64,000 bases of DNA from Burkholderiales bacterium (GTDB lineage Bacteria > Pseudomonadota > Gammaproteobacteria > Burkholderiales > Burkholderiaceae_C). The stretch covers positions 1-64,000 of the forward strand of contig JACPUE010000015.1 of the NCBI GenBank assembly GCA_016192425.1, in the 5' to 3' direction. This document shows, one piece after another, positions 1 through 64,000 of this stretch. Every line of letters begins with the position of its first letter. Position 1 is the first letter of the stretch. A program made the position numbers and the translations under genes. The notes beneath the pieces were generated by a model. That model did no database searches and was not told where the DNA came from. It worked only from the letters and a program-made list of their open reading frames with translations.

Positions 1-443
1 GCGGTTTTTTGGCTGTGCACCAAAATCCGTATTCGGGCCGAAACGCTGAGGCTATGCAAATGAACAGCAATGCCTGAGGTTCCCATGATGGTCCGGTGAA
101 CGGCATCTGCGCTCCCGCTCCCGAACCGCCAGGAGTCGATCCCCGGGGCATAGTAAGAACTTGTCCTTGGCGCCAACCAAGCTGTCGGCGCACAACCACT
201 CCAGATGGGTGACACGGGCACACATGGCCGCCGAAAGCCCTTCGGAAGGCCCGTGCATACCCATTGCCGGAATGCATACAAAAGTCTCCATTCTCCATAC
301 AAAACAGAATGAGACTCATTTCTATTACTGATTATGATCATGCGCCGAGCAGTTGTCATCGACGAACGGGTTGGCTTGCGATTCGTCGGGCCGCCGCCTT
401 CGCCGGCTGAAAGCGAGGCGCCTTTCAACCAACGAGAAAAATC
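1..443. other. Leader region upstream of the TonB receptor, no confident gene
   Basis: I see no confident gene in these 443 bases. A 79-codon frame on the minus strand (291 down to 52) has a C-terminal half faintly reminiscent of DUF2917 proteins (KDKFLLCPGDRL), but it is cysteine-rich, has no convincing ribosome binding site and cannot be supported. The stretch from about 290 to 345 is clearly more A+T rich than its surroundings and should hold the promoter of the receptor operon. It contains the palindrome listed separately. Confidence 0.5.
308..320. promoter_or_regulatory. Fur-like palindrome upstream of the TonB receptor
   Basis: AATGAG-A-CTCATT is a perfect 6-1-6 inverted repeat in an A/T-rich stretch, about 123 bp before the receptor start codon. 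It resembles the core of Fur boxes (NATNATNAT arrays such as AATGAGAATCATT). The target is an outer-membrane receptor, which fits iron-dependent repression. This is inferred from pattern only; another dimeric regulator is possible. Confidence 0.45.
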
Positions 444-2348
444 ATGAAGCTGAAAAGACTGGCCCTGGCCGTGTCCTTGGCCTTCACAGGCGGGGCAGGC
501 GCGCAGACCGTAACCTTGCCTGCGGTTTCGGTGTCTGCGCCGCCAGTCATCGAAGAAGTGAATATCGACCGGTTTTCCAGCACATCGGCGATCGTCACCA
601 ACGAGCAATTGCGCGACCAGAATGCGGTCGACATCGCCTCAGCCCTGCGGCACACGCCCGGCGTCCAGATCCAGCGCTTCAATCCGGTTGGGGCCTTCGG
701 CGATGAAGGCGCGGTCTATATCCGCGGCATGGGTACCAGCCGCCCGGGAAGCGAAATCAAGCCCTACGTGGATGGCATCCCGTTCTACAACGGCGTGTGG
801 GACCATCCGCTGCTCGACCTGCTGCCGATCAACGGCATGCAGTCCATCACCGTCTACAAGAGCCCGCAGCCCCAGATCAACGGCAACAACTTCGCCTCGA
901 TCAACCTGCAGACCAGGCGCGCCACGGAGGACGGCGTTCATGGCGACGCGAGAATTTCGGCCGGATCGTTCGGTACGGTCATCGAGCAGGCGAACCTGCT
1001 CGGCCGCCAGGGCGACCTGGATTTCATGCTCGCCCAGGGCTACGCCAAATCCGATGGGCACCGCGCGAATGCGAGCGGCGAACTGAAAAACGCCATGGGC
1101 CGGGTCGGCATTCGCCTCGATGCCAACTGGAGCGCCAGCGCAAGTTTCATCTACGCCGACAACAAGGACCGTGATCCCGGCGACTCGCGCGTCGCAGCGC
1201 CAGCGGTTGCGCCCCAGTACGACACCCAGGCCGGAATGCTTTCGGCCAGCCTGTCGCATGTCCATGGCGACTGGCGCGGCGATTTCCGCGTCTACGCCAA
1301 CCAGGGCGACATCCAATGGCGCAACCGCCCGGCGCCCGAGGGCGACACACTGACGCACTTCAGCATGAGCGGCGTGCGCTGGAAGGAACAGTTCTCCCCC
1401 TGGGCGGCGGGGACTGTGATCGTCGGCGTCGACCTGGATCGGATTTCCGGGGACGTCCGCTTCAATCGCATTGATCCAGCACCGCGAATCAGCTTCGATA
1501 CGCCGACCTTCCGGATCACCTCGCCCTATGCGTCGCTGAGCCAGCAGATCGTCCTCAACCGCGACTGGACCCTGGTTCCATCCGCCGGGCTGCGCTTCTA
1601 TGACCACAGCCAGTTCAAGTCCAAATCCTCGCCCCATGCAGGCGTATCGCTCGTCTCGGAGCAACTGACGGTGTTTGCCAACGTCTCGCGCGGCATCAAC
1701 TACCCGGGCCTGGAAGCGCCGTCCCTGGCGCAGGTCATCCCGCCGCTGGGATCGACCTGGAAACAACTCTCGGCGGAAGAACTCGACCATGCGGAAGTCG
1801 GCGTGAAATTCTTGCCGACGGATGCGACCCAGGTCGATATCAGCTTCTTCGACGACCGGGTGAAGAATCGCTACATCTTCGGCTTCCCGCCCGATGTTCC
1901 GCCACCGGCCCAGTTTCTCAATCTTGGATCGTATCGGATCAAGGGGGCGGAACTGGCGATCCGGCAGACCCTCGGGCGCGACTGGACTGTCTTCGGCAGT
2001 TTGACGCTCCTCGATCCCGATATCGACAATTTGCCCTACACGCCCAGGAAGGCACTCACCGCCGGGTTGAACGGACAGGTTGGCCCCATCCGCGTGGTGC
2101 TCGATGCGCTATATCAATCGGAAGTATGGGCCTTGAATCGCGCCCGCGCCGCCGGTGCCGTCAACACGGACAAGGTCTCCACCTTCGCCGTCTTCAATGC
2201 CCGTCTGTCCTACCCTCTGCCGGCCTTGGGCAAAAAAGGTGAGGTATTCCTCGCCGTCGAGAACCTCTTCGACCGTAGCTACGAATACAAGCCCGGCTAT
2301 CCCATGCCGGGTAGATGGGGACAGATCGGCCTATCCGCGAGTTTCTGA
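444..2348 (+). CDS. TonB-dependent outer-membrane receptor
   Basis: The 634-residue protein starts with a signal peptide (about residues 1-21, MKLKRLALAVSLAFTGGAGA). A TonB-box-like stretch follows (LPAVSVSAP), then a plug domain at about 45-155 with the typical VDIASALRHTPGVQIQR and VYIRGM segments. A beta-barrel ends in the terminal Phe (LSASF) expected for BAM-dependent insertion. It would bind a scarce ligand at the outer membrane and import it with TonB energy. It is small for a siderophore receptor, and the ligand cannot be told from sequence. A Fur-like palindrome lies upstream and an ABC-2 type transporter follows 51 bp downstream, so the genes are probably co-transcribed. The start is set by the signal peptide and a nearby purine-rich stretch (ACGAGAA). 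Confidence 0.9.
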   Translation: MKLKRLALAVSLAFTGGAGAQTVTLPAVSVSAPPVIEEVNIDRFSSTSAIVTNEQLRDQNAVDIASALRHTPGVQIQRFNPVGAFGDEGAVYIRGMGTSRPGSEIKPYVDGIPFYNGVWDHPLLDLLPINGMQSITVYKSPQPQINGNNFASINLQTRRATEDGVHGDARISAGSFGTVIEQANLLGRQGDLDFMLAQGYAKSDGHRANASGELKNAMGRVGIRLDANWSASASFIYADNKDRDPGDSRVAAPAVAPQYDTQAGMLSASLSHVHGDWRGDFRVYANQGDIQWRNRPAPEGDTLTHFSMSGVRWKEQFSPWAAGTVIVGVDLDRISGDVRFNRIDPAPRISFDTPTFRITSPYASLSQQIVLNRDWTLVPSAGLRFYDHSQFKSKSSPHAGVSLVSEQLTVFANVSRGINYPGLEAPSLAQVIPPLGSTWKQLSAEELDHAEVGVKFLPTDATQVDISFFDDRVKNRYIFGFPPDVPPPAQFLNLGSYRIKGAELAIRQTLGRDWTVFGSLTLLDPDIDNLPYTPRKALTAGLNGQVGPIRVVLDALYQSEVWALNRARAAGAVNTDKVSTFAVFNARLSYPLPALGKKGEVFLAVENLFDRSYEYKPGYPMPGRWGQIGLSASF

Positions 2349-2399
2349 CGGCCATCTCATGAATTTGCGGCTTCGCCACCACCTGGGGGAAATACGACG

Positions 2400-3116
2400 A
2401 TGTTGGAAGCACGGAACCTGAGCAAGCGCTATCGCAACAAACTGGCGTTGGACAACCTGAACCTGAATGTCTCCGCCGGTGAAATCTTCTGCCTGCTGGG
2501 CGCCAACGGGGCGGGCAAGACCACAACGATCAATCTCTTCCTCAATTTTGTCCAGCCGTCGGGCGGACAAGCGCTGGTCGGCGACATCGACGTCGCCGCC
2601 GACCCGGTGGGGGCCAAGCGGCATCTCGCCTACATCCCAGAAACCGTCATGCTTTACGGCGGCTTGTCCGGGCTGGAGAACCTCGCCTATTTCGCCACCC
2701 TGGCACTGGGCGAGAAGCGGCCAAAGGACGAGTTGCTCGAACTGCTGGTGCAGGCCGGGCTGACGCCGGATGCGGCCTTGCAGCGGGTTTCCGGTTACTC
2801 GAAGGGGATGCGGCAGAAGGTCGGCATCGCCATCGCCGCCGCCAAGAACGCCAAGGCGCTGCTGCTGGACGAACCGACCTCCGGTCTCGACCCCCAGGCG
2901 GCCAACGAGTTCTCGCGCCTGCTCGAACAGATGCGCAGCCGCGGCGCCGCCATCCTGATGACGACCCACGATCTCTTCCTCGCCAAGCAGACCGGCACGC
3001 GCGTGGGCATCATGCGCCAGGGCTCACTGGTTTCCACCCTGTCCACCGACGATGTCGGGCATGCCGACCTGGAGCGCATCTACCTTGACATTTTCGAGCC
3101 ACGGAGGGCGGCATGA
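2400..3116 (+). CDS. ABC transporter ATP-binding protein
   Basis: This 238-residue nucleotide-binding subunit has all the expected motifs: Walker A GANGAGKTT with Lys40, the variant signature YSKGMRQK, Walker B ALLLDEPTSGLDP and the H-loop MTTHD. The signature variant and the permeases that follow place it with ABC-2 exporters (CcmA/NatA/NosF-like) rather than with importers of siderophores. A GGGGGA ribosome binding site precedes the start. The stop codon overlaps the next start (ATGA), so translation is coupled to the first permease. It would power the membrane subunits at the inner membrane; the cargo is unknown. Confidence 0.93.
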   Translation: MLEARNLSKRYRNKLALDNLNLNVSAGEIFCLLGANGAGKTTTINLFLNFVQPSGGQALVGDIDVAADPVGAKRHLAYIPETVMLYGGLSGLENLAYFATLALGEKRPKDELLELLVQAGLTPDAALQRVSGYSKGMRQKVGIAIAAAKNAKALLLDEPTSGLDPQAANEFSRLLEQMRSRGAAILMTTHDLFLAKQTGTRVGIMRQGSLVSTLSTDDVGHADLERIYLDIFEPRRAA

Positions 3117-4594
3117 AGGCGGCGGTCGAGGCGGAACTGGCCGCAATCGCGCCGGGCCGGGCACACGCCGCCACGATCACGACCATCACCCGCAAGGAGA
3201 TGCTGGAGCTCTGGCGCGATACCCGCGCGCGCTGGGCCGGCGCGCTCCTCGCCCTTCTGATGCTGACGGCGCTCCTGCTCGGCTGGCAGCAGATGCAGCG
3301 CATCGAGTCGGAACAGCAGTCGGCGCTGGCCACGACCTACCGGCAGTGGCTCGACCAGGGCGACAAGAATCCGCACGCGGCGGCGCACTTCGGCCAGTAT
3401 GCGTTCAAACCGGCGAACCCGCTGTCGTTCGCCGACCCGGGCGTGACGCCCTTCGTCGGCACCACGGTCTGGCTCGAAGCGCACAAGCAGAATGAATTCA
3501 CGTTCCGCCCCGCACGGGACGAGACGTCGCTGCAGCGCTTCGGGAACCTGTCGGCGGGCTTCATCCTGCAGGTACTCATGCCCCTGTTCGTCATCCTGCT
3601 CGCCTTCGGCGCCTTCAGCGGCGAGCGCGAGCGCGGCACGCTGCGCCAGTTGCTGAGCATCGGGGTGCGCCCGGTGCAACTGCTCGCCGGCAAGGCACTC
3701 GCCATCGCGGCAATGCTGGGGATGGTCCTACTGCCCATGGCACTGGCTGGAGCGATTGCGCTGGCAAGCGACGGAACCACCGACGAGGTGGCGAGCGGGA
3801 ACATGGTTCGCATGGCCTTCATGGCGCTGGGGTATGCGGTCTATCTCGGCGGTTTTTGCGCTTTGACGCTGGGCGTGTCGGCGGCACTCCCCAGCTCGCG
3901 GCAGGCGCTGGTCGCGTTGCTGGCCTTCTGGGTGGCCAACAGTTTCGTCGCGCCGCGGGTGATGGTCGATTTCGCCCGGCAGCTGAGCCCGACACCGACC
4001 TCGGTGGAGTTCCAGCAAGGTATCGCAGCAGCGCGCAGTTCGGCCTTCGGGGACGACGAAAAGCATCCGGCGTTCGCCGCCTTCCGCGAGCGGGTACTGA
4101 AGGAGTACGGCGTGGCGCGAGTCGAGGACCTGCCGGTCGATTTCCGCGGGCTGGCACTGCGCGAGGACGACGAGAACGGCTATCGCGTCTATGACCGCCT
4201 GTTCGGGGAGTTGTGGGAGCGCTACGCGATCCAGGAGCGCATCCGCGCCCTGGCGGGCCTGGTCTTCCCGCTGGCGGCGATGCAGCCATTCTCGATGGGC
4301 ATGGCCGGTACCGATACCGCCCACCACAACGATTTCGCCCAGGCGGCTGAAGGCTATCGCCGCCAGATCCAGACGGCCATGAGCGACGATCTGATCCGGT
4401 ACCGGAGAAATGGCGATGAAAAATACGTGGCGGGCCACGCGCTCTGGGAAAAGATCCCGCCCCTCCACTATCGAATGCCGGCACTCGATTGGACCCTTGC
4501 CCGGCAGTGGCCCAATGCCGTGATCCTGTTCTTCTGGGCTTCGGCCTGCGGACTGTTTGCCGTCCTGGCGGTGCGCCGCTTGCGGCCGGTATAG
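3113..4594 (+). CDS. ABC-2 type permease subunit (DUF3526-like), first copy
   Basis: This 493-residue integral membrane protein has one N-terminal transmembrane helix at about 38-57, then a large extracytoplasmic loop of about 100 residues. A cluster of helices begins near 145, including the cytoplasmic GERERGTLRQLLSIGVRP segment typical of ABC-2/DUF3526 permeases. A second large soluble loop (about 280-430) precedes the last helix. It overlaps the ATPase gene by four bases and is followed within 10 bp by a second, related permease, so the two probably form a heterodimer. The substrate is not evident. Confidence 0.85.
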   Translation: MKAAVEAELAAIAPGRAHAATITTITRKEMLELWRDTRARWAGALLALLMLTALLLGWQQMQRIESEQQSALATTYRQWLDQGDKNPHAAAHFGQYAFKPANPLSFADPGVTPFVGTTVWLEAHKQNEFTFRPARDETSLQRFGNLSAGFILQVLMPLFVILLAFGAFSGERERGTLRQLLSIGVRPVQLLAGKALAIAAMLGMVLLPMALAGAIALASDGTTDEVASGNMVRMAFMALGYAVYLGGFCALTLGVSAALPSSRQALVALLAFWVANSFVAPRVMVDFARQLSPTPTSVEFQQGIAAARSSAFGDDEKHPAFAAFRERVLKEYGVARVEDLPVDFRGLALREDDENGYRVYDRLFGELWERYAIQERIRALAGLVFPLAAMQPFSMGMAGTDTAHHNDFAQAAEGYRRQIQTAMSDDLIRYRRNGDEKYVAGHALWEKIPPLHYRMPALDWTLARQWPNAVILFFWASACGLFAVLAVRRLRPV

Positions 4595-4603
4595 GAGATG
4601 CCG

Positions 4604-6058
4604 ATGTCTACCGCCGTATTGTTATGGGAATCCCTGCAACACGAACGCCGCGTGTTCAGCGCCGACCGGCTGCTGCTGATCGTCACCCTGATCCTGCTCG
4701 CCGCCATCGGTTACGCCCTCGTCGACGGCCATGCCTGGGTCGCCAAACAGAACCAAGCGATTTCCACAGCGCGCACCGAGGAGATGGCGCGCCTCCAGGA
4801 AAATCGCACCGCACTGGCCGCAATCGAGGCCGGCACGCAGCGGGCGCCGAGCGTCTTCCGCGACCCGGCCAACCCGTTCTGGGTCGGCAAGCGGCTTGCC
4901 GCCACCCATGCGGTGTTGCCGCCCACCGCGCTGGCGGCGACATCGATCGGGCAGAGCGACCTCAATCCGCCTTACGTCACGGTGTCCTCCGACGGCAGGG
5001 AGACCTTCGCCTTCAACGAGGAAATCGAAAATCCCGCTAACCTGCTGATCGGCCACTTCGACCTGGCGTTCGTGGTGATCTTCCTGCTTCCCCTGGTCGT
5101 CATCGCCCTGTCGTACAACGTGCTCTCGGCCGAGCGGGAGCAGGGAACCCTGGCGCTGTGCCTGTCCAATCCCGTCAGGCTCGGCACGCTGCTCTTCGGC
5201 AAGCTGCTTTTCCGGGCGGTGCTGGTCCTGGGGCTGACGGTCGGAATCACGGCCGCCGGCTTGTGGATGGGCGGCGTCCCGCTCGCGGCGAATTCCGCCC
5301 CGCTGCTCGCCTGGGCCTTGCTGGTCGTCGCCTACGGATGCTTCTGGTTTGCTCTCGGGGCCGCGGTCAATGTGCTGGGCAGGGACTCGGCGCAGAATGC
5401 CCTGATCCTGGCCGGAGCCTGGGTCGTGCTCCTGCTCGTGCTGCCGACCGTGGGCAGCGTCGCCGTCAATGTCGCCTACCCCTTGCCGTCACGGGCGGAA
5501 ATGGTCAATGCGCTGCGTGCCGTGCAGACGGATGCCCAGCGGGAATCCGATGCGATGCAGACCCGCTACGAGCAGGAGCATGCTCAGGCGTCGAGTACCG
5601 GGACTCCCGCTCGCGGGGCAGCGGAACAGGCAAGCAGACGCATGGCAGTGCAGCAGGCGGCGGCTGCAAGAGCGGCCAGCGTCATGGCCCGGCACGACGA
5701 GCAGCGTTTGCAGCAACTCAGCGCCGTGGCCGGATTGCGTTTTCTGTCGCCCGCGATCCTGATGCAGGAGGCGTTGAACGACATCGCCGGCACCGGCGAG
5801 GCTCGGCACCGGCACTATCAGGCGCAGGTGGATCGCTTCAGCGGGCAGTGGCGGGATTTCTTCACGCCGAGAGTAGAGAAGAACACCGCGCTGACTGTAG
5901 ATGACTACGATCGCTTCCCGCGGTTTCAATATGCCGAGCAATCGGTCGGGGAGTGGTCGGCGGCTTTGCCGGCTGTCTTGGCGGGGCTATTGATCCCGGC
6001 CGCTCTTCTGGGAATGTTTGCGGCATCCCGTGCGCGCGGCTATGCGACCGATTCGTAA
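4604..6058 (+). CDS. ABC-2 type permease subunit (DUF3526-like), second copy
   Basis: This 484-residue protein has the same architecture as the preceding permease: a first helix near residues 22-42, a roughly 120-residue periplasmic loop, and helices around the AEREQGTLALCLSNPVRLGTL segment. A glutamine-rich soluble loop at about 300-430 precedes a final helix. I chose the ATG at 4604 rather than the one at 4598 because the GGAG at 4594-4597 is then 6 nt away. The gene closes a receptor-ATPase-permease-permease operon. The intergenic 231 bp after it, up to tsaD, shows nothing I can identify. Confidence 0.85.
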   Translation: MSTAVLLWESLQHERRVFSADRLLLIVTLILLAAIGYALVDGHAWVAKQNQAISTARTEEMARLQENRTALAAIEAGTQRAPSVFRDPANPFWVGKRLAATHAVLPPTALAATSIGQSDLNPPYVTVSSDGRETFAFNEEIENPANLLIGHFDLAFVVIFLLPLVVIALSYNVLSAEREQGTLALCLSNPVRLGTLLFGKLLFRAVLVLGLTVGITAAGLWMGGVPLAANSAPLLAWALLVVAYGCFWFALGAAVNVLGRDSAQNALILAGAWVVLLLVLPTVGSVAVNVAYPLPSRAEMVNALRAVQTDAQRESDAMQTRYEQEHAQASSTGTPARGAAEQASRRMAVQQAAAARAASVMARHDEQRLQQLSAVAGLRFLSPAILMQEALNDIAGTGEARHRHYQAQVDRFSGQWRDFFTPRVEKNTALTVDDYDRFPRFQYAEQSVGEWSAALPAVLAGLLIPAALLGMFAASRARGYATDS

Positions 6059-6289
6059 GCTGCGTTTTCTTTTCGGTGTCCATTTCCTGGAAGTGACCAG
6101 CCGCGACCAGATCGCGAAAACCAGGCGGCCGTTGGATGCGGTTTGTTGACTGACGGCCTTCCGGCCAGTGCCGATGCTGGCGACTCGTTCATTCATCGAG
6201 AGTCATCTCCATGGCCAAGAACCCCTGCAACTGAATCTCGGGTCGCTGTACAGCGCGATATCGCTGACGCTGCACGGCGGCTGGCCGCA

Positions 6290-7336
6290 TCACACTTCGT
6301 TCAGCGGCCAGCGCGGCTTGACGTCGAAGGCGTAGTCGAAAACAGCCTCTTGCTGCCCGGCCTGCAGGCGCATGGCGGCGGCCAGGGCAATCATGGCGCC
6401 GTTGTCGGTGCACAGGTGCAGCTCGGGGTAGTGCACGCGCACGCGGCGCTTGGCGCAGGCGGCGTCGAGTTGCTCGCGCAGTAGCCGGTTGGCGCCTACC
6501 CCGCCCGCCACCACGATGCGTTGCAGACCGGTCTCCTGCAGTGCAGTCAGCGACTTCTTCACCAGCACCTCGACGATGGCGGCCTGCGTGCTCGCCGCCA
6601 GGTCGGCCTTGCGGGCCTCCAGCGTGTCGCCCAGCTTGCGCGCCTGCGTGAGCACCGCGGTCTTGAGCCCGGCGAATGAAAAATCCAGGTTGCCGCTGTG
6701 CAGCAGCGGGCGCGGCAGCTTGAAGGCCACCGGATCGCCCTGCAGCGCCAAGCGCGAGAGCGCCGGGCCACCGGGGTAGCCCAGGCCCATCAGTTTTGCG
6801 GATTTGTCGAAGGCCTCGCCTGCCGCGTCGTCTATGGTTTCGCCTAGCAGCTCGTAGCGGCCCACGCCGTCCACACGCATGAGCTGGGTGTGGCCGCCCG
6901 ACACCAGCAGCGCCACAAACGGGAACGCTGGCGGGTCGGCACTCAGGAAGGGCGAGAGCAAATGCCCTTCGAGGTGGTGCACGCCCAGCACGGGCTTGCC
7001 CAGGGCCATGCCCAGCGCACAGGCCACGCCCGCGCCCACCAGCAGCGCACCAGCCAGGCCGGGGCCACGGGTGTAGGCCACCACGTCCACCTCGGCCAAG
7101 CTGCGGCCCGCCTCGGCCAGCACGGCGCTGGTGAGCGGCAGCACGCGGCGGATGTGGTCGCGGCTGGCCAGCTCGGGCACCACGCCGCCGTAGGCCTGGT
7201 GCATCTCGATCTGGCTGTGCAAGGCATGCGCCAGCAATGCGGGCACACCGCTGTCTTGCGACTGCACCAGCGCCACGCCGGTTTCGTCACACGAAGATTC
7301 GATGCCCAGCACCAACCGTTTTTTCTGCTCATTCAT
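6290..7336 (-). CDS. tsaD: tRNA N6-adenosine threonylcarbamoyltransferase TsaD
   Basis: The protein transfers the threonylcarbamoyl group from threonylcarbamoyl-AMP to A37 of ANN-decoding tRNAs, acting with TsaB and TsaE. At 348 residues it has the family length. It carries the N-terminal ASKHA signature [10 protein letters not shown], the metal-binding HLEGH motif and the VSGGHTQL nucleotide-binding segment. It is divergent from hpnD, with 62 bp between the two start codons. A distant relative of the first pathway enzyme (YciO) also lies in this window at 16.8 kb. Confidence 0.97.
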
Positions 7337-7398
7337 GGTGGTTGCAAGTGTAGGGCCTGCACCAAAGCGGCACGCCGCCCATGGGACAATCTGGCCCC

Positions 7399-8238
7399 AT
7401 GACTCCGGAACAGTACGTTCAGAACAAAGCCGCTGCCTCGGGCAGCAGTTTTTATTACGCCTTCCTGTTCCTGCCCCGGCCCCGGCGCGAGGCCATCACG
7501 GCCTTTTACGCCTTCTGCCGCGAAGTGGATGACGTGGTCGATGAAGTGTCGGACCCCGGCGTGGCCGAGCGCAAGCTCGCCTGGTGGCAGGGCGAGGTGG
7601 CCCAGGCCTTCAAGGGGCAGCCCACGCACCCGGTGATGCAGGCGCTCATGCCCCATGCGGGCGCGTACCAGATCGAGCCGCGCCACCTGCTGGGCGTGAT
7701 CGAGGGCTGCCAGATGGACCTGGAACAAAGCCGCTACCTCGACTACCTGGGCCTGCAGCGCTACTGCCACCTGGTGGCCGGTGTGGTGGGCGAAGTGGCG
7801 GCGCGCATTTTTGGCCAGACACAGCAAGCCACCACGCAGTACGCCCACACGCTGGGGCAGGCATTGCAGCTCACCAACATCCTGCGCGACGTAGGCGAAG
7901 ACGCCATGCGCGGGCGCATTTACCTGCCGGTCAACGAGCTGCAGCAGTTTGATGTGAAGGCACACGAAATCCTCAAACGCGAACATTCCGAGCGGTTTGT
8001 GGCGCTCATGCGCTTTCAGGCCGAGCGTGCGCACCGCCTGTACGACCAGGCGCTGGCCCTGCTGCCCGACGCCGACCGGCGCGCCCAAAAGCCCGGGCTG
8101 ATGATGGCCAGCATCTACCGCACGCTGCTGCGCGAGATCGAACACGAGAACTTCCAGGTGCTGCACCAGCGCATCAGCCTCACGCCGCTGCGCAAGTTCT
8201 GGCTCGCGTGGAAGATGCAGGCCCTGGGCCGCATGTAG
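7399..8238 (+). CDS. hpnD: Presqualene diphosphate synthase HpnD
   Basis: This enzyme condenses two farnesyl diphosphates to presqualene diphosphate, the first step of bacterial squalene synthesis for hopanoids. The 279-residue protein belongs to the trans-isoprenyl diphosphate synthase (squalene/phytoene synthase) family. It has both aspartate-rich motifs, EVDDVVDE and [10 protein letters not shown], and the [13 protein letters not shown] opening typical of HpnD. I preferred the ATG at 7399 over one at 7381 because family members start MTP(E/D)xY. hpnE follows after 15 bp. A phytoene synthase is the main alternative, but the HpnE partner argues for squalene. Confidence 0.9.
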
Positions 8239-8253
8239 GCAAGGGCAGACCGC

Positions 8254-9573
8254 ATGCACATCGCCATCCTGGGCGCGGGCTGGGCCGGCCTGGCCGCCGC
8301 ACTGGAACTGACCCAGGCCGGACACCAGGCCACCGTCTTCGAAGCCGCGCGCACCGTGGGCGGCCGGGCGCGGGCACTGCCCATGCCGCTGCCCGACGGC
8401 CGCACGCTGGTGCTGGACAACGGCCAGCACATCCTGATCGGCGCCTACACCGAAAGCCTGCGCTGCATGCGCCAGGTGGGCGTGGATGTGCAAGCCGCAT
8501 TGCTGCGCCTGCCCCTGGCGCTGCGCTTTCCCGACGGCAGCGGTCTGCAGTTGCCCGATGCGCCCGCCCCCTGGAACGCCCTGCGCGGCATTGCCACCGC
8601 ACGCGGCTGGCGCTGGGCCGACCGATGGGCACTGCTGCGCACGGCCCATGCCTGGCAACGCAGCGGCTTTGCCTGCGAGGCCCAGGACACCGTGGCCGAC
8701 CTGTGCCATGCCCTGCCCCAGGGCCTGAAGGACAGCTTCATCGACCCGCTGTGCGTGGCCGCACTCAACACCCCGGCGGACCAGGCCAGCGGCCAGGTCT
8801 TCCTGCGTGTGCTGCAAGACAGCCTGTTTGGCGGACGGGGCAGCAGCGACCTGCTGCTGCCACGCCAGGATCTGGGCCAGGTGTTTCCGCAGGCGGCGCA
8901 GGAATGGCTGCAAGCCCACGGCGCACTGGTGCGCCTGGGCCAGCGCGTGCAATCGCTCAGCGCCGCCCCCCAAGGCGATGGCTGGTTGGTCGATGGCGTG
9001 CCCTTTGACGCCGTGCTGCTGGCCACCCCCAGCACCGAAGCGGCGCGCCTGGTCTCGCAATGCGCGCACACCGCGCCCTATGCCTGGACCGTTGCGCTGT
9101 GCGACTGGGCCGCCAGTGCCCAGGCCCTGCGCTTCGAGGCCATCACCACCGTCTATCTGCAGGCCGTACCCGGCGCAGGCGGGCGCACCCTGCCCCTGCC
9201 CATGCTGGCTTTGCGCAGCAGCCCACAGGCACCTGCGCAGTTTGTCTTTGACCGGGGCATGCTGGGCGGCCCCAGCGGCGTGCTCGCCTTTGTGGCCAGC
9301 GCCAGCCAGGGCGAGCGCGAGCAGATCACCCGACAGGTGCTGGCACAGGCGCGCACGCAACTGGGCCTGGTGCAGGCCGAGCCCGTGCAGACCGTGGTGG
9401 AAAGGCGGGCCACCTTTGCCTGCACACCGGGCTTGCAGCGCCCCGCGGCCCAGATCGCGCCCGGCCTGTGGGCCTGCGGCGACTATGTGCAGGGGCCGTA
9501 TCCGGCGACGCTGGAAGGCGCGGTGCGCAGCGGGGTGGAGGCGGCACGCGGGATCAGCGCAAACCACAGCTGA
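8254..9573 (+). CDS. hpnE: Hydroxysqualene dehydroxylase HpnE
   Basis: This 439-residue FAD-dependent amine-oxidase/phytoene-desaturase family protein should reduce hydroxysqualene to squalene. It opens with the dinucleotide-binding motif ILGAGWAGLAAALELT and the following FEAA...GGRA stretch that contacts FAD. It ends with the ACGDYVQGPYPATLEGAVRSG segment seen in HpnE. It follows hpnD by 15 bp, so the two form an operon. The intermediate enzyme HpnC (hydroxysqualene synthase) is not next to it. Confidence 0.9.
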   Translation: MHIAILGAGWAGLAAALELTQAGHQATVFEAARTVGGRARALPMPLPDGRTLVLDNGQHILIGAYTESLRCMRQVGVDVQAALLRLPLALRFPDGSGLQLPDAPAPWNALRGIATARGWRWADRWALLRTAHAWQRSGFACEAQDTVADLCHALPQGLKDSFIDPLCVAALNTPADQASGQVFLRVLQDSLFGGRGSSDLLLPRQDLGQVFPQAAQEWLQAHGALVRLGQRVQSLSAAPQGDGWLVDGVPFDAVLLATPSTEAARLVSQCAHTAPYAWTVALCDWAASAQALRFEAITTVYLQAVPGAGGRTLPLPMLALRSSPQAPAQFVFDRGMLGGPSGVLAFVASASQGEREQITRQVLAQARTQLGLVQAEPVQTVVERRATFACTPGLQRPAAQIAPGLWACGDYVQGPYPATLEGAVRSGVEAARGISANHS

Positions 9574-9718
9574 CCTGGGCAGTTGCCGATGCCCCTTCCA
9601 CCAGCGTCACAGTTCTGCCATACAGCATCATCCGGGGCATAGAATCCTTCCGCTGCCACGCACAACTTGGCAAACTACAGCACTGCCGCGCAGCATGTGC
9701 GCCACGAAGGGACTTCTC

Positions 9719-10096
9719 ATGCTACCCATGCTTCCATTTCTGGCCGGTATCGCCGTAGGCGCACTTGCCGTCTCCACCACCCGCAGCGGCCGCATTGGGG
9801 CATCCCTGCACCAGGCCAGCGACCACATGCGCGATGCAGCACGCACCGGGGGCAGCCAGCTACAGGCCATGGCCAAGGCCAGCAAGGCGTTCACCCAGCG
9901 CGTCTGGGATGCCGCCGCCACGCCCCAAGCGCCCACCGCCACACCACCCAGTACCGATGCTGTGCCAGAGGCGGCACCCACACCGGCCGCTGCACCCAAG
10001 CGCCGCAGGGCGGCCGCCCCGCGCACCGCCACAGCACCACGCGCAACGGCCAAGCGTACGCCTGCACGCAGCGCTGCCAAGAAAACCGCTCCATGA
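9719..10096 (+). CDS. Small Gly-rich membrane protein with histone-H1-like basic tail
   Basis: This 125-residue protein has no firm family assignment. Residues 5-19 form a short hydrophobic helix (LPFLAGIAVGALAVS), followed by an amphipathic YtxH-like helix to about 63. A Pro/Ala/Thr-rich segment follows, then a tail (93-125) of Lys/Arg-Ala-Pro repeats (KRRRAAAPRTATAPR) like eukaryotic H1 or bacterial AlgP-type tails. The ATG at 9719 has a GAAGG site 8 bp upstream; another ATG lies at 9695. Its stop overlaps the next start (ATGA), and a P1B-ATPase follows. I infer a role as a small membrane-associated component of a metal-storage or metal-export system. Confidence 0.75.
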   Translation: MLPMLPFLAGIAVGALAVSTTRSGRIGASLHQASDHMRDAARTGGSQLQAMAKASKAFTQRVWDAAATPQAPTATPPSTDAVPEAAPTPAAAPKRRRAAAPRTATAPRATAKRTPARSAAKKTAP

Positions 10097-10587
10097 CAGA
10101 AAACGATTTCGAACAGGCCTTGCTGGGCCTGGTTCCCCCCAGCTTTGTGCGTGGCGCCTTGGCCACCGGCATTGTGTCTGCGGTGCAAGACCACCGGCGC
10201 GGACTGGATCTGCTGCAAAGCGCCCTGCTGGGCGGTGCGGCGCTCACCGCAGCCACTGCCGGGGAAGAATGGATCTTCAAGAAAGGGAAAAAAATGGGCA
10301 AGAAAGCCAAGGGCAAAGGCAAGAAGAAGCAGGCGCTGGATCTGCAGCAACTGCAGGCCTTGCTGGGCCAGCGCCCAGCTGGCGGCCTGGCAGCGCTGGG
10401 CGCAGGGCAGCAGTTCCTGCTGGGTGCCGCGCTAGGCGTGGCGGCGACCTATGTGCTGGGAGACGAGCAGTTGCGCGCCAAACTCATCCGCACGGGCCTG
10501 GGGCTGTATGAAAGCCTGGCTGGCGGGCTGGCGGAGATGAAAGAACAAGTGGCTGACATCCAGGCTGAGCGCAGCGCACGCTCGTGA
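10093..10587 (+). CDS. Small Gly/Ala-rich protein with lysine-rich block
   Basis: This 164-residue protein matches no family I can name. Residues 41-56 are a Gly/Ala-rich hydrophobic stretch. Residues 63-79 are almost all Lys and Gly (KKGKKMGKKAKGKGKKK). Residues 98-122 form a second hydrophobic stretch with glycine-zipper spacing (GLAALGAGQQFLLGAALGV), and the C-terminus is amphipathic. It overlaps the upstream small protein by four bases and precedes the P1B-ATPase gene by 87 bp. Small Gly-rich hydrophobic proteins next to a P1B-ATPase are typical of ferrosome (fez) operons, which is why I propose that context. Confidence 0.75.
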   Translation: MTENDFEQALLGLVPPSFVRGALATGIVSAVQDHRRGLDLLQSALLGGAALTAATAGEEWIFKKGKKMGKKAKGKGKKKQALDLQQLQALLGQRPAGGLAALGAGQQFLLGAALGVAATYVLGDEQLRAKLIRTGLGLYESLAGGLAEMKEQVADIQAERSARS

Positions 10588-10595
10588 GCGGGCGA

Positions 10596-10619
10596 CCCGG
10601 TGCAAGCAAGAGCACCGGG
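10596..10619 (+). other. Intergenic hairpin before the P1B-ATPase
   Basis: CCCGGTGC and GCACCGGG form a perfect 8-bp stem with an 8-nt loop between the lysine-rich protein gene and the ATPase gene. No T-tract follows, so it is unlikely to be an intrinsic terminator on the plus strand. It could be an mRNA-stability or differential-expression structure within the operon. Confidence 0.4.
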
Positions 10620-10674
10620 GCCGTATGGCGCAAACGGTGCATGTGCCAGGACACACCGAGAAATTGACGACACG

Positions 10675-12834
10675 ATGCACAGCACGGTTTTTTCCCAATT
10701 GAATGCAGTGCACCGGCTGGAAGGCCGGGTGCGCTGGCGTTTTCGCACCCACGCCCCCTGGCGCAACTGGCCTGCGCTGGAGCAAGCCATTGCAGGCCTG
10801 CCTGGTGTGCTGGACGTGCGCATCAATGCAGCCGCCCATTCACTGGCGGTGCGCTTCGACCCCCAGGCCACGGAGGCAGGCCAGCTCGAATCAGCCCTGC
10901 AAGACCTGCGCCTTACGCCTGTCGATGCCGTCTGCGCACCCCCTGCGCAGGGTGCTCCCGATACCCGCGAAGTGGCGTGCAACGCCGCACTGCTGCTGGG
11001 CTCTGGCCTGCTGCCCCCCGCCGCCCGGGGGGCGCTGACGCTGGCCGCATCGGTACCGCTGTACCGCCACGCCTGGGCCGACCTGCGCAGCGAGGGCTTC
11101 AATTCCCACGTACTGGAAGCGCTGGCGGTGGCCATTTCCACGGCCAGCAAGGACTACACGGCAGCCAACACCACGTTGTTCATGCTGGCCCTGGGCGAGT
11201 ACCTGGAAGAATCCATCGCCCGCCGGTCGGACGACATGCTCAAACGGCTGCTGCGGCCCAACATCGGTACCGTATGGGTGGAGCGCGATGGGCAGGAACT
11301 GCAGGTGGCTGCAGACGCGCTGGAAGTCGGCGACACGGTGGTAGTGGGCGCAGGGGCGACGGTGCCGGTGGACGGCACCGTGCTCGGTGGTGAAGCGCTG
11401 GTCAACGAAGCCGCCATGACGGGCGAAAGCGTGCCGGTGGCGCGCAAGCGGGGCGACCGCATGCTGTCGGGCACCGTGGTGGAGGAAGGACGCATCCGCA
11501 TCTACGCTGAGCATGTGGGCCGGGGCACCGCCGCCGCGCGCATTGCAGACTACGTGGAGCAATCGCTGACCGCCAAGAGCCAGATCCAATTGCAGGCATC
11601 GCGCATGGCCGACCGGCTGGTGCCCGGCGTGCTGGGCCTGGCGGGGGCATCCTGGCTGCTGACGGGTAACAGGCAGCGTGCCGCCGCCGTGCTGCAGGCA
11701 GACTATTCCTGCTCGCTCAAGCTGGCCACGCCTGTGGCATTCAAGTCGTCCATGTTCTTTGCGGGCCAGCGCGGCGTGCTGGTCAAGGGCGCAGGGGTGC
11801 TGGAGCGGCTGGCGCAAACAGACACCTTCGTGTTCGACAAGACCGGGACGCTCACCACGGGCAAGCTCTCGGTCACGGACTCGGTCACGTTCGACGCGCA
11901 GTTCACCGCCAAGGATCTGATCGATCTGGCCGCCTCGGTGGAAGAACACTACTTCCATCCCCTGGCCATGGCCGTGGTGGAGGCAGCGCGCCGCAACCAT
12001 GGCCGCCATTTCGACCACAAGGAGGTGGAGTTCATCGCTGCGCACGGAGTGGCCAGCGTGATCGACGGGCGCCGCATCGTCGTCGGCTCGCGCCACTTTG
12101 TCGAAGAGGACGAAGGCGTGCCCATCGACGCGGCACAGCGCCGCAGCGTGGACCGGCTCTTCCGCCAGGGCAAGACGCTGCTGTACATCGGTTTCGGCGG
12201 GCGCCTGATCGGGGTGATTGCGCTCAAGGACACGGTGCGCGAGAACAGCCGCGCCACCATCGGCCGCCTGCGCGCCCTGGGCGTGCGGCGCATTGTCATG
12301 CTCACCGGAGACCACCACAGCCGCGCGGCCGAACTGGCGCAGGCACTGGGCCTGGACGCATTCCACGCCGAACTGATGCCCCAGCAAAAGGCCGAACTCG
12401 TGGCGCAGATGAAGGCCCAGGGCGCGCGCATCGCCTTCGTGGGAGATGGCATCAACGACGCGCCGGCACTGGCCGGAGCCGAAGTGGGAATCGCCATGCA
12501 GCAAGGGGCCGACATCGCCCGGCTCACCTCGGATGTGGCGCTGCTGGAAGACTCCATCGAGCGGGTGGCCGATGTGAAGGAAATCGCCAATGCCACCATG
12601 CAACTCATCGATCGCAACTACCGGCTGACCGTGGGCGCCAACACGGGCATCCTGGGGGCGGCGGCGCTGGGCCTGTTGCGGCCCATCACCACCTCGGTGC
12701 TGCACAATGGCACGACCATTGCCATTCTGCTCAATGCGCTGCGCGGCGGGCAAAAGACCCTGCGCGCACGCAAGACACCTCATCCTGCAAGCAGCCCCCC
12801 GGCGGCCAAGGTCACAGGAAAAAAACCTACTTGA
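10675..12834 (+). CDS. P1B-type metal-transporting ATPase with HMA2-like N-terminus (FezB/P1B-6-like)
   Basis: This 719-residue P-type ATPase moves a metal ion across a membrane with ATP. It shows TGES (from residue 249), the phosphorylation motif DKTGT with Asp388, the P1B-specific His-Pro pair (428-429) and the hinge GDGINDAP (590-597). The membrane metal motif is SCS (345-347, DYSCSLKLATP) instead of CPC, CPH, SPC or TPC. The N-terminus (12-64) is a degenerate HMA domain without CxxC (HMA2-like). These traits fit the group that includes the ferrosome ATPase FezB, so iron is the likeliest substrate; manganese or zinc are alternatives. I chose ATG 10675 over GTG 10600 because the HMA-like domain starts right after it; the ribosome binding site is weak. 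The 3' end overlaps the convergent gene by 8 bp. Confidence 0.88.
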   Translation: MHSTVFSQLNAVHRLEGRVRWRFRTHAPWRNWPALEQAIAGLPGVLDVRINAAAHSLAVRFDPQATEAGQLESALQDLRLTPVDAVCAPPAQGAPDTREVACNAALLLGSGLLPPAARGALTLAASVPLYRHAWADLRSEGFNSHVLEALAVAISTASKDYTAANTTLFMLALGEYLEESIARRSDDMLKRLLRPNIGTVWVERDGQELQVAADALEVGDTVVVGAGATVPVDGTVLGGEALVNEAAMTGESVPVARKRGDRMLSGTVVEEGRIRIYAEHVGRGTAAARIADYVEQSLTAKSQIQLQASRMADRLVPGVLGLAGASWLLTGNRQRAAAVLQADYSCSLKLATPVAFKSSMFFAGQRGVLVKGAGVLERLAQTDTFVFDKTGTLTTGKLSVTDSVTFDAQFTAKDLIDLAASVEEHYFHPLAMAVVEAARRNHGRHFDHKEVEFIAAHGVASVIDGRRIVVGSRHFVEEDEGVPIDAAQRRSVDRLFRQGKTLLYIGFGGRLIGVIALKDTVRENSRATIGRLRALGVRRIVMLTGDHHSRAAELAQALGLDAFHAELMPQQKAELVAQMKAQGARIAFVGDGINDAPALAGAEVGIAMQQGADIARLTSDVALLEDSIERVADVKEIANATMQLIDRNYRLTVGANTGILGAAALGLLRPITTSVLHNGTTIAILLNALRGGQKTLRARKTPHPASSPPAAKVTGKKPT

Positions 12835-13294
12835 GCAGATGGCGGCGGTGCACCCACAGGTGCATCCCCAGGGCATGCAGAAACAGGATGCCCGTGAGCG
12901 TATGCCAGCGCTTGGCGCCCTGCGCCGCCAGCAGCATGGACAGCGCCAGACTGCCCAGCATGGTGCGCTTGGCCCAGCGGTTGGCCTGCTGGCGACGGGT
13001 CTGGCCCATGGGGGCGCGCATTCTGCGCCGCTGCTGCATGGCACCCTCGGGCGGCGGAGCTAAAGGCAGCAGCCCCCCCAGCAGCGCACCGATATGCTGG
13101 TGGCTTTGCGCCTGGGTCCACTGCGCAGCGTCGTAGTACACCACCAGGCTCGCAGCCTGCAGCTTGGGTTCCACCTGGGTCACCGCCTGGTACTGGCCCG
13201 CCTGTGCAGCCAGTTCCTGCAGCAGCGCAGGGCTGCGCAGGGCCTCATGGCGCACGCGCAGGCGGCCGGGGACGGAAGCAACAATGGCACGCAT
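12827..13294 (-). CDS. HMA2-like domain protein with two C-terminal membrane helices
   Basis: This 155-residue protein has an N-terminal half (residues 5-57) that resembles the ATPase N-terminus: VPGRLRVRHEA here against LEGRVRWRFRT there, each followed by a Val-Ile-rich strand ending in YYD or FDP. It lacks CxxC. A basic linker (89-110) leads to two hydrophobic segments (111-125 and 131-148). The start at 13294 has an AAAGGCG site upstream. It runs convergently to the ATPase, overlapping it tail to tail by 8 bp, and lies 26 bp downstream of the UPF0114 gene. I infer a partner of the ATPase (FezC-like). Confidence 0.75.
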   Translation of the reverse strand: MRAIVASVPGRLRVRHEALRSPALLQELAAQAGQYQAVTQVEPKLQAASLVVYYDAAQWTQAQSHQHIGALLGGLLPLAPPPEGAMQQRRRMRAPMGQTRRQQANRWAKRTMLGSLALSMLLAAQGAKRWHTLTGILFLHALGMHLWVHRRHLLK

Positions 13295-13320
13295 GGTGTC
13301 GCCTTTCTGGTCTGCAAAAA

Positions 13321-13926
13321 TCAATGCCCGTCAGACGGGGCGTGGGGCTTGCTCAGCAGCCGGTCCGTGAGCGCAATGGCCAGCGCGCTGAGCAGGAACA
13401 CCACGTGGATGATGGTCTGCCACATCAGCACCTTCACCTCGTAGTTGGCGGCATTGATGAAGGTCTTGAGCAAATGGATCGAGCTGATGCCGATGATGGC
13501 CGTACCCAGCTTGACCTTGAGCACCGAGGCGTTGACGTGGCTCAGCCATTCGGGCTGGTCGGGGTGGCCTTCGAGGTGCAGGCGGCTCACAAAGGTTTCG
13601 TAGCCGCCCACGATGACCATGATGAGCAGGTTGGAAATCATCACCACGTCGATCAGCGCCAGCACCACCAGCATGATGATGGTCTCGTTCAGCGCCGTGA
13701 TCTGCACATCGGTCTTGTAGCCGATGCTGGTAATCAGCGCCTGCAGCGCGTGGCCGTTGCCAAAGGCGGCCTCCAGCAGGTGCACCAGTTCCACCCAGAA
13801 GTGGAACACGTACACCGCCTGCGCCGCGATCAGGCCCAGGTACAACGGCAACTGCAGCCAGCGGCTGGCAAAAATCAGGGCAGGCAGGGGGCGCAGGGCG
13901 GCACTCTCGCGGCGGTCTGTGGTCAT
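13321..13926 (-). CDS. UPF0114 (YqhA-type) membrane protein
   Basis: This 201-residue protein has three or four transmembrane helices and the conserved [20 protein letters not shown] and [11 protein letters not shown] segments of the UPF0114/TIGR00645 family. The function is unknown in all members. It is upstream of, and probably co-transcribed with, the HMA2-like protein, which links it to the metal-ATPase locus. The 158 bp between its start and the chemoreceptor gene hold one copy of the dispersed repeat (14032-14081). Confidence 0.88.
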
Positions 13927-14031
13927 GGCAGGGCTGGTGTGGAAAAGGCCGCAGATTGTAGAAGACCTCGCAAGCGCCCGCCTGCGCCCTGCCCAGTACC
14001 CTGCGGGGCATTGTCATCATTTAACAAAAAA

Positions 14032-14081
14032 CGGCTCTAGCGCTTATCAATAAAGCGCTAGCAGCTATGATTTTGATAGCA
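14032..14081 (+). repeat. Dispersed repeat family A, copy 1
   Basis: CGGCTCTAGCGCTTATCAAT followed by AAGCGCTAGCAGCTATGATTTTGATAGCA. The unit is about 50 bp with two short inverted repeats: AGCGCTT/AAGCGCT and GCTATnnnnnnATAGC. It lies between the UPF0114 gene start and the end of the chemoreceptor gene. Confidence 0.8.
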
Positions 14082-14084
14082 AAC

Positions 14085-15839
14085 TCAGAAATTCTCCCAG
14101 TCGCCATCCTTGGATCCAGCAGAGCGGGCCGGTGCTGGCGCAGCAGCAATGCGTTGCGGCGCTGCAGGGGCCCTGGCGGGCTTGGCAGCGCCCGGCAGCG
14201 CCGACTTGGCCCTGGCAGGTGCGGGCGCCACCCGGGGGCTGGCACTTGCCGCAGCGGCAGCACGGGCAGGCGCTGGGGTACGGCTGACCGCCATGGAACC
14301 CACGTTGAACACCGACACCACCTCGCTCAGCCGCTGCGCCTGGTCGCGCAGCGAGGTGGCGGCGGCGGTTGATTGTTCGACCAGCGCCGCGTTCTGCTGC
14401 GTCATCTGGTCCAGGTGCGTGACCGCCTGGTTGACCTGTGCAATGCCGTCGCGCTGCTCGGAGGACGAGGCGGTGATCTCGCCGATCAGGTCGCTCACGC
14501 GCTGCACGCTGGACACGATCTCCTCCATGCTCTGGCCCGCCTCGGCCACCTGCTGGGAGCCGGTCTCCACGTTCTCGACCGAGGCGTTGATGAGCTGCTT
14601 GATTTCCTTGGCCGCCTCGGCGCTGCGCCCGGCCAGGCTGCGCACCTCGCTGGCCACCACGGCAAAGCCCCGGCCCTGCTCGCCTGCGCGCGCCGCTTCC
14701 ACCGCAGCATTCAGGGCCAGGATGTTGGTCTGGAAGGCGATGCCGTCGATCACGCTGATGATGTCGGAAATCTTGCGCGAGCTGTGCGTGATCTGCTCCA
14801 TGCTCGCCACCACCTGGCCGACCACCTGCCCGCCGCGCGTGGCGGCCTGCGCGGCGTTGGCCGCCAACTGGTTGGCCTGGCGTGCGGTGTCGGCGGACTG
14901 CGTGACCGTGGCGGTCAGCTCCTCCATGCTGGATGCCGTCTGCTCCAGGTTGGAGGCCGTCTGCTCGGTGCGCGCCGACAGATCCTGGTTGCCGGTGGCA
15001 ATTTCCGTAGAGGCCAGCGACACGGCCTCCACGCCGGTGCGCACCTCGCCCACCACGCCACGCAGCCGCTCGGCCATGCGTGAGAGCGCGCGCAGCATGT
15101 GGCCGAATTCATCCTTGCGCTCGGCGTGCAGTTCCCGTGTGAGATCCCCGGCGGCAATGGCATCGATCAACTCGCCCGCCTGGTCCAGCGGCACGGTGAT
15201 GGAGCGCACCAGCTTCCAGGCCAGGAACAGGAAGCCCCCCATCAGCACCAGCGAAGCCGCCAAGCCCTGCACGGCGTAAGCAGTGTTGTGGCTCTGCGCA
15301 TCGGCCACAATGGCCTCACGCCGTTTCTCCAAAACGCCCACAAACTCATCCTGCGCCTTGAGGTATTTAGCAATGGTGGGCGTCAACTGCTCGTCGGCAA
15401 AGCGCTGCGTCTCCACCGCATCCCCAGCGCCCTTGAGTTCCCAGGTCTTTGCAGTTGCTGCCAGGGTCAGCTTTCGCTCAGCCTGCACTTTGTCCAGAGC
15501 GGCTTTCTCCTCTGGATCTTGGGCCTGGTTAATGATCTCTTGCTGGATTTTGTTGATATCCGCAATGATGGCCTTGATCCTTGCGTCGTATTGTTGCGCC
15601 AACACGGCATCGGTCGTCACGGCTCCACCCATGACCATGGTCACAGCCGTCTCGGTGGCACCGCGCCATCGAATGGCCTTGCTGATGCGCCCCTCGATGG
15701 CAATCACCTGCTCGATGGCCCGCGCCATGGAATTGTTGGCGCGGTACTGCTGAAAGCCAGAAATCACCAGCATGGCCAGCATGAGCACCAGGAACATGCC
15801 CCACAGCTTGCGGGGCACACGGATATTGTCGAGTTGCAT
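14085..15839 (-). CDS. Methyl-accepting chemotaxis protein with CheR-binding C-terminus
   Basis: This 584-residue inner-membrane chemoreceptor has a first helix at about 12-32, a periplasmic four-helix-bundle sensor (TarH/4HB-like) to about 190, a second helix and a HAMP domain. A cytoplasmic signalling coiled coil contains the invariant tip region (EVRSLAGRSAEAAKEI nearby). After the signalling domain comes an Ala/Pro-rich linker of about 60 residues ending in DWENF, matching the xWxxF pentapeptide that tethers CheR or CheB. The start at 15839 is chosen because MQLDNIRVPRKLWGMF gives a normal N-terminal anchor and a GGAG site lies just upstream. No che genes are adjacent. Confidence 0.92.
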   Translation of the reverse strand: MQLDNIRVPRKLWGMFLVLMLAMLVISGFQQYRANNSMARAIEQVIAIEGRISKAIRWRGATETAVTMVMGGAVTTDAVLAQQYDARIKAIIADINKIQQEIINQAQDPEEKAALDKVQAERKLTLAATAKTWELKGAGDAVETQRFADEQLTPTIAKYLKAQDEFVGVLEKRREAIVADAQSHNTAYAVQGLAASLVLMGGFLFLAWKLVRSITVPLDQAGELIDAIAAGDLTRELHAERKDEFGHMLRALSRMAERLRGVVGEVRTGVEAVSLASTEIATGNQDLSARTEQTASNLEQTASSMEELTATVTQSADTARQANQLAANAAQAATRGGQVVGQVVASMEQITHSSRKISDIISVIDGIAFQTNILALNAAVEAARAGEQGRGFAVVASEVRSLAGRSAEAAKEIKQLINASVENVETGSQQVAEAGQSMEEIVSSVQRVSDLIGEITASSSEQRDGIAQVNQAVTHLDQMTQQNAALVEQSTAAATSLRDQAQRLSEVVSVFNVGSMAVSRTPAPARAAAAASASPRVAPAPARAKSALPGAAKPARAPAAPQRIAAAPAPARSAGSKDGDWENF

Positions 15840-15949
15840 GGTCTTCTCCGGAAACACGGGACAGCTTTTTTGCCCTCCCCCATAGACTACGCCACCGCAG
15901 CCCGCATGGCACCCATGTATGGACAAGGACAAACCCGTAGAATGGCCCG

Positions 15950-16816
15950 GTGACCCGCACCACCTACTCCAACCCTGACCTGCACTGCCACAGCACCGTT
16001 TCCGACGGCACGCTGGAGCCCGAGGCCGTGGCGGCCAGGGCACGGGCCAACGGGGTGGATTTGTGGGCCCTGACGGACCACGACGAGGTGGGCGGCCTGC
16101 AGCGCGCCGCCGCCGCCGCCAGGGCACAGGGCATGGCCTTTTTGACGGGCGCAGAAATCTCGGTCACCTTTGCCGGCACCACAGTGCACATCGTGGGCCT
16201 GGGCTTTGACGCCAGCGACGAGCGCCTGGTGCAGGGCCTGCGCCAGACACGTGGCGGACGCGGCGAGCGCGCCCAGGAAATGGCGGCCCAACTGGCCCAG
16301 GTGGGCATCCTCGGCGCCTACGAGGGCGCGCTGCGCTACGTGGGCAACCCGGAGCTGATCTCGCGCACGCACTTTGCGCGGTTTCTGGTCGAGCAGCGCG
16401 TGTGCCGCGACACGGGCGAGGTTTTCCGCCGTTTCCTCACCGAAGGCAAGCCCGGCTTCGTGCCGCACCGCTGGGCGCGCCTGGGCGACGCGGTGCGCTG
16501 GATCTGCGACGCGGGCGGCGTGGCCATCATCGCCCACCCCGCACGCTACAGCCTGAGCGCCAACGAGGAGTTTGCGCTGTTCTCTGAATTTCGCCAGCAC
16601 GGCGGTCAGGGGGTGGAGGTGGTCACCGGCAGCCACACGTCCGCCGAATGCGCCACCTACGCAGGCATGGCGCGCGAATTCGGCCTGGCGGCCTCGCGCG
16701 GCAGCGACTTCCACAGCCCCGACGAATCCCATACCGACCTGGGCACTTTGCCGCCGCTGCCAAGCGATCTCACCCCCGTGTGGGATCTGCTGGCCGACCG
16801 AATCCAGCACGCCTGA
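15950..16816 (+). CDS. rnm: PHP-domain phosphoesterase (RNase AM / 3',5'-nucleoside bisphosphate phosphatase)
   Basis: This 288-residue PHP metallo-phosphoesterase begins at GTG 15950. The metal-binding motifs are plain: DLHCHSTVSDG near the start, LTDHDEVGG, IIAHPAR and the late GSDFHSP. The family (YciV/TrpH, RNase AM) removes 5' phosphates from nucleoside bisphosphates and trims 5' ends of rRNA. The next gene, only 3 bp away, is yciO, the same order as in Escherichia coli. Confidence is high for the family and moderate for the exact substrate. Confidence 0.88.
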   Translation: MTRTTYSNPDLHCHSTVSDGTLEPEAVAARARANGVDLWALTDHDEVGGLQRAAAAARAQGMAFLTGAEISVTFAGTTVHIVGLGFDASDERLVQGLRQTRGGRGERAQEMAAQLAQVGILGAYEGALRYVGNPELISRTHFARFLVEQRVCRDTGEVFRRFLTEGKPGFVPHRWARLGDAVRWICDAGGVAIIAHPARYSLSANEEFALFSEFRQHGGQGVEVVTGSHTSAECATYAGMAREFGLAASRGSDFHSPDESHTDLGTLPPLPSDLTPVWDLLADRIQHA

Positions 16817-16819
16817 TCC

Positions 16820-17455
16820 ATGGCCCAGTATTTCGAAGTCCACCCAGACAACCCGCAGCCACGCCTGCTCAAGCAGGCCGCTGCCCTGCTGCACAAGGGC
16901 GGCGTGCTGGCCGTGCCCACCGATTCAAGCTACGCGCTGGTGTGCCACCTGGACGACAAGAACGCCGCCGACCAGTTGCGCCGCATCCGCCAGGTGGACG
17001 ACAAGCACCACCTCACGCTGCTGTGCCGCGACCTGTCGGAACTGGCCAGCTACGCGCGTGTGGACAACCGGCAGTTCCGCCTGCTCAAGCTGGCCACGCC
17101 GGGCGCCTACACCTTCATCCTCGAAGCCACCAAGGAAGTGCCGCGCCGCGTGAGCCACCCCTCGCGCAAGACCATCGGCCTGCGCGTGCCCGAGCACAAG
17201 GCGCTGCAGGAACTGCTGGCCCTGCATGGCGCGCCGCTGCTGGCGACCACGCTGATCCCGCCCGGTGAGAGCGAGCCACTGAACGACGCCCACACCATCC
17301 GCGAGCAATTCGAGCATGCGCTGTCCGCCGTGGTCGATGCGGGGGCCTGCCCGTCCGCACCCACCACGGTGATCGACCTCACGCCCATGGGCACGGGCGG
17401 CGAGCCCGAGGTGGTGCGCCAGGGGCGCGGCAGCCTGCAGGCCCTGGGCCTGTGA
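16820..17455 (+). CDS. yciO: YciO family (YrdC/Sua5-like) protein
   Basis: This 211-residue YrdC-domain protein has the opening typical of the YciO branch (KQAAALLHKGGVLAVPTDSSYAL). The KxR-type substrate-site residues are present (RIRQVDDKHHLTLLCRDLSE). Paralogues TsaC/Sua5 make threonylcarbamoyl-AMP for the tRNA t6A modification; YciO members are related but generally weak in that reaction. It forms a tight pair with rnm (3 bp) and may be co-transcribed with the peptidase gene downstream. Confidence 0.9.
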   Translation: MAQYFEVHPDNPQPRLLKQAAALLHKGGVLAVPTDSSYALVCHLDDKNAADQLRRIRQVDDKHHLTLLCRDLSELASYARVDNRQFRLLKLATPGAYTFILEATKEVPRRVSHPSRKTIGLRVPEHKALQELLALHGAPLLATTLIPPGESEPLNDAHTIREQFEHALSAVVDAGACPSAPTTVIDLTPMGTGGEPEVVRQGRGSLQALGL

Positions 17456-17502
17456 TCGCCCCACGGGCTGGGCGGGCGCGCTGCGTCTGAGACAATCGGC
17501 GC

Positions 17503-18171
17503 GTGGACACCTCCAACCTCATCCAAACCGTTCTGATCTACGCCCTGCCGGTGTTGTTTGCCATCACCGTGCACGAGGCCGCCCATGGCTACGCGGCGCG
17601 CCATTTCGGCGACAACACCGCCTACATGATGGGGCGCATCACGCTCAACCCGCTCAAGCACATCGACCCGGTGGGCACCATCCTGATGCCGCTGCTGCTG
17701 TACTTCGCCACCTCGGGCACGTTTCTGTTTGGCTACGCCAAGCCGGTGCCGGTCAACTTTGGCAAGCTGCGCAAACCCAAGCAGCACATGGTGTGGGTGG
17801 CGCTGGCGGGGCCGGCCTCCAACTTTGCGCAGGCGCTGCTCTGGGCCGTATTCCTGGTGGTGCTGGTAGGCATGGGCATTGACGAGCGCTTCTTCCTTGA
17901 AATGGCACGCGCCGGGGTGCTGGTCAACCTCGTCATGTGGGCCTTCAACCTGTTTCCGCTGCCGCCGCTGGACGGCGGGCGCATCCTTGTAGGGCTGCTG
18001 CCCTGGAAGCAGGCGCAGCTGGTATCGCGCCTCGAACCCTGGGGCTTTTTCATCGTCATGGGCCTGGTCATTGCGGGCATTGTGGGCAGCCTGTGGCTGC
18101 GCCCGCTGATGAACCTGGGCTACGGCATCATCAACCTGCTGCTCATCCCCCTGACCGCTTTGATGCGCTGA
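17503..18171 (+). CDS. Site-2 protease family (M50) membrane metalloprotease
   Basis: This 222-residue integral membrane protein starts at GTG 17503. The zinc-binding HEAAH (HExxH) motif sits in the first helix (residues 24-28). The third ligand lies in NLFPLPPLDGGRI, a variant of the NxxPxxxLDG motif. There are about five helices and no PDZ domain, which matches the short rhomboid-like M50B/YwhC group. It would cleave membrane-embedded substrates; none is known. It sits in a four-gene run, rnm-yciO-this-trpS, all on the same strand. Confidence 0.9.
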   Translation: MDTSNLIQTVLIYALPVLFAITVHEAAHGYAARHFGDNTAYMMGRITLNPLKHIDPVGTILMPLLLYFATSGTFLFGYAKPVPVNFGKLRKPKQHMVWVALAGPASNFAQALLWAVFLVVLVGMGIDERFFLEMARAGVLVNLVMWAFNLFPLPPLDGGRILVGLLPWKQAQLVSRLEPWGFFIVMGLVIAGIVGSLWLRPLMNLGYGIINLLLIPLTALMR

Positions 18172-18207
18172 CCCATCCTTCCCTCCTTTCCTGCTGATTT
18201 CGTTCCC

Positions 18208-19506
18208 ATGAGCACCACGCGCTTTCTCACCGGCATCACCACCACAGGCACCCCCCACCTGGGCAACTACGTGGGCTCCATCCGCCCCTCGGTCGCGGCC
18301 AGCCTGCGGCCTGGCGTGCAGAGCTTTTACTTCCTGGCCGACTACCACGCGCTCATCAAGTGCGAGGATCCAGTGCGCATCCAGCGCTCCACGCTGGAGA
18401 TCGCTGCAAGCTGGCTGGCCGCGGGCCTGGATCCCGAGCAGGTCACCTTCTACCGCCAGTCCGACATCCCCGAAATCCCCGAGCTGACCTGGCTGCTCAC
18501 CTGCGTGACCGGCAAGGGCCTGCTCAACCGCGCCCACGCCTACAAGGCCGCGCAGGACAAAAACGCCGCCGCCGGGCGCGAGCAGGACGACGGTGTGACC
18601 GCGGGCCTGTTCATGTACCCCGTGCTCATGGGTGCCGACATCCTGATGTTCAAGGCGCACAAGGTGCCCGTGGGGCGCGACCAGGTGCAGCACATCGAAA
18701 TGGCACGCGACATGGGCGCGAGCTTCAACCACCTCTACGGCGAACATTTCGTGCTGCCCGAAGCGGTGATCGACGAGCACGTGGCCACCCTGCCCGGCCT
18801 GGACGGCCGCAAGATGAGCAAGAGCTACGACAACACCATCCCGCTGTTCTGCAGCCGGGAGCAGCTGCGCAAGCACATCCAGGGCATCGTGACCGACTCG
18901 CGCGCCCCCGGCGAACCCAAGGACACCGAGGGCTCGGCCCTGTTCCAGATCTACCAGGCCTTTGCCACCCCTGAGCAGACCAAGGCCCTGCGCCAGGCCT
19001 ACGCCGCAGGCATTGCCTGGGGCGACGCCAAGCAGCAGTTGTTCGAGCTGGTGGACGGCATCGTCACCCCCATGCGCGAACGCTACGAGGCCCTGGTCCA
19101 GGACCCGGCCCGCATCGAAGCCACGCTGCTGGCCGGCGCCCAGCGCGCCCGCGAGACAGCCACCCCCTTCCTGCGTGAACTGCGCGCCGCCGTGGGCCTG
19201 CGCAGCCTGGCCCAGACCCGCGCCACCCCCAGCGCCAAGGCCGCCAAGACCGCCCTGCCCGCATTCAAGCAATACCGCGAAAAGGACGGCAAGTTCTACT
19301 TCAAGCTCGTGGCGGCCGATGGACGCCTGCTGCTGCAAAGCACCGGCTTCGATGCCCCCAAGGACGCCGGACAGGCCATTGCCCAGCTGCAGCGCGAGGG
19401 GCTGGGCGCTCTCGATGGCCGCTGCACACTGGCCGAAGGCGTGGCGCAGGCCGAAGTGCAGGCGGCGCTGCAGGCCTTGGCAGAGGCAGCAGCGGCCAAG
19501 GAATAG
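18208..19506 (+). CDS. trpS: Tryptophanyl-tRNA synthetase with C-terminal DUF1508-like extension
   Basis: The class I synthetase charges tRNA-Trp. HLGNYVGS (the HIGH-type motif) lies near residue 14 and KMSKS near residue 205. At 432 residues it is about 90 longer than the Escherichia coli enzyme. The extra part (about 350-432) contains KDGKFYFKLVAADGRLLLQS and TGFDAPKDAGQAI, which resembles the YegP/DUF1508 fold. The stop codon TAG lies inside a dispersed repeat, so the last base pairs of the gene border a mobile-like sequence. Confidence 0.95.
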   Translation: MSTTRFLTGITTTGTPHLGNYVGSIRPSVAASLRPGVQSFYFLADYHALIKCEDPVRIQRSTLEIAASWLAAGLDPEQVTFYRQSDIPEIPELTWLLTCVTGKGLLNRAHAYKAAQDKNAAAGREQDDGVTAGLFMYPVLMGADILMFKAHKVPVGRDQVQHIEMARDMGASFNHLYGEHFVLPEAVIDEHVATLPGLDGRKMSKSYDNTIPLFCSREQLRKHIQGIVTDSRAPGEPKDTEGSALFQIYQAFATPEQTKALRQAYAAGIAWGDAKQQLFELVDGIVTPMRERYEALVQDPARIEATLLAGAQRARETATPFLRELRAAVGLRSLAQTRATPSAKAAKTALPAFKQYREKDGKFYFKLVAADGRLLLQSTGFDAPKDAGQAIAQLQREGLGALDGRCTLAEGVAQAEVQAALQALAEAAAAKE

Positions 19507-19553
19507 CTATTGTTTTGATAGCATCTTGCGCTTACCACATAAGCGGTAGAGGC
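19504..19553 (-). repeat. Dispersed repeat family A, copy 2 (contains the trpS stop codon)
   Basis: Read on the minus strand it is GCCTCTACCGCTTATGTGG then TAAGCGCAAGATGCTATCAA and AACAATAGCTA, matching the other copies. On the plus strand its first three bases are the trpS stop TAG. Confidence 0.8.
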
Positions 19554-19609
19554 AAAAATACCCAAAACACCTACACTGGCGCCCTGAGCAAACCCTGAGG
19601 GGATTCGGT

Positions 19610-20593
19610 ATGCGACTGAGCGCGTTGTTGGTGCTTTTCGTCCTGGCGCCCCTGTCAGCGTGGTGCCAGGCACAGCCTTCCCGCTGGACCAACTCCCTGG
19701 GCATGGTGTTCGTGCACATCCCGGCGGGCAGCTTCTGGATGGGCAGCGCGGAATCACCCGCCAGCCTGGCGCGCGACTATCCCGACCTGGAGCCGCAGCG
19801 CTTCACGAAGCTGGGCGACGAGGCCCCGGTGCACCGCGTGCGCATCACGCGGGCGTTCTGGCTGGGGCAGCATGAGGTCACGGTAGGGCAGTTCCGGCGC
19901 TTTGTCGAGGCCTCGGGCCATGTGCCGCAATCGGTGGCCGATGGCACCGGCGCTTATGGCTACAACCCCGCCTACGACCCGGCCACCACTGCGCGCGGCG
20001 ACGCCTTCGAGGGCCGCCTGCCGCGCTACTCCTGGCGCGACCCCGGCTTTGCCCAGACGGACGAGCACCCCGTGGTGAACGTGACCTGGCACGACGCCCA
20101 GGCACTGGCCGAATGGCTCAGCCGCACCGAAGGCCAGCGCTACCGCCTGCCCACCGAGGCCGAATGGGAATACGCCTGCCGTGCAGGCACCCGCACCCGC
20201 TACCCCCACGGCAACGACCTGCAGGCGCTGGTGCAGCACGCCAACCTGTTCGACCAGGAAGCCGCCCCCTACTGGCCGCGCTGGCGCCAGCACGCACTGG
20301 CCGCAAGCGATGGCCACGCCTTCACCGCGCCAGTGGGCAGCTATGCGCCCAATGCCTTTGGTGTGCAGGACATGCTGGGTAACGTGTGGGAATGGGTGTC
20401 CGACTGGCATGGCGAAGACTACTACGCCCACTCCCCGCGCAACGACCCCCGTGGCCCCGCACAGGGCACGGTGCGCGTGCGCCGGGGCGGCTCCTGGCAC
20501 ACCTGGCCGTTCTACGCACGCTGCAGCTTCCGCAACTGGAACGACCCGGACACCCGCTACACGCTGGTGGGCCTGCGGCTGGTGCGCGAGTGA
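19610..20593 (+). CDS. Exported formylglycine-generating-enzyme-fold protein without catalytic cysteines
   Basis: The 327-residue protein has a cleavable signal peptide (MRLSALLVLFVLAPLSAWCQA) and a full FGE-sulfatase (SUMF1/PvdO-like) domain. Landmarks are MVFVHIPAGSFWMGS, YRLPTEAEWEYACRAGT, GNVWEWVSDW and RRGGSW. In true formylglycine-generating enzymes two Cys follow the last motif; here the stretch reads GGSWHTWPFYARCSF, so neither position is Cys. The protein is therefore probably not a sulfatase activator. It acts in the periplasm on an unknown partner. A 4HBT thioesterase gene follows 71 bp later. Confidence 0.85.
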   Translation: MRLSALLVLFVLAPLSAWCQAQPSRWTNSLGMVFVHIPAGSFWMGSAESPASLARDYPDLEPQRFTKLGDEAPVHRVRITRAFWLGQHEVTVGQFRRFVEASGHVPQSVADGTGAYGYNPAYDPATTARGDAFEGRLPRYSWRDPGFAQTDEHPVVNVTWHDAQALAEWLSRTEGQRYRLPTEAEWEYACRAGTRTRYPHGNDLQALVQHANLFDQEAAPYWPRWRQHALAASDGHAFTAPVGSYAPNAFGVQDMLGNVWEWVSDWHGEDYYAHSPRNDPRGPAQGTVRVRRGGSWHTWPFYARCSFRNWNDPDTRYTLVGLRLVRE

Positions 20594-20664
20594 CGCTGCC
20601 GCGCACCGGGCTGCTGTCAAGCCTTTGACACCCAGCGTGCGGCCCAGGCGGCGACAATCGCCCC

Positions 20665-21099
20665 ATGCCCTGGGACTTTGCGCAGCCTTTCACCCTCCAC
20701 GTCGCCCCGCAGGCCGGTGACATCGACGGCCTGAACCACACCAACAACGCCGTGTACGTGCAGTGGTGCGAACGCATCGGCTGGGCGCATTCCGAGGCGC
20801 TGGGCCTGGATCTGGGCGACTACCACCGGCTGGACCGCGCCATGGTGATCCGCCAGGCCCACTACGACTACCTGCTGCCCTCGCTGCTGGGCGAGCCGCT
20901 GGTGCTGGGCACCTGGATCACCGCCAGCGACGGCAAGCTCACCATGGAGCGGCGCTTCCAGCTGGTGCGCGCCAGCGACAACGCCACCATCATGCGCGGC
21001 CACTGGCACCTGGTGTGCGTGGAACTGGGCAACGGCAAGCCCCGGCGCATGCCCGAGGCGTTTTGCCGCATCTACCTGGCGGCACTCACTGCCCCCTGA
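20665..21099 (+). CDS. Acyl-CoA thioesterase, 4-hydroxybenzoyl-CoA thioesterase (hotdog) family
   Basis: This 144-residue hotdog-fold protein has the helix-capping motif DIDGLNHTNNAVYVQWCE, in which Asp and the HTNN segment correspond to the YbgC/4HBT active-site region. The domain covers the whole protein. It probably hydrolyses acyl-CoA in the cytoplasm; chain length cannot be told. It follows the FGE-fold gene in the same direction. Confidence 0.88.
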   Translation: MPWDFAQPFTLHVAPQAGDIDGLNHTNNAVYVQWCERIGWAHSEALGLDLGDYHRLDRAMVIRQAHYDYLLPSLLGEPLVLGTWITASDGKLTMERRFQLVRASDNATIMRGHWHLVCVELGNGKPRRMPEAFCRIYLAALTAP

Positions 21100-21202
21100 G
21101 CGAGCCCCCTCCATGGCATTCACCCGCTGGGCCAGAGCACCATGCCCCCGCCAGCCAGCGGTAGGGGTGGGGTAATCTGTAGGTTTTGACAAGGAGGCTT
21201 GC

Positions 21203-21508
21203 ATGCGCACATCCCACCTCTGGCCGACCCTCATCGCCACGCTGCTTGCGGCAGGCTGCGCCGCCCCGCCGCCGACCGCCGGCCCCACGGGCGCGCCGCG
21301 CGGCGACCTGTGCAATGCACAGCCCGTACAGTCTTTTGTGGGCCAGAACAGCACCGCCAAGGTGGTGGAGGCTGCGCGCGTGCAGTCTGGCGCGCTCATG
21401 GCGCGCATCCTGCGCCCTGGGCAGATGGTGACCAAGGAGTTCAACGCACAGCGCTTGAACCTGGAAGTGGACGCCAACGGCCGCATCGTCGCTGTGCGTT
21501 GCGGGTGA
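21203..21508 (+). CDS. I78-family peptidase-inhibitor-like lipoprotein
   Basis: This 101-residue protein starts with a lipoprotein signal ending in the lipobox LLAAGC (Cys19), so it is probably lipidated and membrane-anchored. The mature part has the I78 inhibitor pattern: C-NAQPVQSFVGQNST near the start, then the LRPGQMVTKEFNAQRLNLEVD and GRIVAVRCG segments. Characterised I78 members inhibit serine proteases; here the target is unknown. The ATG at 21203 follows an AAGGAGG site (21191-21197) at 5 nt. Confidence 0.87.
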   Translation: MRTSHLWPTLIATLLAAGCAAPPPTAGPTGAPRGDLCNAQPVQSFVGQNSTAKVVEAARVQSGALMARILRPGQMVTKEFNAQRLNLEVDANGRIVAVRCG

Positions 21509-21519
21509 GAGAGAGAACA

Positions 21520-21626
21520 CCCCCCTGAGGCACCTGCGGCGCCTTCCCCCCGCTCTCGCATTGCTGCGCAATGCGGGCAGGGGGACGCCCCCAGCGCGGC
21601 GGGGCGGCCCTTGCGCGGGGGCTCTG
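21520..21626 (+). repeat. Dispersed repeat family B, copy 1
   Basis: CCCCCTGAGGCAC...GCGCCTTCCCCCCGCTCTCGC, then an internal hairpin (GCATTGC/GCAATGC), then GGCAGGGGGACGCCCCCAGCGC and GCGGCCCTTGCGCGG. The second copy, inverted, lies at 24500-24607. The 187 bp between the I78 gene and hemW consist mostly of this element. Confidence 0.7.
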
Positions 21627-21695
21627 GCCTACGATGCGCCAGCTTTTGAGGCTGTGACCCCCCTCGCCCCGGTTTTTTTAAGGCACCGTTTGCGG

Positions 21696-22928
21696 CTACA
21701 GGAACAGCTCCTGCAGGTCGCTCAGAAAGTCAAAGCCGCGAGGCGTGGGCTTGACGCGGCCCAGGTCGCGCAGGATCAGGCCCTTGCGTTCGGCCTCTTG
21801 CAGCGGGGCTTCGATGGCGGTGAGGGCCAGGCCGGTGCGCTCGACAAAATCCTGCAGCGCAAAGCCGCTGCGCAGGCGCAGGGCGTTGAGCATGAATTCA
21901 AACGGCAGGTCGCCACGGCGCACTTCGTTGTCCTGCGCCAGGGCCTGGCCTGCAAGCGCCTGGTCCATGTAGCGCTGCGGATCGCGAAAGCGCACCTGGC
22001 GCACGATGCGGTGGGCAAAGCTGAGCTTGCTGTGCGCGCCCGCGCCAATGCCAAGGTAGTCGCCAAACTCCCAGTAGTTGGTGTTGTGCTGGCACTGGTG
22101 GCTGCTGCGCGCGTAGGCGGACACCTCGTAGCGCTCCAGCCCGGCCTGCGCGGTGTGCTCGGTGATGTGGTCGAGCATGGCGTAGGCCTCGTCGTCCGGT
22201 GGCACAGTGGGCGGGTGCTTGGCGAACCAGGTGTTGGGCTCGATGGTCAGGTGGTACACCGACAGGTGCGGCGGCGCCAGGGCCAGCGCGGTGCGCAGGT
22301 CGGCGTCCAGCTCGGGCAGCGTCTGGCCGGGCAGCGCGTACATGAGGTCGAGGTTGAAGGTCTCGAAGGCCTGCTGCGCCTCCTCGACCGCCGCGATGGC
22401 CTGGGCGCGGTCGTGCACGCGGCCCAGGGCCTGCAGGTGCCGGTCGTTGAAGCTCTGCACGCCGATGGACAGGCGCGTGACGCCCGCTGCGCGGAAGGCG
22501 CGGAAACGGTCTTTCTCGAAAGTGCCGGGGTTGGCCTCCATCGTCACTTCGCAGCCCGGCGCCAGCGGCAGGCGCGCGCGGATGTCGGCCAGCAGGCGGT
22601 CGATAGATGCCGGTGCAAACAGGCTGGGCGTACCCCCGCCAATGAAGATGCTGTGCACCTGGCGGCCCCACACCAGCGGCAGCGCGGCTTCCAGGTCGGC
22701 GCACAGGGCGTCGAGGTAGCGCTGCTCGGGCAAGGCCTCGCCGCCGTCGCGGGCGTGCGAGTTGAAGTCGCAGTACGGGCATTTGCGCAGGCACCAGGGG
22801 ATGTGCACGTACAGCGACAGCGGCGGCAGGCTGCTGAGCTGCAGCAGCCCTGGGCGCATGTAGTGCTGGATGTCGCGCTGCGGCGCGGCCTGCGTCTCGT
22901 CGGCGGCGGAAACAATGGGGATGCTCAT
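21696..22928 (-). CDS. hemW: Radical SAM family heme chaperone HemW
   Basis: The 410-residue protein has the radical-SAM cluster motif in the HemW form (HIPWCLRKCPYCDFNSH), with the extra Cys/Phe context that separates HemW from the coproporphyrinogen dehydrogenase HemN. A C-terminal HemN_C winged-helix domain covers about 320-400. HemW binds heme and is thought to insert it into respiratory enzymes. It lies upstream of nothing obvious on its strand; rdgB and rph follow the same orientation on the other side of a repeat copy. Confidence 0.94.
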   Translation of the reverse strand: MSIPIVSAADETQAAPQRDIQHYMRPGLLQLSSLPPLSLYVHIPWCLRKCPYCDFNSHARDGGEALPEQRYLDALCADLEAALPLVWGRQVHSIFIGGGTPSLFAPASIDRLLADIRARLPLAPGCEVTMEANPGTFEKDRFRAFRAAGVTRLSIGVQSFNDRHLQALGRVHDRAQAIAAVEEAQQAFETFNLDLMYALPGQTLPELDADLRTALALAPPHLSVYHLTIEPNTWFAKHPPTVPPDDEAYAMLDHITEHTAQAGLERYEVSAYARSSHQCQHNTNYWEFGDYLGIGAGAHSKLSFAHRIVRQVRFRDPQRYMDQALAGQALAQDNEVRRGDLPFEFMLNALRLRSGFALQDFVERTGLALTAIEAPLQEAERKGLILRDLGRVKPTPRGFDFLSDLQELFL

Positions 22929-22931
22929 GGC

Positions 22932-22980
22932 GATATCAAAACCATAGCTGCTTGCGCTTGTCTGTATTGGGTTTCAGTAT
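22932..22980 (-). repeat. Dispersed repeat family A, copy 3 (degenerate)
   Basis: On the minus strand it contains AGACAAGCGCAAGCAGCTAT followed by GGTTTTGATATC, matching the 3' half of the family consensus; the 5' half is degenerate. It lies between the hemW start and the rdgB end. Confidence 0.7.
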
Positions 22981-23020
22981 GAAAAGTATCTGAAACGCCT
23001 GAATGGCAAGCGCTGGCAGC

Positions 23021-23638
23021 TCACATTTTTGAAGCCTCCGGCAACCAGCGCTCGCGCATCAGCGCCAGCATTTGCTGCGCTGCGCGGCCGCGGTGGCTGT
23101 GGGCGTTCTTCACTTCGGGGGGCAGCTCGGCGAAGGTCTGGCCGAACTCGGGGATGAACATCACCGGGTCGAAACCGAAGCCATGGCTGCCGCGCCGCTC
23201 GGGCGCGATCTCGCCCACCACGCGGCCCACGGCGATCAGCGGCTCGGGGTCTTGCGGGCTGCGCACGGCGACCAGGGTGCTGACCATGGCGGCGCGGCGG
23301 TTGCGCTGGCCCTGCATCTGCTCCAGCAGGGCGCGCACGTTGTTGTCGTCGCCCTTCTCGTAGCCGAACTGCGTGGCGTAGTAGGCCGTGTCCACGCCCG
23401 GCAGGCCGCCAAAGGCGTCCACGCACAGGCCGGCGTCGTCGGCCAGGGCCGGCAGGCCGGTGTGCTGGCTGGCGAAGCGGGCCTTGGCCAGCGCATTCTC
23501 GACGAAGGTGCGGTGCGGCTCCTCGGCCTCGCCCACGCCCAGGTCGGCCTGGCGCACCAGTTCCACGCCCAGGGGGGTGAGCATGGCCTGCAGCTCGGCA
23601 AGCTTGCCGCGGTTGTTCGATGCCAATACGATTTTCAT
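23021..23638 (-). CDS. rdgB: Non-canonical purine NTP pyrophosphatase (RdgB/HAM1)
   Basis: The 205-residue enzyme removes dITP, XTP and similar nucleotides from the pool. It opens with MKIVLASNNRGKLAELQAML, the SxxxxK family signature, and has the DDAGLCVDAFGGLPGVDTA metal site and the HGFGFDPVMFIPE segment. The ATG at 23638 is chosen over an upstream TTG because the conserved core starts at once. It is directly downstream of rph, a common pairing. Confidence 0.95.
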   Translation of the reverse strand: MKIVLASNNRGKLAELQAMLTPLGVELVRQADLGVGEAEEPHRTFVENALAKARFASQHTGLPALADDAGLCVDAFGGLPGVDTAYYATQFGYEKGDDNNVRALLEQMQGQRNRRAAMVSTLVAVRSPQDPEPLIAVGRVVGEIAPERRGSHGFGFDPVMFIPEFGQTFAELPPEVKNAHSHRGRAAQQMLALMRERWLPEASKM

Positions 23639-23648
23639 AGTCAAACAA

Positions 23649-23697
23649 GCCTCTAGCGCTTGTACTTCAAGCGCAAACAGCTATCATTTTTGTAGCA
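23649..23697 (+). repeat. Dispersed repeat family A, copy 4 (contains the rph stop codon)
   Basis: GCCTCTAGCGCTTGTACTTC then AAGCGCAAACAGCTATCATT and TTTGTAGCA. It lies between rdgB and rph and overlaps the last 14 bases of rph, whose final codons (CTACAAAAATGA on the minus strand) are repeat sequence. Confidence 0.8.
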
Positions 23698-24412
23698 CAG
23701 CCTGCTGCATCTGCATCAGTTCGCCAATGCCTTTTTCGGCCAGCAGCAGGAGTTGGTCCATCTCTCGGCGCGTGAAGGCCACGCCTTCGGCCGTGCCCTG
23801 CACTTCGACATAGTGTCCGGCACCGGTCATGACCACGTTCATGTCGGTGTCGCAATCGACGTCTTCCACGTATTCCAGGTCGAGCACGGGCGTGCCCTGG
23901 ACGATGCCCACCGAGATGGCGGCCACGGCTTCGCGGATGGGCGAGGTGGCGATCTTGCCGCTGGCGAGCAGCGTGTTCACCGCGTCCTGCGCGGCCACCC
24001 AGGCGCCGGTGATGGCGGCGGTGCGCGTGCCGCCGTCGGCCTGGATCACATCGCAGTCGAGCACGATGCTGCGCTCGCCCAGGAGCTTGAGGTCGAACAC
24101 CGCGCGCAGCGAGCGGCCGATGAGGCGCTGGATCTCCTGCGTGCGCCCGCTTTGCTTGCCGCGCGCAGCCTCGCGGTCGCTGCGGCTGTGCGTGGCGCGC
24201 GGCAGCATGCCGTATTCGGCGGTGACCCAGCCCTCGCCGCTGCCGCGCTTGTGCGGCGGCACTTTTTCTTCGACCGAGGCGGTGCACAGCACCTTGGTGT
24301 TGCCGAACTCGATGAGCACCGAGCCCTCGGCGTGCATGGTGTAGTGGCGGGTGATGCGCACGGGGCGCAGCTGGTCGGCGGCGCGGCCGCCGGGGCGAAC
24401 GAAAGAGGTCAT
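23684..24412 (-). CDS. rph: Ribonuclease PH
   Basis: This phosphorolytic 3'-5' exoribonuclease trims tRNA 3' ends. The 242-residue protein has the [16 protein letters not shown] start, the [28 protein letters not shown]-binding loop and the [15 protein letters not shown] core. The ATG at 24412 gives the standard N-terminus; an upstream TTG at 24427 is less likely. Its 3' end runs into a dispersed repeat, so the last three or four residues differ from relatives. It is followed by rdgB. Confidence 0.95.
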
Positions 24413-24499
24413 CTGGGAAACATCCAAAAAATGGCGCCCTGTGCGGCGCCCGAATGGGAAGCTATTGGCGCACCGTGCGCGGCCCAGCCCAGCAACCGC

Positions 24500-24607
24500 C
24501 GCGCAAGGGCCGCCAGCCTTCCCATGTACAGGCGCTGGCGGTGTCCCCCTCCCCGCAGCGCACAGCGCTGCGAGAGGAGGGGGAAGGCGCGTAGCGCCTC
24601 AGGGGGA
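24500..24607 (-). repeat. Dispersed repeat family B, copy 2
   Basis: Inverted relative to copy 1. Reading the minus strand gives CCCCCTGAGGCGCTACGCGCCTT, a CCCCCTCCTCTCGC block, a hairpin (GCAGCGC/GCGCTGC), GGGGAGGGGGACACC and, further on, GCGGCCCTTGCGCGG. It fills most of the 198 bp between rph and the phosphatase gene. Confidence 0.7.
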
Positions 24608-24610
24608 GGA

Positions 24611-25513
24611 TCATGCTTTCTTTGCAGCAGAGGTGCGCCTGATGGCCTCGTTGATCTCGGCAATGGAGCGCTCGATGGCTTCATCGTCGAGGTCATCGAC
24701 CAGCGCGTCCAGCGGCCCGGCCTGGATGGTGGAGGCAAACACATCGTCGCCAATGCTCTCGGTGGACACGCCCTGGGTGGACTCGAACGCATCGGGCGTC
24801 TCCCACTCCATGGCCACCACGGTCACGTTGTCGCTGCTGTCACCGGCCTTGCGCAGGGCTTGCTCCACCAGTTCCGGCACGGCCTGCGCGACCGCATCCG
24901 TGCCCAGTTGGCGGGAGATGTCCTCGTCGCTGAGCGTACCCCACAGCCCGTCGGAACACAGCAGCAGCCGGTCGCCCTGTTCCAGCAGCACCGGGCCGGT
25001 CATGTCGTAGATGGGTTTGGTGGGCGAGCCCAGGCAGGTGAACAGCACATTGCGGTTGATGCGCTCCAGCGCTGCAGGCACGTTGCGCAGCTCCAGGTAC
25101 GAGTGGTCGCGCGTGCGTGTCAGCAACTGGCCCGAGCGCACCATGTACAGGCGCGAATCGCCACAGTGGATCCAGTGGGCATTGCCCGCCTGCACCACGG
25201 CCACCACCAGCGTGGTGCGGGGCGAATCGATCATGCCCTTGTCGCTGGCATAGCGCAGGATCTGGTGGTGCGCGGCCAGGAGCGAGGCCGACAGAAACTC
25301 TTGCACATCGGGCAACTGCGGCCGCGCCTGGCGCTGGAACATCGAGGCCACGGTCTGCAGCGCGATCTGGGCGGCCACCTCGCCCTCGGGGTGGCCCCCC
25401 ATGCCGTCGGCCAGGACAAACAGACCGGACTCGCGCGTGTAGCAGTAGCCCATGCGGTCTTCGTTCTTCTCGCGGCCGCCACGGCGGCTGATCTGGAATA
25501 CAGAGAATTTCAT
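24611..25513 (-). CDS. PP2C-family serine/threonine protein phosphatase
   Basis: This 300-residue cytoplasmic PPM phosphatase shows the metal-binding motifs in order: RRGGREKNEDRMGY, LADGMGGHPEGE, HCGDSRLYMV and LLLCSDGLW. A C-terminal stretch of about 60 residues (260-300) rich in Asp, Glu and Ser follows the catalytic domain. Its start overlaps the end of the kinase gene (ATGA), so the two are translated together, and it should reverse phosphorylation by that kinase. The final residues lie next to a family B repeat. Confidence 0.93.
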   Translation of the reverse strand: MKFSVFQISRRGGREKNEDRMGYCYTRESGLFVLADGMGGHPEGEVAAQIALQTVASMFQRQARPQLPDVQEFLSASLLAAHHQILRYASDKGMIDSPRTTLVVAVVQAGNAHWIHCGDSRLYMVRSGQLLTRTRDHSYLELRNVPAALERINRNVLFTCLGSPTKPIYDMTGPVLLEQGDRLLLCSDGLWGTLSDEDISRQLGTDAVAQAVPELVEQALRKAGDSSDNVTVVAMEWETPDAFESTQGVSTESIGDDVFASTIQAGPLDALVDDLDDEAIERSIAEINEAIRRTSAAKKA

Positions 25514-26526
25514 TTGGGCTTGGCCGCTACGGCCGCAGGGGCGGTGGCCTTCTGGACGGTTTTCTTGGTGTCGGTGACCAGGTTGTCAATCTGCAGCCGC
25601 ATCTTCTCGGCCACGGTGAGCTTGGTATACCGGCGCTCGCCCTCGCGGGCCAGCTCTTTCTGCAAGGCAAACACCGACTGGGGACGCGAGAGCGGGTCCA
25701 GGGCCATACACCATTCGACCACCTCGATCAGGTTGTCCGAATACACACCGCGCAGCTTGGCCAGCGCCAGCGACAGACGGTCCTTGTCCTGGCGCTGCGG
25801 AGCCTCATTGGGCGGATAGCCCTGCATGCAGGCATAAATACAGGCGCCCAGGGCGTAAATGTCGGTCCAGGGGCCCATGGAGGCGTCGCGCCGGTACATC
25901 TCGGGCGCGGCAAAGCCAGGGGTGTACATGGGGCGGATGAAGTTGCCCTCTTTGGACAGCACCTCGCGCGCGGCGCCAAAGTCGATCATCACCGCCTTGT
26001 TGTCGTCGGTGATGAAGATATTGGCCGGCTTGATGTCCAGGTGCAGCATCTTGTGCTGGTGCACGATGCGCATGCCGCGCAGCACTTCGTCAAACAGCGA
26101 GCGGATGGTGGACTCGCGGAAGACCTTCTGGCCCTTGAGGTCGCGCGCGGTGATGATGTAGTCCTGCAGGGTGGCGCCCTCCAGGTAGTTCATCACCATG
26201 TAAACGGTTTCGTTCTCGCGGAAGAAGTTGAGCACGCTCACCACCGAAGCGTGCGAGATCTGCGCGAGCGCCCGGCCTTCTTCAAAGAAGCTCTTGAGCC
26301 CAAGGCGGTACAGCGACAGCTTTTCGGGCTGCACCTTGGGCAGCAACTCCCCCGGCGCGCGGCTGGCCAGGGATGACGGAAGGTATTCCTTGATCGCTAC
26401 CTGCTGGCCTTCGCTGTCTTCAGCCAGATAGACCACGCCAAAGCCGCCCGCAGACAACCGGCGAATCACGCGGTACCCACCTATGACGGTATCGGGCGGC
26501 AACGGGGCCGGTTTGATTTTTGACAT
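25510..26526 (-). CDS. Eukaryotic-type serine/threonine protein kinase
   Basis: This 338-residue Hanks-type kinase has the glycine-rich loop LSAGGFGVVYLAED, the VAIKEYLPS lysine, the catalytic loop LHLDIKPANIF (HLD in place of HRD), the DFGAA magnesium site and the APE-like AAPEMY. The kinase domain covers about 20-285. There is no transmembrane helix or extracellular sensor domain, so it is soluble. It overlaps the PP2C gene downstream. Substrates are unknown; type VI secretion Ppk/Pp pairs look similar, but no secretion genes are nearby. Confidence 0.93.
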   Translation of the reverse strand: MSKIKPAPLPPDTVIGGYRVIRRLSAGGFGVVYLAEDSEGQQVAIKEYLPSSLASRAPGELLPKVQPEKLSLYRLGLKSFFEEGRALAQISHASVVSVLNFFRENETVYMVMNYLEGATLQDYIITARDLKGQKVFRESTIRSLFDEVLRGMRIVHQHKMLHLDIKPANIFITDDNKAVMIDFGAAREVLSKEGNFIRPMYTPGFAAPEMYRRDASMGPWTDIYALGACIYACMQGYPPNEAPQRQDKDRLSLALAKLRGVYSDNLIEVVEWCMALDPLSRPQSVFALQKELAREGERRYTKLTVAEKMRLQIDNLVTDTKKTVQKATAPAAVAAKPK

Positions 26527-26601
26527 ATTCTGCGAAGAAGATTCAGGGATCCGGCAGAACCCGGATAATCACGGGAATCGCAAGTCACCATCAAAAGTCC
26601 G

Positions 26602-27522
26602 ATGCCAGTTTACAGCATGACCGGATATGCCAGCGCACAGGCTGCTGGCGCCGCCGCCGCCCCACCCACCGAGGGTCGCGCAGCGCCCACACGCCGCCTG
26701 GGACTGGAGATCCGGTCAGTCAACAGCCGTTTTCTGGATCTGGCCTTCCGCCTGCCCGACGAACTGCGTGCCCTGGAGCCTCCGCTGCGCAGCTTGCTCA
26801 CGGGCCGGATCAAACGCGGCAAGGTGGAAGTGCGCGCCACCCTGGAAAGCACCGACGCCTCCAACGTACCAGACCCGTCGCCACGCCTGTTGCAGCGCCT
26901 GAATGCGGCGCAGGACACCATCCGTTCCTGGTTGCCGCAGGCCACGCCGCTGTCGGTGGCCGACGTGCTGCGCCTTTCGGCCTATTCCGGCCCGGCGGAA
27001 GAAGACTGGAACACCACCGCCCTGGAACTGGCCGAGCAGACGCTGGCCGCGCTGCTCGAAGCACGCGCCCAGGAAGGCGCGCGCCTGGCGGCCATGCTCA
27101 AAGGCCACCTGGGACAACTGCGCAGCCTGGCCCAGCAGGCGGTGCCGCTGGTGCCCAAGCTCGTGGAGCAGCAGCGCCAGCGCTTCATGGAACGCTGGAA
27201 AGAGGCCATGGGCCTGACCGAAGGCTCCAGCGCCTCCCTCGAAGCCGCCCAGGAGCGCGCCCTGTCCGAGGCCACGGCCTTTGCCATTCGTATCGACGTG
27301 GCCGAGGAAGTCACCCGGCTGCAGTCCCATCTGGACGAAATCGAGCGCCTGCTGAAAAAGGGCGGCGACATCGGCAAACGCCTGGATTTCCTCATCCAGG
27401 AACTGCACCGCGAGGCCAACACCCTGGGCTCCAAATCGGCGGCGCTGGAACTCACCCGCATCAGTGTCGATATGAAAGTGCTGATCGAGCAGATGCGCGA
27501 GCAGGTTCAGAACATCGAATAA
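26602..27522 (+). CDS. yicC: YicC family endoribonuclease
   Basis: The 306-residue protein opens with MPVYSMTGYASA, the YicC start, and has the YicC_N domain and the C-terminal DUF1732 domain (FLIQELHREANTLGSKS, then MKVLIEQMREQVQNIE). YicC proteins are metal-dependent endoribonucleases acting on RNA, including small RNAs. It is followed by gmk, a frequent arrangement. It is divergent from the kinase-phosphatase pair, with 75 bp between. Confidence 0.94.
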   Translation: MPVYSMTGYASAQAAGAAAAPPTEGRAAPTRRLGLEIRSVNSRFLDLAFRLPDELRALEPPLRSLLTGRIKRGKVEVRATLESTDASNVPDPSPRLLQRLNAAQDTIRSWLPQATPLSVADVLRLSAYSGPAEEDWNTTALELAEQTLAALLEARAQEGARLAAMLKGHLGQLRSLAQQAVPLVPKLVEQQRQRFMERWKEAMGLTEGSSASLEAAQERALSEATAFAIRIDVAEEVTRLQSHLDEIERLLKKGGDIGKRLDFLIQELHREANTLGSKSAALELTRISVDMKVLIEQMREQVQNIE

Positions 27523-27525
27523 TGC

Positions 27526-27563
27526 TTTAAATTTGATAGCGCCTGGCGCTTGTCTGCTATGGA
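27526..27563 (-). repeat. Dispersed repeat family A, copy 5 (overlaps the gmk start)
   Basis: On the minus strand it is CCATAGCAGACAAGCGCCAG then GCGCTATCAAATTTAAA, a shortened copy. On the plus strand the ATG of gmk (27559-27561) is part of the GCTATGG end of the repeat. Confidence 0.65.
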
Positions 27564-28179
27564 ATATCCGGGAAATTTATTTGTTGTTGCAGCCCCCAGC
27601 GGGGCCGGCAAGTCCAGCCTTGTGAAGGCCTTGATGGAACTCGATTCCCAGGTACGTGCCTCGGTTTCGCACACCACGCGCCCACCCCGGGGGCAGGAAA
27701 AGCACGGCCGCGAGTATTACTTTGTCTCCGACGCCGAGTTCGACGCCATGGTCGCCTCCAACGCCTTTGTCGAGTGGGCCCATGTGCACGGGCGGCGCTA
27801 CGGCACGTCCAAAAAGGCCATCGAAGAGCGCATTGCCCAGGGCAATGACGTGGTTCTGGAGATCGACTACCAGGGCGCGTTGCAGGTCAAGCAGACCTTT
27901 GCCAATGCCGTGCTGATCTTCATCCTGCCGCCCAGTTGGGAAGAGCTGCGCTCGCGCCTGGAGCGCCGGGGCGAAGATTCCGCCGAAGTCATTGAGCTGC
28001 GCCTCAAGAACGCCGCCGAGGAAATGGCCCAGGTGCACAAATTCGACTTCGTTATAATCAACGAACTGTTTGAGCGCGCGCTTTTCGATATGAAAGCCAT
28101 CGTCCACGCACAACGCCTCAAGTACGCAGCCCAGCGCCGCGCCCGTGCCCAGACCTTCGAATCGCTCAACATTTCCTGA
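27559..28179 (+). CDS. gmk: Guanylate kinase
   Basis: The enzyme phosphorylates GMP to GDP. It has 206 residues with the P-loop [14 protein letters not shown], the [23 protein letters not shown]-binding segment and the [15 protein letters not shown] core. ATG 27559 is used; a TTG at 27550 in the same frame is possible. Either lies inside a dispersed repeat, so the usual ribosome binding site is missing, and coupling to yicC (36 bp upstream) is likely. rpoZ follows after 16 bp. Confidence 0.96.
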
Positions 28180-28195
28180 TTTTCCGGAGTACCCC

Positions 28196-28399
28196 ATGGC
28201 CCGCATCACCGTCGAAGACTGCCTGGAGCAGATTCCCAACCGCTTTCAGCTTGTTCTGGCAGCCACCTACCGTGCCCGCATGCTGAGCCATGGCCATGCC
28301 CCCCGCATCGAGAGCCGCAACAAGCCCGCTGTCACGGCCCTGCGCGAAATTGCCGCAGGCAAGGTCGGCCTGGAAATGCTCAAAAAAGTGCCGGGCTGA
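28196..28399 (+). CDS. rpoZ: RNA polymerase omega subunit
   Basis: The 67-residue omega subunit ([20 protein letters not shown], then ARML and [17 protein letters not shown]) assists assembly of the beta' subunit of RNA polymerase. The ATG at 28196 has a CCGGAGT site 5 nt upstream; the longer open frame that starts inside gmk is not real. It is co-transcribed with gmk, and an intrinsic terminator follows within 20 bp, which separates it from the (p)ppGpp gene. Confidence 0.95.
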
Positions 28400-28417
28400 A
28401 CCTCCCTGGCGCCTGCC

Positions 28418-28443
28418 AAGCACCGCTTTGCGGTGCTTTTTTT
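28418..28443 (+). terminator. Rho-independent terminator after rpoZ
   Basis: AAGCACCGC and GCGGTGCTT form a perfect 9-bp stem with a TTT loop, followed by a run of T up to 28443. It closes the yicC-gmk-rpoZ transcript. Confidence 0.92.
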
Positions 28444-28506
28444 ATGGATCAGGGCCATAGAGGCATTTGCACTCCGTCTTGGAAGCATCCGCGCTACATT
28501 TAACCA

Positions 28507-30759
28507 ATGGAAATGCAGGCTACTCCCTCCGCCAATGCCAAGCCAGCAGGCGCCCCGCCCAGGGCTGCGGCCAATGCCGCTGCGGCCAGCTTTGCCGCGC
28601 TCACGGACAGCCTGGACTACCTGGACAGCGCCAGCATCGAGCAGGTGCGCCAGGCCTACCGCTTTGCTGACGAGGCCCACCTGGGCCAGTTGCGCAAGAA
28701 CGGCGAGCCCTACATCACCCACCCGATCGCCGTGGCGGCGCAATGCGCCACCTGGAAGCTCGATGCCCAGGCACTGATGGCCGCCCTGCTGCACGACGCC
28801 ATGGAGGACTGTGGCGTCACCAAGGCGGATCTGATCGAACGCTTTGGCGCCCCGGTGGCCGAACTGGTCGATGGCCTGACCAAGCTCGACAAACTGGAAT
28901 TCGACACACGCGAGGAAAACCAGGCCGAGTCCTTCCGCAAAATGCTGCTGGCCATGGCGCGCGATGTGCGCGTCATCCTCATCAAGCTGGCCGATCGCTC
29001 GCACAACATGCGCACGCTGTCGGACATGCCGCGCAGCAAGTGGCGGCGCATTTCCTCGGAAACACTGGAGATCTACGCCCCAATTGCCCACCGCCTGGGC
29101 CTGAACCAGACCTACCGTGAGCTGCAGGACCTGTCCTTCCGCCACCTGCACCCCTGGCGCTACGCCACCCTGGCCAAGGCCGTGGGCAAGGCGCGCAACC
29201 GCAGGCGCGATCTGGTGCAGAAAGTGCAGACCGATGTCGATGCCGCCTTCTCGCGCTTAGGCATGCCCGTGCGGCTGGCAGGGCGCGAGAAAACCCTCTA
29301 CGCCATCTACCAGAAGATGGCGCTCAAGCACCTGAGTTTTGCCCAGGTGACCGACATCTACGGCTTCCGGGTGATCGTGCCCACGGTGACCGACTGCTAT
29401 ACCGCCCTGGGCGTGCTGCACCAGATGTACAAACCGGTGCCCGGCAAGTTCAAGGACCACATCGCCATCCCCAAGCTCAACGGCTACCAGTCGCTGCACA
29501 CCACGCTGGTCGGCCCCTCGGGGGTGAACGTCGAGTTCCAGATGCGCACCGAGGAAATGCACCTCGTAGCAGAAGCGGGCGTGGCCGCCCACTGGCTGTA
29601 CAAGGCCCAGGATGCCGATGGCGCCGCCGCCGAGCGCCTGGGCACCAAGTGGCTGCAGTCCTTGCTCGACATCCAGAACGAAACCCGCGACGCGGCCGAG
29701 TTCTGGGACCACGTCAAGGTGGACCTGTTCCCCGATGCGGTGTATGTCTTCACCCCCAAAAGCCAGATCCTGGCCCTGCCCCGGGGCGCCACGGCAGTGG
29801 ACTTCGCCTTTGCCATCCACAGCAACGTGGGCAGCCACACGGCGGGTGCGCGCATCAACAACGAACAGGTGCCGCTGCGCACCGAGCTCAAGAACGGCGA
29901 TGTGGTGGAGATCATCACCGACCCCGCCGCCACGCCCAACCCCGCTTGGTTGGGCTTTGTGCGCACCGGCCGGGCGCGCTCCAAAATCCGCCACCACCTC
30001 AAGACACTGGCCCAGGCCGAATCCGAGAACCTGGGCGAGAAACTGCTGACCCAGGCCCTGCGCTCCGAAGGCATGCAGCAACTGCCTGCCCAGGACGATA
30101 CCCACCAGCAGATCTGGGAAAGGCTGCTGCGCTTTACCGGCAACCGCACCCGCAGCGAACTGCTGACCGACATCGGCCTGGGCAAACGCATTGCCAGCAT
30201 CGTGGCCAAGCGGCTCGTGGTGCTGATGGCCGAGCACGGCCACAGGCCCGACGCCCTGCTGATGACCCGCGAGCGCTACACCTCGCATGAAACCGTCTCG
30301 CAAGGCGGCGTCACGCTGGACGGCAGCGAGGGGGCATCGGTGCAATACGCTCCCTGCTGCCATCCGGTGCCCGGGGAGCCCATCATGGGCTACCTGGGGC
30401 GCGGCGAAGGGCTGGTGGTGCATTCCAGCCAATGCGCCGTGGCGCAACGCCTGCAGCACAAGGACAGCGAGCGCTTCATTGCCGTGGACTGGTCCGAAGA
30501 GCCCACCCGCCCCTTCGAGGCCCGCATTGTCGTCACAGCCCGCAACGGCAAGGGCACCCTGGCGCGCATTGCCGCCAATCTGGCCCGCTCGGAGGCAGAC
30601 ATCACGCATGTGGACATGGACGAACAAACGGCGATGGACACCATAGACCTGCGTTTCATCATCGCCGTGCGCGACCTGCAGCACCTGGAAACCGCGCTGC
30701 GCAACCTGCGCCGCACCCCCGACGTGCTGCGCGCCGTGCGCGCCATGCCCCAGCCATGA
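28507..30759 (+). CDS. Bifunctional (p)ppGpp synthetase/hydrolase (SpoT/Rel type)
   Basis: The 750-residue protein has an intact HD hydrolase domain (about 45-200, with HDAMEDCG and KLADRSHNMRT). The synthetase domain (about 250-370) has GREKTLYAIYQKM and KFKDHIAIPKLNGYQSLHTTL. A TGS domain (about 405-470, VFTPKSQILALPRGATAVDFAFAIH), a helical/zinc-finger-like region with the Cys-Cys-His of YAPCCHPVPG, and a C-terminal ACT domain (670-745) follow. The complete HDxxED shows that hydrolase activity is kept, so it is the Rel/SpoT form rather than synthetase-only RelA. It lies downstream of the rpoZ terminator, as spoT does next to rpoZ elsewhere. Confidence 0.95.
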   Translation: MEMQATPSANAKPAGAPPRAAANAAAASFAALTDSLDYLDSASIEQVRQAYRFADEAHLGQLRKNGEPYITHPIAVAAQCATWKLDAQALMAALLHDAMEDCGVTKADLIERFGAPVAELVDGLTKLDKLEFDTREENQAESFRKMLLAMARDVRVILIKLADRSHNMRTLSDMPRSKWRRISSETLEIYAPIAHRLGLNQTYRELQDLSFRHLHPWRYATLAKAVGKARNRRRDLVQKVQTDVDAAFSRLGMPVRLAGREKTLYAIYQKMALKHLSFAQVTDIYGFRVIVPTVTDCYTALGVLHQMYKPVPGKFKDHIAIPKLNGYQSLHTTLVGPSGVNVEFQMRTEEMHLVAEAGVAAHWLYKAQDADGAAAERLGTKWLQSLLDIQNETRDAAEFWDHVKVDLFPDAVYVFTPKSQILALPRGATAVDFAFAIHSNVGSHTAGARINNEQVPLRTELKNGDVVEIITDPAATPNPAWLGFVRTGRARSKIRHHLKTLAQAESENLGEKLLTQALRSEGMQQLPAQDDTHQQIWERLLRFTGNRTRSELLTDIGLGKRIASIVAKRLVVLMAEHGHRPDALLMTRERYTSHETVSQGGVTLDGSEGASVQYAPCCHPVPGEPIMGYLGRGEGLVVHSSQCAVAQRLQHKDSERFIAVDWSEEPTRPFEARIVVTARNGKGTLARIAANLARSEADITHVDMDEQTAMDTIDLRFIIAVRDLQHLETALRNLRRTPDVLRAVRAMPQP

Positions 30760-30776
30760 TGCGCCACTGACTGCAC

Positions 30777-31331
30777 TCAGCCAGGCTGCGGGTAGCGCAC
30801 CTCCACCACTTCCAACAGGCGCACGCCCGAAGGCGTGGGCAAGGCCACCTCATCGCCCACCCGCGCCTTGAGCAAGGCACGCGCCACCGGCGCCACCCAG
30901 CTCACCTGCCCCTGGCTGCTGTCGGCCTCATCAATCCCCATGATGGTGATGCAGCGCTCCTCGCCCAGGTCATCCACATAGCGCACCGTGGCACCGAAGA
31001 ACACCTGGTCGCTGCCCGCATGCAGGGACGGATCGACCACCTCGGCGATCTCCAGCCGCTTGGTCAGAAAACGGATGCGGCGGTCAATCTCGCGCAGCCG
31101 CTTCTTGCCGTACAGGTAGTCGCCGTTCTCCGACCGATCGCCATTGCTGGCGGCCCAATGGACCACCTCGACCACGCGGGGCCGCTCCTCGTCCATCAAC
31201 TGCAGCAATTCGGTGCGTAGACGGGCGTAGCCCTGCGGCGTGATGTAGTTCTTGCCCCCGGCGGGAAGGGGTGGCAAGGCCGGTCCATCGTCCTCGTCGT
31301 GGTCGGTTTCCTTGGTGAAAGCCTTGTTCAT
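30777..31331 (-). CDS. greB: Transcription elongation factor GreB
   Basis: The 184-residue protein rescues arrested RNA polymerase by stimulating transcript cleavage. The N-terminal coiled coil contains YITPQGYARLRTELLQLMDEERP and, at its tip, DRSENGDYLYGKKRLREID with the essential acidic pair. The C-terminal FKBP-like domain runs to the end (SWVAPVARALLKARVGDEV). A basic and acidic N-terminal tail (MNKAFTKETDHDEDD) is typical of this branch. ATG 31331 is chosen since the extra upstream codons lack similarity. It converges on the (p)ppGpp gene with a 17-bp gap. Confidence 0.94.
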   Translation of the reverse strand: MNKAFTKETDHDEDDGPALPPLPAGGKNYITPQGYARLRTELLQLMDEERPRVVEVVHWAASNGDRSENGDYLYGKKRLREIDRRIRFLTKRLEIAEVVDPSLHAGSDQVFFGATVRYVDDLGEERCITIMGIDEADSSQGQVSWVAPVARALLKARVGDEVALPTPSGVRLLEVVEVRYPQPG

Positions 31332-31405
31332 GGTGCTGCGATTGTGGCCCCGGAAAGTCCCAATCGGCATAGGGGGCCTCCATTGTAGGGAGGCACCCCT
31401 GCCAC

Positions 31406-31437
31406 ACCACCCGGCATGCGGGTCCACACCGGGCGGT
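31406..31437 (-). other. Possible group II intron 3' structure (domain V-like hairpin)
   Basis: On the minus strand ACCGCCCGGTG and TGCCGGGTGGT form an imperfect 10-11 bp hairpin of about 32 nt. It sits 15 bp downstream of the stop of a degraded group II intron maturase fragment, where a domain V structure would be expected. The fold and class cannot be verified without a covariance-model search. Confidence 0.45.
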
Positions 31438-31451
31438 TCGGGAGCTTGAGG

Positions 31452-31565
31452 TCATGACAGTCTGGGCACTCCCAGCCGATCAAAGTACGCGATGGTGAGC
31501 ACCGTCTTGAGCAGTCGGTCGCTGTTGCGCCACCAGCGGCGGCAGTTATCCGCAGGCCCACACGC
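31452..31565 (-). pseudogene. C-terminal remnant of a group II intron reverse transcriptase/maturase
   Basis: An open stretch of 37 codons, without a start, ends with the sequence WWRNSDRLLKTVLTIAYFD and then RLGVPRLS before TGA. This is the characteristic C-terminus of a branch of bacterial group II intron maturases, which end in ...YFD.LG.PRL. An in-frame stop directly upstream and the lack of any reverse-transcriptase core show that only the 3' end of the intron is left. It marks the 5' boundary of an accessory islet between greB and tRNA-Arg. Confidence 0.7.
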
Positions 31566-31594
31566 TCACGACCACCGCATGACCACACCGCGCT

Positions 31595-32212
31595 TCACTG
31601 ATAGACGTTGACGGTATCCACCGCAAAATTTGTATAGCTCAATTGAAGCTTGGCGCGCTTGCGTCCGTCAGTAGTTGGGACAGTGAAATAGTGGATTTCG
31701 CGCCCCCCAATGTTCTGTACCGACGCAGGGTCACCAAGGATGTCACTCACAAAGGCGCGTGGCTTCTCACGTAGCAGCCGGGCGTAAGTGCCAGATTCAC
31801 AACCTTGATGCTCAAGGCATCCGCGCAAGAGTTTTGCATCGGCCTTGGTTTCCGCATCCCATTGTTCTCGGGTGTCAGCGGCCAACTTGTCCAGTCGGGC
31901 ACTGTGCGCCTTGATGTCGTCTAGCGCCTTTTGCTGCCCCTCGGTCAGCTTTTCCTCGCTTGGTGCAGGTGCTTTAGGGTGCTCTGCGGTGCGCACTACT
32001 GGCGCTTTCTGCGGCGCGCTTGCAACGGGTGTCGATTTGTCCTGCTTCGGCAGCATCGCCGCAACCACGCCGATAGCAAAGACGATCAGCAGCCACTTGC
32101 CAATGCCGCCTTTGGCCTTCTTCTTTGCGGGGGCTGATGTTCCGCAGTGTGGGCAAGTTTTCGCCTCTGTGCTGACTTGCTTGCCGCACTCCTTGCATGT
32201 GGTCATTGCCAT
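31595..32212 (-). CDS. Zinc-ribbon single-pass membrane protein of unknown function
   Basis: This 205-residue protein starts with a four-cysteine zinc ribbon (Cys6, Cys9, Cys20, Cys23; TTCKECGKQ and TCPHCG). A Lys-rich linker and one transmembrane helix (about 38-53) follow. A Pro/Ala/Lys linker then leads to a soluble domain with two further Cys (LRGCLEHQGCESG) that I do not recognise. The base composition is lower in G+C than its neighbours, suggesting acquisition. ATG 32212 has a GGAAGGAG site upstream; ATG 32206 is also possible. It is divergent from the XRE regulator, which probably controls it through the operator between them. Confidence 0.72.
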   Translation of the reverse strand: MAMTTCKECGKQVSTEAKTCPHCGTSAPAKKKAKGGIGKWLLIVFAIGVVAAMLPKQDKSTPVASAPQKAPVVRTAEHPKAPAPSEEKLTEGQQKALDDIKAHSARLDKLAADTREQWDAETKADAKLLRGCLEHQGCESGTYARLLREKPRAFVSDILGDPASVQNIGGREIHYFTVPTTDGRKRAKLQLSYTNFAVDTVNVYQ

Positions 32213-32277
32213 CTGTTTCGCTCCTTCCTCATTTTGCAGCATATATACGGAATTTCAGAGGGTAGCACGACTGAACC

Positions 32278-32297
32278 TTGCTCAATATTTTGAGCAA
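32278..32297. promoter_or_regulatory. Perfect inverted-repeat operator upstream of the XRE regulator
   Basis: TTGCTCAA-TATT-TTGAGCAA is a perfect 8-4-8 palindrome in the divergent promoter region between the zinc-ribbon gene and the XRE gene. It ends 5 bp before the TTG start of the regulator. Its position suggests autoregulation by the XRE dimer and control of the divergent gene. Its GAGCAAGA arm could also act as part of the ribosome binding site. Confidence 0.65.
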
Positions 32298-32302
32298 GAA
32301 AC

Positions 32303-32557
32303 TTGGAACCAGATCAGGCATTCGGGCAGGCACTGCGCAGCCTGCGAACAAAGAGGAAGTGGACGCAGACCGACTTGGCGTTACGGGCTGACGTTGACCG
32401 CAACTACGTCTCGTTGATCGAGCTCGGCCGCAACAGCCCAAGCGTGCGCCTGATGTTCCGACTGTGTGACGCCCTCGACATCACACCCTCGGACATGCTC
32501 AAGGATGTTGAGCGGCGAATGCGGGTACAGGCGAAGGCCCTCCCAACTGCCGATTGA
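32303..32557 (+). CDS. XRE/Cro-type small transcriptional regulator
   Basis: The 84-residue protein is almost entirely one helix-turn-helix domain (about 8-62): LRSLRTKRKWTQTDLALRAD, then VDRNYVSLIELGRNSPSV. It resembles controller-type and phage-type single-domain repressors that dimerise on palindromes. The start is TTG 32303; no ATG is available before the conserved helix. A perfect inverted repeat lies directly upstream. No restriction-modification or toxin gene is adjacent, so its main target may be the divergent zinc-ribbon gene. Confidence 0.82.
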   Translation: MEPDQAFGQALRSLRTKRKWTQTDLALRADVDRNYVSLIELGRNSPSVRLMFRLCDALDITPSDMLKDVERRMRVQAKALPTAD

Positions 32558-32591
32558 GTACTCACAGCGGAACACCCCTAGCAAAACAATC

Positions 32592-32614
32592 TGTTGGGCA
32601 CATTGTTGGGCACA
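32592..32614. repeat. Tandem 11-bp direct repeat, possible recombination arm sites
   Basis: TGTTGGGCACA occurs twice (32592-32602 and 32604-32614) with a 1-bp spacer, between the XRE gene and tRNA-Arg. Short tandem sites beside a tRNA are seen as arm-type sites or junctions of integrated elements. No integrase is present, so this is only a possibility. Confidence 0.4.
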
Positions 32615-32630
32615 AATCCCAAAAGTGAAA

Positions 32631-32662
32631 AAGGACTTAGCCCCTTGCGAAGCTAAGTCCTT
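32631..32662 (-). terminator. Rho-independent terminator after tRNA-Arg
   Basis: AAGGACTTAGC and GCTAAGTCCTT form a perfect 11-bp stem with a 10-nt loop. On the minus strand the stem is followed by TTTTTC, 9 bp after the tRNA 3' end, so it should end the tRNA-Ser/tRNA-Arg transcript. Confidence 0.9.
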
Positions 32663-32670
32663 GTCACATA

Positions 32671-32747
32671 TGGTGCGGCTGGCAGGAATCGAACCCACGA
32701 CCCCTTGGTTCGTAGCCAAGTACTCTATCCAGCTGAGCTACAGCCGC
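32671..32747 (-). tRNA. tRNA-Arg (anticodon ACG)
   Basis: A 77-nt cloverleaf including an encoded 3' CCA. The acceptor stem pairs GCGGCTG with CAGCCGC, the D-arm holds AGCTCAGCTGGATAGAGT, the anticodon loop is CTACGAA, and the T-arm contains GGTTCGATTCC. Anticodon ACG (read as ICG) decodes CGU, CGC and CGA. It lies downstream of tRNA-Ser on the same strand. Confidence 0.97.
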
Positions 32748-32762
32748 TAAGCCTCGCATTGT

Positions 32763-32886
<124 letters not shown>

Positions 32887-32918
32887 TGGCGGGCAAGCTT
32901 TAGATTGTAGCAGGATTT

Positions 32919-34244
<1,326 letters not shown>

Positions 34245-34329
34245 TTAGATGCCCGCACTCCTAAACCCTTGGGCTGTGCCGATAACATGGGCAGGCGCGT
34301 CCCGTCTGCAGGGACGGCAGGAGGCTGCC

Positions 34330-35028
34330 ATGTTTTTTGTGTTCGGCCCATCAGGACAGATGTACCGGGGTGGCCCCGAGAACCTTGCACGCATCACGTC
34401 CGTGCGGCGGGTAAACCGCCCGCAAGCCCTGCGCACACGCGGCACAGACGAAGCGCCGCCTTTTGCGCTCGACGCGTTGCTGCCCGGCGGCGCCCCGGCG
34501 GCGCCCGGTGTGCACAGTACAGGCGGCGCCCCCACACGCACGCAAGAGGCGGTGGCAGCCTATGCCCAGACGGGGCAGCCCGTGGTGGCTGCGCGCCAAC
34601 CCTTGTCGCGCGTGCGTGACGTCATGACGCCGCACCCGTTCACCGTGCGGCCCGAAACCATCGTCAACCACGCCTGGCAGCAACTGGCGGAGCACCAGGT
34701 GTCGCAGGCACCGGTGGTCGATGCGCTGGGGCGGGTGGTGGGCCTGCTGGTGCGTGCAGACATGGCGCCGCTGGATCTGCTGCCCGAGCCGGGCCACATC
34801 CAGGCGGCCATTGCGCTGGCGCGGCGGCCCGTGTCCGCGGTGATGGTCAGCCCCGTGCCCGCCGTGGCCCCCGACACCGATCTGCGCCGCCTCACCGCCG
34901 TGCTGCTGGAAACCGGGCTGCCCGGCCTGCCCGTGACGGACGAGACGGGCGTGCCAGTGGGCTTTGTCTCGCGCACCGACATCCTGCGCGCCGTGGCCTC
35001 AGACCCCCCTCTTGACCTATGGAGTTGA
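34330..35028 (+). CDS. Tandem CBS-domain protein
   Basis: This 232-residue cytoplasmic protein has two CBS motifs in the C-terminal 130 residues: SRVRDVMTPHPFTVRPETIV...QAPVVDALGRVVGLLVRADM, and VSAVMVSPVPAVAPDTDLRR...LPVTDETGVPVGFVSRTDIL. The N-terminal 90 residues (MFFVFGPSGQMYRGGPENL and a Pro/Ala-rich link) are found in Comamonadaceae relatives but have no named domain. Such pairs bind adenine nucleotides. ATG 34330 has an AGGAGG site 6 nt upstream, which rules out the earlier start at 34249. Neighbours are unrelated. Confidence 0.85.
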   Translation: MFFVFGPSGQMYRGGPENLARITSVRRVNRPQALRTRGTDEAPPFALDALLPGGAPAAPGVHSTGGAPTRTQEAVAAYAQTGQPVVAARQPLSRVRDVMTPHPFTVRPETIVNHAWQQLAEHQVSQAPVVDALGRVVGLLVRADMAPLDLLPEPGHIQAAIALARRPVSAVMVSPVPAVAPDTDLRRLTAVLLETGLPGLPVTDETGVPVGFVSRTDILRAVASDPPLDLWS

Positions 35029-35053
35029 GGGCCGGAAGAGTTTAAGGAAAATA

Positions 35054-35103
35054 CGGCTCAAGCGCGCGTATTCATTGCGCAAGAAGCTATCATTTTTATA
35101 GCA
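35054..35103 (+). repeat. Dispersed repeat family A, copy 6
   Basis: CGGCTCAAGCGCGCGTATTC then ATTGCGCAAGAAGCTATCAT and TTTTATAGCA. It lies between the CBS gene and ispH, both of which end here, and stops 2 bp short of the ispH stop codon. Confidence 0.8.
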
Positions 35104-35105
35104 AA

Positions 35106-36080
35106 TTACTCGCTTTGCGTCAGTGCGTCCGTCTCGGCAGTACCGTCGAGCTTGAGCCCCTTGGGCAGCGGGAACTTGAGCGTTTCCTCGATGCCGCTGA
35201 GCTTGCGCACCGACACAGCGCCCAGCGCCTTGATGCGATCGATCACCTCGCGCACCAGGATTTCAGGGGCCGATGCGCCTGCCGTCAGGCCCACGCGGGC
35301 GATGCCGTCAAACCATTCGGCACGCAGCTCATCCGCAGAATCCACCATGTAGCTGGTGGTGCCCATGCGCTGCGCCAGTTCGCGCAGGCGGTTGCTGTTG
35401 GAGCTGGTCGGGCTGCCCACCACGATGACCAGGTCCACCTGCGGACTCAGCAGCTTGACCGCATCCTGCCGGTTCTGCGTGGCATAGCAGATGTCCTGCT
35501 GCTTGGGCTCGCGCACCTTGGGGAAGCGCGCACGCACGGCGGCGGTGATCTCGGCAGCGTCGTCCACGCTCAAGGTGGTCTGCGTGACCACGGCCAGCTT
35601 CTCCTGCTGCGCAGGCTGCACGCGAGCCACGTCCGCCACGTCTTCCACCAGGTGGATGCCGCCGTCGAGCTGGCCCAGCGTGCCCTCGACCTCGGGGTGG
35701 CCCTTGTGGCCGATCATGATGAACTCATAGCCCTCTTGCGCGAGCTTGGCCACCTCGACGTGCACCTTGGTCACCAGCGGGCAAGTGGCGTCGAAGATGT
35801 GAAAGCCGCGCGCACGGGCTTCTTCCTGCACGGCCTTGCTCACCCCATGCGCGCTGAAAATCAGCGTAGCGCCAGGCGGCACCTCGGACAGCTCCTCGAT
35901 GAAGACCGCGCCCTTGGCCTTGAGGTCGTTCACCACATAGGTGTTGTGCACGATCTCGTGGCGCACGTAGATCGGCGCGCCAAACTTGGCCAGCGCACGC
36001 TCGACGATCTCGATCGCCCGGTCCACCCCCGCGCAAAAACCGCGCGGCTCAGCCAGCAGCACCTCCTGCGGGTGGTTCAT
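35106..36080 (-). CDS. ispH: 4-hydroxy-3-methylbut-2-enyl diphosphate reductase IspH
   Basis: The last enzyme of the MEP isoprenoid pathway makes IPP and DMAPP. The 324-residue protein has the three cluster-ligand cysteines in [14 protein letters not shown] (Cys16), [12 protein letters not shown] and [10 protein letters not shown], plus the SxN motif in [11 protein letters not shown]. It overlaps slpA by four bases, as in many proteobacteria. It supplies the precursors used by HpnD earlier in the window. The C-terminus is next to a dispersed repeat. Confidence 0.97.
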
Positions 36081-36529
36081 AGCACCCCGATGACGTGCAC
36101 TTCGAACGTGACCGGCTGGCCCGCCAGCGGGTGGTTGAAGTCGATCAGCAGCGCATCCTGGCTGTCGGCATTGCCCACCTGCACCACCACGCCCGCGTAG
36201 GAGCCCGCCCCGTCGGGCGTGGCAAATTCCACCGCCTCGCCCACGTGGTACTGCTCATCAGGGTCGCCCAGGGTGTCCAGCAGCTTGCGCGATACCCACT
36301 GCTGCATGGCCGGGTTGCGCTCGCCAAAGGCCTCGCCCTGCGCCAGCTCAAAGGTGCTGCGCGTGCCCTCTTCCAGGCCCAGCAGGCGCTGCTCCAGCAC
36401 GGGCGAAAGCTCGCTGTTGCCCAGCGTGAGCGTGGCGGGCTTGTCCTCGAAAGTGTTGATGACGTCGCCCTCAGGGCCCGCCAGACGGTAATGCAGGGTC
36501 AGAAAAGAACCCGGTTGAACAGTTGCCAT
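36077..36529 (-). CDS. slpA: FKBP-type peptidyl-prolyl cis-trans isomerase, SlpA type
   Basis: The 150-residue protein has an FKBP fold with an inserted IF domain. [19 protein letters not shown] opens the protein, [15 protein letters not shown] and [24 protein letters not shown] follow, and [21 protein letters not shown] ends it. SlpA-type proteins are ribosome-associated isomerase/chaperones. ATG 36529 is chosen since the preceding 17 codons are not conserved. It is translationally coupled to ispH (ATGA overlap). Confidence 0.93.
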
Positions 36530-36585
36530 GGATGCCTCGATAAACTGGCGCCATTTTACGTTTCGGCCTTTGCGCCCCACTTGCG

Positions 36586-37299
36586 ATGCCGCTGAAAGAC
36601 CTTCCTGCCGACGCGCAGCCGCGCGAAAAGCTCCTGGCGCGCGGCCCCGCCGCGCTGGCCGATGCCGAGCTGCTGGCCATCCTGCTGCGCACCGGCATTG
36701 TGGGCAAGGGCGTGCTGCAACTGGCGCAGGAACTGCTGGAGCCGCCCGCGCAAGACCCTGCCACCGGCCAGCCCACGGGCGGCTTTGGCGGCATCGCCGG
36801 GCTCCTGCACACCAGCGCGGCCGACCTGGAACGCATCAAGGGCCTGGGCCCGGCCAAGCGCGCCGAACTCGTGGCCGTGCTGGAACTGGCGCGCCGCGCG
36901 CTGGCCCAGCAACTGCGCGAGCGCGAGGTATTCGACTCGCCCCAGGCCGTCAAGCACTACCTGCAACTGCACCTGGCCGCCAAGGCGCACGAGGTGTTTG
37001 CGGTGCTGTTCCTCGACAGCCAGCACCGCCTGCTGGCGCTGGAAGATCTGTTTCGCGGCACGCTCACGCAGACCAGCGTGTACCCGCGCGAAGTGGTGCT
37101 GCGCGCCCTGCACCCCCAGGCCGCCGCCGTGGTGCTGGCGCACAACCACCCCAGCGGCAGCGTGCAGCCCAGCCGCGCCGACGAAGCGCTCACCCAGACC
37201 CTGAAAGCCGCCTTGGCCCTGGTGGACGTGCGCGTGCTGGACCACGTGATCGTGGCGCCGGGCCAGGCCCTGTCGATGGCCGAGAAAGGGCTGGTGTAG
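36586..37299 (+). CDS. radC: RadC family JAB-domain protein
   Basis: The 237-residue protein starts with the UPF0758 N-terminal helix-hairpin-helix region ([23 protein letters not shown], then [20 protein letters not shown]). The C-terminal JAB metalloprotease-like domain contains [17 protein letters not shown]. The HxHP...D ligands are intact. Despite the name, a DNA-repair role is unproved. It is followed 1 bp later by the Smr-domain gene; the two are probably co-transcribed. Confidence 0.94.
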
Positions 37300-37300
37300 C

Positions 37301-38179
37301 GTGAGCCTGCCCGGCCATACCGCCCTGCGCCTGGCGCTGGAGCGCGCACGCGCGCCCAAGGGCGCTGCGGCGGCACCCGCCACCCCGGCTGTGGCACCGC
37401 CCGCCAGCGCGCCGGTGGCACCACCCCGGCCCGCTGCCGCGCCACGCCCAGCACGGCCTGCCCCCAGCACAGATGCTGCCCCGGTGCCGCGCAAAGCCCG
37501 CCGCAGCAGCGCGCCCACACCCCGCCGCGCCAGCGTGCGTATTACCGACCTGCAGGACCTGGCCGCCGTGGCCCGCCACCTGCTCAAAGAAAAGGCCCGC
37601 AGAGAGGCCGAAGAAAAAGCCCAGCGCGAAGCCGCAGCTCGGCGTGAAGCCGAACGCCACCTGTTCAGCCGCACGGTAGGCCCCATCACCCGGCTGCACG
37701 AGCGCAACCTGGCCCTGCCGCGCCGCCCCCTGCCGCCGCCCCTGCCCGTACAGCACCAGTTGGACGAGCAGCGCGCGCTGCAGGAGTCGATCAGTGACGA
37801 CTTCGACGTGGGCACCCTGCTGGACACCGACGACCAGCTCAGCTTTCGCCGCCCCGGCATTGGCGTGGAAGTGACGCGCCGCCTGCGCGCCGGGCACTGG
37901 AGCATTCAGCGCCAGCTCGACCTGCACGGCCTGCGCGTGGATGAGGCCCGCGAGGCGCTGGGCCAGTTCATCCGCAATGCCCACAAGCAGGGCCTGCGCT
38001 GCGTGCGCGTGGTGCACGGCAAGGGCCTGGGCTCTCCCGGCAAAAGCCCCGTGCTCAAAGGCCGCGTGCAGCGCTGGCTGGTGCAAAAGCACGAGGTGCT
38101 GGCCTTTGTGCAGGCCCGGCCGGTCGATGGCGGTGCAGGCGCGCTGCTGGTGCTGCTGCAGCCCGTGGGGGGGCGCTAG
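37301..38179 (+). CDS. Smr-domain (MutS2 C-terminal-like) putative nuclease
   Basis: The 292-residue protein starts at GTG 37301, directly after radC. The first 75 residues are Ala/Pro-rich and look disordered. A charged helix (about 90-120, KEKARREAEEKAQREAAA) follows, and the Smr domain covers about 205-285. The domain shows the LDLHGLRVDEAREAL motif and VRVVHGKGLGSPGKSPVLK, typical of Smr nucleases (YdaL/SmrA-type). It would cut branched DNA or RNA. The 3' end is 2 bp from the convergent cpdB-like gene. Confidence 0.9.
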   Translation: MSLPGHTALRLALERARAPKGAAAAPATPAVAPPASAPVAPPRPAAAPRPARPAPSTDAAPVPRKARRSSAPTPRRASVRITDLQDLAAVARHLLKEKARREAEEKAQREAAARREAERHLFSRTVGPITRLHERNLALPRRPLPPPLPVQHQLDEQRALQESISDDFDVGTLLDTDDQLSFRRPGIGVEVTRRLRAGHWSIQRQLDLHGLRVDEAREALGQFIRNAHKQGLRCVRVVHGKGLGSPGKSPVLKGRVQRWLVQKHEVLAFVQARPVDGGAGALLVLLQPVGGR

Positions 38180-38181
38180 CC

Positions 38182-40215
38182 TTATTGCGAAAGGTCGATG
38201 GCGTACTTGGACGTGCCCTTGCCCGTGCCGTCGTCCGCCGCCAGCAGGCTCACGTTCTTCAGGCCTGCGGCCTGCGCTACGGACAGCGCGCCCGCGCCCG
38301 AGCTGAACACCACCGCACCCGCCGTCTTCACCTTGGCAAAGCGCCAGCTCTGGGCTGTGCCGTTGGCGCCGCGGGTGATGCTGGGGTGTTTGCGGATGTA
38401 GTCAATCACCACGTCGCGGTTGGCGTCGGGCGAAGCCCAGATGGTGCCCGAGCCGTCGAGCTTGTCGATGAAGCTCTTGCCGCTGGTGGCGCGGTAGTTG
38501 TTGGTGGCAATCACAAATTCCTGCGCCGGGTTAATGGCCTTGCCCAGGTAGGTCAGGTTCTTGATGCGGCTGCCCACGGGCTGGGTCACGTCGATCTCGT
38601 ACTGCACGTCGGGCGTGGTGAACATGTCGAAGTTGTAGCCGGGAAAGCTGCTGATGAGCGCCTGCTCGGTGGTCTTGGCCGGGTCGATCTGGTTGAAGCG
38701 CTTGGCCGCGGCCTCCAGCCAGTTCTGGATGTCTGCGCCATTGACCTTCACCGCGTACACGGTGTTGGGGTAGAGGTACAGGTCGGCCGCGTTGTTGATG
38801 GCCAGCGGGCCCACGGCCACGTCGGTGTAGTCGGCCGCGCCCTGGAAGCCGCTCTTGAACGGCGCGCTGACCGACAGCACCGGCAGGTCCTTGTACTGCG
38901 GCAGGCTGGCCTGGATGTAGGCGGCCACATAGGCTTGCTGCGCCTGGTTGACCACCTGGATCGCGCCGGGGTCGCCCACGTCGGCAAACAGCGTGCTCAT
39001 GCGGAAGTCGGTGGTGCCGATCGGCGTCTTCACGTACTGGATGGCCGCCTGGTGCTGCGGCTCCACCAGCGGCGCAATGCCGGGGTCGGCATCCACGTAC
39101 ACGGCCTTGCCTGCGGCGTCCTTGCCGGTCTGGATGGTGCGCAGCGCACTCTTGCTGGCCGTTTTGTCGCTGATCCACTTGCTGCCGTCCCAGCGCAGCG
39201 CCAACTGCACCACGCCCAGGGCCTTGCCCCAGGAACTGGCCATCACCGCAGGCACGCCGTTCACGGTGCCTGCCTTGTGGTCCACCCCCGGCAGGTTGAA
39301 GCTGGGCGTGGCCGCCGTGTCGGGGAACACGCCGTGCTGGTGGCCCATGACCATGGCGTCGATGCCCGCCACCTTGGACAAGTGCAGGCCGGGGTTCTCC
39401 ATGGTGGGCGAGTAGGCCGCACCGTCCAGGCCGCCATGCAGCAGCGCCACCACGACGTTGGCGCCCTTGGCGCGCAGTTCGGGCACGTACTTGTTGGCAG
39501 ATTCGACCGCGCCCTCGGTGGTGAGCTTGCCCTCCAGGTAGCGCTTGTCCCAGTTCATGATGCCGGGCGTGGTGAAGCCGATCACGCCAATCTTGATGGG
39601 CGCCTTGACCTCGGAGCCATCGGGCGCCTTGCCGGTGAGCGTGCGCTCCACAATGGTGTAGGGCTGCACCAGCGGCTTCTTGGTCTTGGCGCTGTACACG
39701 TTGGCCAGCACCATGGGAAAGCCCGCGCCTGCGCACTTCTGGCTGGCATCCACGCCGTCCACCTCCAGGCCGCCGCCCAGCACCTGGTTCAGAAACGGCA
39801 GGCCGTAGTTGAACTCGTGGTTGCCCAGCGTGCCCGCATCAAAACCCAGCGCGCCCATGGCCTTGTACATGGAAAGCTGCTGCGTGCAGGGGATGGTCTT
39901 GACCACCGCCTCATAGTCGGCCAGCGCCGTACCCTGGATAGTGTCGCCGTTGTCCACCAGCAGCGTGTTGGCAAACTCCTTGCGCGCGGCGCGCACCAGC
40001 GTGGCAGTGCGCTCAAAGCCATAGCTCTTGTCTTCGGCCAGCTTGAAGTAATCGTAGCTGCGCACGTTGAAGTGCAGGTCCGTGGTCTCCAGAATGGCCA
40101 GCGTGGCCGTGGCGCCCGTGGGCACGCCAGCATCCGAGCCACCACAGCCCGCCAGTGCCGCACACAATGCAGCCGCAGCGGCACCAGCCAACGCACGGCG
40201 CGTTACCAGCGCCAT
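38182..40215 (-). CDS. cpdB: 2',3'-cyclic-nucleotide 2'-phosphodiesterase/3'-nucleotidase (CpdB-like) lipoprotein
   Basis: This 677-residue extracytoplasmic enzyme scavenges nucleotides. The metallophosphatase domain has ILETTDLHFNVRSYDY, LVDNGDTIQGTALADY, TLGNHEFNYG and VALLHGGLDG. A 5'-nucleotidase C-terminal domain begins near 375 and includes NYRATSGKSF. The N-terminus (MALVTRRALAGAAAAALCAALAGC) ends in a lipobox, so the protein is probably membrane-anchored rather than freely periplasmic as in enterics. ATG 40215 is preferred over 40251 because GAGG sits at the right distance. The 127 bp beyond it show no gene. Confidence 0.92.
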   Translation of the reverse strand: MALVTRRALAGAAAAALCAALAGCGGSDAGVPTGATATLAILETTDLHFNVRSYDYFKLAEDKSYGFERTATLVRAARKEFANTLLVDNGDTIQGTALADYEAVVKTIPCTQQLSMYKAMGALGFDAGTLGNHEFNYGLPFLNQVLGGGLEVDGVDASQKCAGAGFPMVLANVYSAKTKKPLVQPYTIVERTLTGKAPDGSEVKAPIKIGVIGFTTPGIMNWDKRYLEGKLTTEGAVESANKYVPELRAKGANVVVALLHGGLDGAAYSPTMENPGLHLSKVAGIDAMVMGHQHGVFPDTAATPSFNLPGVDHKAGTVNGVPAVMASSWGKALGVVQLALRWDGSKWISDKTASKSALRTIQTGKDAAGKAVYVDADPGIAPLVEPQHQAAIQYVKTPIGTTDFRMSTLFADVGDPGAIQVVNQAQQAYVAAYIQASLPQYKDLPVLSVSAPFKSGFQGAADYTDVAVGPLAINNAADLYLYPNTVYAVKVNGADIQNWLEAAAKRFNQIDPAKTTEQALISSFPGYNFDMFTTPDVQYEIDVTQPVGSRIKNLTYLGKAINPAQEFVIATNNYRATSGKSFIDKLDGSGTIWASPDANRDVVIDYIRKHPSITRGANGTAQSWRFAKVKTAGAVVFSSGAGALSVAQAAGLKNVSLLAADDGTGKGTSKYAIDLSQ

Positions 40216-40342
40216 GCCTCCCTCGTTGTTCCAATAGTGCATGGGTTCCATCCCGTTACCGAAAACCCCGCAGTCTGGCCAGGAGCTTTGACAGGGATGT
40301 GACGCTGCGGGCCTGCAGCGCGTTGGCCTGCGATGGGGACGG

Positions 40343-41425
40343 CTACTTCAGATTCTTCCCGAAGAAAGCGGAAATCCTGTCAAAAGGAATCTTGTCCATG
40401 CGGTCGTACAAATCGACATGGCTGGCGCCTTTGACAATCAGGAGTTCCTTCGGCTGCTTTGCTGCCGCATACGCGGTTTCTGAGAAGTAGCGTGAGTGGG
40501 CCTTCTCCCCGTGCACGAACAGGATCGGGCGTGGCGAAATCTCCTGGATATAGGTCAGGATGGGCATATTCATGAACGACTGCGGCGTGGTGATCGACCA
40601 AGAGTTGCCGGAATTGACCGCCCTCGGGTGGTAGCCGCGCGGCGTCGTGTAGTAGTCCGCGTAATCGATCAGGAACTGCGCTTCGCCGCCTTTCAACTGG
40701 TTGTAGGCTGGCTGGTAGGCGGGCTTTCCGTTCGCAGCGTCTTCCCAGCGCTGGCGGCTCATCTGCTCCAGCGCCTGCGCACGCTGCTCGGGTGTCACGC
40801 TGTCGTTGTAGCCCATGGACATGACGCGGCTCATGTCGTACATGGTGCTGGCGACCACGGCCTTGACGCGCTTGTCGGCCGCCACGGCGTTCAACGCCAT
40901 GCCGCCCCAGCCGCAGATGCCGATCATGCCGATACGCTCGCGATCGACGTAGGGCTGCAGGCCGATGAAGTCCACCGCCGCCATGAAGTCCTCGGTGTTG
41001 ATGTCCGGCGAGGCGATGTTGCGCGGCTCGCCGCCGCTCTCCCCGGTATAGGAGCCATCGAAGGCCAGCGTGACGAAGCCGCGCTCGGCCATCGTCTGCG
41101 CGTAGAGGCCTGATGCCTGTTCCTTCACCGCACCAAACGGGCCGCCGACCACGATGGCCGCCAGCCGCTGATTCCCGCGGTTCTTTGGCAGGTACACGTC
41201 TGCGGCAAGCGTAATGCCGTAGCGATTTGTGAACGTGACCTTCTGATGATCGACCTGGTTGCTGCGCGGAAACGTCTTGTCCCATTCCTGAGCCAGACTT
41301 AGAGTATTTCCACCGATTGCAGCGGAGTTTGGCTGGGATAGAGCGGGTTGCGCGCAAACCAGCATTGCGGCAACGGCAATGACGGTGCTTTGAATGAGAT
41401 TTCTGCGAGAGAGACTGCTGTTCAT
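40343..41425 (-). CDS. Exported alpha/beta hydrolase with Cys at the nucleophile elbow
   Basis: The 360-residue protein has a signal peptide (about 1-31, SRRN near the start, cut after QPALSQ). The hydrolase fold contains the oxyanion region VVGGPFGAVKEQ and the elbow IGICGWGGMALN, where Cys171 stands in the place of the usual Ser. The late His appears in GASHVDLYD, preceded by ILFVHGEKAHSRYFSE with the acidic residue. Cys nucleophiles are known in dienelactone hydrolases. It lies 34 bp downstream of the alcohol dehydrogenase and may be co-transcribed with it; base composition is lower in G+C than the core genes. Confidence 0.8.
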   Translation of the reverse strand: MNSSLSRRNLIQSTVIAVAAMLVCAQPALSQPNSAAIGGNTLSLAQEWDKTFPRSNQVDHQKVTFTNRYGITLAADVYLPKNRGNQRLAAIVVGGPFGAVKEQASGLYAQTMAERGFVTLAFDGSYTGESGGEPRNIASPDINTEDFMAAVDFIGLQPYVDRERIGMIGICGWGGMALNAVAADKRVKAVVASTMYDMSRVMSMGYNDSVTPEQRAQALEQMSRQRWEDAANGKPAYQPAYNQLKGGEAQFLIDYADYYTTPRGYHPRAVNSGNSWSITTPQSFMNMPILTYIQEISPRPILFVHGEKAHSRYFSETAYAAAKQPKELLIVKGASHVDLYDRMDKIPFDRISAFFGKNLK

Positions 41426-41459
41426 GGGAACTTCCTTGGGTGAAGTGAAAATTGGGTGC

Positions 41460-42608
41460 CTACAGGGCGCTCTTCAAAATGGCGGCCACTACGTCCGGCG
41501 TGTAGATGTCGGCGATGCCAAAGCCACGGACGTTGACCTGCACGTTGTCGACGATGGCGGGCAGGTCGGCTTCCTGGATGCCCAACTGCCCCAGGCGGGT
41601 AGGCGTGCCGATCTTGTCGAACCATTGCTCCAGCGCGCCAATGCCTTGCTCGGTCGTATCCACGCCGAACACCTCGCGGGCAAAGCGCTGGAATTGAACC
41701 GGGTTGCGGCCGTGGTACCACTTCATCCAGGCCGGCATGACCACCGAAAGACCGGCACCGTGCGGCACATTGAACAGGGCCGACAGGGAGTGCTCGATGG
41801 CGTGGTTGGGGTAGCTGAAGCCGGAGGCGCCGGAAGAGGTGAGCCCGTTCAGGGCGAGCGTGGCCGCCCATGCAAACTGCGCACGGGCGTTGTCGTCCTT
41901 GGGATCGGACAGCAGCGCCTCGGTCGTTTCGATGATGGTGTGGATGACGGACTCGACCAGCCGCGACTGCAGCTTGGGATGGATGGCTGCCGTGAAGTAG
42001 ACCTCGATCAGGTGGGCGATGACGTCCGCCGCGGAATACGCCAGATAGTCCCGTGACACGCCCCGCATCAGCACCGGATTGACAATGGACACCTTGGGGA
42101 ACAAGGCCGGCGAGGAGATGAAGAACTTTTGTTGGGTGTCTTCGTTCGTCACCACCGCGCCGGGATTCATCTCGCTGCCGGTGGCAGCCAGGGTCAGGAT
42201 GGCAAACAGCGGTAGCGCGGACGCGATGGCTGCCTTGCCGATGAATAGATCCCAAACGTCACCGGAGTAGCCCACGCCTGCGGCAATGGCCTTGGCGCTG
42301 TCGATTACCGAGCCCCCGCCGATGCTGAGAATGGCATCCACCTGATGGTGTCTCGCCAGGGCGACCCCTTCACGCACCTTGGAGATGACCGGGTTGCTGA
42401 CGATGCCGCCGCATTCGACCCATTCGATGCCCTTCTCGGCAAGACGCTGGCTCACGACGTCAAAGAGCCCTTCGCGCTTGATGCGGTCGCTGCCGTAGCA
42501 CAGCAGCACCCGCTTGATGCCATGCGCCGCCAGATGCTGGCCGATGGCTTGCTCCTTGTCGGCGCCGAATTCAATGGTGGTCGGATTGAAGAAGGTGAAG
42601 TTGTCCAT
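41460..42608 (-). CDS. Iron-containing alcohol dehydrogenase, YqhD-like
   Basis: The 382-residue group III dehydrogenase probably reduces short aldehydes with NADPH. It opens MDNFTFFNPTTIEFGADK, like YqhD. It has the nucleotide motif SIGGGSVIDSAKA, the TGSEMNPGAVVTN stretch, and the metal ligands in AADVIAHLIEVY and NHAIEHSLSALFNVPHGAGL. ATG 42608 has an AAGGAA site upstream. The divergent AraC-family gene is the counterpart of E. coli yqhC, which activates yqhD in response to aldehydes. The hydrolase gene follows 34 bp downstream. Confidence 0.92.
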   Translation of the reverse strand: MDNFTFFNPTTIEFGADKEQAIGQHLAAHGIKRVLLCYGSDRIKREGLFDVVSQRLAEKGIEWVECGGIVSNPVISKVREGVALARHHQVDAILSIGGGSVIDSAKAIAAGVGYSGDVWDLFIGKAAIASALPLFAILTLAATGSEMNPGAVVTNEDTQQKFFISSPALFPKVSIVNPVLMRGVSRDYLAYSAADVIAHLIEVYFTAAIHPKLQSRLVESVIHTIIETTEALLSDPKDDNARAQFAWAATLALNGLTSSGASGFSYPNHAIEHSLSALFNVPHGAGLSVVMPAWMKWYHGRNPVQFQRFAREVFGVDTTEQGIGALEQWFDKIGTPTRLGQLGIQEADLPAIVDNVQVNVRGFGIADIYTPDVVAAILKSAL

Positions 42609-42825
42609 GGGTTGTTCCTTGATCGTGAAAGGTGCAAGGTCTGCTCTGGCGGTGCTGTCCAAGAGCAAACGACCTGATTGCATTCTTGTGCAAGGAACGG
42701 ATCGATCGGTATAGCAAACCAGTCAATTTCTTGCCTGATCCTCCGAATCTGCAGATTTCTATGTGGAAATGCACTCTGGATCGGGCTACATTGCGCCATA
42801 ACGACATTGCCTGGGAGACACGCAA

Positions 42826-43740
42826 GTGCCACATGAAGCGTTGGGGCGGATCATTGGAAAGTGGACCCAGGGAGCCAGGGACTGGCAGACGCCCATCCCC
42901 CATCTGGGGTTCTGGCGGCGCGAGAAGCCGGAGCCGCCCGCCGTCTGCATGGTGGCGCCCAGCGTCGTGCTGGTAGCCCAGGGAACGAAAAAGATGTGGG
43001 TTGGCGACGAATGTTACGAGTACGACACCGGCCGCCTTCTGATCACATCACTGGACCTCCCCGCCAACTCGGAAGTCGTCACCGCCAGTCCCCAAAAACC
43101 CTGTCTCGGCTTGGTATTGAACCTTGATCTGCGACTTCTGGCGGACTTGATCGCGCAAGGCAGCCTGCCGCCGCCGATGGAGAAACCCGGCGACCGGGGC
43201 ATCGGGATCGGCACGGTGACACCGCACATCATGGAGGCCTTCCGCCGTTTGCTGGATTTGCTCGACGAGCCGGAAGCCATCCCGGTGCTGGCCCCGCTGA
43301 TCCAGCGTGAAATTCACTACCGCCTGCTCATGAGCGACCAGGCGGCGCTCCTGCAGCGAATCGTCGCGGCAGGCAGCCAGAGCCAGCGGGTGGCCAAGGC
43401 GATCGAATGGTTGAAAGCCAACTATGCCGCGCCGCTGCGCATCGACGATCTGGCGTCGCGTGTACAGATGAGCGCGTCCAGCCTGCACCACCACTTTCGC
43501 AAGCTCACCGCGATGAGCCCGCTGCAGTATCAAAAATGGATGCGTCTGAATGAGGCGAAGCGCTTGATGCTCAATGAAGCTTTCGACGCCACCAGCGCCG
43601 CGTTTCATGTGGGCTACGAAAGCCCCTCGCAATTCAATCGGGAGTACAGCCGCCTGTTTGGCCAATCGCCTAAACGCGACATCATGGCGTTGCGCGGCGA
43701 GACTGCGGCAACGAGGCAGGTGGCCACCAAGTCGACTTAG
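42826..43740 (+). CDS. AraC-family regulator, YqhC-like
   Basis: The 304-residue protein has an AraC_N-type (cupin-like) sensor in the first 170 residues (PPAVCMVAPSVVLVAQGTKKMWVG, DTGRLLITSLDLPANSEV). Two helix-turn-helix motifs follow in the last 110 (IDDLASRVQMSASSLHHHFRK and ATSAAFHVGYESPSQFNREYSRLFG). The start is GTG 42826. It is divergent from the YqhD-like gene, with 217 bp of shared upstream region; control of the dehydrogenase and hydrolase by reactive aldehydes is the obvious prediction. Confidence 0.9.
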   Translation: MPHEALGRIIGKWTQGARDWQTPIPHLGFWRREKPEPPAVCMVAPSVVLVAQGTKKMWVGDECYEYDTGRLLITSLDLPANSEVVTASPQKPCLGLVLNLDLRLLADLIAQGSLPPPMEKPGDRGIGIGTVTPHIMEAFRRLLDLLDEPEAIPVLAPLIQREIHYRLLMSDQAALLQRIVAAGSQSQRVAKAIEWLKANYAAPLRIDDLASRVQMSASSLHHHFRKLTAMSPLQYQKWMRLNEAKRLMLNEAFDATSAAFHVGYESPSQFNREYSRLFGQSPKRDIMALRGETAATRQVATKST

Positions 43741-43889
43741 GCCAGTGCCGCGAAAGGCGTCCGAAGCCGTCCAGCTCCTGTGAACTCATGGTGTTCAACC
43801 GGTTGCACGGCAATGCCCAGGCAGCAGCAATCTGACGAAGCCTGAACGGCAAGCCCGCATCCGCAGGTACCACAGCCCTGTTTACAGGC

Positions 43890-43910
43890 AATTATCCAAA
43901 TCAGATAATT
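43890..43910. promoter_or_regulatory. Palindrome in the promoter region of the AAA ATPase gene
   Basis: AATTATC-CAAATCA-GATAATT, a perfect 7-7-7 inverted repeat within an A/T-rich block, 28 bp before the ATPase start. It may be an operator or include the -10 region; the binding protein is unknown. Confidence 0.4.
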
Positions 43911-43938
43911 ATCATCATCAAATAAACAGAGCTAAACC

Positions 43939-45096
43939 ATGCCCGCCACCCCCTATTACCGCCGCGACCAGTACGCCGCAGACCTGGCGCAGCAGTTGCT
44001 CAAGCCCACGGCTTTGCAGGTGCAGGTGCGTTCGGGGGTGTTTCTTTCGGGCATTCGGCGCATCGGCAAGACCACCTTTCTGCGGCAAGACCTGGTGCCC
44101 GCGCTGGAGGCCATGGGGGCCTTGGTGATTTATGTGGACCTGTGGGTGGACCGCAGCAAGAGCCCGGCAGCGCTGGTGTATGAGGCGGTGCGGTCCACGC
44201 TGGCCGGCCTGGCGGCGCCCGGCAGCAAGTTGCTGCAGCGCTTCAAGGGCTTGAATGTGGGTGCGGCGGGGTTTTCCTTTGGCTTTCAGGTGGATGCCGT
44301 GGGCAAACCGGGCGGCGCCACGCTGGCCGAGGTGCTGACCGAGCTGGTGGACAAGGTCAAGACCGACGTGGTGCTCATCATGGACGAAGTGCAGCAGGCG
44401 CTGGGCACCGAGGACGGCAATAACCTGCTATTTGCCCTGAAGGCGGCGCGCGATGCCGTCAATACCCGCCCCGGCACGCCGGGGTACCTGCTGTTCCTGG
44501 GCACGGGCTCGCACAAGTCCTTGGTGGCCGACATGGCGACGCGGCGCACGCAGCCGTTTGCGGGGGCTGTGTCCGCTAGCTACGAGCCCTTGGGGGCAGA
44601 CTTTGTGCGCTGGAAGCATGAGCAGTTGCGGCAGATGCCGGGCATCAAGCTGCCGTCACAAGAGGTGATGTACCAGGGCTTTGTGGCCGTGGGCCAGCGC
44701 CCCGAAGAGTTGCAGAATGCGTTGGTGCTGCTGCAGGCGCGCCCCGAGAGCCCCGACGTGGCGTTTCCCATCATCTGCACCACGCTGGCCGCAGCCGCTT
44801 CCGAGGTGGAGATTGCCACCATCGAATCGCTGGGCGCCTTGGCGCGTGCCCTGTTTGAACGGGTGGTGCAAGGTAGCGAGTCGGGCGAATCGGGCCTGTT
44901 CTCGGCCGACGCGCTGCGCCAGTATGCCGAGCAGATCGGCATGGCGGTCGATACGCCGCAGGTGCAGAACATGGTGGAGAGGATGATCGCGGCCAACCTC
45001 ATCCACCGGCAATCGCATGGCGTCTATGCCGTGGCCGACCCGTTTGTGCGCCAAGCGTGGCAGCAGCGCAAGGCCATGCAGTTGCCGAGCCCATAG
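43939..45096 (+). CDS. Orphan AAA-type ATP-binding protein
   Basis: This 385-residue cytoplasmic ATPase has a Walker A of the form GIRRIGKTTFLRQ (residues 38-50). This G-x-R-R-x-G-K-T/S form is typical of archaeal-type ATPases and STAND-like P-loop proteins (AAA_14/ATPase_2 group). Walker B is VVLIMDEVQQAL, and a sensor-like FLGTGSHKS lies near 190. The last 100 residues look like a winged-helix domain. No DNA-processing, toxin or nuclease partner is adjacent. Lower G+C upstream DNA and the isolated position suggest acquisition. Function unknown. Confidence 0.75.
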   Translation: MPATPYYRRDQYAADLAQQLLKPTALQVQVRSGVFLSGIRRIGKTTFLRQDLVPALEAMGALVIYVDLWVDRSKSPAALVYEAVRSTLAGLAAPGSKLLQRFKGLNVGAAGFSFGFQVDAVGKPGGATLAEVLTELVDKVKTDVVLIMDEVQQALGTEDGNNLLFALKAARDAVNTRPGTPGYLLFLGTGSHKSLVADMATRRTQPFAGAVSASYEPLGADFVRWKHEQLRQMPGIKLPSQEVMYQGFVAVGQRPEELQNALVLLQARPESPDVAFPIICTTLAAAASEVEIATIESLGALARALFERVVQGSESGESGLFSADALRQYAEQIGMAVDTPQVQNMVERMIAANLIHRQSHGVYAVADPFVRQAWQQRKAMQLPSP

Positions 45097-45145
45097 TGCC
45101 CGGCGGGCGGCTTGGCCAGATCCGGCTGCCTTTACTGGGGCACCA

Positions 45146-45667
45146 TCAGCCGCACAGCCCCAGGCTCTCACTGCTCACCACCTCCACCCGATCCCGCAAG
45201 GCGCTGATTGCAATGGCGTGGATCATCGCGTCCACCGTGGTGCACAGGTCTTCCAGCACACGCACGGTGTAGCCCTGCGCCTGGGGCGAGAGCGCGGTGT
45301 GGGTAACGCAGTTGTGGGTCATCATGCCGCACAGCCACAGGGTGTCCACGCCCTGCGCGGCCAGGGTGGCTTGCAGCGTAGTGTTCAAGAAGCTGTCGGC
45401 ATGGCCCTTGACCACCACGGGTGCGTCGGGCGCGGCGGCGCGCAGAAGCGGGTGGATTTGCACGCCTTCGGTGCCGACATTGAAGAAGGGCGACGGGCTG
45501 CTGCGCGCTATGTGCTGCACCAGCACCACGGGCACGCCCTGGGCCTGCGCGCTGCGCACGGCCTGCACGGTGCGCTCCAGCACGGCCTGCGTGTCGTGCA
45601 GCGGGTAGGCACCGGTGGGGAAGTAGTCGTTCTGTACGTCGATGACGATCAAGGCGGGTTGGCTCAT
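45146..45667 (-). CDS. Isochorismatase-family cysteine hydrolase
   Basis: This 173-residue cytoplasmic hydrolase has the catalytic triad in view: Asp10 in IVIDVQNDYF, Lys87 in VVKGHADSF and Cys120 in MMTHNCVTHT. The family includes nicotinamidase, biuret and carbamoylsarcosine hydrolases, so an amide substrate is likely. It is divergent from a GlxA-type regulator, 101 bp away, which probably controls it. Confidence 0.9.
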   Translation of the reverse strand: MSQPALIVIDVQNDYFPTGAYPLHDTQAVLERTVQAVRSAQAQGVPVVLVQHIARSSPSPFFNVGTEGVQIHPLLRAAAPDAPVVVKGHADSFLNTTLQATLAAQGVDTLWLCGMMTHNCVTHTALSPQAQGYTVRVLEDLCTTVDAMIHAIAISALRDRVEVVSSESLGLCG

Positions 45668-45768
45668 GGTGGACTCCTAAAGTAGTGAAGGAATACCCTG
45701 TATCGTGCGCCACGGTAGCCGTTGGCACGACTGGCCCGATGGCCAATATGCGATAGCATCGGGCCAAT

Positions 45769-46752
45769 ATGCCCACTGCGCCATCCCGTCGCCTTCCTCG
45801 CCGCCCCTTGGCGCAACCCCAGCGCGTGGCCGTACTGGCGTTTGACCACATCAGCCCCTTTCACCTGTGCGTGCCCAGCATCGTGCTGGGCGAGGCATCG
45901 CCCTACTTCGATGTGCGCGTGGTGGCCATGGAGAGCGGCCCGCTGCGCACCACGGCGGGCTTTCACATCGCGACCGACTGGGGGCTGGAGATGCTGGCAC
46001 TGGCCGATGTGGTCATCGTGCCCACCTGGCGCGACGTGCATGAGCGCGCCCCCGAGGCCATGCTGCAAGCCCTGCGCGACGCCCACGCGCGCGGTGCCGT
46101 GCTGGTGGGGCTGTGCCTGGGCGCCTTTGTGCTGGCGCAGGCCGGGGTGCTGGACGCGCGCCGCGCCACCACGCACTGGGCCTACGCGGCCGCACTGGCG
46201 CAGCAGCACCCCACGGTGCAGGTGGACGCCAGCGTGCTCTACGTGCAGGACGGCACGGTGCTCACTTCGGCTGGCACCGCCGCCGCACTGGACTGCTGCC
46301 TGCACCTGCTGCGCAGCACGGCCGGGGCGACCGTGGCCAACCACGCGGCGCGCATGCTGGTGCTGGCGCCGCACCGCAGCGGCGGGCAGGCCCAGTTCAT
46401 CGAATGCGCGGTACCCGCGCAGCAGCCGCGCAGCGAGCGCATGGGGCAGTTGCTGCACAGCCTGCTGGCTGATCTGGCCCACACGACCACGCTGGACGAC
46501 GTGGCGCAGCAGCTGCACATGAGCCGGCGCACCTTCAGCCGCCAGTTCCGTGCCGCCACCGGCATGGCGCTGGGGCCGTGGCTGGCACAGCAGCGCCTGG
46601 CGCGTGCGCAGCAGTTACTGGAGACGACCGACGCCCCGCTGGATTCAGTGGCCGCCCAGTGCGGCCTGGGCAGCGCGCAGAACCTGCGCCTGCAGTTCCG
46701 CAAGGCGCTGGGGCTGACGCCGCAGCAGTGGCGGCGGCAGTTTCATGCGTGA
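45769..46752 (+). CDS. GlxA-family transcriptional regulator (DJ-1/PfpI plus AraC)
   Basis: The 327-residue regulator has an amidotransferase-like DJ-1/PfpI domain (about 15-200). The nucleophile-position Cys in VGLCLGAFVLAQAG may be sensory rather than catalytic. A C-terminal AraC domain covers about 220-325 (LDDVAQQLHMSRRTFSRQFRA and LDSVAAQCGLGSAQNLRLQFR). This is the architecture of GlxA-family regulators. It is divergent from the isochorismatase-family hydrolase and followed by an amidotransferase gene in opposite orientation. Confidence 0.92.
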   Translation: MPTAPSRRLPRRPLAQPQRVAVLAFDHISPFHLCVPSIVLGEASPYFDVRVVAMESGPLRTTAGFHIATDWGLEMLALADVVIVPTWRDVHERAPEAMLQALRDAHARGAVLVGLCLGAFVLAQAGVLDARRATTHWAYAAALAQQHPTVQVDASVLYVQDGTVLTSAGTAAALDCCLHLLRSTAGATVANHAARMLVLAPHRSGGQAQFIECAVPAQQPRSERMGQLLHSLLADLAHTTTLDDVAQQLHMSRRTFSRQFRAATGMALGPWLAQQRLARAQQLLETTDAPLDSVAAQCGLGSAQNLRLQFRKALGLTPQQWRRQFHA

Positions 46753-46755
46753 AAC

Positions 46756-46804
46756 GCCTATACCGCTTTATCCACAAGGATTTACAGCTATATTTTTTAT
46801 AGCA
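46756..46804 (+). repeat. Dispersed repeat family A, copy 7
   Basis: GCCTATACCGCTTTATCCAC then AAGGATTTACAGCTATATTT and TTTATAGCA. It fills the gap between the GlxA-type regulator and the convergent amidotransferase gene. The central AAGCGC is degenerate here. Confidence 0.75.
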
Positions 46805-46821
46805 ATTGCAGCACTTTCAGG

Positions 46822-47517
46822 CTATGCCGCGCCATCCTTGAGGAAGGCCAGCACCTGGCCCAGCAGCGCGTTGATCTGCGCGCAGTGCCGGGGCGCGGCG
46901 GCCAGGATGTCCTGGGCGCTTTGCACATAGCGTGCGGGCTGCAGCTCGGCCTGCCCGTGGGTCACCATGTCCTGCGTGGTGGCGGGCGTGGCCTCCAGGT
47001 GGAACTGCAGGCCGATCACGCGCGGGCCCCACTGGAAGGCCTGGTGCTCGCAGCCCTCGCTGCGCGCCAGATGCACGGCACCGTCGGGCAGGTCAAAGGT
47101 CTCGCCATGCCAGTGGAACACCGTTTGCGACGCCGGAAACCGGAACACCCCGGCACCGCCCGCCCCCGTGCCCTGCACCGGCAGCCAGCCGATCTCCTTG
47201 TGCGTGTTGGCGTACACCCGCGCCCCCAGGGCACTGGCAATTACCTGCGCGCCCAGGCACACGCCCAGCACGGGCTTGCCCAGAGCGATGCATTCGCGCA
47301 CAAAGCGCTTTTCGGCGGCCAGCCAGGGATACTGCGCCCCCTCGTTCACGCCCATGGGGCCGCCCATGACGATGAGCAGGTCTACGGCCTGCGGTTCGGG
47401 CAGCGCGCCGTCCTGGTCGAACCGCGTGGCCGTGATCTGGTAGCCCTGCTCCACCAGCCAGGGCTCGATGGCGCCCAGGCCCTCAAAAGCCACATGTTGC
47501 AGGTAATGCGCCCGCAT
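46822..47517 (-). CDS. Class I glutamine amidotransferase-like protein
   Basis: The 231-residue cytoplasmic protein has the GATase1 nucleophile LGVCLGAQVIA (Cys87), the oxyanion MGGPMGV and the His-Glu pair in LQFHLEATP. It is not fused to, or next to, a synthetase, so it belongs to the free-standing YfeJ-like group rather than GuaA. The amide substrate is unknown. It converges with the GlxA-type regulator across a dispersed repeat. Confidence 0.88.
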   Translation of the reverse strand: MRAHYLQHVAFEGLGAIEPWLVEQGYQITATRFDQDGALPEPQAVDLLIVMGGPMGVNEGAQYPWLAAEKRFVRECIALGKPVLGVCLGAQVIASALGARVYANTHKEIGWLPVQGTGAGGAGVFRFPASQTVFHWHGETFDLPDGAVHLARSEGCEHQAFQWGPRVIGLQFHLEATPATTQDMVTHGQAELQPARYVQSAQDILAAAPRHCAQINALLGQVLAFLKDGAA

Positions 47518-47552
47518 GGTTTGTCCTTTCTTCGAACGTGTTCACGGTCTTT

Positions 47553-50500
47553 TCATGGCATCTTGAAGCCTGCAGCCCAGTGCTGGAACGCTTCTGATGG
47601 CATGGGCTTGGCAATGAAATAGCCCTGCGCGATGTCGCAGCCTAAGCTGGCGAGCAGTTCCCAGTGTTCTTGCGTCTCCACTCCCTCAGCGACCGTCTTG
47701 CATCCAAGATCATGCACCAGGTCAATGGTGGAGCGCACAATCGCAGCAGATTCCCGGTTGTGGGTCATGTCGGCCACGAAGGACTGGTCAATCTTGATGT
47801 AGTCAACCGGGAGCTTCTGCAGATAGCCAAGCGAGGAGTACCCGGTGCCAAAGTCATCTATGTAGAGCGGAATGCCCTCCCCACGCAAGGCATGCAGCAT
47901 GCGCAAGGCGTATTCGGCATCATCCATCACAGTGCTTTCAGTGATTTCCACCTCAAGCAGCCCAGGGGCGACATTGCGCTGCGCTTGCCAGTTGCGGTAC
48001 TTACTGAACAATTGCTCATCGCGGAAGTTGCGTGCGGAAAGATTGATGGCAACGGGAACCGCACAACCCCGAACCTGCCAGTCCTGCAACAAGTCAAGCG
48101 CGGCTACGATGACCCACTCCGTCAGAGGCTTGATCAACCCCGTCTGCTCGGCCAAACCAATGAATGCGCCCGGCAGGATCAATCCCTGCTGAGGATGCTG
48201 CCAGCGCACCAATGCCTCGGCGCCACAAACCCGTCCCGAGGAAATTTCTACCTTGGGCTGCAGAAACAGCCTCAGTTGGCCAGCGCTGATGGCTCGCCGA
48301 AGTTCACCCGCCATTTTCAGCCGCCCGGTCTGGTCTCTTTGTTTTGACGGATCGAACAGGCATTGGGCCAGTCCGTTGGCCTTGGCGTAATAGAGCGCCT
48401 TGCCCATCCGGCGCAGCAATTCCTGGGCCGTCGAACCATGCTCGGGATAGAGGGCAATGCCGATCTTTGCGCTCACGTCCAGTTCGATGTCGGCAACCGG
48501 GAAAGGACGGGACAGGAAGGCATTTATCGTCTCGACGAGGCTCTGGGCCTCGGCAGTGTCCTTGGCTGGCGCCAGAACGGCGAATTCATCGCCGCGCAGG
48601 CGCGCGACCAAGACTTGCGGCGGAAGGCATTCGCGCAGCCGTTGCCCAAAATCCCGCAGTATCTGATCGCCGTGGGTATAGCCGAGCACATCGTTGATCT
48701 CGCCCAGCCGCTCGACATTGAGTTGCAGAGCGGCCATGGGTTGGCCGACTGGCGAAGGGCCTTCGACGGCGGCAGTGAGCGCTTGCGTGAACTCGATCGC
48801 GTTGGGAAGCCCGGTAAGCACGTCGTGGCGCATCATGTGATACATCGCCGCATGCACGCGTTGCTGTTCCATGCGTGCGCGCAGGCTGGAGATGCCGAAG
48901 GCCAGGTCTTGCGCTGATTCAGTGAGCAGCGCAATTTCATCGTCACCGAATGCACCCGGTTCCGGATCGTAGATAGAGAGCGCACCGATCACCGCGCCAT
49001 CTACATGCAGGGGACACGACAGACCGGAAGTAGCCCCGGCAAAACGCCCCAGCCCCAATGAGAACGCAGAATTTCCTCCACCCATGCTGCGCACGAGATG
49101 GGGCCTCTCATCGCGAATGGCGGCCGGTGTCGGATCCTGGCCAAGCCCAGCATCCGCCAGACAGAGATCCACTTGGCGCAGGGCATCCATTCCCCCTGGG
49201 TAACTGCACTCGGCCACAGGCCGCAGCATCGCGTCTACGTCCTCGCCCCGATACCAGACAATCGCCATGCCATACCCCCCGGCTGTGACGATGGCGCGGC
49301 ACATGCTTTCGAGCAGCACCGCCTCCTCACTGGCACGCAGCATGGCCCGGTTGCCGGCGCTCAGAGTACGCAGCGCACGGCTGACGCGCTCGAGTTCGCG
49401 CACACGCTGCCCAAGTTCGGTGTTGAGGGCCTGGATACGCTCCTCGAAGCGCTTGCGTTCCGTGATATCCGTGCCCAGCACGTAGTAACCCGCCACCTCA
49501 CCGTCGGCACCATGCTTGGGGGCGTATTGGATGGTCTGCCAAACGCCTGGGAAGGGCTGCCAGTCATAGGCTTGCGGCTCTCCTGCCAGCACCTTGTCGA
49601 TCAGCGCGCTGGCGATGGCGTAGCGATCCGGGCCAAGGATTTCCTGCACCGTGCAGCCCGTAATATCCTCGTGGCCGGGAGCGAAGCGCTCACGGTACTG
49701 CATATTGACATAGACATAGCGCCGCTCTGCATTCACGTAGGCGATCATCGCGGGCACGGTGCCAATGATGCTGCGCAGGTGGCTTTCACTTTCATGCCAT
49801 TGCGCAGTGCGCTTACGCACATCGGCTTCCAGTATTGCATTCTGCTCACGGATGATGCGTGCAGCCTCACGCTCGGCGGTGACGTCACGAAAGACCAGTA
49901 CAACGCCACGCAACAACCCTTGGGCATCGCGGATTGGCGCGGCACTGTCTGCAATGGGCCATTCGCTGCCATCGCGTGCAATCAAGACGGAATGATCGGA
50001 CAGGGCCTGGGTTTCCCCGGTGGCAAGGGCCACGGCCACAGGCACCTGGACAGGTTCACGGGTCTGGTCATGAACGATATGGAATACTTCCTCGACCGGG
50101 AGCCCCTGCGCCTGCGAGATCCGCCAACCCGTGAGCCTTTCGGCCACCGGGTTCATGCGCGTGACGCGCCCGGCGATGTCCGTGGCCAATACAGCGTCAC
50201 CGATGGAATGCAAGGTTGTGGAGAGGTTTTCCTCGTTGTCGGCCAGTGCGCGCTGGCTGGCCGCGGTGGTTTGCAGCTGCCGACGAATCAGAAAATAGGT
50301 GCAGCCCAGCAAAGCGACCAACAAAGCAGCGACCAGGGTGCCGGCATACACGAGTGCCTGGCGCGCCTGCGCATGTTCAGCCAGTCGCTGCGCAAGGCTT
50401 TGGCGCGCATCCATGTCCATCTCGTTCAGCAACTGGTATGTACGAGTGCGGGTGGCCTTCAGAGGTGCCGTGGCCACAAAAGCGTCCGCAGCCTCCTGTC

Positions 50501-50903
50501 CCTGTGTCTTGCGCAGCTTTTCTACCTGGCGCGATATCTCCAATCTTTGATTGACGATCTGGCGCAATTCCGTCCAGCGCCGCTGCTGCGCCGGGCTGTC
50601 GGCCGTCGATTGACCAATGTTCCCGAGCGACAGTTCGCGCGCAGCAATCGCCTGATCCCGTTCGACCAAATGGTCGGCATTCCCGGTCAACCGGAAATTC
50701 TGCGTCGCCAATTCAACTTGCAGTGAATAACCCCTCGTGCGGGCCAACTCGTTGAGCACCTCATACGTTTGGGCCACCATCTTGGCTGCATGCGCTGCAT
50801 CGTCAGCAATTTTCCAAGTTGATACAGCCAATGCGGCGACCACCAGCGTGGCAGCACCGAATGCAATGGCGACCTTTGACTTGAAACTGGACCATGACGT
50901 CAT
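47553..50903 (-). CDS. Membrane PAS-GAF-GGDEF-EAL cyclic-di-GMP signalling protein
   Basis: The 1116-residue inner-membrane protein has helix 1 (about 10-28), a CHASE3-like periplasmic helix bundle to about 183 and helix 2 (184-206). Two PAS domains (about 225-345 and 375-485), a coiled coil and a GAF domain (about 520-660) follow. The GGDEF domain has RGDEF at 770-774, and the EAL domain has GAEALVRW (EAL at 896-898) plus EITEST, DDFGTGYSSL and AEGVE. The EAL motifs are complete, so phosphodiesterase activity is likely; the first Gly of GGDEF is Arg. ATG 50903 is chosen over 50951 for its proper anchor. The 211 bp beyond show nothing clear. Confidence 0.93.
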   Translation of the reverse strand: MTSWSSFKSKVAIAFGAATLVVAALAVSTWKIADDAAHAAKMVAQTYEVLNELARTRGYSLQVELATQNFRLTGNADHLVERDQAIAARELSLGNIGQSTADSPAQQRRWTELRQIVNQRLEISRQVEKLRKTQGQEAADAFVATAPLKATRTRTYQLLNEMDMDARQSLAQRLAEHAQARQALVYAGTLVAALLVALLGCTYFLIRRQLQTTAASQRALADNEENLSTTLHSIGDAVLATDIAGRVTRMNPVAERLTGWRISQAQGLPVEEVFHIVHDQTREPVQVPVAVALATGETQALSDHSVLIARDGSEWPIADSAAPIRDAQGLLRGVVLVFRDVTAEREAARIIREQNAILEADVRKRTAQWHESESHLRSIIGTVPAMIAYVNAERRYVYVNMQYRERFAPGHEDITGCTVQEILGPDRYAIASALIDKVLAGEPQAYDWQPFPGVWQTIQYAPKHGADGEVAGYYVLGTDITERKRFEERIQALNTELGQRVRELERVSRALRTLSAGNRAMLRASEEAVLLESMCRAIVTAGGYGMAIVWYRGEDVDAMLRPVAECSYPGGMDALRQVDLCLADAGLGQDPTPAAIRDERPHLVRSMGGGNSAFSLGLGRFAGATSGLSCPLHVDGAVIGALSIYDPEPGAFGDDEIALLTESAQDLAFGISSLRARMEQQRVHAAMYHMMRHDVLTGLPNAIEFTQALTAAVEGPSPVGQPMAALQLNVERLGEINDVLGYTHGDQILRDFGQRLRECLPPQVLVARLRGDEFAVLAPAKDTAEAQSLVETINAFLSRPFPVADIELDVSAKIGIALYPEHGSTAQELLRRMGKALYYAKANGLAQCLFDPSKQRDQTGRLKMAGELRRAISAGQLRLFLQPKVEISSGRVCGAEALVRWQHPQQGLILPGAFIGLAEQTGLIKPLTEWVIVAALDLLQDWQVRGCAVPVAINLSARNFRDEQLFSKYRNWQAQRNVAPGLLEVEITESTVMDDAEYALRMLHALRGEGIPLYIDDFGTGYSSLGYLQKLPVDYIKIDQSFVADMTHNRESAAIVRSTIDLVHDLGCKTVAEGVETQEHWELLASLGCDIAQGYFIAKPMPSEAFQHWAAGFKMP

Positions 50904-51114
50904 GGAACAACCCTTCCATCCCATGTGCCGTGCAGATTGCCACGAACACATTGCTGTCTTCTCCCGGGCACAACAAGCAAAAACTGCAACTATACAGATA
51001 ACATGTTTTTTTACGCATGGGTGCCGATTGGCATTGGCACGGCCCGGATCAAGCAGGGACGGGTTCGTTGCACCTTCAAAAGCTATGCGACGAACGAGAC
51101 ATATGCCCCCGCCC

Positions 51115-53718
51115 TCACTCCGCTGCCTGCCTCAGCGTATCCACCACCGGGCGGCGCAGCACTTCGCGCAGGCCCCACCAGCCTGCCAGCAGGGCCAGCA
51201 CGGCGCCTGCCAGTCCGCCTGCCACGGGCACCAGGGGGGAGGCTGTCCAGGTGAAATCAAAGGCGTAGCGCGCCAGCGCCCAGCCCACGGCCACGGCCAC
51301 GCAGCTTGCCAACACGCCCGCGAGCAGGCCCACGCCCGCCAGCTCGGCGCGCTGCACCTGGCCCAGCAGGCTGGCGCGTGCGCCCAGGGCGCGCATGATG
51401 GCGTATTCACGCGCACGCTCTTCGCGCGTGGCAGTCACGGCGGCAAACAGCACCACCAGTCCGGCGGCCAGGGTGAAGCCGAACAGGAATTCGACCGCGC
51501 GCACCACCTGGTCGAGCACGGTTTGCACCTGCGTGAGCGTAGCGCCCATGTCCACGTTGGTGATGTTGGGGAATTGGCGCACCAGGGCGTTGTCGAACCC
51601 GGCGCTTCCAACGCCGGGCCGCCCCAAGTCGGAAGCAGCCCCCTCGGGGGGCAGCGGATCTCGCGCAGCGGAGGAGCGTGGGGGCCATACTTCTGGCGCA
51701 CGGTAGGCGGCCAGGTAGGTGAGCGGCGCATCGGGCACCTGCGCCACGGGGAACATCACAAAGAAGTTGGCACGCATGGAGGCCCAGTCCACCTTGCGCA
51801 GCGAGGTGATGCGCACCTCGTGCTGCACACCCGCCATGTCAAAGCGCAGGGTGTCACCGAGCTTCAGGCCCAGGGTCTTGGCCAGGCCCTCTTCCACGCT
51901 GGCGGCGCCTTGTTCATCGGGTGTCCAGCGGCCTGCCACCACCTGGTTGTGCGGGGGCTGCTCCTGGGCGTTGGAGAGGTTGAACTCGCGCTCCACCAGG
52001 CGCTGCGCGCGGTCGTCTGAAAAGCTCTCGGGGCCGATGGGCTGGCCGTTCACGGCCACCAGGCGGCCACGGATCATGGGGTACCAGTCGTAGCGGCGCA
52101 CGCCCGCGTCCTGCAGGGTCTGGCGGAAAGGCTGGGCCTGGTCGGGCTGGATGTTGATGACGAAGCGGTTGGGCGCGTCGGGCGGCGTGGCCTGGCGCCA
52201 GCTGGCGATGAGGTCGGTGCGCAGCAGCACCAGCAGCACCAGCGCCAGCAGCCCCACGGCCAGGCTGCTGACCTGCACCACGGCATAGGCTGGGCGTGCG
52301 GCAATCTGGCGTGTGGCCAGCACCAGCCAGCGCGGCGCGGTGGCCTCGTGCACGCTGCGGCGCAAGGCGTGCACGGCCAGCCAGCTCAGCAGGGCAAACA
52401 AGCCCACGGCCAGGCCAAAACCGCCCACTGCGATCAGGCCCAGCTTGAGATCGCTGCTGACGGTGAGCAGCAGCGCGGCAAAGCCCGCCACGCCCAGCCC
52501 CAGCACGGCCAAGGAGGCCGGGCGCAGCGCGCCCATGTCGCGCCGGATGACGCGCAGCGGCGGCACCTGTGCCAGTTGCAGCACGGGCGGCAGGCCAAAG
52601 GCCGCCAGCAGGGTCAGGCCCACGCCCAGCCCCAGGCCCAGGGGCCACAGGCCGGGTGCGGGCAGGCCGCTTTCCACCAGCCCGGCCAGCAGCAGCACAA
52701 ACACGTGGTGCACGCCATAGCCCAGCAGCAGCCCGGCCAGGCTGGCGGCCAGGCCCACGAGCAGAAATTCCACCGCATAGCTGCCCGCAATGGCGCGCTG
52801 GCTCAGGCCCAGCACGCGCAGCATGGCGGCGGCGTCCAGGTGCGCGGCGGCAAAGCCGCGCGCGGCCAGCGCCACCGCCACGGCGGCCAGCAGCGCAGCC
52901 AGCAGCGCCACCAGGCTGAGGAACTTTTGCGCACGCTCCAGGGTTTGCTTCATCTCGGGGCGGCCCGATTCCATGGATTCGAGCCGCACGCCGCGCACGG
53001 CGGAGCGTTGCAGTTCCTGCTCGGCCCAGGTGGTGAACTGGCGCACAGCCGCAGGCTCGCCCGCCACGGCAAAGCGGTAGGTCAGGCGGCTGGCGGGCTG
53101 CACCAGGCCGGTGGCGGCCACGTCCGCCGCGTTGACCATGACGCGCGGCGCAAACGCCATGAAGCCCGCGCCCCGGTCGGGCTCGACGACGATGATGCGC
53201 GCGATGCGCAGGCTGGCGTCGCCCAGCAGCAGCGGGTCGCCCATGCGCAGGCCCAGCGCTTCGAGCAGCGGGGCATCGACCCACACCTCGCCAGGCGCAG
53301 GAATGTCGCGGGTGCTGGCGCCGGTTTCGCCAGGTGCTGCGGCCACCTTCAGGCTGCCGCGCAGCGGGTAGCCGGGTTCCACGCTTTTGAAAGCCACCAG
53401 GCGGCTGGCACCGCCAAACGCGTCGCCTGCGCGGCCCATGGTGGGAAAGCCTGCCGTGGTCACGGCCTGCAGGCCCAGGGCGCGGGCGCGTTCGACAAAT
53501 GCGGCGGGCGTGGGGTTGTCGCTGGCCACCACGGCGTCGCCGCCCAGAATCTGCAGCGCGTCGCGCTGCAGGCCGCCTTGCAGCCGGTCGGCAAAAAAGG
53601 CCACCGAGGTGAGCGCGGCCACGGCCAGCGTCACGGCCACGGCCAGCAGGCGCAACTCGCCAGCACGCCAGTCGCGCAGCAGGGTGCGCCAGCCCAGGGC
53701 AAAGAAGGAAGCGTTCAT
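51115..53718 (-). CDS. FtsX-type ABC permease (YbbP/LolC-like) with an apparent repeat insertion
   Basis: The 867-residue membrane protein has an N-terminal helix (about 22-42), a MacB-like periplasmic domain, and FtsX helices near 245-370. A further central hydrophobic region, a second soluble domain and a C-terminal FtsX triple helix follow (EERAREYAIMRALGARASLL between). This is the YbbP layout for exporting lipids or lysophospholipids, normally with a YbbA ATPase, which is not adjacent. Residues about 678-702 (PPRSSAARDPLPPEG and following) look foreign and correspond to a G/C-rich repeat in frame. The start at 53718 replaces an upstream, unconserved extension. Confidence 0.88.
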   Translation of the reverse strand: MNASFFALGWRTLLRDWRAGELRLLAVAVTLAVAALTSVAFFADRLQGGLQRDALQILGGDAVVASDNPTPAAFVERARALGLQAVTTAGFPTMGRAGDAFGGASRLVAFKSVEPGYPLRGSLKVAAAPGETGASTRDIPAPGEVWVDAPLLEALGLRMGDPLLLGDASLRIARIIVVEPDRGAGFMAFAPRVMVNAADVAATGLVQPASRLTYRFAVAGEPAAVRQFTTWAEQELQRSAVRGVRLESMESGRPEMKQTLERAQKFLSLVALLAALLAAVAVALAARGFAAAHLDAAAMLRVLGLSQRAIAGSYAVEFLLVGLAASLAGLLLGYGVHHVFVLLLAGLVESGLPAPGLWPLGLGLGVGLTLLAAFGLPPVLQLAQVPPLRVIRRDMGALRPASLAVLGLGVAGFAALLLTVSSDLKLGLIAVGGFGLAVGLFALLSWLAVHALRRSVHEATAPRWLVLATRQIAARPAYAVVQVSSLAVGLLALVLLVLLRTDLIASWRQATPPDAPNRFVINIQPDQAQPFRQTLQDAGVRRYDWYPMIRGRLVAVNGQPIGPESFSDDRAQRLVEREFNLSNAQEQPPHNQVVAGRWTPDEQGAASVEEGLAKTLGLKLGDTLRFDMAGVQHEVRITSLRKVDWASMRANFFVMFPVAQVPDAPLTYLAAYRAPEVWPPRSSAARDPLPPEGAASDLGRPGVGSAGFDNALVRQFPNITNVDMGATLTQVQTVLDQVVRAVEFLFGFTLAAGLVVLFAAVTATREERAREYAIMRALGARASLLGQVQRAELAGVGLLAGVLASCVAVAVGWALARYAFDFTWTASPLVPVAGGLAGAVLALLAGWWGLREVLRRPVVDTLRQAAE
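51615..51687 (-). repeat. Repeat-like insertion inside the permease gene (family C)
   Basis: The plus strand reads CGGGCCGCCCCAAGTCGGAA then CCCCCTCGGGGGGCAGCGGA and GCGGAGGAGCGTGGGGGCC, ending before TAC. It contains a CCCCCTCGGGGG palindrome. I recognise the pattern as a common Comamonadaceae intergenic repeat, but no second copy lies in this window. It preserves the reading frame of the permease. Confidence 0.5.
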
Positions 53719-53818
53719 GGACACTACCTTAGCGCAAGTGCTCTCACTCCCAGCGCGTAGCGAAAAAATTGCAGGCCGCGGTCGGGGTATTCGCACGCTC
53801 CTGCGCCTGAACAGCCTC

Positions 53819-54910
53819 TCAGGTGTTCTTGCTCACGGTGATGGTCGGGAACTTGGCCGAGAAGTCCTTGGACTGCAGCGCAATGCGCGCGGCCACGTCG
53901 CGCGCCACCTGGCGGTAGATGCCTGCGGCCTCGCTCTGCGGGTCTGCCACCACGGTGGGCTGGCCGCTGTCGGCCTGCTGGCGGATCTTCAGGTCCAGCG
54001 GCAGCGCGCCCAGGTAGTGCATGCCCTGCTCCTGGGCCAGGCGGCGCCCGCCGCCCTCGCCAAAAATATGCTCGGCATGCCCGCAGTTGGAGCACACATG
54101 CACGGCCATGTTTTCCACCAGGCCCAGGATGGGCACGCCCACCTTTTCAAACATGTTGATGCCCTTGCGTGCGTCGATCAGGGCAATGTCCTGCGGCGTG
54201 GTCACGATGACGGCGCCGGTGATGGGCACGCGCTGGCTCAGGGTGAGCTGGATGTCGCCGGTGCCGGGGGGCATGTCCACCACCAGGTAGTCCACGTCCT
54301 TCCAGTTGGTCTGGCGCAGCAGTTGCTCCAGCGCCTGCGTGGCCATGGGGCCGCGCCAGATCATGGCCTGGTCCGGGCTCACCATGAAGCCGATGGACAT
54401 GACCTGCACGCCGTGGTTGACCAGCGGCTCCATGGACTTGCCGTCCAGGCTGTCAGGCTTGCGGTCAATGCCCATCATCATGGGCTGGCTCGGGCCGTAG
54501 ATGTCGGCGTCCAGCAGGCCCACGGTGGCGCCTTCGGCCGCCAGGGCCAGCGCCAGGTTGGCGGCGGTGGTGCTTTTGCCCACACCGCCCTTGCCCGAGG
54601 CCACGGCCACAATGTTCTTCACGCCCGGCAGCAGCTGCACGCCACGTTGCACGGCATGGGCCACCACCTTGGTCGCAATGTCCACCTGCACCGCCTGTAC
54701 GCCCTGCACCGAGCGCGCTGCGGCGTCCAGCGCGGCGCGCAAGGCGGCCTCCTGGCTGCGGGCCGGGTAGCCCAGTTCAATATCGAAAGCCACCTGGCCG
54801 CCGTCGATGCGCAGGTTGCGCAGCGCGCGGGTGCTCACGTAGTCCTTGCCGGTGACCGGATCGCGCACGCCTGCCAGCGCTGCGAGCAGATCTTCTTCCT
54901 TGATCGCCAT
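53819..54910 (-). CDS. apbC: Mrp/ApbC family iron-sulfur cluster carrier
   Basis: The 363-residue P-loop ATPase assembles and delivers Fe-S clusters. It has an N-terminal DUF59/MIP18-like domain (about 5-80, MAIKEEDLLAALAGVRDPVTG). The deviant Walker A is ASGKGGVGKSTTAANL, and the cluster-binding CxxC is in HVCSNCGHAEHIF. ATG 54910 is chosen; the upstream 56 codons are not conserved. It is divergent from the patatin gene, and the 216 bp between them contain a large palindrome. Confidence 0.95.
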   Translation of the reverse strand: MAIKEEDLLAALAGVRDPVTGKDYVSTRALRNLRIDGGQVAFDIELGYPARSQEAALRAALDAAARSVQGVQAVQVDIATKVVAHAVQRGVQLLPGVKNIVAVASGKGGVGKSTTAANLALALAAEGATVGLLDADIYGPSQPMMMGIDRKPDSLDGKSMEPLVNHGVQVMSIGFMVSPDQAMIWRGPMATQALEQLLRQTNWKDVDYLVVDMPPGTGDIQLTLSQRVPITGAVIVTTPQDIALIDARKGINMFEKVGVPILGLVENMAVHVCSNCGHAEHIFGEGGGRRLAQEQGMHYLGALPLDLKIRQQADSGQPTVVADPQSEAAGIYRQVARDVAARIALQSKDFSAKFPTITVSKNT

Positions 54911-55061
54911 TGCGTTTCTCTCCTGTGGGGAAGGCAAGTCTATCCAAGGTGCGCAGACATGGCGTCCATCAACCCCACCGCCATTGGGCGCATCAGGTTG
55001 TGGCCTGGATGCCGCAGTTGCGGGTTTTCCCAAGCTGGCGCCGGGGCTGCGCTGGCGCACA

Positions 55062-55117
55062 CTAGGGCGTGTCATCATTCAATTCGCGTGGGGGAATTGA
55101 ATGATGACACGCCCTAG
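55062..55117. repeat. Perfect palindrome (24-bp arms, 8-bp loop), possible MITE or IS terminal repeats
   Basis: Arms at 55062-55085 and 55094-55117 are exact reverse complements, starting CTAGGGCGTGTCATCATTCA on the left. The loop is GCGTGGGG. Both ends carry CTAG, and the inner ends begin GGGCGTGTCA like transposase terminal repeats. It may be a minimal inverted-repeat element left by an IS of the IS5 or IS630 type, or a strong hairpin in the 5' leader of the patatin mRNA, ending 9 bp before its start. Confidence 0.75.
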
Positions 55118-55126
55118 CGCTGCACC

Positions 55127-56377
55127 ATGACCGACCCGAACCGCCCGCCCGAACCATCCTCCCCACGCACCGGCCTGCTGCTGACCGGCGGCGGCGCGCG
55201 CGCTGCCTACCAGGTGGGCGTGCTCGAAGCCATTGCCGACCTGCGCCTGGCCTGCGGCGCGGGCGAGGAGCCCAACCCCTTCCCCATCGTCACCGGCACC
55301 TCGGCGGGCGCCATCAACGCCGCCGCGCTGGCCTGCGGGGCCGACCAGTTCGACCGCGCGGTGCGCCGCATCGTGCGCGTCTGGAGCGGTTTTCACGCAC
55401 AGCAGGTGTACCGTGCCGATTCCATCAGCGTGATGCGCAGCGGCGCGCGCTGGCTCACGCTGCTGTCGCTGGGCTGGGTGCTGGCGCGCTGGCGCCGCAT
55501 GCGCCCGCGCTCGCTGCTGGACAACGAGCCATTGGCCAAGCTGCTGATCAAGATGGTGCCGCTGGTGCGCCTGCCCCGGCTGATCCGCCAGGGCCACCTG
55601 CAGGCGCTGGCCGTCACCGCGTCGAGCTACAGCTCGGGCGAGCATGTGACCTTTTTCGAGGCGGGCGAGCGCCAGAACCCCTGGGTACGCTCGCAGCGCC
55701 GCGCCGTGCGCGACCGCATCACGCACGAGCACCTGCTGGCCTCGGCGGCCATTCCCTTCGTGTTTCCGGCCACGGCCATCGACATCGAAGGCCACACCGA
55801 ATACTTTGGCGACGGCTCCATGCGCCAGTCCGCCCCCATTGCCCCGGCCATCCACCTGGGGGCAGAGCGCGTGCTGGTGGTGGGCGCAGGCCGCATGCAC
55901 GAGCCCAAGGACGACGCGACGGCTGCGCTGTCCACCGGCTACCCCTCGCTGGCGCAGATTGCGGGCCACGCGCTGTCCAACATCTTCCTCGACGCGCTGT
56001 GGGTGGACCTGGAGCGCATGCAGCGCATCAACCAGACCATCTCGCTGATCCCGCCCGAAGCCCGCGCGCACAGCAGCCTGCGCCCCATCGAGCTGCTGGT
56101 GATCGCCCCCACCCAGCGCCTGGACGCCGTGGCCGCCCGCCATGTGGCCGACCTGCCCGTGCCTGTGCGCACCATGCTGGGGGCGCTGGGCGTGTCGTCC
56201 AAGAACCAGGACGTGCGCAGCGCAGCGCTGGCAAGCTACCTGCTGTTCGAGCAGAACTACACGCGCGACCTCATGGCCCTGGGCCGTGCCGACACGCTGG
56301 CGCAGCGCGCGGCGGTATGCCGCTTCTTCGGCTGGCAGGACACGGGCACCGAACTCCCGCAGCAGCCGGCAGCCTGA
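55127..56377 (+). CDS. Patatin-like phospholipase
   Basis: The 416-residue protein has the oxyanion-loop [16 protein letters not shown] (residues 21-36), the nucleophile GTSAGAIN with Ser59 and the catalytic DGS with Asp229 in YFGDGSMRQ. Both members of the Ser-Asp dyad are present, so lipid acyl hydrolase activity is likely. The RssA/YchK-type neighbours are not here. No signal peptide is seen. The start lies 9 bp after a perfect palindrome that would fold in the mRNA. metG follows on the same strand. Confidence 0.93.
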
Positions 56378-56445
56378 AACAGCGGCCCGCCGGTAAAATC
56401 GCAGGTTCCGCCAAAAAGGCGAACCCGCTTTTGAGAGCCGCTCCC

Positions 56446-58527
56446 ATGCCCGCACGCAAACTCTTTGTCACCACCGCCCTGCCCTATGCCAACGGCCATT
56501 TCCACATCGGCCACATCATGGAGTACATCCAGGCGGACATCTGGGTGCGCACGCAGCGGCTGCTGGGCAACGAGGTGAACTTCGTCGGTGCCGACGACAC
56601 GCATGGCGCGCCCATCATGATCGCTGCCGAGAAGGCCGGCAAGACGCCGCAGCAGTTCGTGGCCGACATCGCCGCCGGGCGCCAGCAGTACCTCGACGGC
56701 TTCCACATCGCATTCGACAACTGGCACAGCACCGACGCGCCCGAAAACCACCAGTTGGCCCAAGACATCTACCGCGGCCTCAAGGCCAACGGCCTGATCG
56801 AGACACGCACCATCGAGCAGTTCTTCGACCCCGAGAAGAACATGTTCCTGCCCGACCGCTTCATCAAGGGCGAGTGCCCCAAGTGCCACACCAAGGACCA
56901 GTACGGCGACAACTGTGAAGCCTGCGGCGCCGTGTACGCGCCCACCGACCTCATCAACCCCTATTCCGCGCTGTCGGGCGCCAAACCGGTGCTCAAGCAT
57001 TCGGAGCATTTCTTCTTCAAGCTGTCCGACCCGCGCTGCGTGGCTTTCCTGGAAGACTGGACGCAGGACGGCCGCCTGCAGCCCGAGGTGGCCAACAAGG
57101 TGCGCGAATGGTTCACCGTGCGCACCAACCCCGACGGCACGCAGAGTGAGGGCCTGGGCGACTGGGACATCTCGCGCGATGCGCCCTACTTCGGCATCGA
57201 GATCCCCGACGCGCCGGGCAAGTACTTCTACGTCTGGCTGGACGCGCCCATCGGTTATCTCGCCTCGCTCAAGAACCTGCTCGCCAAGCGCGGCCAGGAC
57301 TACGAGGCCTACATGGCCGACCCGGCGCTGGAGCAGTACCACTTCATCGGCAAGGACATCGTCACCTTCCACACGCTGTTCTGGCCCGCCACGCTGAAGT
57401 TCAGCGGCCGCAAGGTGCCCGACTCGGTGTTCGTGCACGGCTTCCTCACCGTGAACAACGGCGAGAAGATGAGCAAGAGCCGGGGCACGGGCCTGGATCC
57501 GCTCAAGTACCTGAAGCTGGGCATGAACCCCGAGTGGCTGCGCTACTACCTGGCCACCAAGCTCAGCAGCCGCAACGAGGACATCGACTTCAATGCCGAA
57601 GACTTCCTGCTGCGCGTCAACAGCGACCTGATCGGCAAGTACGTGAACATTGCCAGCCGTGCGGCGGGCTTCATTGCCAAGCGCTTTGGCGGCCTGCTGG
57701 GCGAGGTATCGGCCGACGGCGACGCACTGCTGGCCCACCTGCGCGCAGGCGCCCCGGCCATCATCGAACTGCTGGCCGAACGCGAATACGGCAAGGCCCT
57801 GCGCGAAACCATGCTGCTGGCCGACCGCGTGAACGCCTACGTGGACCAGAACAAGCCCTGGGAGCTGGCCAAGCAGCAAGGCATGGACACCCGCCTGCAG
57901 GATGTGTGCACCACCTGCATCGAGGCTTTCCGCATCCTCACCGTGCTGCTCAAGCCCGTGCTGCCCGCAGTGGCCCAGCAGGTGGAGGCCTTCCTCAACG
58001 TGCCACCGCTGGGCTTTGCCAGCGTGGACGAGCCCCTGCCCGCAGGCCACCGCATTGGCGAATACAAGCACCTGATGCAGCGCGTGGAGCTGCAGCAGCT
58101 TGAAGCACTTTTTGAGCCTCCAGCGCCCGCCAATCAAGCGCAAGCAGCTATCGAAACAATAGCACCCGGCGGCGAGGAACTGGCCCCCGCCATCAGCATC
58201 GACGACTTCGCCAAGATCGACCTGCGCATCGCACAGATCGTGAACTGCGAGGCCGTGGAGGGCTCGACCAAGCTGCTGCGCCTCACGCTGGACGTGGGCG
58301 AGGGGCGCCACCGCAATGTCTTCTCGGGCATTGCCAGCGCCTACCAACCCGCCGACCTGGTGGGCAAGCTCACCGTGGTGGTGGCCAACCTGGCGCCGCG
58401 CAAGATGAAGTTCGGCGTGAGCGAAGGCATGGTGCTGGCCGCCAGCCATGGCGACGAGAAGGCCCACCCCGGCATCTATGTGCTGAACCCCTGGCCTGGC
58501 GCCCAGCCGGGCATGCGGGTGCGCTGA
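56446..58527 (+). CDS. metG: Methionyl-tRNA synthetase with C-terminal tRNA-binding domain
   Basis: The 693-residue class I synthetase charges initiator and elongator tRNA-Met. It has the HIGH motif in [13 protein letters not shown], a zinc knuckle ([18 protein letters not shown]) and KMSKS near residue 342. An anticodon-binding helical domain and a C-terminal Trbp111-like OB domain (about 580-693, [16 protein letters not shown]) follow. The linker residues 557-573 ([17 protein letters not shown]) are encoded by a dispersed repeat kept in frame. ATG 56446 is the standard start. Confidence 0.96.
58114..58164 (+). repeat. Dispersed repeat family A, copy 8, inside metG
   Basis: GAGCCTCCAGCGCCCGCCAA then TCAAGCGCAAGCAGCTATCG and AAACAATAGCA. 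It matches the family consensus, including AAGCGCAAGCAGCTAT and ATAGCA. It is in frame, adds 17 codons without stops and falls in the linker before the C-terminal domain. Confidence 0.8.
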
Positions 58528-58634
58528 CCGGCAGCAAGCACGCAGGGCTTGCCGCTGGCTGACAGCGTGGCCCTGGCACGCTCAGCAATACCCACGATTG
58601 CATCCCGGCACGCGGGGCATACACTGGTGTCTCC

Positions 58635-60344
58635 ATGACACACCCCGCCCCTGTGCAGCAGCACCCTCCCGCCTTTCGGCCCCGCATCCTGGACTCCCTG
58701 CAGGGCTACACGCGCGCCCGCTGGTTTGCCGACATGGGCGCGGGCATCACCGTGGGCATCGTGGCGCTGCCGCTGGCCATGGCCTTTGCCATTGCCAGCG
58801 GGCTCAAGCCCGAGGCGGGGTTGTGGACGGCCATCATCGGGGGCTTTCTGGTCTCGCTGCTGGGTGGCACCAGCGTGCAGATCGGCGGGCCCGCCGGGGC
58901 CTTCATCGTCATCGTCTACGGCATCGTCGAGCGCCACGGCGTGGCGGGGCTGCTGATTTCCACCACCGGCGCAGGCATGCTGCTGTTTGCGCTGGGGATG
59001 TTCCGGCTGGGCAACCTGGTGCGCTTTGTGCCGGTGAGCATCGTCATCGGCTTCACCAACGGCATTGCCGTGCTGATTGCGCTGTCGCAGGTAAAGGACG
59101 CGCTGGGCCTGGACATTGCCAAGATGCCGGGCGACTTTGTCGCGCAAATTCTGGTGCTGGTGCAGCACGCAGGCAGCGTCAACCTCTATGCCCTGGGGCT
59201 GACGGGCGCCTGCCTGGGGGGGCTGTTCCTGTGGCCCGTGCTGTTTGTGCGGCACAACAAACTGGTGCTGCGCCTGGCCGATGGCAAAACCGTGCGCTCG
59301 TTTGCGCGCATTCCCGCCCCCGTGGTGGCGCTGGTCTCGCTCACGGCGCTGGCAAGCTTCATGCATATGCCCGTGGAGACCATTGGCACACGCTTTGGCG
59401 GCATACCGCAGGGGCTGCCCAGCTTTGAATTGCGCCCGCTGTCGTGGGACACCTTGCGCCAGCTCGTCATTCCCACGCTGACCATCGCGCTGCTGGGCGC
59501 CATCGAATCGCTCCTGTGCGCGCGTGTGGCCGACCAGCTGGCCACGGGCGAGCACCACCGCAAGCACGACCCCAACCAGGAACTCATGGCCCAGGGCGTG
59601 GCGAATTTTGTGGTGCCTTTCTTTGGCGGCATGCCGGTCACGGGCACCATTGCACGCACGGTGACCAACCTGCGCTCGGGCGCCACCTCACCCATCGCAG
59701 GCATCGTGCACGCCGCCACGCTGGGCGCCATCGTGCTGCTGGCTGCGCCGCTGGCGCTGCACATCCCGCTGGCGGTGCTGGCGGGCATCCTGCTGTATGT
59801 GGCCTGGAACATGGGCGAATGGCATGAGTTCGTGCGCCTGCGGCATTTCAGCAACCACTACCGGCTGCTGATGCTGGGCACCTTCTTCCTGACCGTGGTG
59901 TTCGACCTGACCGTGGCGGTGGAGGTAGGCCTGGTGCTGGCCTGCGTGCTGTTCGTGCGGCGCATGAGCGCACTGTTCCGCGCCGACCCTTTGCCGCTGG
60001 AGGCGGGCACGCCTGGCACCCGCCTGGGCTGGAGCCTGCACGGCGCGCTGTTCTTTGGCGCCGCCGCCAAGATCGACCCGCTGGTGCAGGCCATCGAAGC
60101 CGCCCCGCAGGGCGTGCTGGTGGATCTGGACATGCGCTACCTGTTCGCGCTGGATACCACCGGGCTTGACGGACTGGAACAAATCCTCAAGGCCGTGGCC
60201 CAGCGCGGCGGCCGCCTGGCGGTACACCAACCGCAGGAACAGGTGCGCTCGCTGATGGAACGCTCAGGCTTCAGCGCCAAGCTGGCGGCACAGGCCCCGC
60301 CAGCAGAGGGTTCAGGACAGGAGCCGCTGGCGGGCCGCACCTAG
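58635..60344 (+). CDS. SulP-family anion transporter with STAS domain
   Basis: The 569-residue inner-membrane protein has about 12 to 14 helices. The SulP core lies near residues 25-90 (GITVGIVALPLAMAFAIASG), and GGTSVQIGGPAGAFIVIVYGI and GMPVTGTIARTVTNLRSGATSP follow. A cytoplasmic STAS domain covers about 455-560 (GVLVDLDMRYLFALDTTGLDGLEQIL). It probably imports sulfate, bicarbonate or a dicarboxylate with protons or sodium. Its last 33 bp overlap the convergent chemoreceptor gene. Confidence 0.93.
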   Translation: MTHPAPVQQHPPAFRPRILDSLQGYTRARWFADMGAGITVGIVALPLAMAFAIASGLKPEAGLWTAIIGGFLVSLLGGTSVQIGGPAGAFIVIVYGIVERHGVAGLLISTTGAGMLLFALGMFRLGNLVRFVPVSIVIGFTNGIAVLIALSQVKDALGLDIAKMPGDFVAQILVLVQHAGSVNLYALGLTGACLGGLFLWPVLFVRHNKLVLRLADGKTVRSFARIPAPVVALVSLTALASFMHMPVETIGTRFGGIPQGLPSFELRPLSWDTLRQLVIPTLTIALLGAIESLLCARVADQLATGEHHRKHDPNQELMAQGVANFVVPFFGGMPVTGTIARTVTNLRSGATSPIAGIVHAATLGAIVLLAAPLALHIPLAVLAGILLYVAWNMGEWHEFVRLRHFSNHYRLLMLGTFFLTVVFDLTVAVEVGLVLACVLFVRRMSALFRADPLPLEAGTPGTRLGWSLHGALFFGAAAKIDPLVQAIEAAPQGVLVDLDMRYLFALDTTGLDGLEQILKAVAQRGGRLAVHQPQEQVRSLMERSGFSAKLAAQAPPAEGSGQEPLAGRT

Positions 60345-61949
60345 CGCCGGAGCGGCTGCATGGGCTGCGGGCACAGCGGTGGACCGTTCCGCCGCATCAC
60401 CCGCGTCCACCTGGAACACGGCCACGGCCTGCACCAGTTCCTGCGCCTGGGTGCTCAGGCCGGTGGCTGCGGCGGCAATCTGCTCCACCAGCGCAGCGTT
60501 CTGCTGCGTCACATGGTCCATCTGCACGATGGCCTCGCCGATCTGGGCCACGCCCGAGCGCTGCTCGGCGCTGGCGCTGCTGATCTCGCCTACCAGGGCC
60601 GTGACCCGGCGGATGGACTGCACCACCTCCTGCATGGTGGCGCCTGCCTTGTCCACCAGGTTCGAGCCCTGCGCCACGCGCTCCACGCTGGCAGAGATCA
60701 GGCCCTTGATTTCGCGCGCGGCCTCGGCGCTGCGCCCGGCCAGGGCCCGCACCTCGCTGGCCACCACGGCAAAACCGCGCCCCTGCTCGCCTGCGCGCGC
60801 CGCTTCCACGGCGGCATTCAGGGCCAGGATGTTGGTCTGGAAGGCGATGCCGTCGATCACGCCAATGATGTCGGCAATCTTCTGGCTGGAGGTGTTGATG
60901 TCGCGCATGGTGTCCACCACCTGCCCCACCACGGCGCCGCCGCGCTCGGCCACGGCGCTGGCGTCGCATGCCAGGGTGTTGGCCTGCTGGGCGTTGTCCG
61001 CGTTGTGCGCCACCGCATCGCGCAGTTCCTGCATGGAGGCCGAGGTTTCTTCCAGCGCACCGGCCTGGGCCTCGGTGCGGTTGGACAGGTCCATGTTGCC
61101 TTGTGCAATCTCGGTGCTGCCGCCCAGCACGTTTTGCGCACCCTGGCGCACATGCGTGACGACACGCGCCAAAGCACCCTGCATGTCCTTCAAGGCCAGC
61201 AGCAGCTGCGCCACTTCGTTGCGCCCCTGCGCCTCAATAGGCTCCTGCAGGTTGCCTGCAGCCACCGAACGGGCCACGCGCACCGCCTGGCGCAAGGGCC
61301 CGGTGATGGAGCGGATGATCCACCAGGCCAGCAAGCCGCCCAGCACCATGACCACCAGCGTGGTGGCCAGCAGCATGCCGCGCACGCTGTTGGCAGCCCG
61401 CTCGGTGGCACCAGTGGCCTGGCCCAGTTGCTGCTGCTGTTGCTGCAGCAGGGCGTCCATGGCACTGAAATAGGCCTGCTGCGCCGGGTGCATCTTCTCG
61501 ACCAGCAACTCCTTGGCGTCGAAGACCTGGCCCGAACCGGCCAGTTCCTGGGTCTCGTTCTGCAGCGGCTCGTAGGCCTTGCGTGCCGCCTGCACCTGCT
61601 GCAATACAGCCTGCGCAGCACCGTCGCCCGCCAGGAGCTTTTCCAGCTCTACAAAGCGCTGGTCGATCCGCTTTTGAACGCGCCCTATGCTCTGCGCCTC
61701 GGCCATGATGGCGGCCGTGTCGCGCATCAGGATCATGTTGCGCACGCTGCTGGAGATGGTCTGCACGTCCTCCTTGATGGCGCTGCCCACCACCATGCGC
61801 GGAATGCGCGCATTGGCCACATCGCCAAACAGCCCGGTCATGGTGGAAACCTGCACCCAGACCACGGCCACCATGGCCAGGATCATCAGGCCCAGCAGGG
61901 CAAAGCCCAGTTCCAGCCGGGTGGAAATCCGCAAATCAATGATGCGCAT
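60312..61949 (-). CDS. Methyl-accepting chemotaxis protein
   Basis: The 545-residue inner-membrane chemoreceptor has helix 1 (about 12-34), a periplasmic four-helix bundle (about 35-190) and helix 2 (about 195-215). HAMP and the MCP signalling coiled coil follow, with the conserved hairpin region (IDGIAFQTNILALNAAVEA, FAVVASEVRALAGRSAEAAREI). A glutamine run (QQQQQQLGQ) precedes helix 2. Unlike the receptor at 14 kb it has no terminal WxxF pentapeptide. The C-terminal tail overlaps the end of the SulP gene by 33 bp. No che genes are near. Confidence 0.93.
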   Translation of the reverse strand: MRIIDLRISTRLELGFALLGLMILAMVAVVWVQVSTMTGLFGDVANARIPRMVVGSAIKEDVQTISSSVRNMILMRDTAAIMAEAQSIGRVQKRIDQRFVELEKLLAGDGAAQAVLQQVQAARKAYEPLQNETQELAGSGQVFDAKELLVEKMHPAQQAYFSAMDALLQQQQQQLGQATGATERAANSVRGMLLATTLVVMVLGGLLAWWIIRSITGPLRQAVRVARSVAAGNLQEPIEAQGRNEVAQLLLALKDMQGALARVVTHVRQGAQNVLGGSTEIAQGNMDLSNRTEAQAGALEETSASMQELRDAVAHNADNAQQANTLACDASAVAERGGAVVGQVVDTMRDINTSSQKIADIIGVIDGIAFQTNILALNAAVEAARAGEQGRGFAVVASEVRALAGRSAEAAREIKGLISASVERVAQGSNLVDKAGATMQEVVQSIRRVTALVGEISSASAEQRSGVAQIGEAIVQMDHVTQQNAALVEQIAAAATGLSTQAQELVQAVAVFQVDAGDAAERSTAVPAAHAAAPALGAARQRLLS

Positions 61950-62032
61950 GGTGTCATCCTTCAGGCAGTTTCTGCCACTTCATGCCGGCAAGGCTGCTGG
62001 GGCCGCACAAGACACGAAGGCCCCAGGCCCCC

Positions 62033-63145
62033 CTAGCGCCGAAAGCGCCCGCCGGTACCGATGATGGAGAGGTCGGAAAAATCCAGCCCCGTGTGGTCGC
62101 TGGGGCTGTAGTCCAGCACCAGCCCGCCCAGATCGAAGCGGCCCAGGTTGTCCAGGGCCTGGTGCAGGCTGGCGCGGCTGGGCTTGGGGCCGGCGCGGCG
62201 CAGGCCTTCGACCAGCACCTTGGCGGCGACAAAGCCTTCGAGCATGGCGGGGCTCAGTTCGTCCGCGCCGTGCGCCTTGGCCAGCTGGGTGGCCTCCTTG
62301 ACCAAGCCGAAGTTCAGGCTGGCGGGCATGACCTGGCTGACGATGACGCCTTGCGCCTGGTCGCCCAGCAGCTTGACGAAGCCCCCCGAGGCATTGTTCG
62401 ACAGCGTGAGGTACTGCCCGCCCACCCGCGCCGCCTTGAGGCTGCGGATGCCCTCCACCACCGCCGTGCCCGAGCCGATGATGAGCACGGCCTGCGGCTG
62501 CGCTGCCTGCAATGCGGGCAGCAGCGGCGCAAAGTCGGGCTTGGTGCGGTCGAACCTGGCCACGGCCACGGGCTCCAGCCCGGCCGCCTTGAGGCCGTTG
62601 CGCGCGCCCTGCAGGCCGTCGGCGCCAAAGCTGTCGTCCACGTGCACCACGGCCACTTGCCGAACACCGATGGAGGCCAGGTACGCCATGGCACGCTCGG
62701 CCTCGCGCTGGTAGGTGGCGCGCACGTTGAAGATATAGGGCTTGACCGGCTGGTGCAGCACCATGGCGCCGGTGGACGGGCCGATGAGGGCCACGCGGTG
62801 CTGCTCCAGCACGGTGTTGATGGCCTCGGTGTGCGGCGTGCCCCGGCTCATGAAAAGCGCCAGCACGCCGCGCTCCTCGATCAGGGTGCGGGCGTTGGCC
62901 TCGGCCTTCTTGACGTCGAACGCGTCGTCCAGGGTGATGATCTCGATTTTTTCGCCGCCCACGCCGCCCTTGGCGTTGACATGGTCCAGGTAGAGCTGCG
63001 CGCCCTGCATGGATTCCTTCACCGTGGCCGCCACCGCTCCGGTGACGCCCACGGTCTGCCCGATGCGCAATTGCGCGAAGGCAGCGCTGGCGGCCAGGGC
63101 CAGCGCACACGCCACCACCAGGGGGCTGACGTGCGGCGTGGCCAT
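62033..63145 (-). CDS. ABC-type Leu/Ile/Val-family periplasmic binding protein
   Basis: The 370-residue type I periplasmic binding protein (Peripla_BP_6) has a signal peptide (MATPHVSPLVVACALALAASAAFAQ). It shows the opening LRIGQTVGVTGAVAATVKESMQGAQLY and the segments GPSTGAMVLHQPVKPYIFNVR and IIGSGTAVVEGIRSLKAARVGGQ. It normally delivers amino acids, amides or aromatic acids to a LivHMGF-type ABC transporter; none is next to it. Instead it directly follows (2 bp) a TRAP transporter large permease. ATG 63145 is chosen because the signal peptide starts there. Confidence 0.9.
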   Translation of the reverse strand: MATPHVSPLVVACALALAASAAFAQLRIGQTVGVTGAVAATVKESMQGAQLYLDHVNAKGGVGGEKIEIITLDDAFDVKKAEANARTLIEERGVLALFMSRGTPHTEAINTVLEQHRVALIGPSTGAMVLHQPVKPYIFNVRATYQREAERAMAYLASIGVRQVAVVHVDDSFGADGLQGARNGLKAAGLEPVAVARFDRTKPDFAPLLPALQAAQPQAVLIIGSGTAVVEGIRSLKAARVGGQYLTLSNNASGGFVKLLGDQAQGVIVSQVMPASLNFGLVKEATQLAKAHGADELSPAMLEGFVAAKVLVEGLRRAGPKPSRASLHQALDNLGRFDLGGLVLDYSPSDHTGLDFSDLSIIGTGGRFRR

Positions 63146-63147
63146 GG

Positions 63148-64000
63148 CTACATCATCCCCAGCATGTGCGGGAACCACAGGGAGAGACCCGGCCAGTAGG
63201 TCACCACGATCAGGAAGCCCAGCATGGCCAGCAGCCACGGCCACACCGCCACGGTGAGCTCGGTGATGCCCATCTTGGTGATGCCCGAGGCCACGTACAG
63301 GTTCAGGCCCACGGGCGGATGGCACATGCCGACTTCCATGTTCACCACCATGATGATGCCGAAATGCACCGGGTCGATGCCCAGCTTCATCGCCACCGGG
63401 AACAGGATGGGCGCGAAGATCAGCACGATGGACGAGGGCTCCATGAAGTTGCCCGCCAACAGCAGGATCACGTTCACGGCCAGCAGGAAGGTAATCATGC
63501 CCAGGCCGTTGCCCAGCATCCAGTCGGCCAGCGCCTGCGGGATGTTCTCGTTGGTCATGATGAAGCTGAACAGCACCGCGTTGGTGATGATGTACAGCAG
63601 CATGGCGCTCATGTTGGCCGAGTTGAGCAGCACCTTGGGCACGTCCTTGAGGCCCATGTCCTTGTAGACGAACACGGCCACGAAGAAGGCGTACACCGCG
63701 CTCATGGCGGCGGCTTCGGTGGGCGTGAACATGCCGGTGTAGATGCCGCCCATCACGATGACGATCAGCAGCAGGCCCCAGGCCGATGCACGGAAGGCCT
63801 GCCAGCGCTCGCCCCAGGTGGCCTTGGGCATGCGCGGGTAGTTGAACTTGCGCGCACGCCAGTAGGTCACACCGCCCAAAACACCGGCCAAGGCCAGGCC
63901 CGGCACCACACCGGCCATGAACAGGGCGCCCACCGAGGTGTTGGTGGCCACCGAGTACATCACCATCACGATGGAGGGCGGAATCAGGATGCCCAGAGCA
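63148..64000 (-). CDS. TRAP transporter large permease (DctM), N-terminus cut off by the window end
   Basis: Only the C-terminal 284 codons are in the window; the coding frame continues past 64000 (LGILIPPSIVMVMYSVATNTS at the edge). Several hydrophobic helices are visible, with the family stretches GIYTGMFTPTEAAAMSAVYAFF, LAGNFMEPSSIVLIFAPILFPVA and NMEVGMCHPPVGLNLYVASGI. It should transport a C4-dicarboxylate-like or other organic acid driven by sodium. A DctP-type receptor is not visible, and the downstream gene encodes a LIV-type binding protein. Confidence 0.95.
   Translation of the reverse strand, partial: ALGILIPPSIVMVMYSVATNTSVGALFMAGVVPGLALAGVLGGVTYWRARKFNYPRMPKATWGERWQAFRASAWGLLLIVIVMGGIYTGMFTPTEAAAMSAVYAFFVAVFVYKDMGLKDVPKVLLNSANMSAMLLYIITNAVLFSFIMTNENIPQALADWMLGNGLGMITFLLAVNVILLLAGNFMEPSSIVLIFAPILFPVAMKLGIDPVHFGIIMVVNMEVGMCHPPVGLNLYVASGITKMGITELTVAVWPWLLAMLGFLIVVTYWPGLSLWFPHMLGMM

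Follow-up and report, generated by a model that had tools for sequence, protein, structure and literature searches.

Positions 9719-13294 of the window (the whole 64,000-nucleotide stretch of DNA that was analysed, from contig JACPUE010000015.1 of a Burkholderiales bacterium) very probably encode a ferrosome (fez) cluster of the kind found in Rhodopseudomonas, Azospirillum and Thiobacillus. The simplest account of its origin is horizontal acquisition as a single insert between hpnE and the gene for a UPF0114 protein. Ferrosomes are membrane-bounded iron stores of bacteria. The fez reading is supported by homology, gene order, an empty insertion site in relatives, the position of the ATPase in the phylogeny, and conserved histidines. 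The probable family assignment is drawn from homologous loci known from their genes, not from experimentally studied Fez sequences. A literature search found no paper on a ferrosome or P1B-6 gene cluster in Comamonadaceae (we take P1B-6 to be the label for the ATPases of the ferrosome group); this is not a claim that the cluster is unpublished.

Gene content and homology

The features of the region are as follows.

9552..13320, no strand: inserted segment, missing from two same-genus relatives (blastn, gene order)
9719..10096, + strand: g1, 125 aa; small membrane protein with a glycine-rich hydrophobic N-terminal start and an Ala/Pro/Lys/Arg (histone-H1-like) tail
10093..10587, + strand: g2, 164 aa; fused small membrane protein with a KKGKKMGKKAKGKGKKK block
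10675..12834, + strand: FezB-type P1B ATPase, 719 aa, with an HMA2-like N-terminus
12827..13294, - strand: FezC-type protein, 155 aa; HMA2 domain, linker and two predicted membrane helices
13321..13926, - strand: UPF0114 protein, beyond the FezC gene on the same strand and outside the cluster

The sequence-only reading of this DNA had described a P1B-ATPase with an SCS motif, two small proteins, a convergent HMA2-like protein and a UPF0114 protein at 9719-13926. All of the genes it named were found. The cluster is present at 9719-13294, but the end at 13926 includes one extra gene, that of the UPF0114 protein. An ATGA overlap joins the end of g1 to the start of g2. The Pfam search gave no match for g1, which is a homologue of the third of the six genes in the Rhodopseudomonas cluster, and g2 matched DUF5132 weakly (E 8e-4, below the cut-off). 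The DKTGT, TGES and GDGIND motifs of the ATPase are all intact, with the phosphorylated Asp of DKTGT at about 11836-11838, and HNGTT occurs close to the C-terminus; in the membrane motif, ADYSCSLKL, SCS replaces CPC (about 11707-11715). The N-terminal HMA domain is degenerate (23.7 bits, cut-off 24.8). The FezC gene is convergent with the ATPase gene, their 3' ends overlapping by 8 bp; its ORF opens at 13324, and the ATG at 13294 fits the homologues. Taken as a 165-aa ORF, the protein falls below the cut-offs for HMA_2 (23.6 bits, cut-off 30) and DUF4405 (E 0.0056).

Profiles were built from nine outside loci with six-gene clusters (Rhodopseudomonas-genus L178, Rhodoblastus L080, Magnetospirillum L064, Azospirillum L045, L071 and L079, Azoarcus L062 and L065, and betaproteobacterium L104) and run on the 489 window ORFs of at least 45 aa. 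The loci were chosen outside the window's own small clade, which makes this an independent test. The g1 profile matched the window g1 (E 1.1e-7). The g2a and g2b profiles (E 5.3e-9 and 1.8e-24) matched consecutive stretches of a single ORF, and g2 is therefore a g2a and g2b fusion, its N-terminal part being g2a and its C-terminal part g2b/DUF5132-like. The FezC profile matched the convergent protein (E 2.9e-26) and the N-terminal part of the ATPase (E 1.2e-11), and the HMA2 profile matched only the ATPase N-terminus (E 5.5e-16) and FezC (E 4.7e-13); these two are not fully separate tests, since the HMA2 and FezC models took in 27 and 21 ORFs from the nine loci, including each other's HMA2 parts. 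Among the 489 ORFs, none beyond those of the cluster matched the outside profiles at E≤10, so the cluster is not a product of chance. The per-locus counts and gene orders given below are based on earlier family profiles, built by iteration at E≤1e-3 over the very loci that are counted, the window among them. Profile homology, gene order and the tree position of the ATPase all support the ferrosome interpretation that had been proposed for this region.

Related clusters in other bacteria

A scan of genome contigs supplied 80 named loci, the top-ranking ones among 581 confirmed stretches, and is not a census. Two genomes of the genus Rhodopseudomonas carry six co-directional genes, which the profiles identify as FezC, HMA2, g1, g2a, g2b and FezB. 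The contigs are 5.27 and 5.32 Mb long, and the cluster is located at fractions 0.484 and 0.469 of their length. If R. palustris CGA009 has about 4,836 genes in total, as we assume, its gene 2333 lies at 0.482, close to the relative position of this cluster. From gene count and relative position we infer that the Rhodopseudomonas-genus cluster corresponds to RPA2333-2338. R. palustris is reported to make ferrosomes from six fez genes (RPA2333-2338 in CGA009), and PMC6879726 implicates rpa2333-2338 in metal ion transport and describes them as downregulated in low light, as are many iron genes. Among 16 genomes of the genus, FezB of the common type is found in four (92-100%; BR0M22 included), a divergent one (42%) in one, and none in 11 (E≤1e-100). 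The divergent FezB belongs to a fez-type cluster beside feoB (L180, genome G719), in a genome without the common type.

Genomes of the genus have homologues of the window's g1, both g2 parts, FezB and FezC side by side on a single strand, and the FezB of Rhodopseudomonas falls in the window's clade. In the Rhodopseudomonas type, however, an HMA2 gene is present, g2a and g2b are separate, FezC is in line and the g1 tail is acidic, whereas the window lacks the HMA2 gene and has g2a and g2b fused, FezC convergent and a basic g1 tail. The order in the window, g1, fused g2, FezB and convergent FezC, is shared by Thiobacillus sp. (L058), Hydrogenophilus sp. (L059) and a betaproteobacterial MAG (L061), whose FezB proteins are in the window's 5-row clade. 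These three differ from the window in keeping HMA2 upstream of g1, and in having feoA immediately downstream, accompanied by feoB in L059 and L061, where the window has UPF0114.

Desulfovibrio magneticus has a fez cluster with the gene order presumably fezABC, and Clostridioides difficile has fezAB. The order small membrane protein, FezB, FezC is also found in the Desulfovibrionaceae loci L121, L126, L130 and L136, where neither g1 nor HMA2 has a match. According to PMC12574912, ferrosomes of C. difficile require FezA and FezB.

Phylogeny of the ATPase

The 88 FezB-type ATPases and the 13 ordinary P1B ATPases, four of the latter from the window's own genome, are separated in the tree with an SH-aLRT of 100. 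The window ATPase is placed in a 39-row clade (SH-aLRT 100) together with Rhodopseudomonas (sp. BR0M22), Rhodoblastus, Magnetospirillum, Azospirillum, Thauera, Azotobacter and others, and within a 5-row clade (SH-aLRT 96) with Thiobacillus, Hydrogenophilus, a Rhodocyclaceae MAG and a betaproteobacterial MAG. The tree was calculated by a quick method with SH-aLRT and no bootstrap, and the program warned of long, compositionally odd rows; short FezB rows (L093, L107, L115) and duplicates (L030, L051, L054, L056) were left out, and L053, for which the search gave no FezB ORF, is outside the tree. The membrane motif is xCx in 86 of the 88 FezB-type sequences (SCA 72, ACA 10, SCS 2, SCV 1, ACP 1) and CPC in 11 of the 13 ordinary ones (SPC 1, CPG 1). 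Tree and SCS motif indicate that the window protein belongs to the ferrosome-group P1B ATPases.

One could assume that the gene encodes an ordinary Cu, Zn or Cd exporter with small neighbours by chance. It fits the same overall P1B family models as the CopA/ZntA type: TIGR01525 is well above its cut-off (483.6 bits against 346.25), TIGR01512, the cadmium family, also scores above the threshold (367.2 bits against 313.5), and the solved structures closest to it are those of copper, cadmium and zinc pumps. However, the CopA/ZntA type has CPC, as do the four P1B ATPases of the own genome in the tree, where the window ATPase has SCS and most FezB-type sequences SCA. The separate tree positions, the conserved neighbours and the iron genes around the relatives also speak against an ordinary exporter, which we regard as extremely improbable; tree and motif are the grounds for rejecting an ordinary Cu/Zn exporter. 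Placement apart from the 13 ordinary ATPases is what the fez interpretation had called for.

In phage records, the P1B ATPases among the five matches listed, of 65, are at most 39% identical to that of the window; two unannotated human faecal 'Bacteriophage sp.' records (MT835525.1 and MT836292.1) encode P1B ATPases 38-39% identical over 76% of the length of the window ATPase, which may be true phage genes or contaminating bacterial ones.

Small proteins and the missing HMA2 gene

Within 7.5 kb of FezB, g1 has a match in all 39 clade loci, window included, and in 57 of the 88 loci listed. The corresponding counts are 39/39 (window included) and 83/88 for g2/g2b, 30/39 and 69/88 for FezC, and 37/39 and 58/88 for HMA2. 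Some of these loci reach contig edges, so a missing match at a locus is not proof of absence. The small proteins are thus kept with the ATPase throughout the clade, as judged from profiles iterated on the same loci; this too is an outcome in favour of the fez interpretation, and the suggestion that the basic-tailed, histone-like protein g1 is a component of the cluster holds up. A g2/g2b-type protein, matched near FezB in 83 of the 88 loci listed, may be the FezA-type partner. The g2b type is fused into the window g2, and from position and type we propose the g2b part of g2 as a putative FezA-like partner. The g2 fusion is found in L058, L059 and L061 too, and in most relatives g2a and g2b are separate. 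Past residue 55, the net charge of g1 is -4 in Rhodopseudomonas and -4 to -6 in five of six Azospirillum loci (+3 in L071), and +16 to +19 in Lautropia, +10 in Thiobacillus and +9 in the window.

A single-domain HMA2 gene was not found by profile among the 489 window ORFs, nor in the own genome by a weak single-sequence search that missed even the HMA2-like parts of FezB and FezC. With homologues of five of the six genes, the window cluster does not count as a full member of the six-gene Rhodopseudomonas subtype; fez gene sets smaller than six occur in other lineages. Given the missing HMA2 gene, the cluster might be incomplete. It could be decaying, HMA2 having been lost from the insert and functional ferrosomes no longer being made, and the finding that only the window and L085 lack an HMA2 match among the 39 clade loci would agree with this. 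On the other hand, the four remaining genes are open, the catalytic motifs and both FezC histidines are kept, the GC content of the genes (0.64-0.70) resembles the 0.658 of the window, and many more distant clusters have no HMA2 match either. We therefore consider a decaying cluster quite unlikely.

Conserved histidines of FezC

All 26 FezC-type proteins in the alignment have P9, G10, R11, R13, S49, H131 and H145. The AlphaFold model of the window protein (25-row alignment; mean pLDDT 86.7, pTM 0.60) combines a small alpha/beta domain with two long helices (100-125 and 128-154), and His131 and His145 of the 155 residues both lie on the second and last helix. A fold search of the model against the PDB gave no significant match; the best E value was 0.032, and the weak matches were mostly to HMA folds. 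PMC11334425 reports heme b binding by the Desulfurispirillum indicum FezC and a model in which homodimerisation creates the heme sites. The two invariant histidines, as read from the alignment, would fit a FezC reported to bind heme b, and the window FezC may bind heme as well. H131, H145 and the two predicted helices indicate that the protein belongs with FezC, a DUF4405-like small cytochrome with conserved membrane histidines.

Iron context and regulation

In relatives, the cluster adjoins an iron ABC transporter, FeoA, TonB receptors and FecR, and feoB is matched within 7.5 kb of FezB in 9 of the 39 clade loci and 19 of the 88 loci listed (a few matches, such as that in L062, are short or weak). 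This iron linkage is not present at the window locus, as the genome's own feoB is located on another contig. Simple consensus counting found no Fur- or FNR-like site upstream of g1, FezB and FezC that was better than in shuffled sequences; a sigma-70 promoter scan found none (0.4 in shuffles), and terminators numbered 4 versus 3.1 in shuffles.

The association with iron genes would also fit a plasma-membrane Fe(II) efflux or detoxification pump that exports across the inner membrane, with the small proteins as accessory subunits and no organelle. FezB-type ATPases are P1B pumps, the clusters of relatives adjoin feoAB or other iron genes, sequence alone cannot place the pump in one membrane or the other, and the window version is without the HMA2 partner. 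However, the conservation of several small glycine-zipper proteins, g1 and g2/g2b in the counts given above, exceeds the needs of a pump, and R. palustris, whose genus has the homologous six-gene cluster, reportedly makes its ferrosomes from six fez genes. An efflux pump is unlikely in our view, and the ferrosome reading is preferred.

Several further associations were seen around the related clusters. Genes for feoA or feoB lie beside the fez cluster in L054-L057, L059-L061, L069, L072, L077, L080, L082, L105, L108 and L113, and feoA alone in L058; this adjacency in many lineages ties ferrous iron uptake to storage. A ferritin-like helical protein is encoded within 7.5 kb of FezB in 14 of the 39 clade loci and 28 of the 88 loci listed. 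This unannotated protein of about 240 aa is located between HMA2 and g1 in many fez clusters (e.g., L049:12110-12823, - strand); the L049 protein has no Pfam match, and its Arcobacter counterpart in L046 is annotated as DUF2202. It may serve the cluster as a ferritin-like partner in iron handling or redox reactions; a weak single-sequence search did not find such a partner in the own genome. Two FezB-type ATPases are found a few kb apart in L098, L100, L118, L124, L134 and L135, and possibly form an import/export pair.

Insertion site and horizontal acquisition

Two same-genus relatives (G022 and G023) have hpnE followed by UPF0114 and then an MCP gene. Window positions 9001-9551 and 13321-14198 align by blastn to the relatives' loci (L158 and L159), where only 46 bp separate the two flanks, and 9552-13320 is therefore an insertion. 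The hpnE protein is 95% identical in the two relatives. The UPF0114 protein is 94% identical and lies beside hpnE in these relatives, which are without the insert; it is thus a resident of the site and not, as had been suggested, an extension of the cluster. The empty site in two relatives rules out UPF0114 as a cluster component. Of 40 genomes, 20 have UPF0114, among them the own genome, and the only other of these 20 with a FezB-type match (E≤1e-110) is G044, where the two genes are on different contigs; in the 96 loci searched, the UPF0114 model matched one ORF, the window's own. To the left, two genes at window positions 7381-9573 (+ strand), which we take to be hpnD and hpnE (squalene/hopanoid synthesis), end at the edge of the insert, and the last hpnE codons differ from those of the two relatives at the insert start. 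The best plasmid match of the neighbouring MCP gene is to an Acidovorax plasmid (67%), which would agree with a Comamonadaceae host but is no proof of one.

At E≤1e-100 the ATPase is found in only one of 399 sampled genomes of the same family, the window's own, and at E≤1e-110 in 15 of 399 sampled genomes of the order, own included. The description of the cluster as a Comamonadaceae version consequently does not stand, and the distribution within the family looks like a single acquisition. Two same-family genomes with weak FezC matches (G270 and G174) have no evident ATPase or HMA2 ORF, as judged from the first 60 residues per ORF. The roughly 3.8-kb insert that separates hpnE from the resident UPF0114 gene was, judging by sequence comparison, most simply acquired horizontally; loss in the relatives is a less simple explanation. 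Clusters of this kind also occur on Azospirillum plasmids. The GC content of the cluster genes, compared with that of the window, is uninformative on transfer, and the repeats listed (20 direct families, 25 inverted pairs) include none that pairs the two ends of the insert.

Proposed function and implications

We infer the metal identity and transport direction of FezB, the roles of g1 and g2, and the formation of an organelle in the source organism. FezB would pump ferrous iron into the vesicle lumen, and FezC, a small protein with an HMA2 domain and presumed heme b, would carry electrons across the organelle membrane and adjust the redox state of the iron. The small glycine-zipper membrane proteins g1 and fused g2 may shape the vesicle and perhaps retain its anionic mineral by means of their helices and basic segments. 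A more specific proposal is that g1 and the polybasic g2 segment form a lineage-specific, histone-H1-like cationic ferrosome layer. Such a layer would nucleate or retain iron phosphate or polyphosphate, or else anchor the organelle to the nucleoid, and the four genes without HMA2 would be a minimal, self-sufficient cassette that travels between bacteria as one insert; we put this forward as a rather unlikely conjecture.

The cluster adds a fez-type system to a family whose 398 other sampled genomes are without the ATPase at the threshold used here (E≤1e-100), and the clean empty site shows that it is one compact insert. The comparison also yields working family labels for the Rhodopseudomonas-type cluster, namely FezC, HMA2, g1, g2a, g2b and FezB. 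With four genes, the cluster may approach the minimum required for a ferrosome, and the question of which small proteins build the organelle would then be directly testable.
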